A DNA stretch of 64,000 nucleotides from Ruminiclostridium papyrosolvens DSM 2782 (GTDB lineage Bacteria; Bacillota; Clostridia; Acetivibrionales; DSM-1351), in NCBI RefSeq assembly GCF_029318685.1, contig NZ_CP119677.1:2905001-2969000 (forward strand), given 5' to 3'. Positions 1 to 64,000 of the stretch are shown piece by piece (position 1 is the first letter of the stretch; each line of letters begins with the position of its first letter). The notes below the pieces were generated by a model. That model was not told the origin of the DNA and did no database searches. It was given only the letters and a program-made list of their open reading frames with translations. Position numbers and translations under genes: made by a program.

Positions 1-434
1 TCGCCTATGACAGCCATTACACTATAGTCTTCCTTCTTTATATCCCTCGCACGGGCAATACCCAGTGCTGCAGAGATTGACGTACTGCTGTGTCCCGTGT
101 TAAAGCAATCATGTACACTTTCACAGGTTTTTGGAAATCCGGCTAACCCACCGAGTTTTCGTAATGTATCAAAATCTTCCTTTCGGCCTGTCAATACTTT
201 GTGTACATATGTCTGATGTCCTACATCCCAAACAATCTTATCCTTATTTGTATTAAAGTTATTATGAATCGCAAGTGTCAATTCAACAACACCCAGATTG
301 GAGGCTAAATGACCCCCTGTTTTTGAGACTTTATATATAAGAAATGTTCTTATTTCTTCTGCAAGAACCTTTAACTGCTCAATCTCCAATTTTTCTATAT
401 CTTCAGGAGAGTTTATACTATCCAAATACCCCAC
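1..434 (-). CDS. dxs: 1-deoxy-D-xylulose-5-phosphate synthase, N-terminal part
   Basis: DXS condenses pyruvate and glyceraldehyde 3-phosphate in the first step of the MEP isoprenoid pathway, using thiamine diphosphate. Only the first 144 or so codons are present; the gene runs off the left edge. The visible part has the family's N-terminal landmarks: [16 protein letters not shown], then [11 protein letters not shown] and [12 protein letters not shown]. The start is taken as the GTG at 432-434, which has an AAGGAG ribosome site just upstream and gives [16 protein letters not shown]. It lies 31 bp after the oapA-like gene and downstream of ispA, so two isoprenoid genes share this transcript. 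The identity is clear; the exact start is an inference. Confidence 0.95.
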
Positions 435-465
435 TTGTATTACTCCTTTATTTTACCTTGTTAAT

Positions 466-1101
466 TCATTTTTTTTTATTATTCCATTTCTTTTTCTTTC
501 TAAAATTTAACTTTCCGAAAAGAAATTTTATAACAACCGCTACTTTATATATAATGTAATTACTATTTTGCAATGCTATGGATTTTCCCAGTGCTTTTCC
601 TCCAACAGTGAGAGATGCAACCATTGCAGTAATTGAAAGCCCAAAAATTGAATTTTGCGCTCCCGTACCGCCTCCCGAAAACTTGTATACTATAAAGGCA
701 GCCGCCGTACCGCTTATTACACTGCAAATATCTCCGACAACATCGTTGCAGAAATTTGATACCTTGTCGGCATTTCTTATGAGCATAACTGCCTGTTTAG
801 CACCATAAAGCTTTCTTGACGCCATGGAATGAAATGGTGCTTCATCCGCAGCTGTCGCCGCTGTACCTATTAAGTCAAATAATATACTTATGATTATTAT
901 AACAAAAACAATGAGAAATGAAACAACTGTGGTAGCATTACCTAATGTTTCATTCGAAAAAAAAGACATAAAAATAGAAATGAAAAAAGTTATTACCGTA
1001 ATTAAAAGTGTCCAAACTCTTGTTTCTTTTTTAGAGCTAATTGCGTTAGCCCTGAATTTAACCTTCTTTTCATCGGCTGGATATTTATAATTATCTTCCA
1101 C
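466..1101 (-). CDS. oapA: OLE RNA-associated membrane protein OapA
   Basis: This 211-residue integral membrane protein follows the OLE-like RNA by 27 bp and precedes dxs, the position of OapA (OLE-associated protein A) in other Firmicutes. OapA is known to bind OLE RNA and bring it to the membrane. Hydrophobic segments lie at about residues 30-50, 56-80, 125-145 and 150-170. The stretch around ADEAPFHSMASRKLYGAKQA resembles the DUF21/CorB-like membrane domain. The N-terminus is charged and cytoplasmic-looking, and the C-terminus is strongly basic (RKKKKWNNKKK), suiting an RNA-binding partner. The start is GTG at 1099-1101 with GGAGG at 1107-1111. The assignment rests on synteny, size and topology; no alignment was possible. 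The alternative is a generic DUF21-like protein. Confidence 0.85.
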   Translation of the reverse strand: MEDNYKYPADEKKVKFRANAISSKKETRVWTLLITVITFFISIFMSFFSNETLGNATTVVSFLIVFVIIIISILFDLIGTAATAADEAPFHSMASRKLYGAKQAVMLIRNADKVSNFCNDVVGDICSVISGTAAAFIVYKFSGGGTGAQNSIFGLSITAMVASLTVGGKALGKSIALQNSNYIIYKVAVVIKFLFGKLNFRKKKKWNNKKK

Positions 1102-1127
1102 ACCAATCCTCCAGATTTATTAGAAAA

Positions 1128-1737
1128 ACAGGTGGCAGTTTATTGAGTAAATTTTGCGGCTTAGGTCAGGCAGGATTTCCCTGACATGTACTGGAATGTC
1201 GCCAAACCAGAGGTTTCCCTTTAAACACATCACCGTACGTCTCCGTTTACGGGGCCTGATTACCACTTAGTCCACACTTTAATCCTCAATAAACCACTTT
1301 GTAAGAACAGTCTAGGGGTTTTCCCCAGCAGTCAAAATGATTCCTAGCCTCTTTTGCAAAAAAGGTTTCAAACAGCAATAATGCTTATATATCGGCCAAT
1401 ACATGAAGCATCTGATCCGTTATCCACCGGATTTCACTCAAGGCAGGCTACACTGTTCACAGCCATCATATAGACACCGCATAACAGGTTTAATCCCTTT
1501 TCGTAGTTGAGGTGGCAAGCAAAAGCTTGACTTTTCTTCCACAAGTAAGGGTCTCCACGGAAAAGGGGTCAACGCCCGCATGCCATTGCGGATCGCCCCT
1601 AAGCCTTAACTCCCAGCATCAACCCACCACTGGGCGTAGCAAGCCGACACAAGGAACTTCATCGATGTGCCCTTAAACGGATTTTTAGGCCCGTCTTCAG
1701 AATCATCAGTACTGACTAGAATACTGCGCCACCCTGT
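1128..1737 (-). ncRNA. ole: OLE RNA (ornate large extremophilic RNA)
   Basis: The 740-bp gap between ispA and oapA has no open frame of note but is dense in GC-rich paired segments, unlike the AT-rich spacers elsewhere. On the minus strand the segment opens with ACAGGGTGGCGCAG (1724-1737) and closes with CTGCCACCTGT (1128-1138). These pair into a terminal stem that encloses about 610 nt, the usual length of OLE RNA. OLE lies in the same nusB-xseA-xseB-ispA-ole-oapA-dxs order in Bacillus halodurans and several Clostridia. It is a structured RNA that forms a membrane ribonucleoprotein with OapA and is linked to tolerance of ethanol, cold and magnesium stress. The ends are inferred from the closing stem. 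Confidence 0.9.
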
Positions 1738-1841
1738 TTTTTTGTCAATAGTAATTTTTTAATAACATAAATGCCATTGAGACAACATTATAACATAAAA
1801 ACTTTGATAAACAAAGAGATTATTATTCCCCAAAATTCATC

Positions 1842-2726
1842 TTAGCGGTCCCTTACAACCAGTGATAATGCAAGTTCTTTTAAAAACTGCGCATTATTGC
1901 CGAATGCTTCAAGACAGGAAATACCTTCTTGAGTTACTGTTTCAAGAAGCTTTTTTGACTCTTCAAGTCCATACATGGTTACATAAGTTGATTTATTGCA
2001 TGAAGAATCGTTCCCGGGGTTCTTTCCCATGTTTTCTACGGTTCCTTCTATGTCAAGAATATCATCCTTTATTTGAAAGGCTAACCCTAAATTTGCTGCA
2101 TACCCTGACAGAAGCTCAAATTCCTTTTTATCGGCACCGCATATTACTGCCGCAGCTTCCACCGGCGCTTTTATCAACGCACCTGTTTTTAGTCTGTGCA
2201 TTGTTTTTAGCCTATCACTTTCAATGGTTTTTCCTTCAGATTGAAGATCAATTACCTGACCTCCTACCATTCCCAATGACCCTGCATACTTGGCAACTAT
2301 TCCGGCAGCCCGCATTTTATCAATACTCTTTGATTCAACTGCATCATTAATCATTATCTCATAAGCCATATTCAATAGTCCGTCTCCGGCCAGTATTGCC
2401 ATAGCTTCACCAAACACTTTATGGTTTGTGGGTTTTCCCCTTCTATAATCATCATTATCCATAGCCGGCAAATCATCATGTATAAGTGAGTATGTATGAA
2501 TCATTTCGATTGCACAGCCGAAATTAATTACCTCATCAAAAGGTTTATCTAACATTTCTGCTACAGCGAGTGCCAGTAAAGGCCTCAATCTCTTGCCTCC
2601 GGCTAAAAGGCTGTAGGACATTGCTTTCTTTATATCCAGACAGTATTCGTTTACTTCCGGAATAATATTTTGAAGCCTCTCTTCAATCATATTCACATAT
2701 ATATTGTTTTTTTCCTTAAAATTCAT
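1842..2726 (-). CDS. ispA: farnesyl diphosphate / geranyl diphosphate synthase
   Basis: This class I trans-prenyltransferase adds isopentenyl diphosphate to allylic diphosphates to give C15 (possibly C10 or C20) chains. At 294 residues it has normal length. It carries GGKRLRP (about 43-49), the first aspartate-rich motif DDLPAMD at 84-90, and a second, KDDILD, near 220. The DDxxxxD spacing with two extra residues is typical of bacterial FPP synthases. It is 12 bp downstream of xseB and 105 bp upstream of the OLE RNA, in an operon that also contains dxs. The chain-length specificity cannot be read with certainty. Confidence 0.95.
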   Translation of the reverse strand: MNFKEKNNIYVNMIEERLQNIIPEVNEYCLDIKKAMSYSLLAGGKRLRPLLALAVAEMLDKPFDEVINFGCAIEMIHTYSLIHDDLPAMDNDDYRRGKPTNHKVFGEAMAILAGDGLLNMAYEIMINDAVESKSIDKMRAAGIVAKYAGSLGMVGGQVIDLQSEGKTIESDRLKTMHRLKTGALIKAPVEAAAVICGADKKEFELLSGYAANLGLAFQIKDDILDIEGTVENMGKNPGNDSSCNKSTYVTMYGLEESKKLLETVTQEGISCLEAFGNNAQFLKELALSLVVRDR

Positions 2727-2738
2727 ATTTCCTCCGAA

Positions 2739-2975
2739 TTACAAGTTAAAATCTTTTTCTTCCAAATTACCCTCTTCATTCTGAATCAACATTGTAATTT
2801 TCTTTTCTGCTTCATCCAGCTTCGCCGCACAGTACCTTGAAAGTTCTATCCCCTGCTGAAAGCTGTTGATGGACTCTTCCAGTGTGGCTTCACCCTTTTC
2901 AAGCTTCACAACAATTTGTTCAAGCTCTGCAATAGCTTCTTCGAAGCTCTTTTCAATTTTAACGCTTTTACTCAT
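2739..2975 (-). CDS. xseB: exodeoxyribonuclease VII small subunit
   Basis: This 78-residue helical protein is the small subunit of exonuclease VII, which degrades single-stranded DNA from both ends to oligonucleotides. Several copies coat the long helix of XseA. It shows the family pattern SFEEAIAELEQIVVKLEKGE followed by LEESINSFQQGI. Its ATG overlaps the xseA stop by 8 bp (ATGAGTAA), so the two subunits are translationally coupled. Confidence 0.95.
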   Translation of the reverse strand: MSKSVKIEKSFEEAIAELEQIVVKLEKGEATLEESINSFQQGIELSRYCAAKLDEAEKKITMLIQNEEGNLEEKDFNL

Positions 2976-4182
2976 ATATCTTTCCCTCTCTTACCGATGT
3001 AACGTCACATTCTGCCAATCCGTCATTTATCAATATTTCCAACTTATCTCCGGCATTAACCTGCTTTACACTATTTACAACATGTCCTTGGGAATTTTTT
3101 ACAACACCATAGCCACGTTCCATTATCTTCAAAGGACTCAAAGCATCCAGCTTTCCTGCTAGGATTCCAAACTGTGACTTCTTGTCTTTTATAATAGCTT
3201 GATTTTCCCTTACAAGGTTTTTTACTAGATTGTCTATTGCCTGCCTTTGCTGGTTTACTCTGTCATAGGGCTGTGTAAAAGAAGGTCTTGAATTTATTTT
3301 TTGCAGTTGATTCTGCAATGCAGTCACTTTTTTCACAAGGGAATTTTTCATTCTCATATTGTAGCTTTCCAGTTTATATAAAAGCACCTCAATATCAGGA
3401 ACTGCAAGTTCGGCGGCAGCGGACGGGGTGGGTGCCCGCATATCCGAAACAAAATCACTTATTGTAAAGTCTGTTTCATGTCCAACAGCAGAGATAACGG
3501 GGATATTGGATGCATATATACTTCTGGCAACAATTTCTTCATTGAAGGCCCACAGCTCCTCCAGTGAGCCGCCGCCTCTGGCCACAATTATTACGTCAAC
3601 CTTATTATGCTCATTTAGTCGCTTAATTGCCTCAGATATCTGTCCTGCTGCCTGAGGTCCCTGAACGGCTACAGGATACAAAACCAACTTCATTTTGCTG
3701 TTTCTTCTATAAGTAACATTAATAATATCTCTTATAACGGCACCTGTTGAAGATGTTACAATACCTATACTTCCCGGCAGCAATGGAATACTTTTCTTTT
3801 TTTCAAGGTCAAATAATCCCTCCTGCTGAAGCTTCTCCTTTAATTGTTCAAAGGCAACGTGCAGAGCACCCACTCCATCGGGCTGCATATTACTTGCATA
3901 TAGCTGATACTGCCCGTCCCTTTCAAAAACGGAGATATAGCCGGACACTATCACCTTCATACCATTTTCGGGAGCAAATCTCAGCGCAATGGCCTGTGAC
4001 TTGAACATAACGCATTTTAGAAGGCTGTTTTCGTCCTTAATGGTAAAATACATATGCCCGGTATAATGGTGCTTAAAGTTGGATATTTCACCCCTAATTG
4101 ACACATCCGATAATATTAGGTCCCTTGATACCAACTGCTTTATATAATTATTTATGTCAGAAACCGAATAAACTCTATTCAT
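2968..4182 (-). CDS. xseA: exodeoxyribonuclease VII large subunit
   Basis: This is the 404-residue catalytic subunit of exonuclease VII. It has an N-terminal OB-fold (about 1-100, with VRGEISN-type sequence RGEISNFKHHYTGHMYFTIKD), the central nuclease domain with GIVTSSTGAVIRDI and ARGGGSLEELWAFNEE, and a long helical C-terminal arm (about 270-350). AVGHETDFTISDFVSDMRAPTPSAAAE is also diagnostic in part. It is followed immediately by xseB with an 8-bp overlap. A hairpin with a T run separates it from nusB upstream, so this gene may be served partly by its own promoter. Confidence 0.97.
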   Translation of the reverse strand: MNRVYSVSDINNYIKQLVSRDLILSDVSIRGEISNFKHHYTGHMYFTIKDENSLLKCVMFKSQAIALRFAPENGMKVIVSGYISVFERDGQYQLYASNMQPDGVGALHVAFEQLKEKLQQEGLFDLEKKKSIPLLPGSIGIVTSSTGAVIRDIINVTYRRNSKMKLVLYPVAVQGPQAAGQISEAIKRLNEHNKVDVIIVARGGGSLEELWAFNEEIVARSIYASNIPVISAVGHETDFTISDFVSDMRAPTPSAAAELAVPDIEVLLYKLESYNMRMKNSLVKKVTALQNQLQKINSRPSFTQPYDRVNQQRQAIDNLVKNLVRENQAIIKDKKSQFGILAGKLDALSPLKIMERGYGVVKNSQGHVVNSVKQVNAGDKLEILINDGLAECDVTSVREGKIYE

Positions 4183-4205
4183 TATTCATAAAACTCCTAT
4201 ATTTC

Positions 4206-4243
4206 AAAAAAGGATAATGTCAAATTTATCACATTACCCTTTA
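4206..4243 (-). terminator. hairpin terminator between nusB and xseA
   Basis: On the minus strand AAAGGGTAATG and CATTATCCTTT form a stem around a 12-nt loop, followed by a run of Ts. It lies just after the nusB stop and would end or attenuate the upstream asp23-nusB transcript before xseA. Confidence 0.7.
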
Positions 4244-4252
4244 AAGCTTCTA

Positions 4253-4690
4253 TTATTCAGAATCAGTTTCACCAGTTATTGTCTCTAAAGGTATATCACT
4301 CTTTGATACCTTGGCCAAAAGACCGTTAACAAACGCTCCTGCATCTTCATTGCTATATTTTTTAGCTAATTCTACAGCCTCATTTACAGAAACACTAAAT
4401 GGTATATCGTCCCTATACAATATCTCGTAAATTCCTATTCTTAAAATTGACAAATCTATTTTAGATAAACGATTTATTTTCCAACCGGTGGCTTTTTTTT
4501 CTATTATACCATCTAAAACCGGCGTTTTATCGAATACCCCATCAACGATTCCTTTAATATATTCCCTATCGTTTTCAGTTAAACTTTCGTCTTCCAGGGC
4601 CATGTTAATTTGTTCGTCTCTGTCAGTTTTCTGTATTTCCAATTGATACAACAGTTTCATCGCAGATTCCCTGGATGCACGGCGTCCCAT
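4253..4690 (-). CDS. nusB: transcription antitermination factor NusB
   Basis: NusB binds boxA RNA with NusE (ribosomal protein S10) to allow antitermination of rRNA operons. The protein is 145 residues, all helical, with the N-terminal signature RRASRESAMKLLYQLE and the C-terminal NEAVELAKKYSNEDAGAFVNGLL typical of the family. The start ATG has an upstream AAGGAGG. It sits 32 bp after the DUF2273 gene and before xseA, the standard Clostridia order. Confidence 0.97.
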   Translation of the reverse strand: MGRRASRESAMKLLYQLEIQKTDRDEQINMALEDESLTENDREYIKGIVDGVFDKTPVLDGIIEKKATGWKINRLSKIDLSILRIGIYEILYRDDIPFSVSVNEAVELAKKYSNEDAGAFVNGLLAKVSKSDIPLETITGETDSE

Positions 4691-4722
4691 TGATATTCCT
4701 CCTTAAATTATGTTATTTCTGT

Positions 4723-4953
4723 CTATCTGTATGTACCAGGCGGCAGTATCCTGTCCAGAAGATTCTTAATATAGTCTTTGTCCTGGTACAATTTTTTCCC
4801 GACATAAAATCCAAAAACTACACACAAAACTATAAACAATGCTTTTAACAATCCAAGAATCAATACAATAACTGCAATCGAAAAACCGATTGCGGCCCCC
4901 AGTATTTCACCCTTGTGCTGATTGTAAAACTCGGTTAATACCTGTTTATCCAT
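4723..4953 (-). CDS. DUF2273 family small membrane protein
   Basis: This 76-residue protein has two adjacent hydrophobic segments (about 17-34 and 37-52) joined by a short turn, then a charged tail ending in RILPPGTYR. The pattern matches DUF2273 proteins, which are almost always found beside asp23 and amaP genes. Its start is 17 bp from the amaP stop. Its role is not established; the context suggests part of the membrane-anchored Asp23 alkaline or envelope stress complex. Confidence 0.85.
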   Translation of the reverse strand: MDKQVLTEFYNQHKGEILGAAIGFSIAVIVLILGLLKALFIVLCVVFGFYVGKKLYQDKDYIKNLLDRILPPGTYR

Positions 4954-4970
4954 GGTAACACCTCCAATTG

Positions 4971-5522
4971 CTACTCAACTCTCGCAGATTTGTAACCAGT
5001 GAAAATGCTCTCCACCAAAACTCTGACACTATCTACCTGCACTCCCGTGCAATCTTCAACTGCAGATTTTACTTTCTGCTGCATATCTTCAGACAACAGA
5101 GGAATGTTTATGTCAGGAAGAACAATTGCTTTCACAGTAATACTGACACCTTCGCCTACTTTTGTAACAAATGCCTTGGAATCACGAATCCCGTTGAGCT
5201 TTCTCGATGTAGCCAATGCAATGTTCTCGATTGAGTTTAAAGTAATTCTGATATCGCCGTTTTTATTGTATTTGGTTATAGCTTTTTTATCTCCTTCCGG
5301 CTTAAAACCGGAAAGAAGGAATGTCAAACTCAAACAGAAAAATATTGAAGAAACAATGAACATTATAATGGATGGATTCCGATATCCCAACACATCGTTA
5401 TATAAGTATGTATAAGCCTCCGACAATATGTCAGACTTGATTGTAACAAGCATTGCGAACATGGATGCAATTGTCAGGAAAAATGCATATACAGCTAATA
5501 GTACACGTAAAATTATGTTCAT
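4971..5522 (-). CDS. amaP: alkaline shock response membrane anchor protein AmaP
   Basis: AmaP anchors Asp23 to the membrane. This 183-residue protein has two N-terminal transmembrane segments (about 4-26 and 51-71). A cytoplasmic domain related to Asp23 follows, including SIENIALATSRKLNGI and IPLLSEDMQQKVKSAVEDCTG. It lies between asp23 and the DUF2273 gene. The call rests on topology, the Asp23-like C-terminal half and the gene order. Confidence 0.85.
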   Translation of the reverse strand: MNIILRVLLAVYAFFLTIASMFAMLVTIKSDILSEAYTYLYNDVLGYRNPSIIMFIVSSIFFCLSLTFLLSGFKPEGDKKAITKYNKNGDIRITLNSIENIALATSRKLNGIRDSKAFVTKVGEGVSITVKAIVLPDINIPLLSEDMQQKVKSAVEDCTGVQVDSVRVLVESIFTGYKSARVE

Positions 5523-5617
5523 ATAAACTTCACCTCTATTCTTTTATTATAAGCAAACAATACCCATAAATTCGGTAATTAATTTCATTATATTTCAATT
5601 ATGTATAAAAATCAAAC

Positions 5618-5656
5618 GTATATGAGAATGTTTGGATAATAATCATTCTCATATAC
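5618..5656 (-). terminator. hairpin after asp23
   Basis: A perfect 13-bp inverted repeat (GTATATGAGAATG and its complement) with a 13-nt loop lies about 40 bp beyond the asp23 stop. The T-rich stretch that follows on the minus strand fits an intrinsic terminator or a processing stem between asp23 and amaP. Confidence 0.55.
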
Positions 5657-5695
5657 TTTATTTAATTATTTCCAATAACACAGATATTGATACCC

Positions 5696-6079
5696 TTACT
5701 TGACTTCAGTATCCTTCTTTGCTTCTTTTTCAAAGTTAACTCCCTGAATATGAATGTTAACCTCAACGACATTGAGTCCTGTCATTTCCTGTACCGTATT
5801 TTTTACCTTATCCTGTATGTCCCATGCAACTTCAGGTATTCTTGAACCAAATTCTACTATTATATATAAATCTATAGCTGCTTCTTTTTCTCCGACCTCG
5901 ACTTTTACTCCTTTAGAGAGGTTCTTCCTACCGAGAATCTCAGCTATTCCTCCCGCGATACCTCCGCTCATGCCCGCTACCCCGGGAACATCAGTCGCAG
6001 CAATTCCCGCAATAATGGCAACAACTTCCTCAGATATTTTTACAGAACCATAGTCATCAATTATATTATTTTCTTCCAT
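5696..6079 (-). CDS. asp23: Asp23/Gls24 family envelope stress response protein
   Basis: This 127-residue protein has the Asp23/Gls24 signature: ISEEVVAIIAGIAATDVPGVAGM at the start, GVKVEVGEKEAAIDLYIIVEFG in the middle and the NVVEVNIHIQGV strand near the end. Family members are abundant cytoplasmic proteins that gather at the membrane through AmaP and respond to alkaline or cell-wall stress. It begins the asp23-amaP-DUF2273 set just after the spoIIIA operon and has a clear AGGAGG-like ribosome site (GGAGGTATATT) before the ATG. Confidence 0.93.
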   Translation of the reverse strand: MEENNIIDDYGSVKISEEVVAIIAGIAATDVPGVAGMSGGIAGGIAEILGRKNLSKGVKVEVGEKEAAIDLYIIVEFGSRIPEVAWDIQDKVKNTVQEMTGLNVVEVNIHIQGVNFEKEAKKDTEVK

Positions 6080-6250
6080 AATATACCTCCATTATATCAG
6101 TCAGGCAATATTACCATTTTATCTGGATAACAGCTTGTAAAATTATATCACTTCAATCCTTATTTATCAATCTATACTAGTATTTTAAATATCATTGGTT
6201 TCTAATCATATGGAATAATGTTGCTGCTTGTCCAAAAAACTATTAAAAGC

Positions 6251-6284
6251 AAAAAGGCTATCTTTTTCAAGATAACCCCTTTTT
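6251..6284 (-). terminator. terminator of the spoIIIA operon
   Basis: On the minus strand AAAGGGGTTATCTT and AAGATAGCCTTTTT pair around a short A-rich loop and run into Ts. It lies about 30 bp past the spoIIIAH stop, so it separates the sporulation operon from asp23. Confidence 0.8.
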
Positions 6285-6314
6285 GAGCTGCTTTATTTAT
6301 AAAATTATAAGAAA

Positions 6315-6896
6315 TCAGAACATATTCTTGATTATAATCTTATCAAAGGGAACATTTCCCTGTCTGGCAACAATGTCAAGTATTTTAGCCTGATCAGCTT
6401 TAGATATCGCAGGAGCCTTTACAACAACATCCACACTCCCGTCGTCAGAGAATAATGCGACTACATCATTAAAACCTTTTTCTTTGATAAGAGTTTCAAT
6501 GTTTGCCTCTTTCTGAGAGGTTTCAACTATTTTCATCATTTTTGCATAAGCTTTGGATTTTGCATCCTTGCTAGCCATGTCGTCTCCATAAACACCTTTC
6601 ATTGTTTCAATGTCCTTGTCTCTGGTAACATCCCTATCCATTTTTGCCTGAGCAAAAAAGTTGTTTGCTTCCTTTGATGCGGTAGCTGTTTTCTCTTCAT
6701 TCCCGGCAGTGGCAGTGTTAACATTTCCCTTAGCAGATGCATCCTTATTATCTACATACACTGCATCGCCAAATTGAGCGGAGTCATCTTCGCTGTATTG
6801 TGCGCTTTTGTTGTAGGTGTACTGCAAATAGCCTGCTACTAACAGCATAAGTACAAGGGATAGTACAATTATTTGTTTTCTTTTTAAAAAATTCAT
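6315..6896 (-). CDS. spoIIIAH: stage III sporulation protein AH
   Basis: SpoIIIAH is made in the mother cell. Its extracellular domain binds SpoIIQ from the forespore and is related to the ring-forming YscJ/FliF family. The protein is 193 residues with one N-terminal membrane segment (about 8-26), a low-complexity linker (about 30-75) and a C-terminal ring-building domain (about 85-190) ending in GNVPFDKIIIKNMF. It is the last gene of the complete spoIIIAA-AH operon. Partner SpoIIQ is not in this window. Confidence 0.95.
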   Translation of the reverse strand: MNFLKRKQIIVLSLVLMLLVAGYLQYTYNKSAQYSEDDSAQFGDAVYVDNKDASAKGNVNTATAGNEEKTATASKEANNFFAQAKMDRDVTRDKDIETMKGVYGDDMASKDAKSKAYAKMMKIVETSQKEANIETLIKEKGFNDVVALFSDDGSVDVVVKAPAISKADQAKILDIVARQGNVPFDKIIIKNMF

Positions 6897-7022
6897 TACA
6901 TAGACCCTCCTAACAATCTTTTAGTTTATTGTTTCTCCTTGGCTTTTCACCTAAAGGATTTTTGCTCGTCTCACACATTATGTATATTCATATATATTAA
7001 AGTTTATTTCTATTTTTTAAAA

Positions 7023-7643
7023 TTAGTTTTTATTTCTCTCAAATACCTGTATCTTGTGGGAAGCTACTTCAAAAAGTGCCTCCGTAGCATTTGCCAGACT
7101 ACTTCTGACTTCAGCATCTCCGGCTCCGTCTGCAACTATTACAACTCCTTTTACTTTTGGGAGCATTTCCTTTGTGATGTACGGTTTTTTTACTCCGTCG
7201 CTTTCCTCAAAAATAATATTATTCTCTTTGTCAGACTGTTTAACTGACCGTGTCCCCCCTTCCTTATCTTTCTCCTGTGTGTCACTTGTACTGTTTTTCG
7301 TGTTATAGGCCGGTACAGATTCATTACCGGAATAAAAGGTAACCATAACACTAACCTTACCTGCTCCTTTTATTTGGGACAGTATAGATTCCAGACTTTT
7401 TTCCAGTTTATCTTTTGTTTCACCTTCCTTCTGACTCAATGTTTCCACAGCCTCTGTACCGTTTTTGGGCTGGGGAGTGACCTTCTCACTTTTCTTTGCT
7501 GTTTCTTGAAAAAATACACTGCCTGCAATAAGTAGGATTATTCCTATAATTGCAATTATTACAGTATTCTGAATTACTTTTTTACTCCCGTCGGCAGTTA
7601 TTTTGTTTTTCAGCTCCGTTATAAGCTTACTAAATTTATACAT
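7023..7643 (-). CDS. spoIIIAG: stage III sporulation protein AG
   Basis: SpoIIIAG forms a large ring in the space between mother cell and forespore as part of the feeding-tube channel. This 206-residue protein has a single membrane span (about 27-46), a charged linker and the conserved LEKSLESILSQIKGAGKVSVMVTFYSG strand region. It ends with the KGVVIVADGAGDAEVRSSLANA segment typical of the family. It lies between spoIIIAF and spoIIIAH. Confidence 0.95.
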   Translation of the reverse strand: MYKFSKLITELKNKITADGSKKVIQNTVIIAIIGIILLIAGSVFFQETAKKSEKVTPQPKNGTEAVETLSQKEGETKDKLEKSLESILSQIKGAGKVSVMVTFYSGNESVPAYNTKNSTSDTQEKDKEGGTRSVKQSDKENNIIFEESDGVKKPYITKEMLPKVKGVVIVADGAGDAEVRSSLANATEALFEVASHKIQVFERNKN

Positions 7644-7698
7644 TTATATTCCCTCCTACATCATTTATTCCGAAAATATATTGGTTATCCAAAAATAA

Positions 7699-8340
7699 TT
7701 AATTTACTGTAACAATAATACTGTCTTTTTTTATTTCAAAGGATTTATTTATGGTCTGTTTTAATTGTTCTGTTATTTTTTTACTCTCATCATCCGTAAC
7801 TGCTTCCTGTTTTTTGTTGTTTTTTCCCTTTACAAAGGGTAATGAAATATCAATTTTTTTAACAGGCATTACGGAATTAATTTTTACACTGTCCGACTGC
7901 TTTTTTCCCCGTTTTATCTGAAGATTTACTCTGGTTATTTCCCCGAATTTATTTGAAGAGTAGTCTTCATTGATTTCAATGTCAGCTTTTGCCTGAGAAA
8001 CTCCATTAACCTTTAGAGCTTGCTCCTGTATACTGTTAATAACTTTGTCCTTGTAAACCTGGGATACCTGCTTCATCTGCTTGTCCTTTAACAGTTTGCT
8101 ACTGGCTTCGAGCTCATTTTTATCAAGGTACATGCTATCTGATAACACATTCTGTCCAATATCAAAATTCTTATTTTTAAGAGTTAAAAAAGGGTTTATA
8201 ACAGCAATCAGCAAAATAAATCCTGCTATAAGACTTATTATTTTCTTTATTTTTCCTGAAGGCATTATTATTTCAAATAAAACCAGAATGATTGTGATTG
8301 TTACAATATTGATAATCCAGCTTCTTAAAAATTCAAGCAT
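7699..8340 (-). CDS. spoIIIAF: stage III sporulation protein AF
   Basis: This 213-residue membrane protein has two N-terminal hydrophobic segments (about 10-28 and 33-52) and a soluble C-terminal domain. It starts LEFLRSWIINIVTITIILVL, a recognisable SpoIIIAF beginning. It is a component of the SpoIIIA channel needed for sigma G activity in the engulfed forespore. It is 14 bp downstream of spoIIIAE. Confidence 0.93.
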   Translation of the reverse strand: MLEFLRSWIINIVTITIILVLFEIIMPSGKIKKIISLIAGFILLIAVINPFLTLKNKNFDIGQNVLSDSMYLDKNELEASSKLLKDKQMKQVSQVYKDKVINSIQEQALKVNGVSQAKADIEINEDYSSNKFGEITRVNLQIKRGKKQSDSVKINSVMPVKKIDISLPFVKGKNNKKQEAVTDDESKKITEQLKQTINKSFEIKKDSIIVTVN

Positions 8341-8354
8341 TTGAAATCCCTCCC

Positions 8355-9551
8355 CTACCTTATTGCCGCAGACATATTAGTAGTACTTATTACAATTGTT
8401 ATTGCTATTAGGAACATAACTGCTACAGCGGCGGTTACTCCTAATATATATGTCAATGAGCCTGACATATCGTTAAGGCAATTTGTAATCTTCTTATCTG
8501 CTATAGGCTCTACAAATGCACAGGCAAGCTTGTACAATATAACCACGGCAAGGATTTTCAAAAGCGGAGCAAGGCATATTACTAAGATACCAATCATGGC
8601 AATAAGCCCTGATGCGTTTTTTATTACAAGTGTACAACCAACAACGGTATCGGCTGCATCTGCCAGATATTTTCCTACTACCGGTATAAATGTTCCAAGT
8701 GCAAACTTTGCCGTCTTGCTTGTAACTCCGTCTACAACCGCACCCATGGACCCCTGTATTGATACAATTGCTATAAATATAGTAAGGATAAGTCCCAGCC
8801 CCCAAGTACAGATTTGCTTCATAAAACCGGCAAGTTTGGTTAATTGAATTTTATCTGAAATATTATTTACTATGTTAAGCATTGTAATTAGGAAAATCAT
8901 GGGAATAAAAAAATTCTTAATTGCCGTGGCAGCTATTTCAATCAGCATAACCAGTACAGGCTGGAAAACACCTGCCGAAGATATACTTCCTGATGTAGCC
9001 AGCAATGTAATTAACAGTGGTATTATTGAATGCATAAACGACACCATACCATCAATAATATCCATACACATTTTCATTGCTGTACTGAAGCTGACCATCA
9101 ATACTGAAACCAATACAATGTAGCAAACGAAAAATGCCATTTCACCTACGCTTTCACTAAGAAATGAATTTTGCAGGTTTTTCAGTATAGCGCAAATGAT
9201 ACAAAGTATTATTATCTTAATTAATATGTCTGCATTTAAAAAGACTTCTTTTAGTAGATACCTGATTACTCTGTTAATAACCCCTGTGAAACTGAATTTC
9301 AAGTCACCTCTTGCGGCATCGGAAGCAATTTTTCCGGGGTCAAAATCCGGAAAGAGATCTTGTGACTCTTCCCCGTAATACTTTCTTACATTGTCGCTTA
9401 TATCAGAGTTATCCTTAAGTTGATCGCTAAGAATTTTTTCATTTTCATTACTGCTGTCAGTATTTTGCTGTAATGACTCTGCATGTACGCAAAGTGTGGA
9501 GAAAATAGTTATAAGCAGTAATATTGCAAATACAAGTTTTTTTAATTTCAT
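8355..9551 (-). CDS. spoIIIAE: stage III sporulation protein AE
   Basis: SpoIIIAE is the largest polytopic membrane component of the SpoIIIA-SpoIIQ channel. This 398-residue protein begins with a cleavable-looking signal sequence (about 1-24, ending CVHA). A soluble segment (25-95) and at least seven hydrophobic segments follow between about 105 and 395. The conserved MVSFMHSIIPLLITLLATSG and VGKYLADAADTVVGC patterns are present. It sits in the standard order between spoIIIAD and spoIIIAF. Confidence 0.96.
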   Translation of the reverse strand: MKLKKLVFAILLLITIFSTLCVHAESLQQNTDSSNENEKILSDQLKDNSDISDNVRKYYGEESQDLFPDFDPGKIASDAARGDLKFSFTGVINRVIRYLLKEVFLNADILIKIIILCIICAILKNLQNSFLSESVGEMAFFVCYIVLVSVLMVSFSTAMKMCMDIIDGMVSFMHSIIPLLITLLATSGSISSAGVFQPVLVMLIEIAATAIKNFFIPMIFLITMLNIVNNISDKIQLTKLAGFMKQICTWGLGLILTIFIAIVSIQGSMGAVVDGVTSKTAKFALGTFIPVVGKYLADAADTVVGCTLVIKNASGLIAMIGILVICLAPLLKILAVVILYKLACAFVEPIADKKITNCLNDMSGSLTYILGVTAAVAVMFLIAITIVISTTNMSAAIR

Positions 9552-9609
9552 TGGTAAAATTCCTCCAAGGCTAAAAGCAGCCGTTAACGTGATGTATTTC
9601 AGATACCTG

Positions 9610-9996
9610 CTAAGGCATCAGTTTTACTACCAGGTCCAGGAGTGATGTTATTATTGGTACTGCCAGAATTACTATGGTAACCTTACCGGCAAGCTCTATT
9701 TTTGATGCAATTGATGATTCTCCTGCATCTTTGCAAACCTCTGCTCCAAACTCCGCTATGTATGCAATTCCTACTATTTTAAGCAAAATAGCAATGTATG
9801 TTGAGTCTATATCAGCCTTCTGGCTGAAGGTTTTTATAAAATCTATGACTGCGGATAGCTTTACTGCTACAAGCATAAATATGAGAATCCCGGTAATAAT
9901 GCTCACCTGCAAAGCAAGCTCCGGCTTCTGTACCTTTATCACTGATGAAAGTGCTACCGCAACTATACCAATACAAACAATCTGAAGTATGTCCAT
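9610..9996 (-). CDS. spoIIIAD: stage III sporulation protein AD
   Basis: This 128-residue, four-helix membrane protein is related to SpoIIIAC and is part of the SpoIIIA complex. Hydrophobic segments are at about 3-20, 28-52, 66-88 and 103-126, with the family segment ILLKIVGIAYIAEFGAEVC in the middle. It lies between spoIIIAC and spoIIIAE. Confidence 0.95.
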   Translation of the reverse strand: MDILQIVCIGIVAVALSSVIKVQKPELALQVSIITGILIFMLVAVKLSAVIDFIKTFSQKADIDSTYIAILLKIVGIAYIAEFGAEVCKDAGESSIASKIELAGKVTIVILAVPIITSLLDLVVKLMP

Positions 9997-10029
9997 ATCA
10001 TATGTACCCTCGTATCCATAATGCTTTTG

Positions 10030-10224
10030 TTAAAATTGAAACATGGTTTTTACCGCCTCAAAAAGACCCGCAATCTGTTTCGACACCATCAAAAGTACAA
10101 CTACTATTCCTGCAAGGGTTGTCATCATAGCCTGTTCTTCCCTTCCACACCTGGTTAAAACCTGATTCAGTACCGAAACTAATATGCCTATTGCTGCAAT
10201 TTTAAATATGAGATCTACTTCCAT
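10030..10224 (-). CDS. spoIIIAC: stage III sporulation protein AC
   Basis: This 64-residue membrane protein has two hydrophobic segments separated by the short polar loop LTRCGREEQAMM, the typical SpoIIIAC layout. It is one of the two small paralogous membrane subunits of the SpoIIIA channel and is followed by spoIIIAD. Confidence 0.95.
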   Translation of the reverse strand: MEVDLIFKIAAIGILVSVLNQVLTRCGREEQAMMTTLAGIVVVLLMVSKQIAGLFEAVKTMFQF

Positions 10225-10244
10225 AAAACTTCACTCCTTTGTAT

Positions 10245-10763
10245 CTAAAATAATACGACTACTATTGCCAGTCCACTTAATACTCCAAGGCTTTTGTACA
10301 TTTTTTCGTTTTTTTGTCTCATTTGTTCTGCTTTCATTTCCTGCAGTTTCAGTTGGGATGAGACAAGATTTATATTGTTAATCTGGCCTTCCAAATCTGA
10401 ACTGCCAAGCATTTTACCAAAGGTAATCAAAATTGCCTTATCTTCCTTACTTAAACCCAGCTTTGCAGATGTGTTCTCCACAGCCTTTTCCCAAGCCATA
10501 TCTGCAGTTATTCCGGGCAAGGACAGGTTTTCAGCCGCTTCCTTAAAAAGTAGTGAGGCATCAGTTTTAGAGCTTGTATATATTCTTTCAAAGGACTGTG
10601 CCAATAAATTTGACAGATAGCTTATCTCATTTTCAAACATTTGCATCAATACCTGAAGTTCTCTGAGTACTTTAGGTCTTTTTGAGCAGTCCGCTGCCAG
10701 AGAAAAGCCCATAAGGCTGGTTGCACATATGAGAAGTGCCGAGCCAATAATTTTTATTATCAT
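10245..10763 (-). CDS. spoIIIAB: stage III sporulation protein AB
   Basis: SpoIIIAB is a 172-residue protein with one N-terminal and one C-terminal hydrophobic segment flanking a helical domain related to GspF of type II secretion. It shows LRELQVLMQMFENEISYLSN, a conserved early helix, and ends with the GVLSGLAIVVVLF anchor. It is 16 bp downstream of spoIIIAA and is thought to work with that ATPase. Confidence 0.95.
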   Translation of the reverse strand: MIIKIIGSALLICATSLMGFSLAADCSKRPKVLRELQVLMQMFENEISYLSNLLAQSFERIYTSSKTDASLLFKEAAENLSLPGITADMAWEKAVENTSAKLGLSKEDKAILITFGKMLGSSDLEGQINNINLVSSQLKLQEMKAEQMRQKNEKMYKSLGVLSGLAIVVVLF

Positions 10764-10779
10764 TTTTATAAGCCCCCTT

Positions 10780-11751
10780 CTATGCTGATACCCTGTAAAT
10801 CGGTGTCATCCCTTCATCTACAACCTCTTCAAGTGTACCGGGCCCGTTTCTGGAACTCAGCACTATATACCTTTCAAAAGCTGCGGATTTAATCAAAGAA
10901 AGGAGCTCCTCCCTCATTTTTAGCTCTGTTATGTTATAACCGTGTGCCGACGCTATTATTTTAATGCCTGAATTCAGTACTTTTAAAACGGCATCTCTGT
11001 CACCGTGGGTCCCTATCTCATCAGTAATTATTATACCGGGCGACATACTTCTCAAAAGCATTTCCATCCCCAATACCTTTGGACAACCATCCATAACATC
11101 CGTTCTATATCCTACATCATTCTGTGGCACACCTTTGCAGCATGCAGCGATTTCAGACCTTTCATCAACTATTCCTACCTTCATACCGTTAAAGTCATAT
11201 TCCTGTTCACCGCTGCTGAGCATTCTGGACAAATCCCTGAGTATGGTAGTTTTTCCGCATTGAGGCGGCCCGACGATAAGTGTGTTATAAATATCAGAGC
11301 TGTTTTTTATTATGTATTTAATTATATTTTTTGCGCAGCCTCTTACCTCTTTTGCAATACGAATGTTAAGACCGTTAAAATCCTTTATGTTTCTGATTTT
11401 ACCTTCCTGCAGTACAACCTTTCCGCTTAGGCCTATTCTATGTCCTCCCCGCAAAGTGATATAACCCGATTTTATTTCATCCTGATATGCGTAAATGGAA
11501 TTCTCACTCATGAGTTCAAGAGTTTTGATTATCTCTCTTTGCTCAACTAAATAAGCCTCACTCAAAGAACGTGTTAAACGCCCGTTTCCGGTGACAAACC
11601 AATCATTTTTTTTATAAAACACCATTAGGGGTTTTCCTGCCCGCAACCGTATTTCTTCCAAATTGTTTAACTCATTAATATTAATTTTTTGAATAACTTC
11701 CCTGATACCGGGAATGAGGAAAGGAAATATTTCAAATTGTACGTTAGTCAT
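10780..11751 (-). CDS. spoIIIAA: stage III sporulation protein AA, ATPase
   Basis: SpoIIIAA is the cytoplasmic secretion-type ATPase that energises the SpoIIIA channel in the mother cell. This 323-residue protein has a Walker A motif GPPQCGKTT at 161-169, KVGIVDERSEIAACCKG after it, and the Walker B-like MSPGIIITDEIG. It is the first gene of the eight-gene operon. The leader holds a short palindrome TTAACAC-CCTC-GTGTTAA at 11780-11797. I could not identify a convincing sigma E promoter by eye. Confidence 0.97.
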   Translation of the reverse strand: MTNVQFEIFPFLIPGIREVIQKININELNNLEEIRLRAGKPLMVFYKKNDWFVTGNGRLTRSLSEAYLVEQREIIKTLELMSENSIYAYQDEIKSGYITLRGGHRIGLSGKVVLQEGKIRNIKDFNGLNIRIAKEVRGCAKNIIKYIIKNSSDIYNTLIVGPPQCGKTTILRDLSRMLSSGEQEYDFNGMKVGIVDERSEIAACCKGVPQNDVGYRTDVMDGCPKVLGMEMLLRSMSPGIIITDEIGTHGDRDAVLKVLNSGIKIIASAHGYNITELKMREELLSLIKSAAFERYIVLSSRNGPGTLEEVVDEGMTPIYRVSA

Positions 11752-11884
11752 GTGTTAATCACTCCTTGCTTTTCTTTAGTTAACACCCTCGTGTTAAGTA
11801 ACTGCCTTAAATCTCATATAAGAAATTTATTTATTTATATATATTAGGCTTTGTCCAACATTATGACAAAAATAAATAAAGGTA

Positions 11885-11924
11885 TAAAAAACACCCGACG
11901 ATACCATTTTGGTTCATCGGGTGT
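11885..11924 (-). terminator. terminator after the ABC permease
   Basis: On the minus strand an 11-bp stem ACACCCGATGA / TCGTCGGGTGT (one G-U pair) is followed by six Ts. It lies 26 bp past the permease stop and isolates this cassette from spoIIIAA. Confidence 0.85.
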
Positions 11925-11949
11925 CAAATTTACTTATATAATTCTCTTA

Positions 11950-12774
11950 TTATCTCAAAGAAACTTTTTTATTCATAATACGGCCGGTAATATAGAAGAG
12001 GACAAATATCATAATTACATCAAATGTATATCCTCCCAAACCAATAACCATATTTGAAGGATTTGTGTTGTTAAAGTTATCTATTAAATATCCAACCATA
12101 TTATGAGCAGTTAAAGAAATATCTACACTACCTGAAATGTTTACGAAAAGTGAAAAAGGAATAATTATGGTCAGTATAGTCTCTACTATCCTGAGTACTA
12201 TATTTGTAACAAAAAACAATAGAATCGAAGCTCCTGCCGCCCCTATATTATGGAATTTAGGACTATTTGCCAGGGTTATGGAAAAGTAAATCTGACTCAT
12301 AAGATACAGTATAGCTAAACAAATCATAGGTATAAATGCATACATATATTTGCCCATGCCATATCTTTCTATTTCATCCAAAGCCGACGCCCACATTTTC
12401 CCGTCTACTCCTAATCCATATAAGGCTACAAAGATAGCTCCCATACTGATTATAACACTCAGTAACATCCAACCAAATGATACGATTGCCTTTGAAACAA
12501 GATGAAGGTGAGGCTTTAAAGGCAGTGTAAAACTTAAATAACCCTCGTTTGAGTATAGGTTTTTGTAAAATCTCATACATATTACTACCAGTGTAACAAC
12601 AAATACTGAAATTCCAACTAATAGCAGAAGCACTGATGATGTTGCCTTGAACCAACCTAACTCAAGTTTTCCTGAAAGCAGTGACAAACCTGCCATAACT
12701 GCTGTTATCAAATAAAAGAAAGGTATTAGCCTTGATGTATCTTTAATCTCGTACTTAAATAATTTTCCTAACAT
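11950..12774 (-). CDS. ABC transporter permease
   Basis: This 274-residue polytopic membrane protein begins LGKLFKYEIKDTSRL, the usual opening of ABC-2-like permeases that pair with YtrB-type ATPases. At least six hydrophobic segments can be seen, near 18-38, 43-66, 95-120, 145-168, 178-215 and 245-265. It overlaps the end of the ATPase gene by 7 bp, so the two are coupled. The regulator upstream is of the GntR/YtrA type, which usually controls efflux or cell-wall stress transporters. The substrate cannot be told. Confidence 0.85.
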   Translation of the reverse strand: MLGKLFKYEIKDTSRLIPFFYLITAVMAGLSLLSGKLELGWFKATSSVLLLLVGISVFVVTLVVICMRFYKNLYSNEGYLSFTLPLKPHLHLVSKAIVSFGWMLLSVIISMGAIFVALYGLGVDGKMWASALDEIERYGMGKYMYAFIPMICLAILYLMSQIYFSITLANSPKFHNIGAAGASILLFFVTNIVLRIVETILTIIIPFSLFVNISGSVDISLTAHNMVGYLIDNFNNTNPSNMVIGLGGYTFDVIMIFVLFYITGRIMNKKVSLR

Positions 12775-13466
12775 TTGAACACCTCCTCAAATAGCTCTTC
12801 AACAGATTTACCATTTTTCTCTCGAATATTGTCAACAGTATCATCTATCAGAATTCTGCTTTCTCCCACCATAATTACCCTATCAAATATTCTTTCAACA
12901 TCGTTTATAAGGTGAGTTGAGAGAAGTACTACTGCATCCTCGGAATAATTGTTCAGTATAATATCCAGCATTGCTTTACGTGAAGCGGGGTCAAGTCCTC
13001 CCAAAGGTTCGTCCAGTAAATATACCTTTGCTTTTCTTGACATTACAAGAATGAGCTGAACTTTTTCCTGCATTCCTTTTGACATACTTTTTATCTTTTG
13101 ATTTGGATCAAGCTTGAATTGAGAAAGCATTTTAGATGCCTTTTCACGGTCAAAGTCAGAGTAAAAATCTTCAAAGAAGTCCAAAGCGTCCTTAGCTTTT
13201 AAGTTTTCACCAAGATAGGTTTTTTCAGGTAAGTATGAAACAATAGATTTTGTGTACTCATCAGGAGATCTTCCATCAATCATTACCTTTCCTTCATAAT
13301 CTTGAATAATACCTGCAATTATCTTGATTAATGATGTTTTGCCGCATCCGTTTGGTCCCAGCAGACCCACTATTGTCCCACTTTCTAATGTCAAAGATAC
13401 ATTATTCAGAACCTTTCTTGAGCCGTAGCTCTTATGCAATGCCTTTATTTCTATCATATTACTCAT
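12768..13466 (-). CDS. ABC transporter ATP-binding protein
   Basis: This 232-residue ATPase has Walker A GLLGPNGCGKTS, signature SKGMQEKVQ and Walker B KVYLLDEPLGGLDP, then the switch histidine in LLSTHLIND. The signature is MSKGM instead of LSGGQ, a variant seen in ABC-2-type exporters of this class. The start chosen is the ATG at 13464-13466, which has GGGAGG upstream and overlaps the GntR stop by 8 bp. A longer in-frame start at 13493 has no better support. It pairs with the permease downstream. Confidence 0.93.
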   Translation of the reverse strand: MSNMIEIKALHKSYGSRKVLNNVSLTLESGTIVGLLGPNGCGKTSLIKIIAGIIQDYEGKVMIDGRSPDEYTKSIVSYLPEKTYLGENLKAKDALDFFEDFYSDFDREKASKMLSQFKLDPNQKIKSMSKGMQEKVQLILVMSRKAKVYLLDEPLGGLDPASRKAMLDIILNNYSEDAVVLLSTHLINDVERIFDRVIMVGESRILIDDTVDNIREKNGKSVEELFEEVFKC

Positions 13467-13848
13467 TTTTAAGACCTCCCTTTTCAAATTCAACCAATCT
13501 GTTAGATACTACATATATTATTTCTTCTTTCGTATAACCAAGTTTCTTCATCAGGTTGTAATAATTCCCGGTATATTCTTCAGCCATCTCATCTCGCGCT
13601 TTCTTAATTTTATCCTGGTCCTGAGAAACATATCGTCCCGAGGTTCTTTCTGCATACAGCAAGCCCTCTCTTTCCAGTTCGGATAAAGCCTTCTGCATGG
13701 TGTTGGGATTTACTGAAAACTCCACAGCCAGCTCTCTGACAGATTGAAGTCTCTGCCCTGCTTCCCATATTCCTGAAACAATCTTGAGCTTAACATTATT
13801 CATTATTTGAATGTATATGGGAACATTAGCTGAAAAATCATTAGCCAT
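13459..13848 (-). CDS. GntR family transcriptional regulator (YtrA-like)
   Basis: This 129-residue protein has an N-terminal winged helix: PIYIQIMNNVKLKIVSGIW, then LQSVRELAVEFSVNPNTMQKAL as the recognition helix region. A short C-terminal helical tail replaces a ligand-binding domain. That size and shape is the YtrA subfamily of GntR, which normally represses its own operon of ABC transporter genes. The start at 13848 has GGGAGGTGG upstream. It lies between the lipoprotein and the ATPase, and its probable operator is the palindrome at 14295-14334. Confidence 0.92.
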   Translation of the reverse strand: MANDFSANVPIYIQIMNNVKLKIVSGIWEAGQRLQSVRELAVEFSVNPNTMQKALSELEREGLLYAERTSGRYVSQDQDKIKKARDEMAEEYTGNYYNLMKKLGYTKEEIIYVVSNRLVEFEKGGLKNE

Positions 13849-13869
13849 CAGACCACCTCCCTCTTGCAA

Positions 13870-14277
13870 CTATTTTTCATTGTCTTCACTTGCCTTTCCC
13901 CATGTAATTTTGTAACTTCCGTAGTGTTTTTTACCTGAAACTTTAATTTTGTAGTCTCCTGACTCATGAATTTTTACTGTGAAAGAGGATGTAGGTATAT
14001 CCTTACCCTCATAAATACTGTGACCCTTTTCATCAGTAATGGACATGTCCAGCTTTCCTTTTTTTGAAACAATATCCACATTTACATTCATGGGATTGCC
14101 TTCCTTTACTTTAATAGAAGTAGCTTTATATCCGTTAAATTTTTCATAACTCATAGACATCATGCTAAAAGTATTTTTTTCAACAGATTTTAAAGTACTA
14201 AAGCTTCCGTAGGTGCATCCGGATAATAAAAATATGGTTGAAACAATTATAAGTAAGATGTACTTCTTATTTATCAT
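13870..14277 (-). CDS. small lipoprotein of unknown function
   Basis: This 135-residue protein has a lipoprotein signal with a lipobox LLSGC (Cys at about 21). The rest is a beta-rich domain with SFTVKIHESGDYKIKVSGKKHYG, reminiscent of small extracellular carbohydrate- or ligand-binding folds. I do not recognise the family. It is the first gene after the palindromic operator and ends just before the regulator's upstream region, so it is likely co-transcribed with and controlled by the GntR repressor. Confidence 0.75.
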   Translation of the reverse strand: MINKKYILLIIVSTIFLLSGCTYGSFSTLKSVEKNTFSMMSMSYEKFNGYKATSIKVKEGNPMNVNVDIVSKKGKLDMSITDEKGHSIYEGKDIPTSSFTVKIHESGDYKIKVSGKKHYGSYKITWGKASEDNEK

Positions 14278-14294
14278 GGTGTACTCCCCTTTAA

Positions 14295-14334
14295 GTTGTA
14301 TTATTGTATTAAGTGATTAATACAATAATACAAC
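14295..14334. promoter_or_regulatory. perfect 18-bp inverted repeat, likely GntR operator
   Basis: An 18-bp arm (GTTGTATTATTGTATTAA) and its exact reverse complement flank the 4-bp centre GTGA. The site begins 18 bp before the lipoprotein start codon. It contains TTGTAT and TACAAT hexamers that could be promoter elements. YtrA-type GntR repressors bind palindromes overlapping their own promoters, so this is the obvious operator candidate. Binding is an inference. Confidence 0.75.
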
Positions 14335-14365
14335 TATAGCAAATTTGTGTCAATACTTTATATAA

Positions 14366-14405
14366 AAAAATCCATGCCCTGAGATTATTCTCATGACATG
14401 GATTT
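14366..14405 (-). terminator. second terminator upstream of the ABC cassette
   Basis: On the minus strand AAATCCATG and CATGGATTT pair with an inner stem (TGAG/CTCA), followed by seven Ts. It sits between the efp-side genes and the lipoprotein promoter and shields the cassette from read-through. Confidence 0.7.
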
Positions 14406-14498
14406 CAGTATATTTATGTGGACATTATCCATTTATAATGATATCACTATGTATGCGGCAACAGTCCGTAAGTTTTATATTTTAAATGTTACTAATTT

Positions 14499-14532
14499 TA
14501 AAAAAGCTGCCAACATATTATGTTGACAGCTT
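14499..14532 (-). terminator. terminator after the acidic zinc-ribbon gene
   Basis: On the minus strand AAGCTGTCAACATA pairs with TATGTTGGCAGCTT (one mismatch) and is followed by Ts. It lies 19 bp past the stop of the 138-residue acidic protein. Confidence 0.85.
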
Positions 14533-14550
14533 CAAATAAAATACTATTAA

Positions 14551-14967
14551 TTATTCTTCATCATGATCATGTCCGCAACCGCAGCCACAGTCATCCTCAC
14601 AGTCGCAATCCCATTCCAATTCAATCTTCTCGTGGCAATGGGGACACTCAATAGAGTCGGTATCTTCGTCAATCATTTCAAGATCAACATCGATTTTTTC
14701 GCCACAGTTAGGGCACTCTATTTCTTCAACCTCAATCTCGTCCTCATCATAAATAAGCTTTTCAATCTCTGCGAGATCCTCATCTATGCTGTCTACTTGT
14801 TCACCAAGATCATCCTGAATTTCCTCAATATCTTCTATTGCAAGTGTGATATCATCCAGAACATCGATTATAGCGTTTAACAGCTTTCCTTCGTTGGTTG
14901 AATCATTAATTTTCATACCCTCTGCCAAACCTTTAATGAATGCTACACGTTCGCTTATATAGCTCAT
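14551..14967 (-). CDS. acidic zinc-ribbon protein (CD1247-like)
   Basis: This 138-residue protein has an N-terminal helical domain (about 1-45, ISERVAFIKGLAEGM) that matches proteins I know as CD1247 N-terminal domain family. A very acidic coiled-coil-like stretch follows. Next is a zinc ribbon built from CPNCGEK and CPHCHEK, and the tail is rich in Cys, Asp and His (DCDCEDDCGCGCGHDHDEE) and could bind metal. It is downstream of efp, where this family is often found. No function is established. The start has GGAGG upstream. Confidence 0.75.
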   Translation of the reverse strand: MSYISERVAFIKGLAEGMKINDSTNEGKLLNAIIDVLDDITLAIEDIEEIQDDLGEQVDSIDEDLAEIEKLIYDEDEIEVEEIECPNCGEKIDVDLEMIDEDTDSIECPHCHEKIELEWDCDCEDDCGCGCGHDHDEE

Positions 14968-14999
14968 ATTTACCTCCTCATTACCACTTTGGTATTTTA

Positions 15000-15560
15000 T
15001 TATTTAACTCTTTCCATATATTCATTTGTTCTAGTGTCAATTCTTATTATATCTCCAGTGTTAACAAAAAGAGGCACTTTTATAACATAACCGGTTTCAA
15101 CCGTAGCAGGTTTTGTTGCACCGGTAGCAGTATCTCCCTTAAACCCGGGGTCTGTCTCTGTTACCTCAAGCTCTACGAATGTAGGAGGCTCGATACCGAA
15201 AACGTTTCCTTTATGTGAAAGAATCTTTACAATGTCATTTTCCTTAACAAGATTGAGAGTATTTCCTATAGTTTCCTTGTTTATAGGAAGCTGTTCAAAG
15301 GATTCAACATCCATAAAGTAATATAAATCACCATCATTATATAAATACTGCATATCTTTTCTTTCGATATGAGCTTTTGGCATTTTATCTGTAGGATTGA
15401 AAGTTCTTTCAACTGTTGCACCTGTTATTATATTCTTTAACTTTGTTCTTACGAACGCAGCTCCTTTTCCCGGCTTAACATGTTGGAATTCTATTACTTG
15501 AAATATATTATTATCCAATTCGAATGTTACGCCATTTTTAAAATCACCAGCTACTATCAT
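15000..15560 (-). CDS. efp: translation elongation factor P
   Basis: EF-P relieves ribosome stalling at proline runs. The 186-residue protein has the three OB-like domains and the conserved loop [15 protein letters not shown], whose lysine sits at the tip near the peptidyl-transferase centre. [17 protein letters not shown] and the C-terminal [14 protein letters not shown] are family signatures. It is the middle of the pepP-efp-CD1247-like run. Confidence 0.98.
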
Positions 15561-15712
15561 ACCTTACCTCCATAATATAAAAATGCATAAAAATTTATTT
15601 TATCTTTAATACTACCCTAGTTTATATTAAATTAATTTTCTCTATTAGGCAAGAAAAATTTTCATTTTAATAATAAAAGTCAATAAATGCACCGAAAAAG
15701 TCTGTTTTTGGC

Positions 15713-16798
15713 TTATATTATAATCATGTCCTTTTTAGATTGGGTTAGAACAAGAGGGTTGTTATCCCTGATTATAATAGTATCCTCTATTCTTACTCCT
15801 CCAAGCCCCTCAACATAAATACCCGGTTCTACTGTAACTGCCATATTGTTTTTCAGTACTTTATCTCCGCTTGGTGACAGGCGTGGATTCTCGTGTATCT
15901 CAAGACCTAAGCCGTGACCAAGTCCATGTCCGAACTTACCTTCAAATCCTTTGTCATATATTATATCCCTTGCTATTTTATCAACTTCCCTTCCGGTTTT
16001 TCCAGAAACAGCACCTCTCTCTGAAGTTAACTGGGCTTCTAATACTATATTATAGATATCTATCATTTTTTTATCCGGCTGTCCAAGAAATACTGTTCTT
16101 GTTATATCTGAGCAATAATGGTTGTATAATGCGCCAAAATCCATTGTAATTGTATCACCGATTTCGAGCTTCTTTTCAGATGCTACTCCATGAGGCATGG
16201 ATGATCTCAGCCCAGAAGCAACAATTGTTTCAAAGGAAGCACCGGATGCCCCTAATTTTTTCATTTGATATTCCAGTTCGGCAGCAACATCAAGCTCTGT
16301 AATTCCTGGCTTTATAATACCCAGAACATAACTGAATGCACCATCAGCAATTTCTACGGCTTTGGTTATTGTTTCTATTTCATAAGAGTCCTTTATACTC
16401 CTTAACCCTTCAATAACAGAGCCAATTCCCTCCAGTTCAGTACCCTGAAACTTGCCTTTAAATGATTTGTATTCCGCGTAAGTCAAGCTTTCATCTTCAA
16501 AGCCAAGTTTTTTAATTCCTTCGGCGTTTAGTATTTCAAGGATAGTATCTTTTATGTCAGTCTTATGTTGAATTACTTCAAACATAGGAGCCTGCTTTGC
16601 CGATTGTTCAACATATCTGAAGTCTGTCAGCAGATATGCTTTTTTATCAGTAATAACAAGGTTTGCGGAAGTGCCTGAAAAACCTGAAAGATACATATAA
16701 TTTTCTCTTTTTGTAATTAATGCACCATCTTGTCCAAGGTTTTTCAGTTCCTTTCTGAAAGTGTCCAACCTATTTGATAGTATTTGCTTGTCAACCAT
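15713..16798 (-). CDS. pepP: Xaa-Pro aminopeptidase (M24 family)
   Basis: This 361-residue enzyme has the creatinase-like N-terminal domain (1-130) and a pita-bread metallopeptidase domain. The five metal ligands are visible: D in MDFGALYN, D in CSDITRTVF, H in GHGLGHGLGLEIHE, E in VTVEPGIYV and E in VRIEDT. Family members remove N-terminal residues preceding proline. It lies between aroQ and efp, as in many Clostridia. Confidence 0.94.
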   Translation of the reverse strand: MVDKQILSNRLDTFRKELKNLGQDGALITKRENYMYLSGFSGTSANLVITDKKAYLLTDFRYVEQSAKQAPMFEVIQHKTDIKDTILEILNAEGIKKLGFEDESLTYAEYKSFKGKFQGTELEGIGSVIEGLRSIKDSYEIETITKAVEIADGAFSYVLGIIKPGITELDVAAELEYQMKKLGASGASFETIVASGLRSSMPHGVASEKKLEIGDTITMDFGALYNHYCSDITRTVFLGQPDKKMIDIYNIVLEAQLTSERGAVSGKTGREVDKIARDIIYDKGFEGKFGHGLGHGLGLEIHENPRLSPSGDKVLKNNMAVTVEPGIYVEGLGGVRIEDTIIIRDNNPLVLTQSKKDMIII

Positions 16799-16853
16799 TT
16801 AAACTACCTCCATAAATCCCTATTTTTGTCTATATATATTAACCTATTAACCT

Positions 16854-17282
16854 TTAAAAGTTTGCTGCAGCATGAAGTGCCAGTATGTAACTCATTTTGC
16901 CGAATCCGCATATCTGTCCTACACAAACGGGTGCTATCATTGATGTATGCCTGAATTCTTCTCTGCTATGTATATTTGAAAGGTGTATCTCTATTGTAGG
17001 TATTTCTATTGCCTTTATTGCATCTCTTATAGCTATACTGTAGTGAGTATATGCTCCCGCATTAATTATTACAACATCATAGACACCACGTGCTGCATGC
17101 AGTTTGTCTATGATTTCTCCTTCGTGGTTTGATTGTACAAAATCTGACTCCAAACCAAGCTCCTGAGATACGATATTAACCTCTTGGGCAATATCCAGCA
17201 GTGTTTCGCTTCCGTATACGGCTTTTTCCCTGATGCCTAGCATATTCAGATTAGGCCCGTTTAAAACAAGTATTTTTTTCAT
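16854..17282 (-). CDS. aroQ: type II 3-dehydroquinate dehydratase
   Basis: The enzyme converts 3-dehydroquinate to 3-dehydroshikimate in the shikimate pathway. The protein is 142 residues with GPNLNMLG, the YDVVIINAGAYTHYSIAIRDA segment and IEIHLSNIHSREEFRHTS, which hold the active-site Asn, His and Arg. The start at 17282 was chosen because GGAGG stands five bases upstream; a four-residue longer version (17294) would lose it. Confidence 0.97.
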   Translation of the reverse strand: MKKILVLNGPNLNMLGIREKAVYGSETLLDIAQEVNIVSQELGLESDFVQSNHEGEIIDKLHAARGVYDVVIINAGAYTHYSIAIRDAIKAIEIPTIEIHLSNIHSREEFRHTSMIAPVCVGQICGFGKMSYILALHAAANF

Positions 17283-17310
17283 TTTAACCTCCATTTTTTA
17301 TCTAATGAGC

Positions 17311-17343
17311 TGTTGCAAAACAGAAGTTTTTCTGTTTTAACAA
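17311..17343 (-). terminator. TTGCAAAACAGAA-type hairpin
   Basis: TTGCAAAACAGAA and TTCTGTTTTAACAA form a stem with a short T loop between the endonuclease IV-like gene and aroQ. It shares TGTTGCAAAACAGAA with the hairpin at 20713-20752. It probably terminates the upstream gene's transcript. Confidence 0.5.
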
Positions 17344-17457
17344 AGGTAACTGCCGTATAAAAGTATATCAATGATTGCTTCCAAGCTCCCATTGATATAC
17401 AATTTATACTCCAAAGTACAGGTTAGAAAATATAATTATTTTTGCGATACTCACTTA

Positions 17458-18324
17458 TTAGAACAAATTTTGATTCTCCAGGATGCCATAATAAATTTCT
17501 TTCATTTCAGCGGCATCCTCTGCCATCATTCCTCTTGATTCACAAATAATTACAGGCTCCATTTTCCTGTTAACCAGTACAGGCGCAAGATGTTTGAATT
17601 CAGGTCCAAACTCCTTATCAGAAAAATTCCAGTGCTTTTTTTCTCCACCTTTGGAGAACTCTATCCTGCTGAAATGACAATGAATGTTTTTTGTTCTTTC
17701 CTTGCCTATTGAGTTTTCTATAAAATCTATGACTGTTTCAAAGTCTTCTTGAGAATTCAGTATTCCAAGGCCTCTGGCATGAACATGACCAAAATCTATA
17801 GTAGGAATAAGCCTTTCATCGATTTTGCACATTTCCATTATTTCTTCAAGTGTGCCCAACTGGTTATGCTTACCCAACACCTCCGGACATATACTGATAT
17901 CACCAAAACCAGCGGCATCAGACATTTGCAGAGTTTCTTTAAGAATCTGAATTGCCAATTCAAGTGACTTTTCCCGTCCCAGTTTACTGGTAGAACCCGT
18001 ATGAACAACTATTCTCTTGGCACCCATCCACTTTGCAACCTGTAAGGTTTCCATAATGTATCTCTTGGAATTTTCTCTTTTGTCCTCTTCTTCACTTGAC
18101 ATGTTTATATAATACGGAGCATGGATACTGACAAAGATATTGTTGTTTTGTGCCTGTTGACCTATTTCTCTGGCAGTTGCCTCTCCAACCTTTACTCCTT
18201 TTGTACAGGAATACTCATAAGCATTCAGTCCCTTTGAAGCAAGCCATGCAGGCATTTGCGACGATGATTTGAATCCCTGTTCATAAAAGCTGTCTGAATT
18301 TCCGGATGGCCCGAATCTTATCAT
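17458..18324 (-). CDS. endonuclease IV-like TIM-barrel protein
   Basis: The 288-residue protein follows the AP endonuclease 2 (endonuclease IV) pattern: IRFGPSGNSDSFYEQG, FVSIHAPYYINMSS, RIVVHTGST, ISICPEVLGK, PTIDFGHVHARG and IHCHFSRIEF, with His, Glu and Asp at the expected zinc positions. Classical endonuclease IV repairs abasic DNA, while this clostridial branch is more divergent (FGPSG start), so the substrate is less sure. The ATG at 18322-18324 was preferred because AGGAG precedes it. The M18 peptidase gene ends about 20 bp upstream. Confidence 0.8.
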   Translation of the reverse strand: MIRFGPSGNSDSFYEQGFKSSSQMPAWLASKGLNAYEYSCTKGVKVGEATAREIGQQAQNNNIFVSIHAPYYINMSSEEEDKRENSKRYIMETLQVAKWMGAKRIVVHTGSTSKLGREKSLELAIQILKETLQMSDAAGFGDISICPEVLGKHNQLGTLEEIMEMCKIDERLIPTIDFGHVHARGLGILNSQEDFETVIDFIENSIGKERTKNIHCHFSRIEFSKGGEKKHWNFSDKEFGPEFKHLAPVLVNRKMEPVIICESRGMMAEDAAEMKEIYYGILENQNLF

Positions 18325-18345
18325 ATCCTTTTCTCCTAATAACAT

Positions 18346-19776
18346 TTATTTGCTTTCAATGAATACTTTCATAGCCTTGTAACTCATATAAACATCTATT
18401 TTACTTGATATTTCCATTGGAGAGTGCATAGAAAGTATCGGTACTCCGCAATCAAGTACATCAACACCAAGGTTTGCAACATGCTGAGCTATAGTTCCAC
18501 CGCCACCTAAGTCAACTTTACCCATTTCTGATAAATGCCAAATAATGCCTTCTTTATTAAACAGGTTTCTGATTTCCGCTACAAATTCAGAATTGGCATC
18601 GCTTGCATCGTATTTGCCTCGTGAACCTGTATATTTTTGAAGTACAATACCATTTCCCATAAATGATGAATTTGTTTTTTCATTTACACTTGCATACGTT
18701 GGGTCAACAGCTGCATTAACATCAGCTGAAAGCATTTTTGAGTTTTCCAGACATAGGTTTGTTAAAATATCTGAATAGTTATCTACTGTTAAATATAGCA
18801 GTTTTGACACAAAATTCCTGAGAAGACTGGACTGAGCACCGGTATTCCCCATGCTTCCGATTTCTTCTTTGTCAGTAAGAATACACAACGCAGTTTTTTC
18901 AGGCTTCACAATATCAAGTATTGCTTTTACACATGTAAATGCACAAACCCTGTCATCCTGACCATAAGCACCTATCATACTCCTGTCCAGTCCAATATCC
19001 CTTGCCTTGTATGCGGGTACTGCCTCCAGTTCTGCCGATATAAAATCCTCTTCTATTATTCCGTATTTTTCGTTTAAAAGCTTTAATATATTCAGCTTAA
19101 TTTTATCTTTTACCTTCTCATCCTTTAAAGGCATTGAGCCAAATAATATATTGAGACTTTCTCCTTCAATAACCTCAGTGGCTTTTTTCTGCATCTGCTC
19201 CTGAGCCAAATGAGGAAGTAAATCTGTTATGGTAAATACAGGGTCTTTGTCATCCTCACCAATACTGATATTCAACTTTGAACCATCTGGCTTAATAACC
19301 ACACCATGTAATGCTAAAGGAATAGTTACCCATTGATATTTTTTTATTCCTCCATAGTAATGCGTTTTAAGCAGTACTATACCGGTGTCCTCATAAACAG
19401 GGTTAGGTTTTAAATCAAGGCGTGGAGAGTCTATATGTGCTCCAAGCATATTTATACCATGTGTCAGCGGTTCTTGGCCAATTACTGCAAAAACAGCAGA
19501 TTTCTCCTTGTTTATGTAGTAAACCTTGTCCCCTTGTTTCAGCTTTGTACCTTTTTTCATAAGTTCATTCAGATTTTCATACCCTGCCTTAACTAACTGA
19601 CTTTCTACAACTGAACAAAATTCACGCTCTGTTTTTCCTTCATCCAGGTACGTCTTATATTCATCACATAATTCAAAAGCTTGTTGAACTTCTTTTTCAC
19701 TATGCTCCCAAGCATTTTTTTGATTGTAGGTAAGCTTTTCTTTTAATAATTCACCTTTTGTCTTTTCTTGATTCAT
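18346..19776 (-). CDS. M18 family aminopeptidase
   Basis: This 476-residue cytosolic metallopeptidase has GAHIDSPRLDLKPNPVYED, TDKEEIGSMGNTGAQSS, NSKMLSADVNAAVDPTY and VPILSMHSPMEISS, which supply the His, Asp and Glu ligands of the dinuclear zinc site in the M18 family (yeast aminopeptidase I / bacterial ApeA, LAP4). It likely removes neutral or acidic N-terminal residues during peptide turnover. Confidence 0.95.
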   Translation of the reverse strand: MNQEKTKGELLKEKLTYNQKNAWEHSEKEVQQAFELCDEYKTYLDEGKTEREFCSVVESQLVKAGYENLNELMKKGTKLKQGDKVYYINKEKSAVFAVIGQEPLTHGINMLGAHIDSPRLDLKPNPVYEDTGIVLLKTHYYGGIKKYQWVTIPLALHGVVIKPDGSKLNISIGEDDKDPVFTITDLLPHLAQEQMQKKATEVIEGESLNILFGSMPLKDEKVKDKIKLNILKLLNEKYGIIEEDFISAELEAVPAYKARDIGLDRSMIGAYGQDDRVCAFTCVKAILDIVKPEKTALCILTDKEEIGSMGNTGAQSSLLRNFVSKLLYLTVDNYSDILTNLCLENSKMLSADVNAAVDPTYASVNEKTNSSFMGNGIVLQKYTGSRGKYDASDANSEFVAEIRNLFNKEGIIWHLSEMGKVDLGGGGTIAQHVANLGVDVLDCGVPILSMHSPMEISSKIDVYMSYKAMKVFIESK

Positions 19777-19909
19777 TTTCTAACCTCTCTCTTTTTTGAC
19801 TTTTAGTTTAAAATGTAGATAATATTAATTAGCATTACTTTATTATCGTATGATATTTATAGGATGGTTAATTTTAGTTTTATTATACTTTTCAAAGGAG
19901 AAAGTTACA

Positions 19910-20707
19910 ATGCATGACAACCATATTCATTCAAAATTTTCTACAGATTCGCACATGGACGCAGAAGAAGCCTGTAAAAAAGCCGTTGAAACAGGACTTA
20001 AAGGATTGGTTTTCACCGACCATGTTGATTATGACTTTCCTGATTTTGATGAGAGTTTTTTAATTGATTATAATGAGTATTTTTCCTTTTTTAGTAAACT
20101 TAAAGATAAGTGGGCATCTAAGCTTGAAGTGCTTATAGGTGTTGAAATGGGTTTTCAGCCCCATGTAGTTGATAAAATCAATAATATAGTAAATCAATTT
20201 GACTTTGATTTTGTTATTAACTCAGTGCATATAATTGAGCACAAGGACCCTTATAACGGGACTTTCTTTGTGGGAAAAACACAACAGCAGGCTTATGAAA
20301 GATATTTGCAAGAAATCCTTTGTTCAGTAAATGCCTATGATAATTATGATATTATAGGCCATATAGGTTACGTTGCACGGTATGGCAACTTCCAAGACAA
20401 ACCTCTCAGATACAAGGATTACAGTGATATTATCGACGAGATTTTAAAAGCAGTTATAGAAAAAGGAAAAGGTATTGAGCTTAATACTTCCGGGTTAAGA
20501 AGTGACCTTGGATGTACAATACCCGGTTATGATGTTGTAAAACGCTACTTTGAGCTGGGTGGAGAAGTTATTACCGTAGGGTCGGATTCCCACTTTGCAG
20601 AACATCTGGGGCACAGTTTTTGCGAGGCCTTTGAACATTTAAAGAGTATTGGATTTAAGCATGTGGTTCATTTTGAAAAAAGAAAACCTGTTTTTGAAAA
20701 AATATAA
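19910..20707 (+). CDS. PHP-domain histidinol-phosphatase
   Basis: The 265-residue protein starts MHDNHIHSKFSTDSHM, the HxH metal motif of the PHP superfamily. TDHVDYDFPDF, a conserved E in LIGVEMGFQ, H in INSVHII, GHIGYVARYG and GSDSHFAEHLG near the end supply the other ligands. The pattern fits HisJ/HisK-type histidinol-phosphatases of histidine biosynthesis. The start at 19910 has AAGGAG nine bases upstream; the longer frame from 19850 adds only hydrophobic upstream sequence. It stands alone on the plus strand. Confidence 0.88.
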   Translation: MHDNHIHSKFSTDSHMDAEEACKKAVETGLKGLVFTDHVDYDFPDFDESFLIDYNEYFSFFSKLKDKWASKLEVLIGVEMGFQPHVVDKINNIVNQFDFDFVINSVHIIEHKDPYNGTFFVGKTQQQAYERYLQEILCSVNAYDNYDIIGHIGYVARYGNFQDKPLRYKDYSDIIDEILKAVIEKGKGIELNTSGLRSDLGCTIPGYDVVKRYFELGGEVITVGSDSHFAEHLGHSFCEAFEHLKSIGFKHVVHFEKRKPVFEKI

Positions 20708-20712
20708 ATTGA

Positions 20713-20752
20713 GGTTGTTGCAAAACAGAAAGTTTTTTGTTTTGCAACAACC
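20713..20752. terminator. bidirectional terminator with perfect 14-bp stem
   Basis: GGTTGTTGCAAAAC and its exact complement enclose a 12-base loop with six Ts. It lies between the convergent PHP phosphatase gene and the 62-residue protein gene and can serve both. It belongs to a recurrent hairpin family in this window (compare 17311 and 42441). Confidence 0.8.
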
Positions 20753-20762
20753 CATGTTTGAT

Positions 20763-20951
20763 TTATTTGTGTATCAGGTCTATGGAACCCAGCACAACAT
20801 GTGCCACTCCAAAGCCTATAACGCCCGCTCCAATTGCAACTGCTGTATCACGCTTCTTCATGCCATGTCTTTTCATGTCATAACCTCGCATTGCCAGCCC
20901 TGTTGCGGTAACAGCCGTTCCTAATACCGTTGGAATCAATCCTTCACGCAA
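20763..20951 (-). CDS. small glycine-rich hydrophobic protein
   Basis: This 62-residue protein has two hydrophobic helices (about 5-21 and 36-57) separated by a basic loop (YDMKRHGMKKRD). I do not recognise a functional family. It has a good ribosome site (GGAGG upstream) and a terminator after it, so it looks like a real gene. It may be a small membrane or envelope-associated protein. Confidence 0.65.
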   Translation of the reverse strand: MREGLIPTVLGTAVTATGLAMRGYDMKRHGMKKRDTAVAIGAGVIGFGVAHVVLGSIDLIHK

Positions 20952-21035
20952 AATAAATCCCTCCTCCTGCTTTTAAAACAAATACTTATTTAATGTCTGC
21001 ATTAAAATAAAATATATGTTGGTAAATTAGAAGTA

Positions 21036-22595
21036 TCAAAGAAATCCATGGTTCTTTGCCCATTTTTCTTTACTTTGGTACATTTTTTCAATTTCAGCAG
21101 GAATTTTGCCTTCAACGGTTTTTATAATATGTTTGAAAAATACAAGATCATTGTATGTTACCAAGGGATAATCATCTGTCTTGAATACACCCTGTGGCGT
21201 AACCCTATACCATAAATCACCGTTTGGACGTATCCACTTGCTGCTGGTAAGCTTTATGGAATTGAGCATTTCTAAAGCAATTTTATGGCTTTCCTTATCA
21301 CCTGTCAGATTATAGTAAAGAAACATTACCTCAGTTTCTGCAATAAAATGATTCAATGAAGCAGGATTAATCTTGTTTTTGCCGCTTATATCCATGTAAT
21401 CCGGTACAAATATTGCCTTTCCAACCTTATACTGTCTTGTTTTATAATAATTTTTGTAAAAATTTATATACTTAGTCAACTTTTCAAGTACATACTTATC
21501 TGGATAGTCGTTATATATGTATAACAACGACGTCATGGTATCTGAATTAAACCTTGTATCATAGAAATTGTAACCTATGTTGTAATCTGACTTGAGCCAT
21601 TCTGACATTGGCTGAGTGGGGATATAGCCTTTGCTTCCTATGGAATCTGCAAATACATATATTGTATACACCCCAACAGTTTTGAATAGACTTCCTTTAT
21701 CCAGAACCCATTTACATGCCCTTACCTGAAGGCCTGCGGGATTTTTAAAATAAGTTCTTATACTGGAGGATCGAGGTACGTAATTATACATGTTTTCCCT
21801 GTATACTCCGTCACTAAAAAATAATGTATCTGATTCGAAGTCCATTTTAATCATCGTATTAAAAGCGGTTTTATGATTCCAATCCACCATAGGATTAAGA
21901 GATAAAATCCAGTATCCCCTGATTTCCCTTCTAGCAATTGAGTTTAATGTAATTTGTGAGTTGAATCCATCTTTTGATTTTGTCAGAACATTGTCTGCCT
22001 TGTACTTATATATTTCGCATACTGTTGCGCCAAGTCCTTTTGCAGAAATGGTTTCACCGAACTTAACATAACGTTTTGTTCCTTCCAGATAGGTAACTTT
22101 ATTTGATAGGGTCACTTTACTTGAAGCCTTTTCTTTTTTTAAAACATATTTTCCCTTTTGGTTTGGGAAGGTCAGTATATTCAGATTTGATTGCTGTGTA
22201 AATGTCTTAATATCGTATTTGAGCTTTATGTTATCTTGACTAGAATAGTAGTTAACAAAAAACATCCAGTTATTGTTATCTCTCAGACTATTCAAAGTAA
22301 GGTTAACATATCCTGTTTCTTTACCGTTTTTATACTGTATCAATTTATAAATCTTAGATGTCATATATTTATGTTTAGTGATATATGGATTTTGGACTAT
22401 ATATTTCACATCTGAACGGGTATTGTACAGACATACTTTGAATTCAGGATTTTTATCATTGTCGGCATCAATATCAACCGATTGAATAATCGTGTCTTTA
22501 TTAACGCTGTCGGCACTATAGATATTTTCTGCATGAAAAAATATTGTAATAATTACTACTGCAAGAAGTAAAAGCTGCAACTTCATTTTTTTCAT
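21036..22595 (-). CDS. secreted protein of unknown function
   Basis: The 519-residue product starts with a signal peptide (about 1-27, KKMKLQLLLLAVVIITIFFHA). Its N-terminal half is beta-rich and includes VDIDADNDKNPEFKVCLYN. Its C-terminal half (about 290-519) is helical, with aromatic-rich stretches such as FYDTRFNSDTMTSLLYIYN and WIRPNGDLWYRVTPQGV, a look seen in alpha/alpha-toroid carbohydrate epimerases or lyases. That resemblance is weak and only suggestive. The start at 22595 has GGAGG upstream. It stands alone between two intergenic regions. Confidence 0.6.
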   Translation of the reverse strand: MKKMKLQLLLLAVVIITIFFHAENIYSADSVNKDTIIQSVDIDADNDKNPEFKVCLYNTRSDVKYIVQNPYITKHKYMTSKIYKLIQYKNGKETGYVNLTLNSLRDNNNWMFFVNYYSSQDNIKLKYDIKTFTQQSNLNILTFPNQKGKYVLKKEKASSKVTLSNKVTYLEGTKRYVKFGETISAKGLGATVCEIYKYKADNVLTKSKDGFNSQITLNSIARREIRGYWILSLNPMVDWNHKTAFNTMIKMDFESDTLFFSDGVYRENMYNYVPRSSSIRTYFKNPAGLQVRACKWVLDKGSLFKTVGVYTIYVFADSIGSKGYIPTQPMSEWLKSDYNIGYNFYDTRFNSDTMTSLLYIYNDYPDKYVLEKLTKYINFYKNYYKTRQYKVGKAIFVPDYMDISGKNKINPASLNHFIAETEVMFLYYNLTGDKESHKIALEMLNSIKLTSSKWIRPNGDLWYRVTPQGVFKTDDYPLVTYNDLVFFKHIIKTVEGKIPAEIEKMYQSKEKWAKNHGFL

Positions 22596-22674
22596 AAAAT
22601 TCCTCCATTTACAATTAATACACATATATTACCAGTATATTTATGTAAATACAATTAATATTTGTATGTTATGC

Positions 22675-22724
22675 AAAAAATCTCCTACCACAGCTTGAAA
22701 ACAAACTCTGATAGAAGATTTTTT
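22675..22724 (-). terminator. terminator of the isc-mnmA operon
   Basis: On the minus strand AAATCTTCTATCA pairs with TGGTAGGAGATTT (G-U and one mismatch tolerated) and runs into six Ts, 20 bp after the mnmA stop. Confidence 0.7.
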
Positions 22725-22743
22725 AGTAAAATTATGTGAATTA

Positions 22744-23823
22744 TTATTCTATTGTGCCGCCGCCTACAACTACATCCCCGTCGTAGAAAACTACTGACTG
22801 TCCCGGAGTAATAGCTCTTTGAGGTATATCAAATACAACGCTTATACGGTTTTCATCTATTACATTTATCGTTGCAGGTGCTTCTTTTGCAGAATACCTG
22901 ATTTTTGCGTTAACTCTCATTCCATCTATCGGCTTTGGGATTGAAATAAAATTCAGGTCAGAAGCCGTCAATGTTTCGGAAAACACCTCACTGTCGTCTC
23001 CAAGAACAACGGTATTATTTTCAGGGTTAACGGCTACTACAAACATTGGTTTTCCAAAGGCGATGCCCAATCCTTTTCTTTGCCCGACGGTATAATGAAC
23101 TATACCTTTGTGATTACCCAGCACATTCCCCTTAGTATCTAAAAATTTTCCGGGAACTATCTTTTTGTCACAGTTCTCGCTTAAAAATTTGCCATAATCG
23201 TTATCATGTATAAAACAAATTTCCTGACTATCAGGTTTTGTTGCTACGGAAAGTCCTATTTCTTTTGCAATTTCTCTTATTTCATCCTTCGTATAGTCAC
23301 CCACCGGCATAAGTGTGTGGCTTAATTGCTGCTGCGTCAGATTATACAGTGCATACGTCTGATCTTTTCTGTCGGTAACTGATTTCTTCAGAATAAATCT
23401 GCCTGTTTTAGCATCCTGCATTACTTTTGCGTAATGTCCGGTAGCAATATAGTCTATTCCCATGGAAAGAGCCTTGTCCAGCATAGCCTGCCACTTAACA
23501 TGTCTGTTACAGGCAATACACGGGTTTGGAGTTCTTCCCTTGAAGTATTCTTCTTTAAAGTATTCTATAACTGTTTTATTAAATATATCCTTGAAGTTTA
23601 AAACATAGTAGGGTATACCTAACTTGTTTGCAACCCTTCTGGCATCATCAACAGCTGAAAGTGAGCAGCAGCCGCCTTCCGACTTCTGTCGTTCTTCATC
23701 CATGTCCTGCCATATTTGCAATGTAACTCCTATTACCTCATAACCCTGTTTCAATAAAATGGCGGCAGCTACAGAACTGTCGACGCCGCCGCTCATACCA
23801 AGCATTACTTTTTTTGGACCCAT
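22744..23823 (-). CDS. mnmA: tRNA-specific 2-thiouridylase
   Basis: MnmA installs the 2-thio group on U34 of Lys, Glu and Gln tRNAs. The 359-residue protein has the PP-loop [12 protein letters not shown], the catalytic cysteine in [12 protein letters not shown], and the second in [18 protein letters not shown] and the C-terminal beta barrel also match. The start at 23823 has AGGAG upstream. It follows iscU by 21 bp in an operon with the cysteine desulfurase that supplies sulfur. Confidence 0.97.
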
Positions 23824-23844
23824 TATATATCTCCTGCACAAATT

Positions 23845-24306
23845 CTATTCTTCGTCTTCAAAGTCTTCCTCACGTCCATGGCTGTGGTGACAAGCCGAAC
23901 ATTCACCTGTACAGTCCTGAGCTTCATTTGGGTCAACTAAGCCGTTTCTTTTTCTATAGTCATACAAGGCAGCTGCAATAGCTTCTTCTGCCAGATTTGA
24001 ACAGTGCATCTTTGCCGGCGGCAGTCCATCCAGAGCTTCTGCAACAGCCTTATTAGTTATTTTCATCGCTTCTTCAACTGTTTTACCCTTAACCAGTTCG
24101 GTCGCCATACTGCTTGTTGCGACTGCAGCTCCGCAACCGAAGGTCTTAAACTTTGCATCTACAACTATATTATCTTCTATTTTAAGATACATTTTCATTA
24201 TATCTCCGCACTTCGGATTTCCTACCTGACCAACGCCATTTGCATCTTCTATTTCCCCAACATTTCTGGGATTTGAAAAATGATCCATAACCTTTTCACT
24301 ATACAT
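23845..24306 (-). CDS. iscU: Fe-S cluster assembly scaffold IscU/NifU-like
   Basis: This 153-residue protein has the three scaffold cysteines in GNPKCGDIMKMYLK, FKTFGCGAAVATSS and PPAKMHCSNLAEEAI. An unusual tail (about 130-153) adds CTGECSACHHSHG and an acidic end. It starts YSEKVMDHFSNPRNVGEI like NifU N-terminal domains. It is between iscS and mnmA and probably passes clusters assembled with IscS sulfur. The Cys/His tail is common in Clostridia but of unknown role. Confidence 0.95.
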   Translation of the reverse strand: MYSEKVMDHFSNPRNVGEIEDANGVGQVGNPKCGDIMKMYLKIEDNIVVDAKFKTFGCGAAVATSSMATELVKGKTVEEAMKITNKAVAEALDGLPPAKMHCSNLAEEAIAAALYDYRKRNGLVDPNEAQDCTGECSACHHSHGREEDFEDEE

Positions 24307-24343
24307 TTTTATATACCTCTTTTCTCTATATAATAATATAAAA

Positions 24344-25525
24344 TTACTTTTTATCTTTTACAGCTTCCCAAAGAGGTGACATATCTCTTAGCCTGCTAAC
24401 AATCTGAGGTATAACCTCCAGTATATAATCAACATCTTCCTGAGTATTTTCATCTCCAAATGAAAGTCTTAGTGAGCCATGTGCAATTTCATGTGGTAAC
24501 CCTATAGCTAACAGGACATGAGAAGGATCAAGAGAACCTGATGAGCAGGCTGATCCGCTGGAGCCATACACTCCCTTCATATCAAGCATAAGAAGAAGTG
24601 ATTCTCCTTCTATAAACTCAAATGATATATTTACATTACCGGGCAATCTGTTGTGTCTGTGTCCGTTTAACCTGATATATGGAACTTTTGCAAACAGACC
24701 TTCTATGGTTTTTTCTCTGAGCTCAATTAGTTTCTTGTTGTATTCATCAAGGTTTTCCGTTGCAAGCTCAATTGCTCTTCCTAAACCAATTATACCCGGG
24801 ACATTTTCCGTACTGGCTCTTTTTCCACGTTCCTGCTGTCCACCGTGGATAAATGAAGCTATTTTAACGCCCTTCTTTATATACAACGCTCCTATACCTT
24901 TGGGTCCGTAGAATTTATGACTTGATAAGGATAGAAGGTCTACATTCAAATCTTTAACATCTATATTTATATTTCCAACCGCCTGTACGGCATCAGTATG
25001 GAATAATACTCCCTTTTCCTTTGCAATAGCACCGATTTCTTTTATAGGCTGAATAGTGCCTATCTCGTTATTTGCAAACATTATGCTGATAAGTATTGTA
25101 TTTTCCTTGATTGCATTTCTTATCTGTTCAGGTGATACAAGTCCGTCACTGTCTACCGGAACATATGTTACCTCAAAGCCTTCACCCTCTAAGTATTTGC
25201 ATGAACTCATTATTGCCGGATGCTCAATAGCTGATGTGATAATATGGTTTCCCTTTTTCTTATATGCAGCAGCTATTCCTTTGAGTGCCCAGTTATCTGC
25301 TTCACTTCCTGAGCCGGTGAAATAAACCTCTTTTGGTTCTGCTCCTATTGCCTTTGCAACCTTTTCTCTGGACTCTTCTACAGCTTTCTTACTGTCACGG
25401 CCCAAACTATATATAGATGAAGCATTTCCGAAATGCTCACTGAAATACGGTTTCATTGCCTCAAATACTTCAGGTTTGACATATGTGGTTGCAGCATGAT
25501 CTAAGTATACTGTTCTATCCTCCAT
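24344..25525 (-). CDS. iscS: cysteine desulfurase
   Basis: This 393-residue PLP enzyme takes sulfur from cysteine for Fe-S clusters and tRNA thiolation. It shows [14 protein letters not shown], the PLP-lysine motif [16 protein letters not shown], and the active cysteine loop [19 protein letters not shown]. The ATG at 25523-25525 has GGGAG upstream and is preferred over a GTG three codons earlier. It lies between the Rrf2 regulator and iscU. Confidence 0.96.
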
Positions 25526-25601
25526 CACTAACACTCCCTTTTATATATGTGAAAATTGTATTTATTTAAATTATACCCCTGCAAGAAGCATCAAAAACAG
25601 C

Positions 25602-26048
25602 TTATATGTAGTAAATATAATCATCATTGGTTTTATTCGCCAACTCTGAAACAAGATCAGCCAGAGTTATCGAGTCAACTACCTCGTTAATTTTATCCCG
25701 TATCTTGGCCCAGACATCAGCCGTAACACACTCATCAGCCCTATCACAACTGCCTGGCAAGTCAGGGTCAATGCACTCTACCGGACATAAAGTTCCTTCA
25801 AGTGACCTCAAAATATCTCCAACAGTTATTTTATCAGCCGGTCTTGACAGAAGATATCCGCCTTGAGCCCCTCTAATGCTTTTAACGAGCCCTGACTTTT
25901 TCAAAGATGAAAACAACTGTTCCAGATAGTTTTCTGAAAGTTTTTGTCTTTCAGCTACGCTTTTCAGAGAAACCTGTCCTTCACTTTCATGGGCAGCAAG
26001 ATCAACAATAGCCCTGAGTCCATACCTTCCTTTTGTTGATACTTTCAC
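25602..26048 (-). CDS. iscR: Rrf2 family regulator, IscR-like
   Basis: The 148-residue winged-helix protein begins VKVSTKGRYGLRAIVDLA, the Rrf2 signature, with LSENYLEQLFSSLKKSGLVKSIRGAQGGYLLSRP as the DNA-binding region (about 30-65). Four cysteines follow in CPVEC and the CDRADEC stretch, which can hold an Fe-S cluster. It heads iscR-iscS-iscU-mnmA and likely adjusts the operon to cluster demand. The start is GTG at 26046-26048 with GGAGG upstream. Confidence 0.93.
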   Translation of the reverse strand: MKVSTKGRYGLRAIVDLAAHESEGQVSLKSVAERQKLSENYLEQLFSSLKKSGLVKSIRGAQGGYLLSRPADKITVGDILRSLEGTLCPVECIDPDLPGSCDRADECVTADVWAKIRDKINEVVDSITLADLVSELANKTNDDYIYYI

Positions 26049-26081
26049 TTTAACCTCCACGCCCCTTATAAAAATTAATTT

Positions 26082-26128
26082 AGGTAATCAGCTTTATAAA
26101 ATAATGTCTTTAAAAAAGCTAATCACCT
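26082..26128. promoter_or_regulatory. inverted repeat in the isc operon leader
   Basis: AGGTAATCAGCTT and AAGCTAATCACCT pair over 13 positions (with G-U pairs on the transcript) around a 21-base loop, about 35-80 bp before iscR. It could be a leader hairpin or an upstream terminator; the promoter at 26161-26189 is on its upstream side. Confidence 0.4.
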
Positions 26129-26160
26129 CAATTCCAATTAAATTACTATGATTTAATCAG

Positions 26161-26189
26161 ATGTTAACACATTAACAAAGTTAATGCAA
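26161..26189 (-). promoter_or_regulatory. possible promoter of the isc operon
   Basis: On the minus strand TTGCAT and TAACAT are separated by exactly 17 bases. The spacer is rich in GTTAA repeats that could bind a regulator such as IscR. It is about 115 bp upstream of iscR. This rests on hexamer matching only. Confidence 0.35.
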
Positions 26190-26211
26190 GCATCTATTAC
26201 TTTATTTTTGT

Positions 26212-26490
26212 CTAAAAAAACGAGCTATAACACCGTGTCTTTAACATATAATCAATTTCGTCAATACTTTTGCCGTTTGAGCATACAATAAAAACTCCGT
26301 AACCTGTACTGCTTGTACCATCATTAGAACTGACGTTATCTTCGGTAATTGCAGAGAAATCAAAGCTTTTTCCCTGATAAACAACTGCATCCACAGGCTT
26401 TTTGTAGGAATACAAATCAACAACCGTATAGCCTCTTTTATTCAACCCTTCTGCAATATCCAACAGATTTGAAGAAACCGCAACAATCAT
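26212..26490 (-). CDS. YkuS / UPF0180 family protein
   Basis: This 92-residue protein has IVAVSSNLLDIAEGLNKRGYTVVDLYS at the start, the pattern of the YkuS/UPF0180 family, whose members are small cytoplasmic proteins of unknown function. A central DGTSSTGYGVFIVCSNGKSIDEID segment follows. It lies upstream of the isc promoter and has its own ribosome site (GAGGT). Confidence 0.7.
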   Translation of the reverse strand: MIVAVSSNLLDIAEGLNKRGYTVVDLYSYKKPVDAVVYQGKSFDFSAITEDNVSSNDGTSSTGYGVFIVCSNGKSIDEIDYMLKTRCYSSFF

Positions 26491-26562
26491 AAATCCACCT
26501 CAATTATCCAATAGTCTGTATCAAGGATATTATTTGCTGTGGATTTATTATTATTCTAAGTT

Positions 26563-26796
26563 CTATTTATTTTTTTCAACATCCGGCTCTGTTTCCTGAC
26601 GTTCTGTAGTAGCTGTGATTTTTTTGCTTTCCCTTGCCAGCCTTGGTTTGGAAAACACAAAAAATATAGCTATTATCGCATACAATGCCACACTTGGCAC
26701 AATCAAAACGTGGAATATCGATATATTTAACAGCAAAAGTACGAATCCTGCAAGTAATATCCATGCCAGAGTTCTCTTTAAAGTACTAGTTTCCAT
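26563..26796 (-). CDS. small two-span membrane protein
   Basis: This 77-residue protein has two hydrophobic stretches (about 10-24 and 26-48) and a charged tail rich in Lys and Glu. I recognise no family. The ATG at 26794-26796 has GGAGG upstream and lies 2 bp past the rarA stop codon, so it is co-transcribed with rarA. Confidence 0.6.
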   Translation of the reverse strand: METSTLKRTLAWILLAGFVLLLLNISIFHVLIVPSVALYAIIAIFFVFSKPRLARESKKITATTERQETEPDVEKNK

Positions 26797-26798
26797 TT

Positions 26799-28082
26799 TT
26801 ACCTCCATTTTTCAAGCCATTCTTTTATTCTGGCTTCATACCCATTTTGAGTAGGATTATAGTATATTGTTCCTTTCATTTCCTCCGGGAAAAATTCCTG
26901 CTTGACTATGTTATTTTTATAGTCATGTGCATATTTATAACCAATACCGTAACCCAGTTGTTCCATTCCCTTTGCCGCGGCATTTCTTAAATGCATTGGA
27001 ACACTTCCGGTATTCTTTGATTCTACGTCGGACAATGCCTTGTTTATTGCCATATATGCCGAATTGGATTTTGGACTGCATGCTACAGTAACGGCGGCAT
27101 GGGCAAGTATTATCCTGGACTCAGGCATACCTATCATTTTAACTGCCTGAGCAGCAGCTACTGCCACCTGTAACGCGGTGGGATTAGCCATTCCTACATC
27201 CTCAGAGGCACAGATAATTATTCTTCTGGCAAGGAATTCCACATCTTCACCGGCATATATAGCCCTTGCCAAATAAAACACTGCCGCATCTGGGTTACTG
27301 CCCCTCATTGACTTTATGAAAGCACTGATATTATCATAATGCTCTTCACCGTTTTTATCAAAGCGTATAGCCTTTTTTTGAACACACTGTTCTATCGTAT
27401 CAATTCCAATATCTATTTTACCGTCTTCCCCCAGTTCAGAGGTAAGAACTGCAAGCTCAAGGGAGTTTAATGCAGTTCTGGCATCACCGGAACTAACCTC
27501 GCAAAGGTAATCCATTGCTTCATCTGTTATGTTAATTTCGTAGTTCCCCAGTCCTCTGTCCTTGTCCTCAAGAGCATTTTTCAACAACTCTTTTATATCT
27601 TCACCCTCAAGAGGTTTCAGCATAAATACTGTGGATCTTGATATTAAAGCCTTATTTACTTCAAAAAACGGATTTTCAGTAGTAGCACCAATAAGCACAA
27701 TTGAGCCATCCTCAACAAAAGGCAGCAGTGCATCCTGCTGAGCTTTATTGAACCTATGAATCTCATCTACAAACAATACTGTCCTTCCATTAGGATTTAA
27801 CAGTGTGTTTTGTGTATCAGCGGCTATTCTTTTTATGTCCGCTACCCCTGAGGTAACTGCATTCAGCTTTTCGAAGCTGGATTGGGTCGTATTTGCTATT
27901 ATTCTCGCCAGAGAGGTTTTTCCTGTTCCCGGCGGGCCGTACAAAATGATGGAGGTTATTCTGTCAGCCTTTATCATCCTGTACAGCATCTTGTCCTTGC
28001 CGATTATATGTTTTTGTCCCGCAAATTCATCAATTGTCCTTGGCGACATCCTGTACGCCAAAGGTTGTATTCTATCTCTCAT
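26799..28082 (-). CDS. rarA: replication-associated recombination protein A
   Basis: This 427-residue AAA+ ATPase of the RarA/MgsA/WRNIP1 family acts at stalled replication forks. It shows MSPRTIDEFAGQKHI, Walker A YGPPGTGKTSLARI, Walker B VLFVDEIHRFNKAQQD and sensor 1 LIGATTENPFFEVN. The C-terminal tetramerisation half includes SMRGSNPDAAVFYLAR and LRNAAAKGMEQLGYG. The start at 28082 was chosen at MRDRIQP, where the family usually begins; a longer frame reaches into the upstream gene. Confidence 0.96.
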   Translation of the reverse strand: MRDRIQPLAYRMSPRTIDEFAGQKHIIGKDKMLYRMIKADRITSIILYGPPGTGKTSLARIIANTTQSSFEKLNAVTSGVADIKRIAADTQNTLLNPNGRTVLFVDEIHRFNKAQQDALLPFVEDGSIVLIGATTENPFFEVNKALISRSTVFMLKPLEGEDIKELLKNALEDKDRGLGNYEINITDEAMDYLCEVSSGDARTALNSLELAVLTSELGEDGKIDIGIDTIEQCVQKKAIRFDKNGEEHYDNISAFIKSMRGSNPDAAVFYLARAIYAGEDVEFLARRIIICASEDVGMANPTALQVAVAAAQAVKMIGMPESRIILAHAAVTVACSPKSNSAYMAINKALSDVESKNTGSVPMHLRNAAAKGMEQLGYGIGYKYAHDYKNNIVKQEFFPEEMKGTIYYNPTQNGYEARIKEWLEKWR

Positions 28083-28092
28083 TTTACACCTT

Positions 28093-30033
28093 TTATTTAG
28101 TAATTGTAAATGACTTCCATATATCATTAACCTCCTTGACTGCCTTATCAGTTGCAGTCAAATCAGGTATGAAATTCATAAAGAAATATGAATAGTTTCC
28201 TTTTTCAAAAACATGGATTTGCGCATTCCCGTACATATCCTGTTCTTCATCCTCAACACGGTATATATAGTTTCTTACTTTTACCCCCTTGTCTGAAGCA
28301 GTACTTTTAGAGGTAAGTTTAAAACCGTTTGAAGACATAACGGAACTCAAATAAAACTTTTCTTTGTCCGCCACATTTTTGTTCTCATTAGTATTTGGTG
28401 TAGCTTCAATCATTATAAACGCATTTGAATTGGGATTGCTGAATGTTATTGTGTTAAGCATAGTGGAATCTTTCCAGTATCCGGGTATATTTAAATTCCA
28501 TTTATAGTTTTTATTTACATAATTAAATAGTTTGTCATTACGGGATATCCTGTCTTCGTCCTTTGAGGCTTTAAAATTACTTATTTCGTCAACCAGTTTA
28601 TCCCCTTTTTCAGTAAAGAATGATATTTTATCAACCGTATTCAGATAATCATTTTTCCCTTCGGAATACTCTTTTTCAGGAAGCTTTACAGAGATTTCAT
28701 AAATAAATGAACCTTTCTGTAAATAGTATTCATCAATAACGTAACTCTTTCCACCCTGTTTTATCTTGAACTTAAGATTTTTTGCTGTTTCTCCTGCCAA
28801 GGTTTTCTCTCCGGCACTGATAAAGGTATATGCCTTTGGACTGAAGTTTTTGTCATAACCTTTTTTGATATTTTCTGTATATTGCTCAAGAGTATTTTCT
28901 CCCAAAACGTTTACAGCAATTTGAACATAGTGTTTTGAATCAAGTCCCAAAAATGTTGTTAACTGATTACTGGAGATTTTCAGGTTGTTCCAGTTTGCAG
29001 GAATATCCATAGACCACGAAAGGTACTTATTACGGGATGAGAATGAAATATAGTTATAATAACTCACCTTGCCGTTAACTACTTTTGAAAGATCCTGTAT
29101 CCCCTTTTCATTCCCTTTATATAAAAGACCAAAGGAGTTTATAATATCAGAGTAATACTTGTCGTTCACAAGATGCTTGGAAGATACACTCCCGTCATAG
29201 CAACCGATTGTTAAGGAATAAAAAAACTGTCCTTTATCGTAAATTCTGGTTCTTGTGGGTTCATCGTATTCTGATGTGCCTGAACAATCAAAATAAGGGT
29301 CTTTGGCTTTTAAATTCAAATTGGATTCATCTGAATTATTTTCCTGCTTGATTGTATTTGAATACTGTGATAATGTCCTCCCATTTTTAGGCTCTACCTT
29401 AACTATAAAATACAACCCTCTGCCCTCGTTTGTCAACTGAACAGAGTCGGACCTGAAACTGCTGGATATAAGTCTGGAGCCGGAAGGCACATTAAGACTC
29501 CAGCCATAAAAGCTGTTGCCTATTTTAGGTGTACTTATACCTCCTGTGAGAAATGATAAATCACTTAACGAGCCGTCATCTTCAAGAACGATTTTTACCG
29601 TACCTCTTTCAATATCACTTGTAACAGTCACAGGAAAATTTGATGCTAAAAAATCCACAGGTATCATTGTACTGTTGTTTTTTTGCTGCGGAGCAACCGA
29701 CATGGTCTTACGCTCATTGTTTGATGTGTATAAAATTTGACCTATGGATATCTCAGCTGTATTTCCCCCGTAAATAACTCTTTCACTTCCTTCAGAAGTT
29801 TTAGTTAATTCGGCTCCTATTGTATCGGCAAACCACTCCATAGGCACTAAAAAAGTACCGTCTATAATATACGGTGCTTCAGCTATAACAGAATAATTTC
29901 CGTCTACACTAACCTGAGTAGTACCTGTACGGAGTTCAATTACTGTCTTGTCTTCAGCTGCATATGTACCTGAAATGCTTGCCAGTAAAATTGCCAATAT
30001 AATGAGTATACTTATGCTTTTCTTGTTTTTCAT
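28093..30033 (-). CDS. secreted stalk-domain protein
   Basis: The 646-residue product has a signal peptide (about 1-25, ending TYAAE). A copper amine oxidase N-terminal-like (stalk) domain follows at about 28-155, with IIDGTFLVPMEWFADTIGAEL and STMIPVDFLAS. Two similar repeats of a PsbP-like domain then come (about 175-310, 325-480), with a third near 510-646; each has a W-aromatic opening such as YGWSLNVPSG, LSWSMDIPANW and YKWNLNIPGYW. The stalk domain often tethers exported proteins. No enzyme activity is visible. It shares the genomic neighbourhood with the stalk-bearing protease downstream. Confidence 0.75.
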   Translation of the reverse strand: MKNKKSISILIILAILLASISGTYAAEDKTVIELRTGTTQVSVDGNYSVIAEAPYIIDGTFLVPMEWFADTIGAELTKTSEGSERVIYGGNTAEISIGQILYTSNNERKTMSVAPQQKNNSTMIPVDFLASNFPVTVTSDIERGTVKIVLEDDGSLSDLSFLTGGISTPKIGNSFYGWSLNVPSGSRLISSSFRSDSVQLTNEGRGLYFIVKVEPKNGRTLSQYSNTIKQENNSDESNLNLKAKDPYFDCSGTSEYDEPTRTRIYDKGQFFYSLTIGCYDGSVSSKHLVNDKYYSDIINSFGLLYKGNEKGIQDLSKVVNGKVSYYNYISFSSRNKYLSWSMDIPANWNNLKISSNQLTTFLGLDSKHYVQIAVNVLGENTLEQYTENIKKGYDKNFSPKAYTFISAGEKTLAGETAKNLKFKIKQGGKSYVIDEYYLQKGSFIYEISVKLPEKEYSEGKNDYLNTVDKISFFTEKGDKLVDEISNFKASKDEDRISRNDKLFNYVNKNYKWNLNIPGYWKDSTMLNTITFSNPNSNAFIMIEATPNTNENKNVADKEKFYLSSVMSSNGFKLTSKSTASDKGVKVRNYIYRVEDEEQDMYGNAQIHVFEKGNYSYFFMNFIPDLTATDKAVKEVNDIWKSFTITK

Positions 30034-30058
30034 ATTTGCACGCCCTTATTATTTAGTA

Positions 30059-31192
30059 TTATTTCTCTCCAAAAATAACAGTTATATTTATTTCCCTATT
30101 GTCTCGCTGTAATTTAAATTCAGCAATGTCGCCGGGCAGATATTTTTTTAACTCTTCATTGTAGTCTGTAGTTGAGTTAACTTTAACACCGTTAATGGAA
30201 ATAAGTTTGTCGTCAACTTTAATATTATATTTCTGGGCAGGAGCATTTTTTTCAATAGATTTTACAGTTACACCTGATGAGGTATCCGGTAAACCGTATA
30301 TAGATGTTATACTGTCGGTAAATGCCAAGCCAAGATAAGGTCGTCTGATCTTCCCAAATTTTTCAAACTGGTCTATGGCATATCTGACCGTATTTACAGG
30401 TATTGAAAAGCCCATACCCTGTACGCCTATCCCTGCATAAACCCATGAATTTATTCCTACGACTTCGCCTTTCATGTTGACCAAGGGTCCGCCGCTGTTT
30501 CCCGAATTAATAGCAGCGTCTGTCTGTAAAAACCTGTACTGCCTGTTTTCAGACCTGTTCATTCCGCTGATTATTCCCCTGGTAGCTGAATTTCTCAGGC
30601 CAAAGGATAATGGAGTTCCTATTGCTACAACCTCATCTCCCACAGCCACTTTAGATATATCTCCGAATGTTACAGGTTGGAGACCGCCTTTATCAATTTT
30701 GATTTCTGCTAAGTCAAGATCCTCATCAATAGCTTTAAGCCTTGCCTTATATGCTTTACTGTTTGATAGTACTACAACAATGCTCTCCATATCTTTTACA
30801 ACATGAGCATTCGTTATTATGTAACCGTTACTGCGATATATAACGCCTGTTCCGAATATAATATTGTCAGTTGTTTCATCATATTCGTAACTGCTTTCCT
30901 TCAACTTACCTATAATCCCTACTACTGAAGGACTTACTTTTGATACTACATTTGAAATCCTGTCCGAAGAGTTTATATCAACAGAGTTGTTCCCCTGCGT
31001 AATTGATACCCCATCCAGATGTGATGACAATTCATCCACGGATATATATTGCTTACCCTCTATTGTCTTTATTCCGCTTGCGACTTCCTGACCGTTTATC
31101 CTAAGTGTAGTTCCGGCTGCAAAGGTATTTGCAGTGCATAAAATGAAGGTCAAAACCAGAATTGCACATTTTACCAAATTATTCTTTTTCAT
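30059..31192 (-). CDS. HtrA/DegP-type serine protease with stalk domain
   Basis: This 377-residue secreted protease has a signal sequence (about 1-25) and a short stalk-like region (about 28-75) with IKTIEGKQYISVDELSSHL. A trypsin-like domain follows with the catalytic triad His130 (TNAHVV), Asp160 (DLDLAEIK) and Ser233 (GNSGGP). A C-terminal PDZ domain (about 285-375) has YNIKVDDKLISINGVKV. It is likely a quality-control protease on the cell surface or in the wall. The start at 31192 has GGAGG upstream. A longer in-frame start (31270) would add 26 residues before the signal peptide. Confidence 0.92.
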   Translation of the reverse strand: MKKNNLVKCAILVLTFILCTANTFAAGTTLRINGQEVASGIKTIEGKQYISVDELSSHLDGVSITQGNNSVDINSSDRISNVVSKVSPSVVGIIGKLKESSYEYDETTDNIIFGTGVIYRSNGYIITNAHVVKDMESIVVVLSNSKAYKARLKAIDEDLDLAEIKIDKGGLQPVTFGDISKVAVGDEVVAIGTPLSFGLRNSATRGIISGMNRSENRQYRFLQTDAAINSGNSGGPLVNMKGEVVGINSWVYAGIGVQGMGFSIPVNTVRYAIDQFEKFGKIRRPYLGLAFTDSITSIYGLPDTSSGVTVKSIEKNAPAQKYNIKVDDKLISINGVKVNSTTDYNEELKKYLPGDIAEFKLQRDNREINITVIFGEK

Positions 31193-31314
31193 CTTTACCT
31201 CCGTATAAATTTTCTTTTGTAAACTATGCCCAATAATGCTATAAATGCTATTTGAGTAATATTTTATCATTATAATTACTCCAATACAATTAGACGAAAC
31301 TGTAACCTTTTTTA

Positions 31315-31863
31315 TTAAACCTGTAAATTTTTCTGCAGTTCAGCCCTTTCAAGGGGAACATATGCAAGCTTATTATTAACACGCTTGCTTTCCATAAGGG
31401 AAATGGATACCACTTTGACATTAAGCTGCTCTATTTCCATTTTTTCGATAAATCCAATGTTCTCCATTTTTACTTCCCTCGCCAGAGTTATATGAGGATT
31501 ATAGCTTCTTTCTTCTTTTTGATATCCAGTCTGAAACAAGGTATTTTCCATATTATTGTAAAGTTCTTGAAGGTGTAAGCTCTTTTCTAATCCTGTCCAT
31601 ATTATACTTCTATTGCCTTTTTTAAAACTTCCCAGTTTGTCCAGTCTAAGCTCAAAATCCGGATTGTAGGCTACATCTTTTAATACCTGTTTTAGCTTTT
31701 CAACCTGTTGGACATTCTGTTCACCTATAAATCTTAGTGTAAGATGAAAATTTTCTTTAAAGGTAAAATTTCCGGAAATACAATGGGATTTGACTTCTTG
31801 CTGAATCTCAGATAAATAATCCTTTATCCCATCGTCAAGCTCAATAGCAAAAAATACTCTCAT
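31315..31863 (-). CDS. thpR: RNA 2',3'-cyclic phosphodiesterase
   Basis: The 182-residue protein of the 2H phosphoesterase superfamily has its two HxT motifs in HLTLRFIGEQ (about 41-50) and HITLAREV (about 122-129). It starts VFFAIELDDGIKDYL, typical of ThpR/LigT, which opens 2',3'-cyclic phosphate ends of RNA. It stands between the htrA-like gene and the mannose-1-phosphate guanylyltransferase gene. Confidence 0.95.
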   Translation of the reverse strand: MRVFFAIELDDGIKDYLSEIQQEVKSHCISGNFTFKENFHLTLRFIGEQNVQQVEKLKQVLKDVAYNPDFELRLDKLGSFKKGNRSIIWTGLEKSLHLQELYNNMENTLFQTGYQKEERSYNPHITLAREVKMENIGFIEKMEIEQLNVKVVSISLMESKRVNNKLAYVPLERAELQKNLQV

Positions 31864-31977
31864 AGCAACTCACTCCATTTATATGTTTAAGGTAAATTTT
31901 ACCACAAATATTTCCTGTTTTATATTATTAATTTTAGCATATATGATTTGTCTTATTCATTATCTATAACTTAAAAA

Positions 31978-32006
31978 TGCATCTGAAACATATAGATTCA
32001 GATGCA
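31978..32006 (-). terminator. hairpin after the guanylyltransferase gene
   Basis: A perfect 10-bp inverted repeat TGCATCTGAA / TTCAGATGCA with a 9-base loop starts 18 bp past the stop. The minus-strand sequence after it is TTTTAAG, so it is a plausible intrinsic terminator. Confidence 0.65.
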
Positions 32007-32023
32007 CTAAATTAATATCGTAT

Positions 32024-34480
32024 TCAAGTTATCTTGTTTTGACTGATTGTCTTTACCTTATCTACAAAAATATCTGTCAATTCATGGGCAAACTCCTGAG
32101 TATACCCTTCCCCAATTACCTTACAAACAGGCTTTTCTGCATCCGGCAATACCAGAACCCAGCCCTTATCACCGACTACTTTAACTCCCTCAATTGTTTC
32201 AACACTATTTGAATTTTCCTCTATAATAGCCCTAATAACCTTTCCCTTGGCTGACCAAGAGCATTTTACCTCTTTTTTTATGATATGAAAATCGGGTATT
32301 GAATCAACTATCTTTGCAAGGCTTGTTCCGCTAATGGCCATATAGTCTATTATCCTGATAAAAGCTTCAATAGGGTCAAAATTCATAGCAAAGAAATCCA
32401 ACATGTTTTCGTCAAATTCATCATCAAGTATCCTGTTCATCAGCTCTTTTGCCGAGGTCTTTGTTCTTATTACCCTTTCTTTATTATCTCCTGCCATTTT
32501 TTCAATTACAGTACTGGCATTTAATGGGACTATAACCTTGTTGCCTGCTTTTGATTTTAAATGAATGTACGAAATTAGTGCCATATACAAGTCATCAGCT
32601 ATTATTCTGCCCTTGGTATCTATAAGGAATATCTTGTCGTATGAGTTTGCAAAATAAACTCCCACATCAAAGCCTCCTCGTCTGACAACTTGCGAAATTG
32701 TTTTTAAGTCGGAAAAAAGGCTCTTTTGTTTATCGTGGGCTTCTTTTGTATTTACAAACTCATACCTGCACTTAAGCTCGTTTAATACTGCCGTAACTAT
32801 ATTCTTCAAATCACCGGAAGGTGCTATTAAAGCAATTTTCAAATCATGGATTTCCGATATAGTATGGTTTAGTATACTTCTGATATAGAATACTTTATGG
32901 TCCGGCACATTTATAACTGCTTTTATTTCTTCTGCCTGACACCTGGCAAAGTCTTCTCTTATATAGCAATTTTCAATTTTTCTCTCTTCATTTCTTGAAA
33001 TATTTCTTCCTTTATTATCTAATATATCAATTATGATTTTGCCTTTTTTATTTCCTTCTGAAATATGAATTCCACCTGATAAATTGTAGTAGCGAATAGC
33101 AGACCTTGTAACAGGCAGCAAGGACGTTCCTAAATCGTAGGCTTCGGTGCCTGTTGAAAGAACCCCTGAAACGCAGGCATTTTTCACCATCTTTAAAGCA
33201 TCTACTTCCTCGCAGCTTATGGCCAGTCCTGAGCCTTTTTTACATACAGCGCCGTAGGCCGCAGCCATTCTTGATGCAAATTCCGGTGTTATATCAACAT
33301 TGACTTCACCGGAAATTCCTCTGCTTCCAAAAAGGTTTTTGGAATATCTGGAGCCCCAAACAATATTTGTACACACTTCGGTACCCATGTCAATGTGCTT
33401 TTCAGGCCAGATTTTTATACCCGGCTTAATTAAAGAGTTTTCACCAAGAATACAATTCTCACCCACAACCGTTCCTTCAAATGCCGCTGTTTTTTCTCTG
33501 CATTTAACACCACTGCAAAGCACACTTCCTCTCAGCTCAACATTATTCTTCAAAATACAGCTATTCCACAAGACGCTCCTTTTGGTGGTACTGCCTTCAC
33601 CAATATGGCATTCCTCTCCTATGACAGAATAGCGCCCCAGTATACTGCCATCTTTTACAACAGAATTTTTACCTATAAGCACGGGAGGCTTGATTACGGC
33701 CTCTTTAGATATTACTGCTCCTTCCGAGGCCCAAACTCCCTGCCGTATTTCCCGGGCATTAATATTTATGTTAACCTTTTTATCCAGAATATCGGTGTGC
33801 ACTCCCACATAGGCATCTAAATCGCCGATATCACACCAGTAATCTTGAGTTACAAAACCATACATTGGCTCTTCTTTTTTTAAAAGTATTGGGAATAAAT
33901 CCTTACTGAAATCAAAAACTACTCCCTTTTCAAAATATTTAAGTACCTCAGGGGACAAGACATAAATACCAGTGTTTACTGTATCGCTGAAAACTTCTCC
34001 CCAGCTTGGTTTTTCAAGGAATCTTCTGATTTTCCCGTCCGGAGCTGTTACAACAACTCCGTATTCTGTCGGACACTCAACCTTCTTTAAAACCAGTGTT
34101 GCAACAGACCTGTTCTTTTTATGAAACTCAAGAGCCTCTTGCAAATTTATATCTGTCAGAGCATCTCCACTTATAACGATAAATGTTTCGTCTAAAAAAT
34201 CTTCGGCATTTTTGACACTTCCGGCAGTGCCAAGGGGGACATCTTCCGTAAAATATTTAAGGCTGACACCGTACTCTCTTCCATCGCCAAAATAATCTTT
34301 TATTTTTTCCGGCATATACTGCAAGGTTACCGCAATATCCTTGATCCCATATTTTTTCAAAAGCTCAATAATATGCTCCATTACAGGCTTGTTGGCAATT
34401 GGCACCATAGGTTTTGGCCTATTACAGGTCAGCGGTCTTAGACGTGATCCCTCTCCACCTGCCATAATCACAGCTTTCAT
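32024..34480 (-). CDS. mannose-1-phosphate guanylyltransferase fused to a degenerate phosphomannomutase domain
   Basis: This 818-residue protein has an N-terminal nucleotidyltransferase (1-235) with [18 protein letters not shown] and [12 protein letters not shown]. Left-handed beta-helix repeats come next (about 245-370), then a phosphohexomutase-like part (about 375-810). The first part should make GDP-mannose or a related NDP-sugar. The mutase part keeps FGSRGISGE but lacks the phosphoserine loop (TASHNP is replaced by SEGNKK near 475) and the metal loop DGDGDR (ANSYDK near 613). So it is probably inactive or regulatory. The start at 34480 is the MKAVIMAGG methionine with AAGGA upstream. 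Confidence 0.9.
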
Positions 34481-34679
34481 CAGATCCATCCTTTCAAAAT
34501 GTTTTTGTATAACCTTTTGGTATGTCCAATTAAACTGCAAAATTTGAATGAGAGCCTATGGAACTGTTTTATTTATTTGTTCCAAGTATGATAATGAAAT
34601 TATTTTTACCTTATGTATAGAAACTATTCGATTTAGCTTTACGGAATATTTGGAAATGGTATTTTGGTTTAAAATTTAC

Positions 34680-34713
34680 AAAAGACTGTGCAATGTTATT
34701 TGCACAGTCTTTT
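34680..34713 (-). terminator. terminator after lepA
   Basis: A perfect 14-bp inverted repeat AAAAGACTGTGCAA / TTGCACAGTCTTTT with a 6-base loop stands 18 bp past the lepA stop codon and ends in Ts on the minus strand. Confidence 0.85.
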
Positions 34714-34730
34714 GTGGCTTTTTTATTTTT

Positions 34731-36539
34731 TTAATCAAGCTTCAGAACACTCATGAAAGCTTCCTGCGGAACTTCAACAGAGCCTACCTGACGCATACGT
34801 TTCTTTCCTTCTTTCTGCTTTTCAAGAAGTTTTCTCTTTCTGGTTATGTCACCACCGTAACATTTTGCCAGAACGTCTTTTCTGAATGCCTTAACGGTTT
34901 CACGAGCTACTATCTTTCCTCCGATACATGCCTGAATAGGTATTTCAAACATCTGCCTAGGTATTGATTCCTTTAGCTTTTCCGCCATTCTCCTGCCTCT
35001 TGTCACAGATTTCTCACGGTGAACTATAAAAGACAATGCATCGACAACTTCACTATTTAACATTATATCAAGCTTAACAAGGTCGGATTCTCTGTAGCCG
35101 ATAAGTTCATAGTCAAAGGATGCATAACCTTTGGTTCTTGATTTCAAGGCATCAAAGAAGTCATATATTATCTCATTCAGAGGCATTTCATAGGTAAGCA
35201 TAGCCCTGCCCTCATCAATATAGGACATGTCCTTGTATAACCCTCTTCTCTCCTGAGACAGTTCCATAATGTTACCTACGTATTCTGTTGGTACCATTAT
35301 TGTTGCCTTTACTACCGGCTCTTCCATCATGTCAATTTCAGTAACAGGCGGAAGGTTGGTGGGGTTATCAATTTCAATGACATCACCGTTTGTGGTTGTA
35401 ACCTTGTATATAACACTTGGAGCAGTTGTAACCAAGTCAAAATTGTATTCTCGTTCAAGCCTCTCCTGAATTATTTCCATATGAAGAAGTCCCAAGAATC
35501 CGCATCTGAAACCGAAGCCAAGGGCCACCGATGATTCAGGCTCAAAGGTAAGAGCAGCATCATTAAGCTGCAGCTTTTCCAAAGCATCACGAAGATCACC
35601 ATACTTTGAGCCGTCAGCAGGGTAAATTCCGCAGAAAACCATAGAATTTACTTTTTTATAGCCCGGCAGCGGTTCTTTCGCAGGATTGTCCGAAAGAGTT
35701 ATGGTATCACCAACACGTGTATCCCTTACATTCTTAATACTTGCCGCTATATATCCTACGTCGCCCGCCTTCAATTCATCGGCAGGAGATAGTCCTCCGG
35801 GTTTTAGATATCCCAACTCTGTGACAACGAATTCTTTTTTAGTGTACATCATTGTGATGGTATCACCAGTTCTCACAGTACCTTCCTTGACCCTCATATA
35901 AACTATAACACCCTTATAACTGTCATAGAACGAGTCAAATATCAAAGCTCGAAGTGGAGCATTTTCATCTGAATCAGGGCACGGAATCATATCAACTATC
36001 TTCTCAAGAACCTCTTCGATATTTAGACCGTTCTTGGCTGATACCATTGGTGCCTGCGAAGCATCAAGACCTATAACGTCTTCTATTTCCTTCTTTACAA
36101 CATCAGGTTGAGCACTTGGAAGGTCTATTTTATTAATAACCGGCATTATCTCCAGATTATGCTCCAATGCCAGATAAACATTTGCCAAGGTCTGCGCTTC
36201 TATGCCCTGTGCTGCATCAACAACCAGAATGGCACCTTCGCATGCTGCAAGGCTTCTTGACACTTCATAATTAAAGTCAACATGTCCGGGAGTATCTATC
36301 AAATTATAAATGTATTCATGACCGTCAGGGGCTTTATATACCATTCTGACCGCCTGTGCCTTTATGGTTATCCCACGTTCTCTCTCAAGCTCCATATTGT
36401 CCAGAACCTGTTCCTGCATTTCTCTGGATGTCAGAACCCCGGTTTTCTCCAATAATCTGTCTGCCAGGGTTGACTTACCATGATCTATATGTGCTATTAT
36501 GCAAAAATTTCTTATATATTTCTGTCGTTCACTAGGCAT
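34731..36539 (-). CDS. lepA: elongation factor 4 (LepA)
   Basis: EF-4 is a ribosome-dependent GTPase that can back-translocate stalled ribosomes and affects initiation. The 602-residue protein has G1 AHIDHGKST at about 15-23, G3 [15 protein letters not shown], and G4 NKIDLPSA. It ends with the LepA-only C-terminal domain containing [25 protein letters not shown]. Its length is normal. It has its own terminator. Confidence 0.98.
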
Positions 36540-36686
36540 TTATTACCTCCAAAGCTTTGATTCCACATAACACAATTATGCGCATTTAATTATACCATAT
36601 ACTTTTAAAGGTGCAATATAGTGATTTGGGCTGACATTTGAAATCTACCCGATTTTTTGAACTAATTTTACCAAGGAAACAAAATT

Positions 36687-36728
36687 AAAGGGAGAAGCCG
36701 CTGTTTTTATTTTGGCGGTTCTCCCTTT
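36687..36728 (-). terminator. terminator of the deacetylase cluster
   Basis: AAAGGGAGAA and TTCTCCCTTT, extended by a GC-rich inner part with one shifted pair, form a stem just after the deacetylase stop. The T tract beyond it is imperfect. It marks the downstream end of the five-gene cluster. Confidence 0.6.
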
Positions 36729-36742
36729 AAAGGGTTATTATG

Positions 36743-37414
36743 TTAAACATTTAGGGGTGGCAAGCTAAATTTTATTCCCAGAGAAATATACTCTTCAATT
36801 ATTTCTTCAAAAATATTTGTTGTTTCTTCATGGTCGTGGAATAAAATAATATTTTTTTCATTAAATAAATTTTGTCGCATTCTTAAAATTACTTTTTCTG
36901 AACAATCAATACCATACATGCACCGTTCATCATAAATTGCCCATTCTGCCGTGTCGAAAGTCCAGTAGCAATCTGTGTCATCAGCGGAATGCTCTTGCAT
37001 ATTGTTAATGAAAGCAAAATTTGACGGTTGCTTATAACCTATATTTCTGAGTAAATTCTGAACCTGACTTTTTGTTTCATCATTTCCCTTGTCTCCATAT
37101 GGAAACCGAAAGAGCTTTACCGGTCTTGCAACTCCTGCACTATAATATAATTTATCAATAATATTATCTGTCTTTTCTATTTCCTTCTCGGACTGTTCAA
37201 AATCAATATCTGAAAAATGAGGATGGCTGTATGAGTGATTTCCAATAATAAAACCATTCTTTATTGCATAAATAACTTCATCAGAGTACTTCTCCAGTCC
37301 TTTGCCTATACAGAATAAGACAGCCGGTATTTTTTTTGAAGAAAGATAGTCCATTTTTGCCCTGAAATCCTTTGTAGGACAGTCGTCAATTGTCAAATAT
37401 GCAGACTTATTCAT
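36743..37414 (-). CDS. polysaccharide deacetylase family protein
   Basis: This 223-residue NodB-like carbohydrate esterase has LTIDDCPTKDF (catalytic Asp pair), GNHSYSHPHFSDI (zinc histidines), LFRFPYGDKGN and LFHDHEE near the end. It has no signal peptide, so it likely acts in the cytoplasm on an intermediate, unlike the usual secreted chitin or peptidoglycan deacetylases. It ends the cluster with the glycosyltransferase and aminotransferase, which suggests N-acetyl sugar deacetylation. The substrate is unknown. Confidence 0.88.
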   Translation of the reverse strand: MNKSAYLTIDDCPTKDFRAKMDYLSSKKIPAVLFCIGKGLEKYSDEVIYAIKNGFIIGNHSYSHPHFSDIDFEQSEKEIEKTDNIIDKLYYSAGVARPVKLFRFPYGDKGNDETKSQVQNLLRNIGYKQPSNFAFINNMQEHSADDTDCYWTFDTAEWAIYDERCMYGIDCSEKVILRMRQNLFNEKNIILFHDHEETTNIFEEIIEEYISLGIKFSLPPLNV

Positions 37415-37467
37415 AGTCTGACTCCTTTAAATTAGTTATTATGTAATTACAAATGTCGTCACACATA

Positions 37468-38463
37468 TCATGAAGCCGGCTGTTTTGACAACACATACTG
37501 GGTCTTGCTTCTTGACAAATTCATTGCTTTTCTAACCTGCTCAATTGCAAGTGAGTACTCCTTTTCTTTTGCAAGGGTTTCAGCAAGTTTCAGATAAAAT
37601 TCCATCATCAGGTTGTCTGTATACTTCTTCTCAATAAAGTCTCTTTCAAGGGCCATCTCCATAGCTTCACGAAAGCCGTCCTCATCAACTTCTGCTTTTT
37701 TAACATAAAATTCATGTTTGCCGCCTTCTCTTTCACGAGAAGCTGACCCATCTCTTTGATTAGGAATTCTGTAAAGAAAAGGGATTTCAGGAGAATATAC
37801 AAACTTTGTACCTGTTGCAGAATATCTCATCCATGTGTGAGAGTCCTCGGAGACTCTCACTTTCGGGAATAAATTAGCATATGCGATTTCTGTTTTAACA
37901 GCCGTTCCCGATGTACAATTTGTATAACCCTTTCTTGTCCCTATTTGTATCCATGAGTTATAGCCCTGCACAGGATTAATTTCATGTCCTTCCAGTATTT
38001 CAACAATAGATGGAGTGAGCTCCTTCCGAGGAACAAAATTATCATACTCATCAATCACAAGAAAACTTGAATATACAACTCCTGCATTGGGGTCACTCAT
38101 AAATATATTTCGGACTGTTTCAAGTCTTTTTTCATGTGAAAGGTCATCTGCATCATTAAACAATATAAAAGGATAGCCTTGGTCATATGCCCATTTTATA
38201 CCCGTATTCCTTGCAAACCCGGCACCTTCATTTTTTTCCTTAAATATCACTTTTACTTTTTCCGGATTATCATCGGCAATAGATTTAAGATATCTCTTTA
38301 CTGCTTCTGATGGGGAATTATCATCAACTATAACCGCTTTCCAGTTACTGTCTGTTTGTCTGTATATACTTTGCATAGTTCTTCTTAAGTCATTTTTAGT
38401 TTGATTATAATTTTCTCCGTAATGAGGAATTATAAAAACAGCACTATTCCCATAATTATTCAT
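37468..38463 (-). CDS. family 2 glycosyltransferase
   Basis: The 331-residue protein has a GT-A fold start, AVFIIPHYGENYNQT, then AVIVDDNSPSEAVKRYL, GAGFARNTGIKWA and the DxD-type FNDADDLSHEKRLETV. The C-terminal third is helical, with YSLAIEQVRKAMNLS. No membrane span is seen, so it likely transfers sugars in the cytoplasm onto a carrier or small molecule. It is 11 bp downstream of the aminotransferase. Confidence 0.88.
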   Translation of the reverse strand: MNNYGNSAVFIIPHYGENYNQTKNDLRRTMQSIYRQTDSNWKAVIVDDNSPSEAVKRYLKSIADDNPEKVKVIFKEKNEGAGFARNTGIKWAYDQGYPFILFNDADDLSHEKRLETVRNIFMSDPNAGVVYSSFLVIDEYDNFVPRKELTPSIVEILEGHEINPVQGYNSWIQIGTRKGYTNCTSGTAVKTEIAYANLFPKVRVSEDSHTWMRYSATGTKFVYSPEIPFLYRIPNQRDGSASREREGGKHEFYVKKAEVDEDGFREAMEMALERDFIEKKYTDNLMMEFYLKLAETLAKEKEYSLAIEQVRKAMNLSRSKTQYVLSKQPAS

Positions 38464-38474
38464 ACTAGCACCTC

Positions 38475-39548
38475 TTATATTGCATATTCTATTTGTTTAT
38501 ATTTTTCAAGCATTTCTTCACAGGATGTAGCATAGCTTTGATGTATATTTATAAAATCATTTTGTTTAACTAATCTGTCACTGGCACGTTCTGAATGTAT
38601 ATCTCCATTCAAACGAATGTACTTTTCCAGCAAATCAGGGTTGAATGATAATATGCTCCTGACCAGCACCGAATTTCTCATGGGATATTCACCAACAGGA
38701 GCAAGCGTGTGAATCTTTGTTGCGTTTTTTAGTACAAAAAAGAACGGGCAATCAACTATATTGGGTTGCTTTGGAGGGTTAGCGGTTTCAAGACTGTATT
38801 TTTGGCATAATTCTTCAAATTCACTGATTCTATTTAATCTCTCATCAATTATTTCTTCCAGCATGTCCAACTGTTTTTGGGCAAAATAGCATTGATAAGC
38901 ACTTAACCTATAGTTACTGCTTGGCAGGCTTAAATCTCTGTCTTCCTCTGAAATGTATAAGCCCCAATTTGAAATGCTTTCAATTTTTCGGCCAAGCTCC
39001 TCTGAATTTGTAGTAATTATGCCTCCCTCACCGCAATTAACGATTTTAGAAGTCTGTAGGCTAAAAGTACCAATGTCACCTATTGTTCCTGCTTTCTTTC
39101 CATTAATAGAACACACAAAAACCTGGGCGCAGTCTTCAACAAGATAAATTCCTTTTTCCTCACAAAATTTCTTGATTTCAAAAATTTCACGGTTTATATA
39201 TCCGGCAAAGTGAACCAGAACCACAGCTCCAATCTCTTCGGTATACTTTGCTTTTACAGTTTCCAATGTAAGTCCGAAATACTGTTCACTTACATCTGCA
39301 TAAACAGGTAATAATCCGCAGTTTGCTACCGCCGTTGCAGTTGCGATAAATGATATGTCCGGAACAATAACGCCTGTCCCTCTTTTTAAACCTAGCGCTT
39401 TTAAAGCTACTTCTATTGCAGCTGTGCCGTTTGAGACAATGCTAACATGTCTGCATTTGAAATAATCTCTCAAATTATTTCTGAAGGACTTCTTAACGTC
39501 CTCTTCTGAAGTAAAATCCGGTAAGTATTTTTTTACATTAAATGTCAC
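38475..39548 (-). CDS. DegT/DnrJ/EryC1/StrS aminotransferase
   Basis: This 357-residue PLP enzyme aminates keto-sugars or keto-cyclitols. It has VSNGTAAIEVALKALGL, the VIVPDISFIATATAVANCG stretch, LVEDCAQVF, and the PLP-lysine region SLQTSKIVNCGEGG. The start is GTG with GGAGG upstream. Family members use glutamate or glutamine as the amino donor and act in making amino sugars for antibiotics and surface glycans. It lies between a radical SAM gene and the glycosyltransferase gene. Confidence 0.9.
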   Translation of the reverse strand: MTFNVKKYLPDFTSEEDVKKSFRNNLRDYFKCRHVSIVSNGTAAIEVALKALGLKRGTGVIVPDISFIATATAVANCGLLPVYADVSEQYFGLTLETVKAKYTEEIGAVVLVHFAGYINREIFEIKKFCEEKGIYLVEDCAQVFVCSINGKKAGTIGDIGTFSLQTSKIVNCGEGGIITTNSEELGRKIESISNWGLYISEEDRDLSLPSSNYRLSAYQCYFAQKQLDMLEEIIDERLNRISEFEELCQKYSLETANPPKQPNIVDCPFFFVLKNATKIHTLAPVGEYPMRNSVLVRSILSFNPDLLEKYIRLNGDIHSERASDRLVKQNDFINIHQSYATSCEEMLEKYKQIEYAI

Positions 39549-39599
39549 TTTTCTTCCTCCTCGTATGTAGAATTTATTAGAATATTAATAATAGATGTA

Positions 39600-40751
39600 T
39601 CATGCTTGATTAATTAAAGATAAATCAAATACAGGTCTATAGTCTGTTGTAAACTGGGCATTACACTTTGCTTTATACATTTCGTCACATTTTCTGCACA
39701 TTTGATCATCAGGCGCATTTTCTCCGCCATATACTCGTTTTCTAATCTGTTTCGCTTTTTCATTGGCGAGAATATCGGCAAATTCTCCATCCTTTATATT
39801 ACCGTAAACATTTTTCTGGTAATAATCATTAAAGCATATGAATAAGTCCCCATTTACCCCGATATGAATCCAATTTAGAACCATGGAACAACCGTATAGG
39901 GGCTCCGTGATATTTATGCCCCTTGCGTAGCAATTGTCAAGAATTCCGGCCCTGTCACCGGTTCCCCATGCAATAATACTTTTGCCTGTTAAAGGTTCAT
40001 ATTTGGCTTTTAAACCGGGAAGATTCCTTTTAAGCTCTTCTTCTGTCCCTTGAATAGACAGTTCCACGTTAAAACCGCTTTCTATTGCCATGTCAATATT
40101 TCGGATTGTCTGTTCATATGTAGAAGAACCCGTCAAACGTTTGAATTCAGACTCATCTAAACTTGGAATATTGAAATATACAATTGAAAGTACATTAGTA
40201 TCCTTCAAAAGTTTAATTTTCTTCTTATCAAGAACACTTCCATTGCTATGCAAAATAAGTTTTAAACCACTTTGTGCAATTTTTTGCACCCTGCTTACAA
40301 AATATTTGTCCATTGCAGGCTCATTATATGAATTGAGGGTAACGTATTCTACAGTCTTTAGCCGTACTGCTTTATCAATTATTTCATTAAACAGCTCCAT
40401 GCTCATATAAGTACTTTTTTTAGGATCGATGCTTCTTGGACAATATCTGCACGACCAGTTACATTGTGTTCCCGCTTCAATTTCAATACTGGTTATATAT
40501 GTCTCATCCCATACAGTAGCCGGATTCACCAGAAAGCCTGCATCAAAAGCCTTTTGTATCTTTCCGCCCTTATACTGTAGGTTAAGTGATGTTAATTCTT
40601 GTGGGTATCTGCAAGTCTTTAAAATGTCAAGGGTTTCATTCTCAACAAAGGCTTCTGTTTGTAGCAGACTATTCTTTATAATAGTTTTTTTTGATGCGGC
40701 GTCAGGCGTTATAACTATAAACGGTGAAGTTTGTAACATATTTGGTATCAT
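39600..40751 (-). CDS. radical SAM/SPASM domain protein
   Basis: The 383-residue protein has the radical SAM cluster motif at Cys97, Cys101 and Cys104 (CNWSCRYC). A C-terminal SPASM-like region carries further cysteines (GCSMVLNW, LFICFND, MCRKCDEMYKAKC), giving sites for extra Fe-S clusters. SPASM enzymes oxidise alcohols or modify peptides; no precursor peptide is nearby. With the aminotransferase next door, oxidation of a sugar or cyclitol hydroxyl is a reasonable guess. The start at 40751 has GGAGG upstream. Confidence 0.88.
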   Translation of the reverse strand: MIPNMLQTSPFIVITPDAASKKTIIKNSLLQTEAFVENETLDILKTCRYPQELTSLNLQYKGGKIQKAFDAGFLVNPATVWDETYITSIEIEAGTQCNWSCRYCPRSIDPKKSTYMSMELFNEIIDKAVRLKTVEYVTLNSYNEPAMDKYFVSRVQKIAQSGLKLILHSNGSVLDKKKIKLLKDTNVLSIVYFNIPSLDESEFKRLTGSSTYEQTIRNIDMAIESGFNVELSIQGTEEELKRNLPGLKAKYEPLTGKSIIAWGTGDRAGILDNCYARGINITEPLYGCSMVLNWIHIGVNGDLFICFNDYYQKNVYGNIKDGEFADILANEKAKQIRKRVYGGENAPDDQMCRKCDEMYKAKCNAQFTTDYRPVFDLSLINQA

Positions 40752-40869
40752 TTTTTTACCTCCATTTTGACATTTACTTTTTCTGTATATTATACCATTC
40801 TTTTCCATTTTTGCAACAGACTTTTACTATTTTATAAACACGACTAAATTTATTTGAGTATCTGAGTAC

Positions 40870-42249
40870 TTAAACAGATACCTCTTCCTTGAGTCTTGAT
40901 ACATCGAATCTATTGACTTTTCCTTTATAATAATGAAAGCAATTTATACTTGCCCGTATAGTCTCATCTGCCAGACAGGTTATGTAAACGGCTGCCAGAT
41001 TTAAGCCAACTACATTAATCAGAACATAGGAACCTGAGGAAACTATAACCGACCCGATTATCTGGGTATACAGCATCCATTTGGTATCACCATATGCTCT
41101 TATACCGCTTCCCACTATAACATTAATAGATTTTGGAAGGAGAATTACGCCTGCAAAGATAAGGTAAGGAATACTTTCATCTATAATCTTCTCGTCATTT
41201 GTAAATACACCAAGTATCTGTCTGGAAAATAATATAAATACAATCAACGAAAATATTACGAGAATAGCGCCCATCACAATGGAGGCATTAAGAATTTTTT
41301 TAGCACCCTTCGCATCATCTTGTCCAATTCTGTTTCCCTGAAGAGTCAGGGCCGCTTTGGAAATCCCGAAAAAAATCGTATAAACAAAACCTTCAATACA
41401 AAGAAATGTAAGGGTATAAATAGTTGTAGCCATATAACCTGTTTTATTCAGAAATTTAACCATTATGAGATTTGAGATATCCCACAAGAGAAATTCCAAG
41501 CCTGTCGGTAAACCCAGCCTGATTGTGGCTTTGTACGGTGAAAATCTGAAACTGATTATCTTACCGTTTCTAAACCCGAAGGTTTTCCGTTTAATAATAA
41601 AACAATATGTTACTAACATTAATGATGACAGCACATTAGCGGTAGCAGCGGCAATTGCAGCACCTTTTACACCTAGTGAAGGAAAGCCCATGTTACCCAG
41701 TATTAATACCCATGCAAGAAAAACATTCAGAAATACTTTTGTCAGTCCCGAATACATTATCGGTTTAGTGTCGCCAATTCCTTGCAGCATAGCCTGAAGT
41801 GACAAATCAATTCCAAGAAACAGAAAATATATCGAGCAAATTCTTACGTAACTGATACAATATCCTACAATGTTTTTATCAACACTTAACAGTTTAAAAA
41901 TGTAAGCAGAAAAAGCAAACCAAAGAACAAAAATACAAAATGATATGATAGAGCTATAAAATATTGAGCTTTTTACAGTATCCAAAATTTCTTTTTCCTG
42001 GCTGACACCATGCATTTGAGATACTATTATTGTAATCCCAATACTTAATGCGGCAAGGCAATCAAGTGTTGTATTGAAGGGTATCTGACAAGCCCCCATA
42101 ACCGATATATACAGGCTGTCAATGTTACCCAGGAATGCTTTATCCGTTAATGACTGAAGCTCAAATACAAGTCCCTGAACAATTATAGGGAACGCCATAA
42201 CAATAATGGATGTATAGGTTTGTTTATTATTTTGAAAATACTTTATCAT
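40870..42249 (-). CDS. MATE family efflux transporter
   Basis: This 459-residue protein has about 12 hydrophobic segments and the MATE patterns MAFPIIVQGLVFELQSLTDKAFLGN at the start, LQAMLQGIGDTKPIMYSGLTKV, LPTGLEFLLWDISN and GNRIGQDDAKGAKK in the middle. MATE proteins export cationic drugs or metabolites using Na+ or H+. It is the first gene of the cluster with the radical SAM enzyme and may export the cluster's product. A gap of 118 bp separates it from that gene. Confidence 0.93.
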   Translation of the reverse strand: MIKYFQNNKQTYTSIIVMAFPIIVQGLVFELQSLTDKAFLGNIDSLYISVMGACQIPFNTTLDCLAALSIGITIIVSQMHGVSQEKEILDTVKSSIFYSSIISFCIFVLWFAFSAYIFKLLSVDKNIVGYCISYVRICSIYFLFLGIDLSLQAMLQGIGDTKPIMYSGLTKVFLNVFLAWVLILGNMGFPSLGVKGAAIAAATANVLSSLMLVTYCFIIKRKTFGFRNGKIISFRFSPYKATIRLGLPTGLEFLLWDISNLIMVKFLNKTGYMATTIYTLTFLCIEGFVYTIFFGISKAALTLQGNRIGQDDAKGAKKILNASIVMGAILVIFSLIVFILFSRQILGVFTNDEKIIDESIPYLIFAGVILLPKSINVIVGSGIRAYGDTKWMLYTQIIGSVIVSSGSYVLINVVGLNLAAVYITCLADETIRASINCFHYYKGKVNRFDVSRLKEEVSV

Positions 42250-42440
42250 TTTACATACCTTTCAACTTTATCCTTTAGTACATAACATTAGCACATATGT
42301 ATGTTATTTTCAATATTTATCATTTATTTTATTATATTACATTTTTGTTAATTATTTACATTTTAGGTTGTTATACTATTAACATCCACTTATATTGTCA
42401 ATGCAAATAAAGATGATGTTTTTGCTCCAAATAACTCAAA

Positions 42441-42478
42441 AGGGTTGTTACACAAAATTTAATTTATGCAACAACCCT
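42441..42478 (-). terminator. GTTGTT hairpin after the DUF3298 gene
   Basis: AGGGTTGTT and AACAACCCT, extended by CA/TG, form a stem with an A/T loop. It lies about 33 bp past the stop of the stalk-domain gene and is followed by TTTT. It resembles the hairpin at 20713-20752 only in its GTTGTT stem. Confidence 0.7.
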
Positions 42479-42510
42479 AATGAAAAGCTATAATACGTTA
42501 GTAAAAGTTA

Positions 42511-43977
42511 TTACTTAATAGAGGTAATCTCAAAGTACTGCTGATCCTTCACCTCACTTACGGACAGGGTTACTGTTGTGTCAGGAGATTTTCCTGCTGA
42601 TGTAGCCCAATTGAATGTTATTTTAAAATTACCATTGCCATTATCCTTAACATTGTATGTTGTAACCCATGGGCTGGATACTCCAGTTACCCAATTCAAT
42701 TCTTCAAAGCCCTTTTTGTTGGCTTCCCTTAATTTTGCTGACATAAGGCCATACTGAACTACTCCTTTACGTTCCTTTACAGCTTTTGCATACAAATCAG
42801 CACATTCTTCTGCACTGTCAGCTTTAATAAACTCAGTGCTCTGTGTGTCAAACTGACTTGGAGTTACAGTTGATTTTGTGAAAAGGCGCAATGCTTCTCC
42901 ATCAAAACTTACATCCTCTTTTAGAACCTCTGAAAAGTATGTTACAGGTACGTACATAACATTTCCGATTACTTTTGCAGGGGTAAGCTTAATTTTTTTA
43001 GAACCTGTAGTGTAATAGGTGTCAACATTGTTCTTAATAAATCCTCCTGCTATGCTTGCTCCATTTTTGGAATCCCAACCAACCTTGTAGCCAAGAATAT
43101 CAGCAGTTGTTTTTAGTGGTACCATTAACACATAGTCCTTTTCATAGGTTTTGAACTGAGTTTTGGCACTTATTCCGTTTAGTCTTATTTTCTCGAGAGG
43201 CTTTGCATTTATCATCTGGTTGTAGACGTCATCCTTGAGTAACCCTTTCAGCTCTTTGGCTGTCAGACTAAATCTTGCTATACCGCCTGCATATGGTCTT
43301 AATTCATATACTCCGAAGTATATAACAAGTTTGTTTCCGTCAATGTAAAATTTGTAATTGCTATTTGCTTTATCTACAGTAGTCTTTGCATCCTCAAAAT
43401 ACATGTTTTTTTCTTTATCAATTGACTTTTTAATGCTATCAAGAATAACTTTCTTATAGTTTGATTTAGAATTAAACAAAGAACTAAAGGAATATAATTC
43501 CCCTGATTTGGTATTAACAGTATAAGAATCCAGTGAAGTCATACCATGTGCACCGCCGGCATAAAAATATGTATTTGTAACAAAAGATAGAATATCTCCG
43601 CTTTTGTTATAATCATATGATGAATCTATTGATGCGAAAGGGGGATCTTGTATTTTTTGGGGCATCCCTTTAATGTATTCTTCCAAATACGACTGTTCTT
43701 TCCTTACAGTTCCGATAGCATCAAGGTTTGAATTTTTAAGTAAATCATTGATTTTTTCTGCTGAAGTAAAGCCGCTTAAAACAGGATATATTATTTTAAT
43801 AGAGCTGCCATCATTTTTTTCTATTTTTGCAGTCTCAACTTTTACAGTATCAGTTTTTGAAGTCTCAATTTTAGCAGACTTATCTGAGTCAGCAGCGACA
43901 GATGAAATACCTGTAGCAGTTGGAAGTAAAGTTAGTGTAATCGCAACAATCATAACAAATAATAATGCTTTTTTCAT
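42511..43977 (-). CDS. secreted DUF4163/DUF3298 protein with stalk domain
   Basis: The 488-residue product has a signal peptide (about 1-30) and a Ser/Thr/Lys-rich stretch. A DUF4163 plus DUF3298 (RsiV-like) region at about 55-245 has YFYAGGAHGMTSLDSYTVN and LYSFSSLFNSKSNYKK. A copper amine oxidase-type stalk domain at about 265-365 follows, with MVPLKTTADILGYKVGWD. The tail (about 385-488) carries LMSAKLREANKKGFEELNW. RsiV-like domains bind lysozyme in other Firmicutes, but this one has no transmembrane anti-sigma part. Function unknown. Confidence 0.78.
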   Translation of the reverse strand: MKKALLFVMIVAITLTLLPTATGISSVAADSDKSAKIETSKTDTVKVETAKIEKNDGSSIKIIYPVLSGFTSAEKINDLLKNSNLDAIGTVRKEQSYLEEYIKGMPQKIQDPPFASIDSSYDYNKSGDILSFVTNTYFYAGGAHGMTSLDSYTVNTKSGELYSFSSLFNSKSNYKKVILDSIKKSIDKEKNMYFEDAKTTVDKANSNYKFYIDGNKLVIYFGVYELRPYAGGIARFSLTAKELKGLLKDDVYNQMINAKPLEKIRLNGISAKTQFKTYEKDYVLMVPLKTTADILGYKVGWDSKNGASIAGGFIKNNVDTYYTTGSKKIKLTPAKVIGNVMYVPVTYFSEVLKEDVSFDGEALRLFTKSTVTPSQFDTQSTEFIKADSAEECADLYAKAVKERKGVVQYGLMSAKLREANKKGFEELNWVTGVSSPWVTTYNVKDNGNGNFKITFNWATSAGKSPDTTVTLSVSEVKDQQYFEITSIK

Positions 43978-44011
43978 AGTGTTAAACCCTTTCTGTTTTT
44001 TAAATTGATTT

Positions 44012-44356
44012 CTAAATGTAGCTTAACACATCCCCTCCAACGTAATGGTAACAATATGGTAACAATAAGGTTACACTATCGTCAGTAATGAAAAAAGCTC
44101 TTACTTTTAAAACATTGCCCTTCAGATACTTCAAATTGAGGTCAAAATAATTACCTAAAATAGTTATCCGATATATGTCAGAGTCCACAGGGGATATCTG
44201 TACAATTTCCATTTTTGGTTTTCCATAGTAAATATAACTTTTACTATAGTCAACTGCTAAAAGTCCAAATACAAGAATCAGCACAAATACTACTGATACA
44301 AGTGCAATTTTAAATCGGTACAGTCTCCTTTGCTTGAATCTTGTTTTTCTTGGCAT
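44012..44356 (-). CDS. small single-span membrane protein
   Basis: This 114-residue protein has a basic start (PRKTRFKQRRLYRFK), one transmembrane helix (about 18-37) and an extracytoplasmic domain of about 75 residues. I recognise no family. The ATG at 44354-44356 has GGGG upstream; a TTG 12 codons earlier is less likely. It lies between spoIIP and the DUF3298 gene on the same strand. Confidence 0.6.
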   Translation of the reverse strand: MPRKTRFKQRRLYRFKIALVSVVFVLILVFGLLAVDYSKSYIYYGKPKMEIVQISPVDSDIYRITILGNYFDLNLKYLKGNVLKVRAFFITDDSVTLLLPYCYHYVGGDVLSYI

Positions 44357-44451
44357 ATAAAACCCCGCATTTTTTGATATTTCGGGTTCCAATCTGATTT
44401 TTAAATTAAACCCTTATGTAGTATTTTTAACAATACGAGGTTATTTTAACC

Positions 44452-45672
44452 CTATTTCTTTTTGAATATAACATCATTTATAGCCTGTGCCAAATATGAT
44501 GTACTGCGGACACATTCGTCAATTACATTACCGTCCCCCCCTATTTCTACTATAACCGAGCCGTTCATTAAATGCTGGTTGTATCTGTTTTTACTCACAT
44601 AGATTGGCTTTGCAATTCCCGGACATATTTCGTTGAGTCTTGCTTGAACTTTAATTGCAAGTTTCAGGTTTTCCTTCCACCGCGGATTGCTTAGCTTGGA
44701 ATCTGTACCAATAACAAACATTATTTCTGCTACACTTTTTCCGTTAATATTCTTAGCTACCCTTAGCTTTCCTTCTCCTGCGGCATCACGGTGAAGGTCT
44801 ATGGCCATTTTAAGAGATGAATACTTATCAACATAGCCTGTAAGTGTATTAAGAGACTTTACATAGGAGCTGTTGTAGTCCGCATCATGTATGGTTGTAT
44901 TATGCAGAACATCTATATTATATTTTTTGAGATTATTTATCAAAGCGTCTCCAACTCTGACAACATTGTATTTATTGTTGGTGGTTCTTGAAGGAATATT
45001 GCTTTTGCCTATTTGGTCAGCACTCTGTAAAAAGCACTCCGTTGTGTGAGTATGATAAATAAATATCTTAGGCCCTTTTTGATCAGGGGCAAGCTTTAAA
45101 GGCTCACTCAGCAACTTCTTTATATCTATTGTTAAGTTTGTTTCGTTTGTAATGTTGATTTTACCACTGGAAACAATAGGATTATTTTTTTGATCAGTTT
45201 GCCCAACATCCCCCTCAAAGGTTATGCTGCTTGAAGCCTCTTTTAACTGTACTGAAGGAGCAGACGAAGAACTCTGAGCTGCACTTGACTTCTGCTGTAT
45301 GGGTTTTGTCTGCGCATTTTGGATTTTGTTAACCTCCTGTTGTATTCTTTCAGAAGCAAGGGGCTGATAATTTTTATCATAGAACATTTTAAAATACGGA
45401 TAGTTTGTATTTAAAATCGTTATGGGATTGTTCAGGTCAATTCCAAAAAGCTTAAAAACATACTCTTTTATGTTATCTGACGATTCTGCTGTTGTGGAAG
45501 CTTTTGTGTTAACATGTTTAAAATCAAATGGTATATTTACCTTTCCGTTTGCAAATCTAAAGGCTAACCCACCCAGTACAATACCACCAACAGCACAAAA
45601 GATTATAGGCAGTTTGGTCAGATTTCCTTTATTCCCTTCCAGATAGGTATTATCGTAAATAGTATCTCTCAT
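44452..45672 (-). CDS. spoIIP: stage II sporulation protein P
   Basis: SpoIIP is an endopeptidase and amidase that thins septal peptidoglycan during engulfment with SpoIID and SpoIIM. The 406-residue protein has one N-terminal membrane span (about 24-44) and a disordered Ser/Gln-rich linker. The catalytic domain carries FIYHTHTTECFL and MAIDLHRDAAGEG, which supply zinc ligands, and VIVEIGGDGNV. The start at 45672 is supported by GGAGG upstream. Regulation by sigma E is expected from other species. The region above it carries ATTCATATAAA repeats. Confidence 0.95.
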   Translation of the reverse strand: MRDTIYDNTYLEGNKGNLTKLPIIFCAVGGIVLGGLAFRFANGKVNIPFDFKHVNTKASTTAESSDNIKEYVFKLFGIDLNNPITILNTNYPYFKMFYDKNYQPLASERIQQEVNKIQNAQTKPIQQKSSAAQSSSSAPSVQLKEASSSITFEGDVGQTDQKNNPIVSSGKINITNETNLTIDIKKLLSEPLKLAPDQKGPKIFIYHTHTTECFLQSADQIGKSNIPSRTTNNKYNVVRVGDALINNLKKYNIDVLHNTTIHDADYNSSYVKSLNTLTGYVDKYSSLKMAIDLHRDAAGEGKLRVAKNINGKSVAEIMFVIGTDSKLSNPRWKENLKLAIKVQARLNEICPGIAKPIYVSKNRYNQHLMNGSVIVEIGGDGNVIDECVRSTSYLAQAINDVIFKKK

Positions 45673-45700
45673 AGCATCGACCTCCATATCTAACGGCATA

Positions 45701-45842
45701 ATTCATATAAATTCGGGTTATAAAAACTATATTCATATAAAATGAAAATATTACTGGCTTGTACATATTTTCAAAATTTGTAACGTAATCATGGGAAATA
45801 TTGTAATATAATTTAGTACTATTTATATGAATTAAGTTCTAA
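45701..45842. promoter_or_regulatory. three copies of ATTCATATAAA in a divergent promoter region
   Basis: ATTCATATAAA occurs at 45701-45711 and 45731-45741, exactly 30 bp apart. Its reverse complement TTTATATGAAT occurs at 45832-45842. All lie between the divergent spoIIP and zinc-ribbon genes. They could be binding sites for a shared regulator or sporulation promoter elements. The assignment is only by repetition. Confidence 0.4.
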
Positions 45843-45899
45843 AAATAGTCAATTCTAAATATACCTTATAGAATATAATTGAAATGGGGGAAGATAATT

Positions 45900-46100
45900 T
45901 TGAATTTTTGCACAATTAGATGCTGCATTTGTGAAAGCGTATTATTAAACCTTCCGGAAGAAGAAATAAGCAGACTAAACGGGCTTACTTTCAGATGTGA
46001 AAGTTGCGGGCAAAAGCTTCTACTTGACGGAACAAATGTGTCAAAAGATATGAGTGCCGACGCAACTTATAATTTGCATAAATACGACTTGAATATCTAA
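45900..46100 (+). CDS. small zinc-ribbon protein
   Basis: This 66-residue protein has two CxxC pairs (CCIC and CESC) about 30 residues apart, a likely zinc ribbon, and nothing else recognisable. The start is taken as TTG at 45900 because GGGGGAAG stands six bases upstream; an earlier TTG (45879) lies before that site. A clean terminator follows. It is divergent from spoIIP. The function is unknown. Confidence 0.6.
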   Translation: MNFCTIRCCICESVLLNLPEEEISRLNGLTFRCESCGQKLLLDGTNVSKDMSADATYNLHKYDLNI

Positions 46101-46107
46101 CCAACCG

Positions 46108-46150
46108 GGAGTGCCATTACCTGATAAAGTAATGGCACTCCTGTTTATTT
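46108..46150 (+). terminator. terminator of the zinc-ribbon gene
   Basis: A perfect 13-bp inverted repeat GGAGTGCCATTAC / GTAATGGCACTCC with an 8-base loop is followed by TGTTTATTT, just after the stop codon. Confidence 0.85.
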
Positions 46151-46305
46151 AATCTGTCTTTTCTTTATTTTCCATATAAACCAGCCCTTCATGTTAAGAA
46201 TATATTAAGAATTTTATCAACAGTTCTGTAAGAATGTCCTGTTATCATTGAGTTAATGTAAATTACAGCTATGTTTTACATGTCCTAAAAACCAATAAAA
46301 GGATG

Positions 46306-46314
46306 TGATATAAT
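46306..46314 (+). promoter_or_regulatory. extended -10 promoter of the two-component operon
   Basis: TGATATAAT at 46306-46314 is an exact extended -10 element (TG, one base, TATAAT). No good -35 is seen, which fits an extended -10 or activated promoter. It is 65 bp before the regulator's GTG start. Confidence 0.5.
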
Positions 46315-46378
46315 GTTTGCGTTGAACAAATTCAACTTATAAAACAGCTTTAGCAGCATACTTTGGGAGGTAGTTTTT

Positions 46379-47065
46379 GTGAATATACTTGTTTGTGATG
46401 ATGATAAGGAAATTGTTGATGCTATCGAGATATATCTTAAAAATGAAGACTATTGTGTTTATAAGGCATATAACGGTGCCGAAGCTCTTTTAGTCTTTGA
46501 TAATTATGAAATACATCTGGTTATTATTGATATAATGATGCCTGTAATGGATGGAATCCGTGCCACTATGAAAATACGTGAAAAATACAATATTCCTGTC
46601 TTAATGCTAAGTGCAAAATCAGAAGACACAGACAAAATCATCGGTTTGAATATGGGTGCAGATGATTATGTGACCAAACCCTTCAACCCACTTGAACTTG
46701 TTGCCCGAGTAAAATCACTACTTAGAAGGTATGTATCTTTGGGCAGCTTTGTTGCACAATCAGGTGTATTCAAAACAGGAGGACTTATTATCGATGATGA
46801 CGCCAAGGAAGTAAAAATTGACGACAAACCGGTAAAATTAACTCCTGTAGAATATAAAATTCTGAAATTTTTATGCGAAAATGCCGGAAAAGTGTTCTCT
46901 ATTGACCAAATATATGAGCAGGTGTGGAACGAACCTTCTTTTTCACCTGAAAATACCGTTGCTGTCCACATAAGAAGAATTCGCGAAAAAATTGAAATCA
47001 ATCCGAAAGATCCAAAATATTTAAAGGTGGTGTGGGGAATTGGATACAAAATTGAAAAAATATAG
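46379..47065 (+). CDS. OmpR-family response regulator
   Basis: This 228-residue regulator has a receiver domain (1-118) with acidic pocket DDD at 7-9, phospho-acceptor Asp51 (IIDIMMPVMDG) and Lys in VTKPFNP. A winged-helix DNA-binding domain follows (about 130-228), with LTPVEYKILKFLCENAGKVFS and AVHIRRIREKIE. The start is GTG with GGGAGG eight bases upstream. It overlaps the kinase gene by 26 bp. Target genes are unknown. Confidence 0.96.
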   Translation: MNILVCDDDKEIVDAIEIYLKNEDYCVYKAYNGAEALLVFDNYEIHLVIIDIMMPVMDGIRATMKIREKYNIPVLMLSAKSEDTDKIIGLNMGADDYVTKPFNPLELVARVKSLLRRYVSLGSFVAQSGVFKTGGLIIDDDAKEVKIDDKPVKLTPVEYKILKFLCENAGKVFSIDQIYEQVWNEPSFSPENTVAVHIRRIREKIEINPKDPKYLKVVWGIGYKIEKI

Positions 47066-49274
47066 ATATTCTGTATTGCTGAAGACATTGGCTGTGATTC
47101 TATGTGTTGCCGGAATGCTCACAGCAGCATACGGACTGGAAAAAGCCCCTTATTTTGATATGGGAATCCAGAATAAGGATTTTAAGAAAAGTTTATACCT
47201 GAGAGACATTCTAAAGGAAACTTACAATCAGGCTTTTGATATTTCCATGAACTATATAAATGAGGAAAACATAAAATCAGGAGCCTGTTTGGATAAAAAT
47301 GCTGTAAATGACAGAAAAAATAGACTTCAGAGTGAAAAACAAACAGAAGTTACCCTAATAAATGATTATTACAATTCATTAATGGCGAATTACACAAACG
47401 TAAAAACTGATATTAACGACGCCCTTAACTCACAAAGTGAAAAAAACCCTGAACTGCAAAAATTGCTGGATGAGAGAAAAAGTGAAATTGAGAAAATAGA
47501 AAATAAGTACAAAACAAAAATATACTATATTGAAGCTGATTATATAAAAGAACAGTTGGCTCAGTATCATGCTAAAATGGACACCCTGATTAAAACTAAA
47601 GGCATCTATTACTCTGTTGTAAAAAACGGCAATGTTACGTTAACCAACAATTATAATAATAACCCTGAAAATTTCTTTAAATCACTTCCTGTAAGTTTCC
47701 AATTAAAGCAGGGTTCTAATAATGAGAATGATAATTTATTTTATACCGCAAGTATTCCCTCTGATACTATTATCTTTTTAGGGTTATCTCAGGAACGATA
47801 TAACGCTGAACTCTTAACTTATAATGAGAATGTCAAGGAAGGACTTTCAGGTATAAAACTTGTAGTTATCGGTTTGGCAGTATTTCTGCTTGCCCTTTGC
47901 TACATTATTTATACTGCCGGAAGAAGCAGACGTAAAGACGGACTCTTACTCTTGCCCATAGATGATATATATCTTGATGTGGCTTTAGCAGTTTTAGCCG
48001 GAATTATAATACTTTGCATTTCATCGGTTTATGAATATGGAAGGTACATAATCTTCCCAACCAGCTTCTATTACAATGTAAGTATTATTACTGTTCTGCT
48101 AGGTGTGGCAATATCCGTTGGAACACTTGCCGGAATCGTTTTAGTTACTATGTTTGTAAGAAGGTTTAAGAGGCACGAGGTTATAAAGAGCACTCTTATG
48201 TACAAAGCATTTATATGGATAAAGAATAACTTATTCAAGAAAATAGTGAAAAATCTTCTCTCTGTATATGACAATAGTCCTGCAGCATTAAGATTAATCC
48301 TCATTTTTGGAATATATGCTCTTGCTACATTGGTTAGCGTAGCATTACTATTCACCGAGTCAGTTGGCACTCTCTTTGGACTTACTCTTTTGGTTGGTAT
48401 CAATGTTACGGCGGTCTATTTTGTGTTGGATGCCTTTAAAAGTTTAAAGGATATAACCGCAGGTGCAAAAAGAATCCGTTCCGGGGAACAGTCAACGTAT
48501 ATTCCCCCTCAAAAAATCCCTGAGTTAAAGGAACTCTCCGAAACCATTGACAGTATTGCAGACGGCTTGAAACATGCGGTAAACAATCAGGTAAAGGCAG
48601 AGAAAATGAAAGCCGAATTAATTACTAACGTCTCTCATGACCTTAAAACTCCTTTAACCTCTATAATAACTTATGTTGATTTGCTAAAAAGTGAAGGGCT
48701 TTCTTCTGAAAACTCTCAAAAATATATAGATATTATTGATAAAAAGTCTCAAAGGCTAAAAACATTAACAGAAGATTTATTTGAGGCTGCTAAGGCATCC
48801 AGTGGGAGTATAACTGTTAATGCGGAAGAAATAAATATAGTTTCCCTAATAAATCAAGGCCTTGGGGAGTTGTCAGATAAAATACAGAGTTCCGGACTGA
48901 ATTTCAAGACTAATTTTTCATCAGACAAATTGCTCGTCACAGCTGACGGTAAGCTCCTTTGGAGAGTTATAGAAAACTTGCTTTCAAATGTTTTCAAGTA
49001 TGCAATGCCAAACTCCAGAGTTTATATTGAAACAACAGATATAAATGACAACATAGTTGTTTCTGTAAAAAACATTTCTGCCTATGAATTAAATATTCCC
49101 GCCGATGAGCTTTTGGAACGCTTCAAGCGAGGAGACTCCTCCCGTAACAGCGAGGGGTCCGGCCTTGGTCTTTCAATAGCCAGAAGCCTTACGGAAATAC
49201 AAGGTGGAAGTTTTTCCATAAGTATTGACGGAGACCTTTTTAAAGCAACAATTGTAATACCTAAAGCGAAATAA
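47040..49274 (+). CDS. multi-span sensor histidine kinase
   Basis: The 744-residue kinase has a membrane segment at about 10-30, then an external helical, coiled-coil-like domain (about 35-270). Five further hydrophobic segments (near 276-296, 310-330, 346-374, 416-436, 440-462) precede the HAMP-like linker. The HisKA motif NVSHDLKTPL has phospho-accepting His533. ATP-binding boxes follow: N in ENLLSNVFKYA, GSGLGLSIARSLTEIQGG. The six-segment membrane part is more elaborate than classic two-span kinases. The likely start is TTG at 47040 with GGTGG upstream, inside the regulator gene. Confidence 0.92.
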   Translation: MDTKLKKYRYSVLLKTLAVILCVAGMLTAAYGLEKAPYFDMGIQNKDFKKSLYLRDILKETYNQAFDISMNYINEENIKSGACLDKNAVNDRKNRLQSEKQTEVTLINDYYNSLMANYTNVKTDINDALNSQSEKNPELQKLLDERKSEIEKIENKYKTKIYYIEADYIKEQLAQYHAKMDTLIKTKGIYYSVVKNGNVTLTNNYNNNPENFFKSLPVSFQLKQGSNNENDNLFYTASIPSDTIIFLGLSQERYNAELLTYNENVKEGLSGIKLVVIGLAVFLLALCYIIYTAGRSRRKDGLLLLPIDDIYLDVALAVLAGIIILCISSVYEYGRYIIFPTSFYYNVSIITVLLGVAISVGTLAGIVLVTMFVRRFKRHEVIKSTLMYKAFIWIKNNLFKKIVKNLLSVYDNSPAALRLILIFGIYALATLVSVALLFTESVGTLFGLTLLVGINVTAVYFVLDAFKSLKDITAGAKRIRSGEQSTYIPPQKIPELKELSETIDSIADGLKHAVNNQVKAEKMKAELITNVSHDLKTPLTSIITYVDLLKSEGLSSENSQKYIDIIDKKSQRLKTLTEDLFEAAKASSGSITVNAEEINIVSLINQGLGELSDKIQSSGLNFKTNFSSDKLLVTADGKLLWRVIENLLSNVFKYAMPNSRVYIETTDINDNIVVSVKNISAYELNIPADELLERFKRGDSSRNSEGSGLGLSIARSLTEIQGGSFSISIDGDLFKATIVIPKAK

Positions 49275-49286
49275 ATCAAAAATACG

Positions 49287-49335
49287 AAAAACACAAGAAT
49301 AGCAAGAAACCCCTCCTGCTATTCTTGTGTTTTTT
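49287..49335. terminator. bidirectional terminator between kinase and activase genes
   Basis: A 17-bp inverted repeat AAAACACAAGAATAGCA / TGCTATTCTTGTGTTTT with a 13-base loop lies between the convergent kinase and activase genes. A and T tracts flank it, so it can work in both directions. Confidence 0.88.
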
Positions 49336-49355
49336 AATTGTGTTTGCTACTAAAC

Positions 49356-52300
49356 CTACGCTTGTTTTTTCTCCTGTTGAGGCATCTGATAACTTTCCTG
49401 CAAATCAGTCTCACCTCTCATATTTTTAAACGCAACTGACATCATAAGCTTTATTCTATTTAGCTGGTTAACTTCACTGGCGCCCGGGTCATAATCAACT
49501 GCAACAATATTTGATTCAGGATACCTTCTTCTGAGTTCCTTTATCATACCTTTCCCCGTAACGTGGTTAGGAAGGCAGGCAAATGGCTGCATACAAATGA
49601 TATTTCCTGCTCCACTCTTAATCAGTTCAATCATCTCTGCGGTCAGGAACCACCCCTCCCCGGTCTGGTTACCCAGAGAGAGAATCTCCGAAGCACTGTT
49701 TGCAAGATGATATATTGAGTGCGGTGCATCAAATCTTTTGCTTTTGTGGAGGTATTTCTTTAAATGGCGTCTATACAACTCTATTACGCTTATTACAGCG
49801 TTGTTTATAAGTTTACTTTTTAAAGTACCTGCCAGATGCTTACGCTTGAAATTAGGGCTATATGCACAGTAAAGGAAAAAGTCGATGAGGTCAGGCATTA
49901 CCGCTTCTGCTCCCTCTTTTTCCACAATATCAACTACATTATTGTTTGCATCAGGGTGGAATTTTACCAATATCTCTCCAACCAGTCCAACCCTTGGTTT
50001 TACCTCATCAGTGATTTCAAGCTCGTCAAAATCTTTGATTATAGCCTTTATATTCCGCTTAAAACTACCTTTTTTATCTTCATAAATAGACTTCATGCAG
50101 ATATCTACCCATTTTCTATAAAGTTCGTTTGCGGAACCCGGTACCAGCTCGTAAGGTCGAACCCTATACAGTACCCTCATAAGCAAATCTCCATAAACAA
50201 GACCTTTTAAAGCAAGATCCAGAAGCTTCATCGTAATCTTAAATCCCGGCTGATCTTCCATCCCAAGTGCATTTAAAGATATAACGGGTATTTGTTTCAT
50301 TCCAGCTTCTGCAAGAGCCTTTTTAAGGAAGCCGATATAATTTGTAGCTCGACAGCCCCCTCCTGTCTGAGTAATTAAAACAGAAGTATTGTCAAGATCG
50401 TACTGTCCCGATTTAAGCGCATGTATAATCTGTCCCACAACAATAATAGACGGGTAACACGCATCATTATTTACATATTTCAAACCATCCTCTATAGCAT
50501 TGTTATCAAGCTCCTGAAGAACAACGATATTATAACCTGCTTTTTTAAAAGCAGCCTCCACAAACTGAAAATGTACAGGTGACATTTGCGGTGCAAGGAT
50601 AGTATGTGTCTTTCTCATTTCTTCGGTAAATACTTTTCTTTCAAAACTACCTGATTTATTATGGTGCTTGACAGTTTTCTTATCTCTTTCTTCAATTGCA
50701 GCAACTAATGATCTTATTCTGATTTTAGCTGCTCCCAGATTGTTGCCCTCATCTATTTTCAATGCAGTATATATTTGGTCATTTGAGTGCAATATCTCCT
50801 GAACTTGGTCAGTTGTAACGGCATCAAGTCCGCATCCAAAGGAATTCAACTGAATCATTTCAAGTTCCGGGTGTTCCTTTACTACTGTTGCCGCTCCATA
50901 CAAACGTGAATGGTATTTCCACTGGTCAACAACTCTAAGGGGCCTTTCTGTCTTTCCCAGATGAGCCACAGAGTCCTCTGTAAGTACTGCAAATCCAAAG
51001 GAAGTAATTATCTGGGGTATTCCATGGTGTATTTCAGGGTCCACATGATACGGCCTTCCGGCAAGTACTATACCCTTTTTACCTGTCTCCATTAAATATT
51101 TAAGAGTTTCTTCACCTTTTTTCCTGACATCTTCTCTTGCCTGTTCTTCTTCTGTCCATGCCTTTTCTACGGCCTGCTCAATTTCTGCCTTTGAGATACC
51201 AAACTCTTTGCCCAGCACTTGGAAAAGACGTACTTTAAGTTTTTCCTTGTCATCATAGGGCAAGAATGGATTAAAGAATTTAACTCCGCTTGTGTGAAGT
51301 ATATCCATATTATTTTTAATTACTTCAGGATATGAAGTAACAATCGGACAGTTATAATGATTGTCGGCCCCCTCATCCTCAACCTTCTCATAAGGTAAAG
51401 AAGGGTAAAATATATAGTTAACCTTTTGATTTATAAGGCTCATAATATGCCCGTGTACTAGTTTAGCCGGATAGCAAACAGATTCTGAAGGCATAGTCTC
51501 TATACCCAGTTCATATATTTTCTTTGATGAACGAGGTGACAAAACCACCTTAAATTTTAATTCGTCAAAGAAAGTGAACCAGAAAGGATAGTTCTCATAC
51601 ATGTTAAGAACACGTGGTATGCCTACTGTCCCCCTTCTGCGCTCAACATCACTGTTTTGCCTGTATCCGAAAATTCTTTTATATTTGTAATCATACAAAT
51701 TCGGAACATCCTGTGTTGTACTTTCAATGCCCGCACCTCTTTCGCATCTGTTTCCGGATACAAATCTGCTTCCGTCACTGAATTGATTGATAGTAAGAAG
51801 ACAGTTATTGCTGCATAGCTTACATCTTTGAAGCTCAGTATCAAAGACAAAGTTTCCTATATTTTCCCTTGATAAAATGGTTGATGTTCCCCCGGTATAC
51901 CGTTCTTTTGCTATAAGAGCAGCACCGAAAGCGCCCATTAATCCGGCTATATTAGGCCTTACAGCCTCTCTCTCTGATATAAGCTCAAAGCTTCTTAGTA
52001 CAGCATCATTTAAGAAGGTTCCTCCCTGAACGATTATTTTTTTACCCATTTCCTTAGGGTCTCTTATTTTGATAACCTTCAAGAGTGCATTTTTGATTAC
52101 CGAATAGGATAAACCTGCTGATATATCTCCAACCTGAGCCCCTTCTTTTTGAGCCTGCTTAACTCTTGAATTCATAAATACAGTACACCTTGAACCAAGG
52201 TCAACAGGCTTTTCAGCCAATAATGCCTGTTCGGCAAAATCTTCCACTGCAAAATTCAGGGACTTGGCAAAAGTCTCAATAAAAGACCCACACCCCGAGG

Positions 52301-53636
52301 AACATGCCTCGTTAAGCATAATGCTGTCAATAACACCATCTTTTATTTTAAGGCATTTCATATCCTGACCGCCAATATCAAGAATAAAATCTACTCCCGG
52401 CAGAAAGAAATCCGCAGCCTTGTAGTGTGCGATTGTCTCAATTTCTCCGATGTCTACCCCTAGCCCAGACTTTATCAACCCTTCCCCGTAACCTGTTACG
52501 GTGGAGTTAACAATTTTAGCGTCTGCAGGCAATTTGGAATAGATATCATTTAATATCTTAATAGATGAACTCAAAGGGCTTCCATTATTGCTGCCATAGA
52601 AGGAATAAAGAAGTTCGCCCTCATTGTTAATTAAAACAGCCTTTGTTGTTGTGGAGCCGGCATCAATCCCTAGGAAACAATCCCCCTTGTATTTTTCAAG
52701 GAGTTTAACGGAAGCTGACTGCCGCCTATGTCTGTTTCTGAATTCATCCAATTCTTCTTGCGAACTGAATAGTGGTTTTAAACGCTCAACCTCATGTACT
52801 GATATAGTATTTAAAACCGGTAACTTGTTTTTTATCTCCTTAAAGGATGTTATTTTACATTCTTTGGAAGATAGAGCTGCACCCACTGCCACAAATAGCT
52901 GAGAGTTTTCAGGAAAAATAACTTGTTCCGGTCTCAAATTAAGTGTAATCTCAAACCTTTTTCTAAGCTCAGAGAGAAAATAAAGGGGACCTCCCAGAAA
53001 CGCAATATTTCCGCTTATTGGTTTTCCGCATGCAAGCCCGCTTATTGTCTGTGTTACTACAGACTGGAATATTGAAGCGGCTATGTCTTCCTTTGCAGCA
53101 CCTTCGTTAAGGAGCGGTTGTATGTCTGTCTTGGCAAAAACACCGCACCTTGCCGCAATTGGATATATGACTCTGCTTTTTTTGGCAAATTCATTAAGCC
53201 CTGCTGCGTCCGTCTGCAGCAAGGAAGCCATCTGGTCAATGAAAGCACCTGTACCACCTGCACAGGTACCATTCATCCTCTGTTCCAGACCTCCGCGGAA
53301 ATATGTGATTTTAGCATCTTCTCCACCTAATTCTATAGCTACATCTGTTTGAGGAATGATGGTTTGAATTGCTTCTGAACCTGCAATTACCTCTTGAATA
53401 AATTCAAGCCCCAACCACTGTGAAACCAGCAATCCACCGGACCCGGTTATCATCATAGTACATTCTTCCTGATAAAAATAATTGCACATTTCATTCATTA
53501 ATTCAAATATAGTTTTACGTATATCTGAATAATGTCTTTGATATTTTGAATATACTATTCTATTATCTTTATCCAGCACAGCCATTTTTACAGTGGTTGA
53601 ACCGACATCTAACCCCACATGATATTTTTTCTTCAT
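49356..53636 (-). CDS. acyl-CoA dehydratase activase-like protein, large fused form
   Basis: The 1426-residue protein carries two BadF/BcrA/HgdC-type ATPase domains. Domain 1 (about 1-260) has [15 protein letters not shown] and the cysteine segment [10 protein letters not shown]. Domain 2 (about 318-585) has [14 protein letters not shown] and [15 protein letters not shown]2229 region follows (about 645-860), then a dehydratase-subunit-like C-terminal part (about 1000-1400). Small HgdC-type activators transfer electrons to 2-hydroxyacyl-CoA dehydratases. The large fused form is widespread in anaerobes, but its substrate is unproven. No dehydratase gene lies beside it. Confidence 0.88.
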
Positions 53637-53677
53637 AATTAACGACCTAATCTCTCCAAATTAGAATTTTAAATTGA

Positions 53678-55459
53678 TTATTCTTTTGATATATTTATAT
53701 GCAACTCTTCAATCTGTTTTTCATCAACAACATCCGGTGCATTTGACATAAGACAGGATGCATTCTGTACCTTAGGAAAAGCTATTACGTCCCTGATACT
53801 GTTTTTCTTTGCCATAAGCATTACAAGCCTGTCAAGACCAAATGCCATTCCGCCGTGAGGTGGAGTACCGTACTTAAATGCCTCTAAAAGGAAACCAAAC
53901 TTCCTGTTAGCATCCTCTTCTGAAAAACCAAGCATTTTGAACATCTTTGCCTGCAACTCCTGTATATGAATTCTGATACTTCCTCCTCCAAGCTCAACAC
54001 CGTTTAAAACCATGTCATAAGCCTTCGCACGTACTCTCCCCGGGTCAGTATCCAAGTATTCAAGGTCTTCATCCATAGGACTTGTAAACGGATGGTGTTT
54101 CGCAGCCCATCTCTGTTCATCCTCATCATATTCGAATAATGGGAATTCAGTAACCCATAGGAATTTGAATTCATCAGGATTGAGAATATCCAGCTTTCTT
54201 GCAATTTCAAGTCTCAACTGTCCCAATGCATCAAAAACCACATTGTTCTTATCAGCTACAAAACATATCAAATCTCCGGGCTCAGCTTGAGCTCTATCGA
54301 GTATAGACTTCATTTCGTCCTCTGACATAAATTTGGCAAATGAAGATTTTATCTCGTTTTCCGGACTAATGGAAATCCATGCCATTCCTTTTGCCTTGTA
54401 AGTCTTAACCACTTCTACCAATGCATCTATTTCTTTTCTGCTGAATTTAGCACAGCCCTTTGCATTTATTGCTCTAACACTTCCACCCATGGCAACTGCA
54501 TCTGTAAATACCTTAAAACCGCAATTTGCAACCATGTCTGACATATTTATAAGTTCCATGCCAAAACGGATATCCGGCTTATCTGAACCAAACCTCTCCA
54601 TAGCTTCAGCATAAGGCATTCTTAAAAAGGGAGTTTCAACATCTATATTCAAAGCTTCCTTAAACGCCTTTTTTACAAATCCTTCATTAACCTCCAGAAC
54701 ATCATCAACATTTACAAATGACATCTCAATATCTATCTGAGTGAACTCAGGCTGTCTGTCAGCTCTCAAATCTTCATCTCTGAAACATTTAGCAATCTGG
54801 AAATATCTGTCATAACCTGACACCATCAATATCTGTTTATACAGCTGTGGTGACTGAGGCAATGCAAAGAACTTTCCGGGATGAACTCTGCTAGGCACGA
54901 GATAATCTCTTGCACCCTCCGGTGTACTCTTTATTAATATAGGAGTTTCAATTTCCAAAAATGCGTTTTCATCATAATAGTCTCTTGCCACTTTTGCAAC
55001 TCTGTGTCTAAGTATGAGATTCCTTTGCATATCAGGTCTTCTCAAGTCCAAAAATCTGTACTTAAGACGTGTTTGCTCGTTAACTTCTGAATTTTCCTCT
55101 ATATACATAGGTGGTGTTTCAGAAGTGCTGAGTACTCTCAGTTCACTTGCAATTATCTCAATCTCTCCCGTGGCCATTTTTTTGTTTACCGCCTCAGGTG
55201 AACGAGCCGCTACAGTACCCACGGTTGCTATTACGAACTCACTTCTGATTGTCTTAGCCTTGTCAAACATTTCACCGTCTTTATCAGTAAAAACAAGCTG
55301 TACAATTCCTGTTCTGTCTCTTAAATCAATAAAAACCAAGCTTCCCAGATTTCTTTGTTTTTGAACCCAGCCCATAACCGTTACTTTCTCACCGATATTT
55401 GAACTGCTCAGTTCTGTACACTTATGACTTCTCTTTAAGCCATGTATTGATTCTCCCAT
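53678..55459 (-). CDS. aspS: aspartyl-tRNA synthetase
   Basis: This 593-residue class II synthetase has an N-terminal OB fold (about 1-110, TVMGWVQKQRNLGSLVFIDLRDR) and the catalytic core with motif 2 FRDEDLRADRQPEFTQIDIE. The bacterial GAD insertion follows (about 290-430). Motif 3 AFGLDRLVMLMAKKNSIRDVIAFPK closes the core. Length and domains are those of a bacterial-type discriminating or non-discriminating AspRS; which one cannot be told here. It is 29 bp downstream of hisS and shares its T-box. Confidence 0.98.
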   Translation of the reverse strand: MGESIHGLKRSHKCTELSSSNIGEKVTVMGWVQKQRNLGSLVFIDLRDRTGIVQLVFTDKDGEMFDKAKTIRSEFVIATVGTVAARSPEAVNKKMATGEIEIIASELRVLSTSETPPMYIEENSEVNEQTRLKYRFLDLRRPDMQRNLILRHRVAKVARDYYDENAFLEIETPILIKSTPEGARDYLVPSRVHPGKFFALPQSPQLYKQILMVSGYDRYFQIAKCFRDEDLRADRQPEFTQIDIEMSFVNVDDVLEVNEGFVKKAFKEALNIDVETPFLRMPYAEAMERFGSDKPDIRFGMELINMSDMVANCGFKVFTDAVAMGGSVRAINAKGCAKFSRKEIDALVEVVKTYKAKGMAWISISPENEIKSSFAKFMSEDEMKSILDRAQAEPGDLICFVADKNNVVFDALGQLRLEIARKLDILNPDEFKFLWVTEFPLFEYDEDEQRWAAKHHPFTSPMDEDLEYLDTDPGRVRAKAYDMVLNGVELGGGSIRIHIQELQAKMFKMLGFSEEDANRKFGFLLEAFKYGTPPHGGMAFGLDRLVMLMAKKNSIRDVIAFPKVQNASCLMSNAPDVVDEKQIEELHINISKE

Positions 55460-55488
55460 GTTTATATCCTCCCATCAGATTCTTCTGA

Positions 55489-56817
55489 TTATATGTTATC
55501 CTGTGCTTTTAATTTTTCAATTATCTGTTCAACAGACAAATCAGCCTGTTCACCTGTTGCCATGTCTTTTAATTTAAATATACCCGATTTAACCTCATCT
55601 TCACCAACAACTATTACATAAGGTATACCCAGTTTATCGGCATACGAAAACTTCTTTCCTATTTTTCCTTCGTTAAAGTATATTTCAGCAGACACGCCTT
55701 CATCCCTTATTTTTGTTGCTATTTCCAAAGCATTTCCCATTGTTCCGTTCATTGGTATTACAAGTATCTCTGAAGGCGTAGCTCTTTTCATTTCTCCAAG
55801 AATTCCTGCCTCCCTCAACTGATAAAACAGTCTGGAAAGACCTATGGAAATACCTACCCCCGGTAATTTCTTTGTTGTATACTTTTGAGCAAGATTATCA
55901 TACCTTCCTCCTGAACATACACTGCCGATAGACGGATACCGGTTTAGAACAGTTTCGTATATCGTGCCTGTATAATAGTCCAATCCCCTTGCAATAGTAA
56001 GGTCTATAGTATAATTTGCTGAAGGAACCTTGAAGGAATCTATGTAGTTAACCACTAATTCCAGTTCATCTATACCTTCATTAAACATTTCATTCTGGAA
56101 ATTCATTTCCCTGAGATGTTTTATTATATCCCTGCAACTGCCCTTGGTTCCTACAAAGTCCAAAACTCTTTGTGAATTTTCCTTAGAAAGTCCTATGGCT
56201 TCAAGCTCCTTTAGTACAGCTTCATTGCCTATTTTTTCAAGCTTATCTATGGTTCTCAGTACTTCAGTTTTGTCCGATACCTGAAGACCCTCAAAAAACC
56301 CGTTAAGTACTTTCCTGTTATTTATTCTGATAGTAAAATCATCAAATCCAAGTGCTTTAAAAGTTGAATAAATAACACTTAATATTTCAGCATCATTAAT
56401 TACGCTGAGGTTTTCATTTCCTATAATATCTATATCGCATTGATAAAACTCTCTGAATCTGCCCTTTTGTGGCTTCTCACCCCTGAAAACCTTGCCTATA
56501 TGATACCTCTTGAAGGGAAATGTCAAATCACCGAAATGCTGTGACACGTATCTGGCAAGGGGAACCGTAAGGTCAAACCTCAGGGATAAATCGTTATCTC
56601 CCTTATTAAACCTGTATACCTGCTTCTCTGTTTCACCGCCGCTTTTTGCCAGCAAAACTTCCGACTTCTCAATCATCGGTGTATCAAGAGGTATAAAACC
56701 GTACTTTTCATATGTTTTTTTAATAGTATCCAGCATATTGTTAAAAACAATCTGATCAGCCGGTAACAATTCCATAAAGCCCGGCAATATTGAAGGCGTA
56801 ATTACTTCTTTTGCCAT
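55489..56817 (-). CDS. hisS: histidyl-tRNA synthetase
   Basis: This 442-residue class II synthetase has LPGFMELLPADQIVFNNM, motif 2 FRGEKPQKGRFREFYQCDIDIIG, the histidine motifs ARGLDYYTGTIYE and GGRYDNL, motif 3 GVGISIGLSRLFYQL, and a C-terminal anticodon-binding domain. It lies 108 bp after the T-box terminator and is the first gene of hisS-aspS. Confidence 0.98.
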   Translation of the reverse strand: MAKEVITPSILPGFMELLPADQIVFNNMLDTIKKTYEKYGFIPLDTPMIEKSEVLLAKSGGETEKQVYRFNKGDNDLSLRFDLTVPLARYVSQHFGDLTFPFKRYHIGKVFRGEKPQKGRFREFYQCDIDIIGNENLSVINDAEILSVIYSTFKALGFDDFTIRINNRKVLNGFFEGLQVSDKTEVLRTIDKLEKIGNEAVLKELEAIGLSKENSQRVLDFVGTKGSCRDIIKHLREMNFQNEMFNEGIDELELVVNYIDSFKVPSANYTIDLTIARGLDYYTGTIYETVLNRYPSIGSVCSGGRYDNLAQKYTTKKLPGVGISIGLSRLFYQLREAGILGEMKRATPSEILVIPMNGTMGNALEIATKIRDEGVSAEIYFNEGKIGKKFSYADKLGIPYVIVVGEDEVKSGIFKLKDMATGEQADLSVEQIIEKLKAQDNI

Positions 56818-56924
56818 TTAAACAACTCCTATCATAAAAGTATAATACACTACAAATTATTAACACATTAACTAAATATTAAAAGAAATACGTAATTTCT
56901 AATGAAAGCATACCCACGAACAGT

Positions 56925-57165
56925 AAAAAACCTCCCGTATCCCAACAAGGGACGAGAGGAACTTCCCGTGGTGCCACCCTAATGATTCAAATATAGAACC
57001 CACTTAGCTCCTTAACGCGGAAAACGGACGAGTGAATCTCGTCAGCCCGGAGCTATGCTCTGAAGGGTGTCTTTCAATAGTCTTACTATAAGCTGCTCTC
57101 AGTCTAAGACAACCATTCCCTTAATAGCAGTACTAATTACTCTTCCCTTTTAAGGCTACTTCCCT
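56925..57165 (-). promoter_or_regulatory. T-box riboswitch upstream of hisS-aspS
   Basis: On the minus strand AGGGTGGCACCACGGGAA (about 56962-56980) is the conserved T-box sequence, and an antiterminator/terminator switch follows. The terminator stem is CCTCTCGTCCC with GGGATACGGGAGG, then TTTTTT (56925-56959). Stem I and a GACGAG hairpin lie upstream. T-boxes sense uncharged tRNA through a specifier codon and the acceptor end. The TGGC bulge would pair with a tRNA ending GCCA, so the discriminator base is G; this fits tRNA-Asp rather than tRNA-His (normally C73). The 5' end is approximate. Confidence 0.9.
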
Positions 57166-57204
57166 ATTTACATACATATATTTTAGAATTTACATCTAAG
57201 CTTG

Positions 57205-58698
57205 TCAATATTTATTATTTTCTTCCATAAGAATATTGGCTTTCCGCTCCAGCATTTCGTCTATTCTACCGATGTATTCCTCAACACTTTTTACATTAAA
57301 TGACCTTTCCAATCTGTTCATAGGGAAAACCACCTTTGTAACCGCTCCTGCTCCACAGGCCAGTATTGTCTGACGTTCTTCCATTATTTGTATATTGTAT
57401 AAGCATTCCATACCAATTTTACTATATCCTACATTTTCCAGATTGCCAAGAATATTTTTCTGCCTGTAAAGATAATACGGGTTAAGACTCATTTCTTTTG
57501 AGCATTCACGAGCCATATCAACCATTAAGGCAGAATCAACATACTGAGTCTTTAGACTGTATTTTTCTATTTCCTTTGTTAGCTGTGAAGCTCTTTTTAT
57601 GGCCATTGTATGAACTGTCAAACTGTCCGGGTTCAACTCTTTTATTTTTCTTAGGGTTTCACCAAACATTTCAACGTCCTCTCCGGGAAGTCCACAGATT
57701 AAATCCATATTTATATTGTCAAAACCCATATCCCTTGAAGCCTTAAAAGCATTAACAACATCTTCCGGGGTATGAAATCTTCCTATTCTTTCAAGGGTTT
57801 TTTCATTCATTGTCTGAGGGTTTATGCTGATTCGTGAAACACGACTGTTTTTAATAACCTTTAGCTTCTCAATAGTTATGGTATCCGGACGTCCGGCCTC
57901 AAGGGTGTATTCTCTAAGGTAAGTCATATCAATACACTCTTCAATCCCACTTAGGAGACGACTCAGCTGCCGTTCATTCAACGAGGTGGGTGTTCCCCCT
58001 CCAATATATATACTTTCAACGACAAGGCCTTTTTCTCTCATAAGCTGCGCTGTATGCCTTATTTCTTTTAATAAAGTATCTACATAAACGCCCACCATCT
58101 TCTTATATTGCGATATGGTACTTGAGCTAAAGGAGCAATATAAGCAACGAGTAGGACAAAAAGGAATACCAACGTACAGTGATATGCTATTTTCCCTTGA
58201 CTCTGTAAACAATTCTCTTTGATTATCTGCTACTTCATACAGAAGCCTTGACTTATTCTCCGTTACAAAGTAATCCTTTTGTAAAGCACAAATAATATCC
58301 TCCTTTGTGAGCTTCATATCAATCAACTCATTTACCAGCTTTACAGGCCTTATACCTGTAAGGATGCCCCAGGGTATAATCTTGCCGGTATATTGGGTCA
58401 GCAATAAAAACAGCTTTCTCTTTAGGCTTCTTTTAAACTCTTTTACTTTAAGCTTATCCGAAGATTCCATTACACCTGTGCAGTTAAGGCTTATAATCTC
58501 GCTAAATCCTTTGTCCTTCAAGCTGATATTAAAGAAGTCATTTCCGCCCTCATAAGACATAAAACAGAAAAGAAATGCCCCGGAACAATCATCCCAAGGC
58601 TCATTGAATTTCTTTATTTCGTTTTGAGCAAAAAATAATTTTACTACATCTTCAAGTTCATAATCAAAATTTTTAGTCTTGTTGTTGTATATTAACAT
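57205..58698 (-). CDS. hemZ: coproporphyrinogen dehydrogenase HemZ-like radical SAM protein
   Basis: The 497-residue protein carries the radical SAM motif CPTRCLYCSF at about residue 175, then SIYIGGGTPTSLNERQL and LEAGRPDTI, the HemN/HemZ pattern. A C-terminal HemN-type domain has NPYYLYRQKNILGNLENVGY. Family members decarboxylate coproporphyrinogen III without oxygen, or have other radical roles. The N-terminal 150 residues are specific to HemZ. It is between the MBL-fold hydrolase and the T-box region, a common clostridial order. Confidence 0.9.
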   Translation of the reverse strand: MLIYNNKTKNFDYELEDVVKLFFAQNEIKKFNEPWDDCSGAFLFCFMSYEGGNDFFNISLKDKGFSEIISLNCTGVMESSDKLKVKEFKRSLKRKLFLLLTQYTGKIIPWGILTGIRPVKLVNELIDMKLTKEDIICALQKDYFVTENKSRLLYEVADNQRELFTESRENSISLYVGIPFCPTRCLYCSFSSSTISQYKKMVGVYVDTLLKEIRHTAQLMREKGLVVESIYIGGGTPTSLNERQLSRLLSGIEECIDMTYLREYTLEAGRPDTITIEKLKVIKNSRVSRISINPQTMNEKTLERIGRFHTPEDVVNAFKASRDMGFDNINMDLICGLPGEDVEMFGETLRKIKELNPDSLTVHTMAIKRASQLTKEIEKYSLKTQYVDSALMVDMARECSKEMSLNPYYLYRQKNILGNLENVGYSKIGMECLYNIQIMEERQTILACGAGAVTKVVFPMNRLERSFNVKSVEEYIGRIDEMLERKANILMEENNKY

Positions 58699-58710
58699 TT
58701 CATCCTCTTT

Positions 58711-59337
58711 TTACCATTGAACCGCATTTTTTATAGGATTGTCTCTTATTTCATCAATAATGGTAGTACTTACACCGTGACCGGGATAAACTATAATTCC
58801 GCCGGGCAATACAAAAAGCTTCTCGACAATTGAACTATAAATATCAGAAAAATTGCCGTTTGGCAAATCAACTCTTCCATACCCGTATTTAAATAATGTA
58901 TCTCCGGAGAATAGCAGATTTTCAACCTGAATACAGATAGAGCCGGCGGTGTGTCCTGGAGTATGAATTACCCTAAATTCCAGTCCTCCGACTTTCATAC
59001 TGCTTCCGTCCCTAAGAACTTCGTACTTACATTCAAAGGTTGCCGAACTTCCCGTAAAAGCAGAAATATTTAGTCTTGCATCTGACATTGCCTGCTCATC
59101 GTCGACATGAATATATACCTTGGCATTTGTTTTAGCCGCTATATCGTCAACATAAGTAATATGGTCAATATGTCCATGAGTAAGTATTATTTTTTTAATA
59201 CTGGTTTTTAGTTCTTCTTGTGCAGCAAGCACCTTGTCAGAGGGAACTCCTGCATCTATCAGAACAGCTTCATTTCCATTTCCAACTATATAGGATACCG
59301 AGTCAAATAAACCTCCATTTATTGGTTTTACAAACAT
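58711..59337 (-). CDS. MBL-fold metallo-hydrolase
   Basis: The 208-residue protein has the zinc motif THGHIDHI (the TxHxHxDH pattern), then HVDDEQ, HTPGHTAGSICI and the FSGDTLFKYGYGRVDL segment, the outline of a glyoxalase II-like hydrolase. The start at 59337 has GGAGGT seven bases upstream; an earlier ATG at 59355 overlaps the dtd stop. The gene sits between dtd and hemZ. The substrate cannot be inferred beyond a thioester-type hydrolase. Confidence 0.9.
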   Translation of the reverse strand: MFVKPINGGLFDSVSYIVGNGNEAVLIDAGVPSDKVLAAQEELKTSIKKIILTHGHIDHITYVDDIAAKTNAKVYIHVDDEQAMSDARLNISAFTGSSATFECKYEVLRDGSSMKVGGLEFRVIHTPGHTAGSICIQVENLLFSGDTLFKYGYGRVDLPNGNFSDIYSSIVEKLFVLPGGIIVYPGHGVSTTIIDEIRDNPIKNAVQW

Positions 59338-59354
59338 ATGCCGAACCTCCGTCA

Positions 59355-59804
59355 TCAAAATTCCTTTTTACTGTCCAATATAAGTGTAACCGGACCGTCA
59401 TTGCTTATATCTACCAGCATGTCAGTCTGAAAAATTCCTGTTTCGGTAACTACACCGGCTTCTTTACACTTGCATACAAAACCTTCATATAGTTCTTTTG
59501 CAATCTCAGGTTTGGCAGCTTTGTCAAAACCGGGTCGTCTGCCTTTCCTGCAATCTCCGAAAAGTGTAAATTGTGATACAACCAGCAATTGTCCCCCTAT
59601 ATCTAACAGAGACTTATTCATCTTACCGTCTTCATCCTCAAAAATACGCAAATTCAGTATTTTTTCTGATAGATATTCTATATCACGGTGGTCATCTTCC
59701 TTACCAACTCCAAGAAGAACCATAAGACCCTGACCAATGCTTCCTGCAAGCTTCTCGCTTACAGTAACAGTTGATTTTTTTACTCTTTGAACAACTGCTC
59801 TCAT
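59355..59804 (-). CDS. dtd: D-aminoacyl-tRNA deacylase
   Basis: DTD removes D-amino acids from mischarged tRNAs. The 149-residue protein has [12 protein letters not shown] at the start, [21 protein letters not shown] in the active-site region, and [15 protein letters not shown] at the end, where the conserved Gly-Pro motif sits. It is 18 bp after relA, the usual place. Confidence 0.97.
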
Positions 59805-59822
59805 TTACCTGAAAACCCCCGA

Positions 59823-62003
59823 TTATTGTTTATTTCTGGTTACATCAAATACGCTGTCTATTTTCCTAAGTCTTTTAATTATTTTTTCCAGTTGCTCGGT
59901 GTTTGTTATCTCAAGGGTAAGAGTTATAATCGTAATCTGTTCCTTGGTAGTCCTTGCATTGACTGCCTTTATAGGTATTTTTGCTTCTGTGATACAGTTG
60001 GTAACATCCAGCAGGAGAGAAGTCCTGTCATTAGCCATAAGCACTATATCTGCCTTATAGGCAACATCATTGGTAGAACGCCACTTTACATCTATAAGCC
60101 TTTCTTCTTCTTCCTGATCAGCAGAAATATTTATACAGTCGCTTCTGTGGACTGAAACACCTCTGCCTCTGGTTATATACCCGATTATCTCATCACCGGG
60201 AACAGGGTTACAACATCTTGATAAACGCACAAGGCAATTATCAATTCCCTTTACTATTACACCGCTTTCAAGAGTGTGCTTTTTCTTTCTATCATTTTTT
60301 GTCTGGGCAATTGTTTCCAGTATTTCTTCTAACTCTTCAGGTTTAAGTGTCTTTTTAAATTCTTCCTTTAGCCTGGTTATAACCTTGTTTGACGTAATTG
60401 CTCCATATCCTACTCCGGCATATAAATCTTCCTGAGATGCAAAATTGTATTTTCTTAATACAATTTCAACCCACTCGTTTCGAAATAGCTGTGTATAGGA
60501 CAAGCCCTGCTTTTTAAGCTCACGCTCAAGCATTTCCTTGCCCCTGATTATATTCTCTTCACGCTTTTCCTTTTTGAACCACTGATTAATCTTACTTTTC
60601 GCCTGACTGCTCTTAACAATTTTAAGCCAATCCCTGCTGGGGCCATGAATTGTTGAGGAAGTAAGAATGTCTATTATATCGCCGTTTTTCAGCTTATAAT
60701 CAATAGGCTCCATTTTACCGTTTATCTTGGCACCTATCATTTTGTTACCGATAGCACTGTGTATTGCATAAGCAAAGTCCACAGGCGTTGAGCCTACAGG
60801 AAGATTTATTACATCACCTTTTGGAGTAAATACAAATACCTCATCCGTAAACAGGTCAATCTTGAGTGTTTCCATAAATTCGCTTTCGTCTCTGGTATCC
60901 TTTTGCCATTCCAAAAGCTGCCGGAGCCATGCAAATTTATTGTCGGAATCCTTTGCGTTGTTAATTCCTTCCTTGTATTTCCAATGAGCCGCAATACCAA
61001 CCTCTGCAACCCTGTGCATATCCCATGTTCTTATCTGAACCTCAAAAGGCTGACCTTCAGGTCCAATCAATGTTGTATGTAATGATTGGTACATATTTGG
61101 TTTGGGCATGGCTATATAATCCTTGAACCTGCCCGGCATAGGTTTATATAGTTCATGGACAAGCCCCAGCACCGCATAACAATCTTTTACAGAATTTACA
61201 ATTATACGGAATGCAAACAAGTCATATATTTGATCCAGTGTCTTGTTCTGCTTTACCATCTTTCTGTAAATACTGTAGAAGTGCTTTGGTCTCCCATCTA
61301 TTTGTGCATTTTCTATTCTTAGTTCGTTTGTTTTTTCACGTAGAGTATCAATAATTATTGTTATATATGCTTCTCTTTGTTTTCTCTTTGTATTAATTTT
61401 TTCAACAAGATCATAGTATCCCTTTGGATCAAGATACCTAAGACAAATATCTTCAAGCTCCCACTTAATTTTGGAAATACCAAGTCTATGTGCAAGGGGT
61501 GCGTATATCTCAAGGGTTTCTCTTGCTTTTTCAAGTTGTTTGTCCTGAGTCATGTAATTCAGGGTTCTCATATTATGAAGCCTGTCGGCAAGTTTTATCA
61601 TAATAACCCTGATATCCTTGGCCATGGCCAAAAACATCTTGCGAAGATTTTCAACCTGCTGCTCTTCCTTTGTAGTGAATGGGATTTTTCCCAACTTGGT
61701 AACACCGTCCACCAATTCTGCTACTTCCTGTCCAAACTGAGCTTTCAACTGATCGTAAGTACATGTTGTATCTTCAATGGTATCATGTAAAAGGGCAGCA
61801 ACAAGTGCCGTACAATCCAATTCAATCTCTGCTAAAATTATAGCAACCTCAACCGGATGAATAATGTATGGCTCTCCTGATATTCTCTGTTGACCCATAT
61901 GTGCTGCTTTTGAAACAGAGTATGCTTTTTCAAGCATCTCAAAGCTGCAACCAGGGTCGTATTTTCTAACTTTCTCAACAAGTACTGAAAAGCTGTCTAT
62001 CAA
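59823..62003 (-). CDS. relA: bifunctional (p)ppGpp synthetase/hydrolase
   Basis: This 726-residue Rel protein makes and breaks the alarmone ppGpp. The HD hydrolase domain (about 25-180) has HPVEVAIILAE and LLHDTIEDT. The synthetase (about 210-345) has GRPKHFYSIYRKM. TGS (about 385-450) follows, with VFVFTPKGDVINLP. The zinc-finger/RIS region has CCNPVPGDEIIGY, and the ACT domain (about 650-726) closes the protein. Both catalytic halves look intact, so it is the long bifunctional Firmicutes Rel. It lies between apt and dtd. Confidence 0.97.
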   Translation of the reverse strand: MIDSFSVLVEKVRKYDPGCSFEMLEKAYSVSKAAHMGQQRISGEPYIIHPVEVAIILAEIELDCTALVAALLHDTIEDTTCTYDQLKAQFGQEVAELVDGVTKLGKIPFTTKEEQQVENLRKMFLAMAKDIRVIMIKLADRLHNMRTLNYMTQDKQLEKARETLEIYAPLAHRLGISKIKWELEDICLRYLDPKGYYDLVEKINTKRKQREAYITIIIDTLREKTNELRIENAQIDGRPKHFYSIYRKMVKQNKTLDQIYDLFAFRIIVNSVKDCYAVLGLVHELYKPMPGRFKDYIAMPKPNMYQSLHTTLIGPEGQPFEVQIRTWDMHRVAEVGIAAHWKYKEGINNAKDSDNKFAWLRQLLEWQKDTRDESEFMETLKIDLFTDEVFVFTPKGDVINLPVGSTPVDFAYAIHSAIGNKMIGAKINGKMEPIDYKLKNGDIIDILTSSTIHGPSRDWLKIVKSSQAKSKINQWFKKEKREENIIRGKEMLERELKKQGLSYTQLFRNEWVEIVLRKYNFASQEDLYAGVGYGAITSNKVITRLKEEFKKTLKPEELEEILETIAQTKNDRKKKHTLESGVIVKGIDNCLVRLSRCCNPVPGDEIIGYITRGRGVSVHRSDCINISADQEEEERLIDVKWRSTNDVAYKADIVLMANDRTSLLLDVTNCITEAKIPIKAVNARTTKEQITIITLTLEITNTEQLEKIIKRLRKIDSVFDVTRNKQ

Positions 62004-62056
62004 TGTGTCCCTCCACCTGTCAAACGACGCCCGAATGAATTACATAATTAGTCTTG

Positions 62057-62572
62057 TCAAAATTTTACTATTGAATCAACTTTATAGCCTTTAAGCTTAT
62101 CTCTTCCATTCAGAGACATAAGCTCTATAAAGAATATTACACCTGCAACCTCTCCTCCCAGCTGCTCAACAAGTCTGATGTTAGCTTGGGTAGTTCCGCC
62201 CGTTGCAAGAAGATCATCAACTATTAATACTCTCTGTCCCGGCTTAATTGCATCTGAATGCATTTCGAGGACATCTGTTCCGTATTCCAGATCATATTCT
62301 TCACGTACGGTTTTGTATGGAAGTTTTCCTTTCTTTCTTACAGGAACAAAGCCTTTATTCATGTGGTATGCCAAGGGGGCACCAAAAATAAATCCTCTTG
62401 ACTCTGAACCTACGATAATATCAAAATCTCCCATTTTTTCCGCCAGTGTCTTGAATGTATCCATACATTCTCTAAATGCCTCAGAATCCTGAAGAACAGT
62501 CGTAATATCGATAAAATCGATGCCTTCCTTAGGAAAATCCATAACATGTCTGAGTTTATCTTTAAAATCCAT
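62057..62572 (-). CDS. apt: adenine phosphoribosyltransferase
   Basis: APT salvages adenine to AMP with PRPP. The 171-residue protein has VMDFPKEGIDFIDITTVLQD, GSESRGFIFGAPLAY, and the PRPP loop VLIVDDLLATGGTT at about 117-130. Size and motifs are standard. It is upstream of relA, as in most Clostridia. Confidence 0.98.
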   Translation of the reverse strand: MDFKDKLRHVMDFPKEGIDFIDITTVLQDSEAFRECMDTFKTLAEKMGDFDIIVGSESRGFIFGAPLAYHMNKGFVPVRKKGKLPYKTVREEYDLEYGTDVLEMHSDAIKPGQRVLIVDDLLATGGTTQANIRLVEQLGGEVAGVIFFIELMSLNGRDKLKGYKVDSIVKF

Positions 62573-62711
62573 AGTAAACTCCTCTCATAAGTAAATATTA
62601 TATCATACATTAATATATTATAAATAAATAAATCTAAGGTTACAAGGACGTATAAATATAGTGGAGGAAATAATTGCTTTTTGCCCCACAATATATTTTC
62701 TATAAAACATC

Positions 62712-62763
62712 AAAAAGGCTCAAACTACAGGGTCATTTCACCTGTGTTTTGAGCCTTTTTTAA
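62712..62763 (-). terminator. terminator after the GH43 gene
   Basis: AAAAAGGCTCAAA and TTTGAGCCTTTTT form a 13-bp perfect stem around a 23-base loop, about 50 bp past the stop codon, with Ts on the minus strand. Confidence 0.85.
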
Positions 62764-62810
62764 GTATCCCCATTGGTATATTTCATTTGGGAATTCTCAA
62801 CTGATACCTG

Positions 62811-64000
62811 CTACTTTATTTCAACCGGGAACTGTGTTCTTTTACCGAGGAGATATTCTTTCAGAAGTATATAGTCAAGAGAATCTATAGAGCCGCTGCC
62901 ATCCAAGTCAGCAGCAGTGATTCCATCAGCGGAAGGGAACTTTGTTATCGAGCCAAGAATAAACTGCTTCATAAGTGAAAAGTCAAGTGCATTTATATCT
63001 CCGCTTCCGTCAAGGTCTCCGTATACAATTTTACTTGCTTGAGTATTGAACTTCCAATTATTTATATTGAATAAATACCCGCTTCCTCCGGTAAATTTCA
63101 GATATAAGTCATGTACTCCTGTTGCACCGCTAACTGCACAGGATTTTGTTACCCATTTCTGCCAGTCTCCGGTTCCTGCGACGTTACAAGTTCCAACAAG
63201 CTTTCCGTCAGCACTGTCAAGACGGATTTCAATACTGCCTCCGCTGTTCGCTGATGCAACACTGGCATCGAATGATGTTGCCCCGGCAGAACCAAAATCA
63301 ACGCCTCTTACCTTTACCCAGTCACCATTCTCAATATTGCATACATCACGGCCACCGGCGTTGCAAGCTTCAGTATTTATACCGCTTTCCTGCGCCATGG
63401 TTTCTGCTTCATTAACAACATAAGGATTTACATACTTCAGTTGGGTAAGACCGTCTTTGGTAATGTTAACCTTCTGCATTGTTCCGTCTGCGTTGTAGGT
63501 TATTTTATCTATGCACACATTTCTCTGGTATGTTCTTGCATCACCGCTCGAAGCACCATTAGCTATTGCAAGTGCTCTGTTGTGATAAGCTATATACCAG
63601 TTATTCTTATATGAGAATATACATTGATGGTTATTATTGCCCTCATTAGAAGGAGGATTTGCTAATACTGTTCCTTTGTATTGGAATCCTGTCATAGGGT
63701 TGTCACTCATCATGTAATCTATAGTGGCAGCTCCTTTTGAAAAATTCGTAGAATAAGAGAAATAATACTTGCCTTTGTACTTATGAAGCAATGAAGCTTC
63801 AAAGAAAATCGGAGCCACAATCTGAGAAGCAGAGCCTTTAATACTTATCATATCATCGTTAAGCTTAATTACCCTTGTATTACCCTCGCCGTTTCCGCCA
63901 AAGTATACATAAGCCTGTCCGTCATCATCCACAAAGGCGCCCGGGTCAAAGCACCAGAATCCGCTGGGAGCATTTACTCCGGGAGTGCTTCCGGTTATAA
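62811..64000 (-). CDS. GH43 glycoside hydrolase with CBM6 and type I dockerin, C-terminal part
   Basis: The gene enters the window from the right (5' end missing) and shows about 396 codons. The catalytic part (start of window piece to about 165) has WCFDPGAFVDDDGQAYVYFGG and EASLLHKYKGKYYFSYS, the GH43 five-bladed propeller with its catalytic acidic positions. A CBM6-like module follows (YVVNEAETMAQESG to about 320). The end is a dockerin with two calcium-loop repeats (DLDGSGDINALDF and DLDGSGSIDSLDY). So it is a cellulosomal hemicellulase, likely an arabinofuranosidase or xylosidase of arabinoxylan. Exact activity is unproven. Confidence 0.93.
   Translation of the reverse strand, partial: ITGSTPGVNAPSGFWCFDPGAFVDDDGQAYVYFGGNGEGNTRVIKLNDDMISIKGSASQIVAPIFFEASLLHKYKGKYYFSYSTNFSKGAATIDYMMSDNPMTGFQYKGTVLANPPSNEGNNNHQCIFSYKNNWYIAYHNRALAIANGASSGDARTYQRNVCIDKITYNADGTMQKVNITKDGLTQLKYVNPYVVNEAETMAQESGINTEACNAGGRDVCNIENGDWVKVRGVDFGSAGATSFDASVASANSGGSIEIRLDSADGKLVGTCNVAGTGDWQKWVTKSCAVSGATGVHDLYLKFTGGSGYLFNINNWKFNTQASKIVYGDLDGSGDINALDFSLMKQFILGSITKFPSADGITAADLDGSGSIDSLDYILLKEYLLGKRTQFPVEIK

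Follow-up and report, generated by a model that had tools for sequence, protein, structure and literature searches.

The window analysed here, 64,000 nucleotides of the genome of Ruminiclostridium papyrosolvens DSM 2782, carries on its reverse strand the gene for an OLE RNA (ole), followed by that of a small membrane protein with a basic tail (oapA). The features of the region are collected in Table 1. Profile matches confirm the gene order nusB-xseA-xseB-ispA-ole-oapA-dxs that had been read from the sequence. Upstream of nusB, at 4723-8340, there are two Asp23-type proteins, together with spoIIIAG and spoIIIAF matches just under the curated cut-offs; such frames are in line with the stress and sporulation genes reported near ole.

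Table 1. Features of the ole-oapA region, in window coordinates. Counts out of 52 refer to the aligned OLE sequences.
Feature	Positions	Strand	Evidence or remark
dxs, 5′ part, downstream gene	1-434	(-)	623-aa frame; TIGR00204, 810 bits
oapA, 211 aa, basic C-terminal tail, DVVGD at residues 120-124	466-1101	(-)	Open frame, relatives, motif
ole, full-length-class OLE RNA	1116-1748	(-)	RF01071; 633 nt matched
End helix, 3′ strand of tested part	1131-1136	(-)	Covariation
Second GNRA tetraloop GCGA, P12.2/P13 region	1199-1202	(-)	GNRA in 50/52; probable assignment
GNRA tetraloop GAGA, P12.2/P13 region	1240-1243	(-)	GNRA in 52/52; probable OapB area
P9 loop, self-complementary GGCC	1394-1397	(-)	Sequence
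J6/7 strand CCGTGGAGAC	1551-1560	(-)	Identical in 24/52; core GGAG in 52/52
P6.1 loop AATGGCA	1581-1587	(-)	Invariant except T (6/7 positions, 52 sequences); probable loop
P5.1 loop region ACGCCCAGT	1629-1637	(-)	Nine of nine positions invariant, 52 sequences; probable loop
J4a/5 kink-turn strand ACATCGATGAAG	1657-1668	(-)	Identical in 30/52; one or two base changes in 22/52
A-rich loop L4	1682-1689	(-)	CCTAAAAA or GCTAAAAA in 52/52
End helix, 5′ strand of tested part	1728-1733	(-)	Covariation; probably P1/P2 of the published model
Putative extended -10-like promoter element TGTTATAAT, upstream of ole	1787-1795	(-)	Conservation in genus
ispA (farnesyl diphosphate synthase), upstream gene	1842-2726	(-)	NF045485, 355 bits
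xseB (exodeoxyribonuclease VII subunit)	2739-2975	(-)	TIGR01280 match
xseA (exodeoxyribonuclease VII subunit)	2968-4182	(-)	TIGR00237 match
nusB	4253-4690	(-)	TIGR01951, 139 bits

The 64-kb window was searched with cmscan using 4,227 Rfam models, and a single match lay above its gathering score. This was RF01071, the OLE RNA, running from 1748 to 1116 with a score of 546.7 bits (gathering score 50), E = 1.5e-157 and the complete model covered (positions 1-616 of 616). The identification of the RNA as OLE is certain. The original prediction had taken the gap between ispA and the membrane protein gene to be an OLE RNA, which the search upholds, and had placed its end at 1737, which it does not: the model match reaches 1748, 11 bases further, outside the paired part. 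No other OLE was detected in the one-contig genome of 5,027,861 bases. Bases are present on both sides of 158 model pairs in the window RNA; 141 of these are canonical, and 13 of the 17 that are not lie within the 5′ two-thirds.

The P7, P8, P9 and P13 regions (helix names as assigned in our analysis) are all present, placing the RNA in the full-length class of RF01071 (Fernando and Breaker, 2024) and not in variants 1 or 2, an assignment based on complete model coverage and on alignment helices 6, 7, 9-11 and 19-21. Model length, structure, end helix and placement between ispA and oapA-dxs are shared with that class, as are the dimer-loop and kink-turn sequences and two GNRA hairpins. The window RNA differs from the RF01071 model in having additional bases in the P7 loop and a P6 3′ strand without the literal CCUCC, and these differences leave its kind unchanged. 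The OLE RNA of Clostridium acetobutylicum, for which a cryo-EM structure of the dimer is reported (PMC12286853), is also clostridial, and the loops reported to make its dimer contacts are conserved in the window; it is 577 nt long, compared with the 633 nt matched here, and the two RNAs are likened by their loops, not base by base.

We have studied the pairing of the RNA in an alignment of 52 full-length OLE sequences, taken from the host genus and from other hosts found via OapA relatives. Because it was reached through relatives of the window OapA, this set leans clostridial and is no fair sample of all OLE. From the 57 full-model OLE sequences we left out the defective-looking L002 and the low-scoring L014, L028, L045 and L046; the 5′-truncated L011, L024, L026 and L040, the repeat copies L065 and L068-L072, and those OLE loci that were collected afterwards also stand outside the alignment. 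The pairs tested were those of the Rfam structure and six pairs of the end helix; the latter were also tested separately because the Rfam structure line has the ends of ole unpaired.

The alignment supports the structure. The fraction of paired cells is 88.6%, compared with a shuffled mean of 74.8%, and two-sided changes occur in 107 of the 164 pairs. On each of five measures, none of 500 shuffles matched the observed value. In slid controls, where the partners were moved by one to three columns, pairing fell to 40-45%. The weaker helices in the alignment are 4 (78.2%), 9 (72.2%), 10 (76.7%), 11 (70.9%) and the two-pair helix 14 (50.0%).

The complementary ends that had been proposed to close the gap are present, with ACAGGGTGGCGCAG at 1737-1724 opposite CTGCCACCTGT at 1138-1128. 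In the tested part of this end helix five of the six pairs are changed on both sides, and 93.3% of the cells are paired in the 52 sequences. The covariation score is 0.456 compared with 0.209 for the shuffled alignments; no shuffle out of 500 scored as high, and the slid controls gave at most 0.218. The count of two-sided pairs was equalled by a single shuffle in 500. The number of further pair types was unremarkable (63 of 500 shuffles), and the slid control at -3 still paired 79.2% of cells, with a covariation score of just 0.218.

Is the adjoining frame a genuine OapA? It begins with GTG, has GGAGG six bases ahead of it, and starts 14 bases from the end of the RNA match. The encoded protein is 37-97% identical to 21 OapA relatives; relatives from 59 other loci were compared in all. 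A DxxxD motif is found in all 60 proteins (that of the window and those of the 59 loci, with frames picked by script). This probably corresponds to D100 and D104, the residues changed in the 'PM1' protein of H. halodurans (PMC9723947). In being a small membrane protein that adjoins ole, with DxxxD and a weak likeness to CNNM, the window protein resembles OapA of H. halodurans. No PDB match was obtained by sequence at E up to 1. The match to the CNNM profile (PF01595) scores 24.9 bits with E = 1.8e-5, under the Pfam cut-off of 28.4. This agrees with PMC11332333, where OapA ranks directly behind MpfA among matches to the CNNM model; the MpfA family is proposed in the same paper to do work similar to that of OapA. 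The MpfA/CorC proteins, with the architecture CNNM-CBS-CorC_HlyC, are distant relatives of OapA; the profile search detected neither CBS nor CorC_HlyC domains in the window protein, so the frame at 466-1101 lacks the combination of these with an above-threshold CNNM domain.

OLE lies directly upstream of oapA in 56 of the 59 loci of OapA relatives (20/20, 18/20 and 18/19 in three batches), and this, together with the DxxxD motif and the identity to the relatives, bears out the proposal that the flanking protein is OapA. The exceptions are L036, L051 and L041. The contigs of L036 and L051 begin only 4 and 82 bases before the OapA match, while L041 has 2.9 kb upstream of oapA without OLE. The genomes of L041 and L036 carry OLE on other contigs. 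It was not found in MAG G015, the genome of L051, where oapA stands at a contig end in a possibly incomplete assembly; this is the one MAG with an OapA for which no OLE was detected. In MAG G011 the two genes are unlinked, with OLE (C19:1553-2146) on a 27-kb contig and oapA (L041) on a separate contig of 68 kb. The presence of OLE and OapA agreed in 12 of 12 genomes chosen from the order, seven having both and five neither; these comprised all five genomes without OLE, three of which are 55, 91 and 83% complete, and seven with it.

We conclude that 466-1748 is very probably the ole-oapA locus of R. papyrosolvens DSM 2782, in which a complete OLE RNA with covarying pairs stands beside a genuine OapA. 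The protein might instead be an ordinary CNNM/DUF21 transporter, and the gap either a decayed OLE or an untranslated region unrelated to it. The weak CNNM match, and a defective-looking OLE in one MAG of the genus (L002), could be taken in that sense; against this, the OapA match lies under the Pfam cut-off, whereas the true CNNM protein of the host reaches 175.9 bits, a BLAST comparison of the latter with OapA gave nothing meaningful (best E = 7.2), the DxxxD motif is present, and the RNA is of full length and covaries. A plain DUF21/CNNM protein at 466-1101 and a decayed OLE copy are both rejected on these grounds, the latter by the full-length model score and the pair counts, and we give this explanation practically no chance of being correct. 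The short distance between the RNA and oapA, with no terminator called between them, and the joint presence or absence of the two genes in the 12 checked genomes, would suit an RNA that is a cis-regulatory leader controlling the translation of oapA and not a free-standing membrane particle. However, the OLE RNA of H. halodurans is reported to be processed, abundant, located at the membrane and required in its own right (PMC9723947), and in MAG G011 oapA has no OLE before it. A leader function is thus highly improbable.

A third explanation accepts the OLE particle as present, but as redundant, with an MpfA-like transporter doing most of its work. In addition to OLE, each of the 11 genus genomes has one or more CNNM matches of full strength (two in some, three in MAG G008), and a pair of adjacent CNNM genes occurs in two species without ole and oapA from another genus of the order (g8). 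On the other hand, the genome comparisons show ole to have diverged less than its neighbours: relative to R. cellobioparum the identity is 87.6% for ole, 77.5% for oapA and 69.0% for ispA-xse. Of 58 genomes from the order, 53 have an OLE, and of the 42 of good quality 40 do, in a count that used stricter filters and a single pass for genomes without a match. OLE thus appears to be under selection, and redundancy is in our view unlikely, if less so than the leader. The one full MpfA-like protein of the host (CNNM, two CBS and CorC_HlyC, at genome position 310.9 kb; domain make-up was checked for the host protein only) could nevertheless share the work of the OLE particle. In g8 the nearly complete genomes G033 and G035 are those without OLE and OapA and with the two adjacent full CNNM genes; their sister G034 has both OLE and OapA, and one CNNM gene. 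The OLE-bearing G036 and G037 also have two full CNNM matches, and no such match was found in three OLE-less genomes of lower completeness, so that gain of MpfA as a general answer to the loss of OLE is not shown in this sample.

The ole gene may possess its own promoter. The sequence TGNTATAAT occurs in 10 of the 11 genus genomes, where its first base precedes the RNA match by 18-130 bases, and the conserved element at 1787-1795 is the putative promoter of ole. Since its distance from the RNA varies (1749-1795 here; L063-L072), transcription from it would give 5′ leaders that differ in length within the genus and may be trimmed. The pattern for the element was built from the same genus sequences, and its single hit therefore confirms only the position. 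A generic sigma-70 scan returned 14 sites where 14.8 were expected, an absence of excess, and did not list the conserved element; we have discarded it as evidence, and the claim of a promoter is based on the conservation in 10 of 11 genomes. The ole gene of H. halodurans is described as part of a large operon and as having, in addition, a promoter of its own (PMC9723947).

The window RNA has most of the sequences through which OLE is reported to dimerize and to bind its proteins. Loop L4 reads C/G-CTAAAAA in all 52 sequences, and in a cryo-EM model it forms a dimer contact via A-A pairs (PMC12286853). A second report has the P5.1 loop kissing the P6.1 loop across the dimer, and assigns to the GGCC of the P9 loop the role of a kissing-loop dimer contact (PMC12265935). 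In the window the GGC of the P6.1 loop is complementary to the GCC of the P5.1 loop. The J4a/5 kink turn is the reported site of OapC (PMC9723947), and J6/7 is the partner strand of the kink turn in the cryo-EM model (PMC12286853).

The position is different for P6. In H. halodurans this helix contains an exact anti-Shine-Dalgarno copy, CCUCCU, described as a mimic bound by bS21 (PMC12054373). The 3′ strand of P6 in the window is CCCCTTTTCC, from which an exact copy is absent. CCTCCT is found in none of the 52 sequences at this strand and CCTCC in four, in a clostridia-leaning sample that does not include H. halodurans and so contains no positive control. The P6 3′ strand and J6/7 (1549-1576, alignment columns 195-222) do not preserve the letters of the anti-Shine-Dalgarno copy. 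Three G-C pairs beside its position are kept in 52 of 52. In the H. halodurans study, P6 mutants in which the copy was changed yet pairing preserved still bound bS21 (PMC12054373), and the missing copy therefore does not exclude the binding of this protein. Given the binding of those mutants and the invariance of the G-C pairs, it is likelier that these pairs in P6, rather than the anti-Shine-Dalgarno sequence, determine bS21 binding.

The original prediction called for a search of the genome for oapB and oapC, and both were found. The OapB gene is a frame of 93 aa (L097:1147-1428) just upstream of infA, whose best PDB match is 7k9b, 'OLE-associated protein B', with E = 2.1e-6. That for OapC encodes an L7Ae/YbxF-type protein of 80 aa (L073:6381-6623), upstream of a frame read as rpsL; its PDB matches include B. 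subtilis-type YbxF structures. Here map and rpsL, beside OapB and OapC, were named by eye from translations, and infA by PF01176. Another protein of the L7Ae type is encoded at 1,696.7 kb of the host genome. A single copy of bS21 is present in each of the 11 genus genomes.

The host is indeed the mesophilic cellulosomal clostridium that had been supposed. R. papyrosolvens DSM2782 is described as mesophilic, anaerobic and cellulolytic, and was cultured at 35 °C (PMC10701907). Its genome gives 71 dockerin matches. Among the relatives returned with a name the nearest is R. papyrosolvens C7, whose ole is 98.9% and whose OapA is 96% or 97% identical in two comparisons. OLE is present in all 11 genomes of the genus, at full strength in ten and in a defective-looking form in one. 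Clostridium acetobutylicum and C. botulinum are mesophiles. The RNA-only structure of the OLE dimer is that of the former (PMC12286853), a second dimer structure is that of the latter (PMC12265935), and a survey of 2024 counted 2,822 Bacillota genomes with OLE and described variant forms from gut clades (PMC11332333). The suggestion that the present copy extends OLE beyond extremophiles therefore fails, as this was already established, even if the OLE papers cited here still describe the hosts as mainly extremophilic and/or anaerobic. A search of literature that lacks some of the OLE papers gave no text linking OLE RNA to papyrosolvens, Ruminiclostridium, cellulolyticum or mesophily. Since the RNA class, the gene arrangement and the occurrence in clostridia of ordinary temperature were known before, the find is sound but adds very little that is new, and the picture of the nature or occurrence of OLE is unchanged by it.

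What might the RNA do in this host? In H. halodurans OLE is reported as a processed, very abundant RNA of ~630 nt that co-localises with OapA at the membrane and has several protein partners (PMC9723947), ArgR being among those reported (PMC12265935). Cells without OLE are described as failing in the cold, in the presence of alcohol or raised Mg2+, and on poor carbon sources (PMC12054373, PMC9723947, PMC12265935, PMC10898510); the ethanol phenotype goes back to Wallace 2012, as cited in PMC12286853 and PMC9723947, and the ethanol link suggested for the present copy is in that respect not new either. Cells lacking ole-oapA secrete less protein and grow poorly on casein unless Mn2+ is given, the authors being uncertain whether secretion in general is affected (PMC10898510). 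The R. papyrosolvens genome has the four partners that we looked for (OapA, OapB, OapC and bS21), and by analogy a particle would be expected to form and act there as in H. halodurans. The RNA would arise both from its own promoter and through transcription running on from the genes upstream, and would be trimmed to about 600 nt and paired with a second copy. OapA, which is CNNM-like and possibly handles divalent metals, would bind it to the membrane, and OapB, OapC and bS21 would complete the particle. This would be dispensable in good conditions and needed under excess Mg2+, short-chain alcohols, cold and poor carbon, and for protein secretion.

In a cellulosome-building Ruminiclostridium, OLE could conceivably matter chiefly for export of the cellulosome and life on cellulose. 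We consider this speculative and improbable. If it is true, loss of ole-oapA should lower the secretion of dockerin enzymes and growth on cellulose, and Mn2+ should restore both, just as it restores growth on casein in H. halodurans; OLE would then have a clear physiological task in a mesophile. OLE is among the largest structured bacterial RNAs without a known biochemical task, and each well-documented host is therefore useful. R. papyrosolvens is a mesophile that can be cultured; its genome is finished and encodes the four partners, an MpfA-like protein and many dockerin proteins to export, so that secretion and alcohol phenotypes are testable outside H. halodurans.

Two of the MAGs are unusual in themselves. 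The Clostridia RGIG3863 MAG has two ole-oapA loci (L021:300-934 and L027:2354-2988) whose OLE sequences are identical at 634 of 635 positions, reflecting either a duplication or an assembly artefact. The defective-looking OLE, L002:2408-2956, comes from MAG G008 ('Eubacterium sp. L_E1_T20_A_bin.111', genus Ruminiclostridium; 92% complete, 6% contaminated). It scores 356 bits over 549 nt, lacks P7 as well as the 5′ strand of P8, and has unrelated sequence in place of the last ~100 nt, with oapA open. The three CNNM matches of this MAG besides oapA, one of them at a contig end, are the maximum for the genus.
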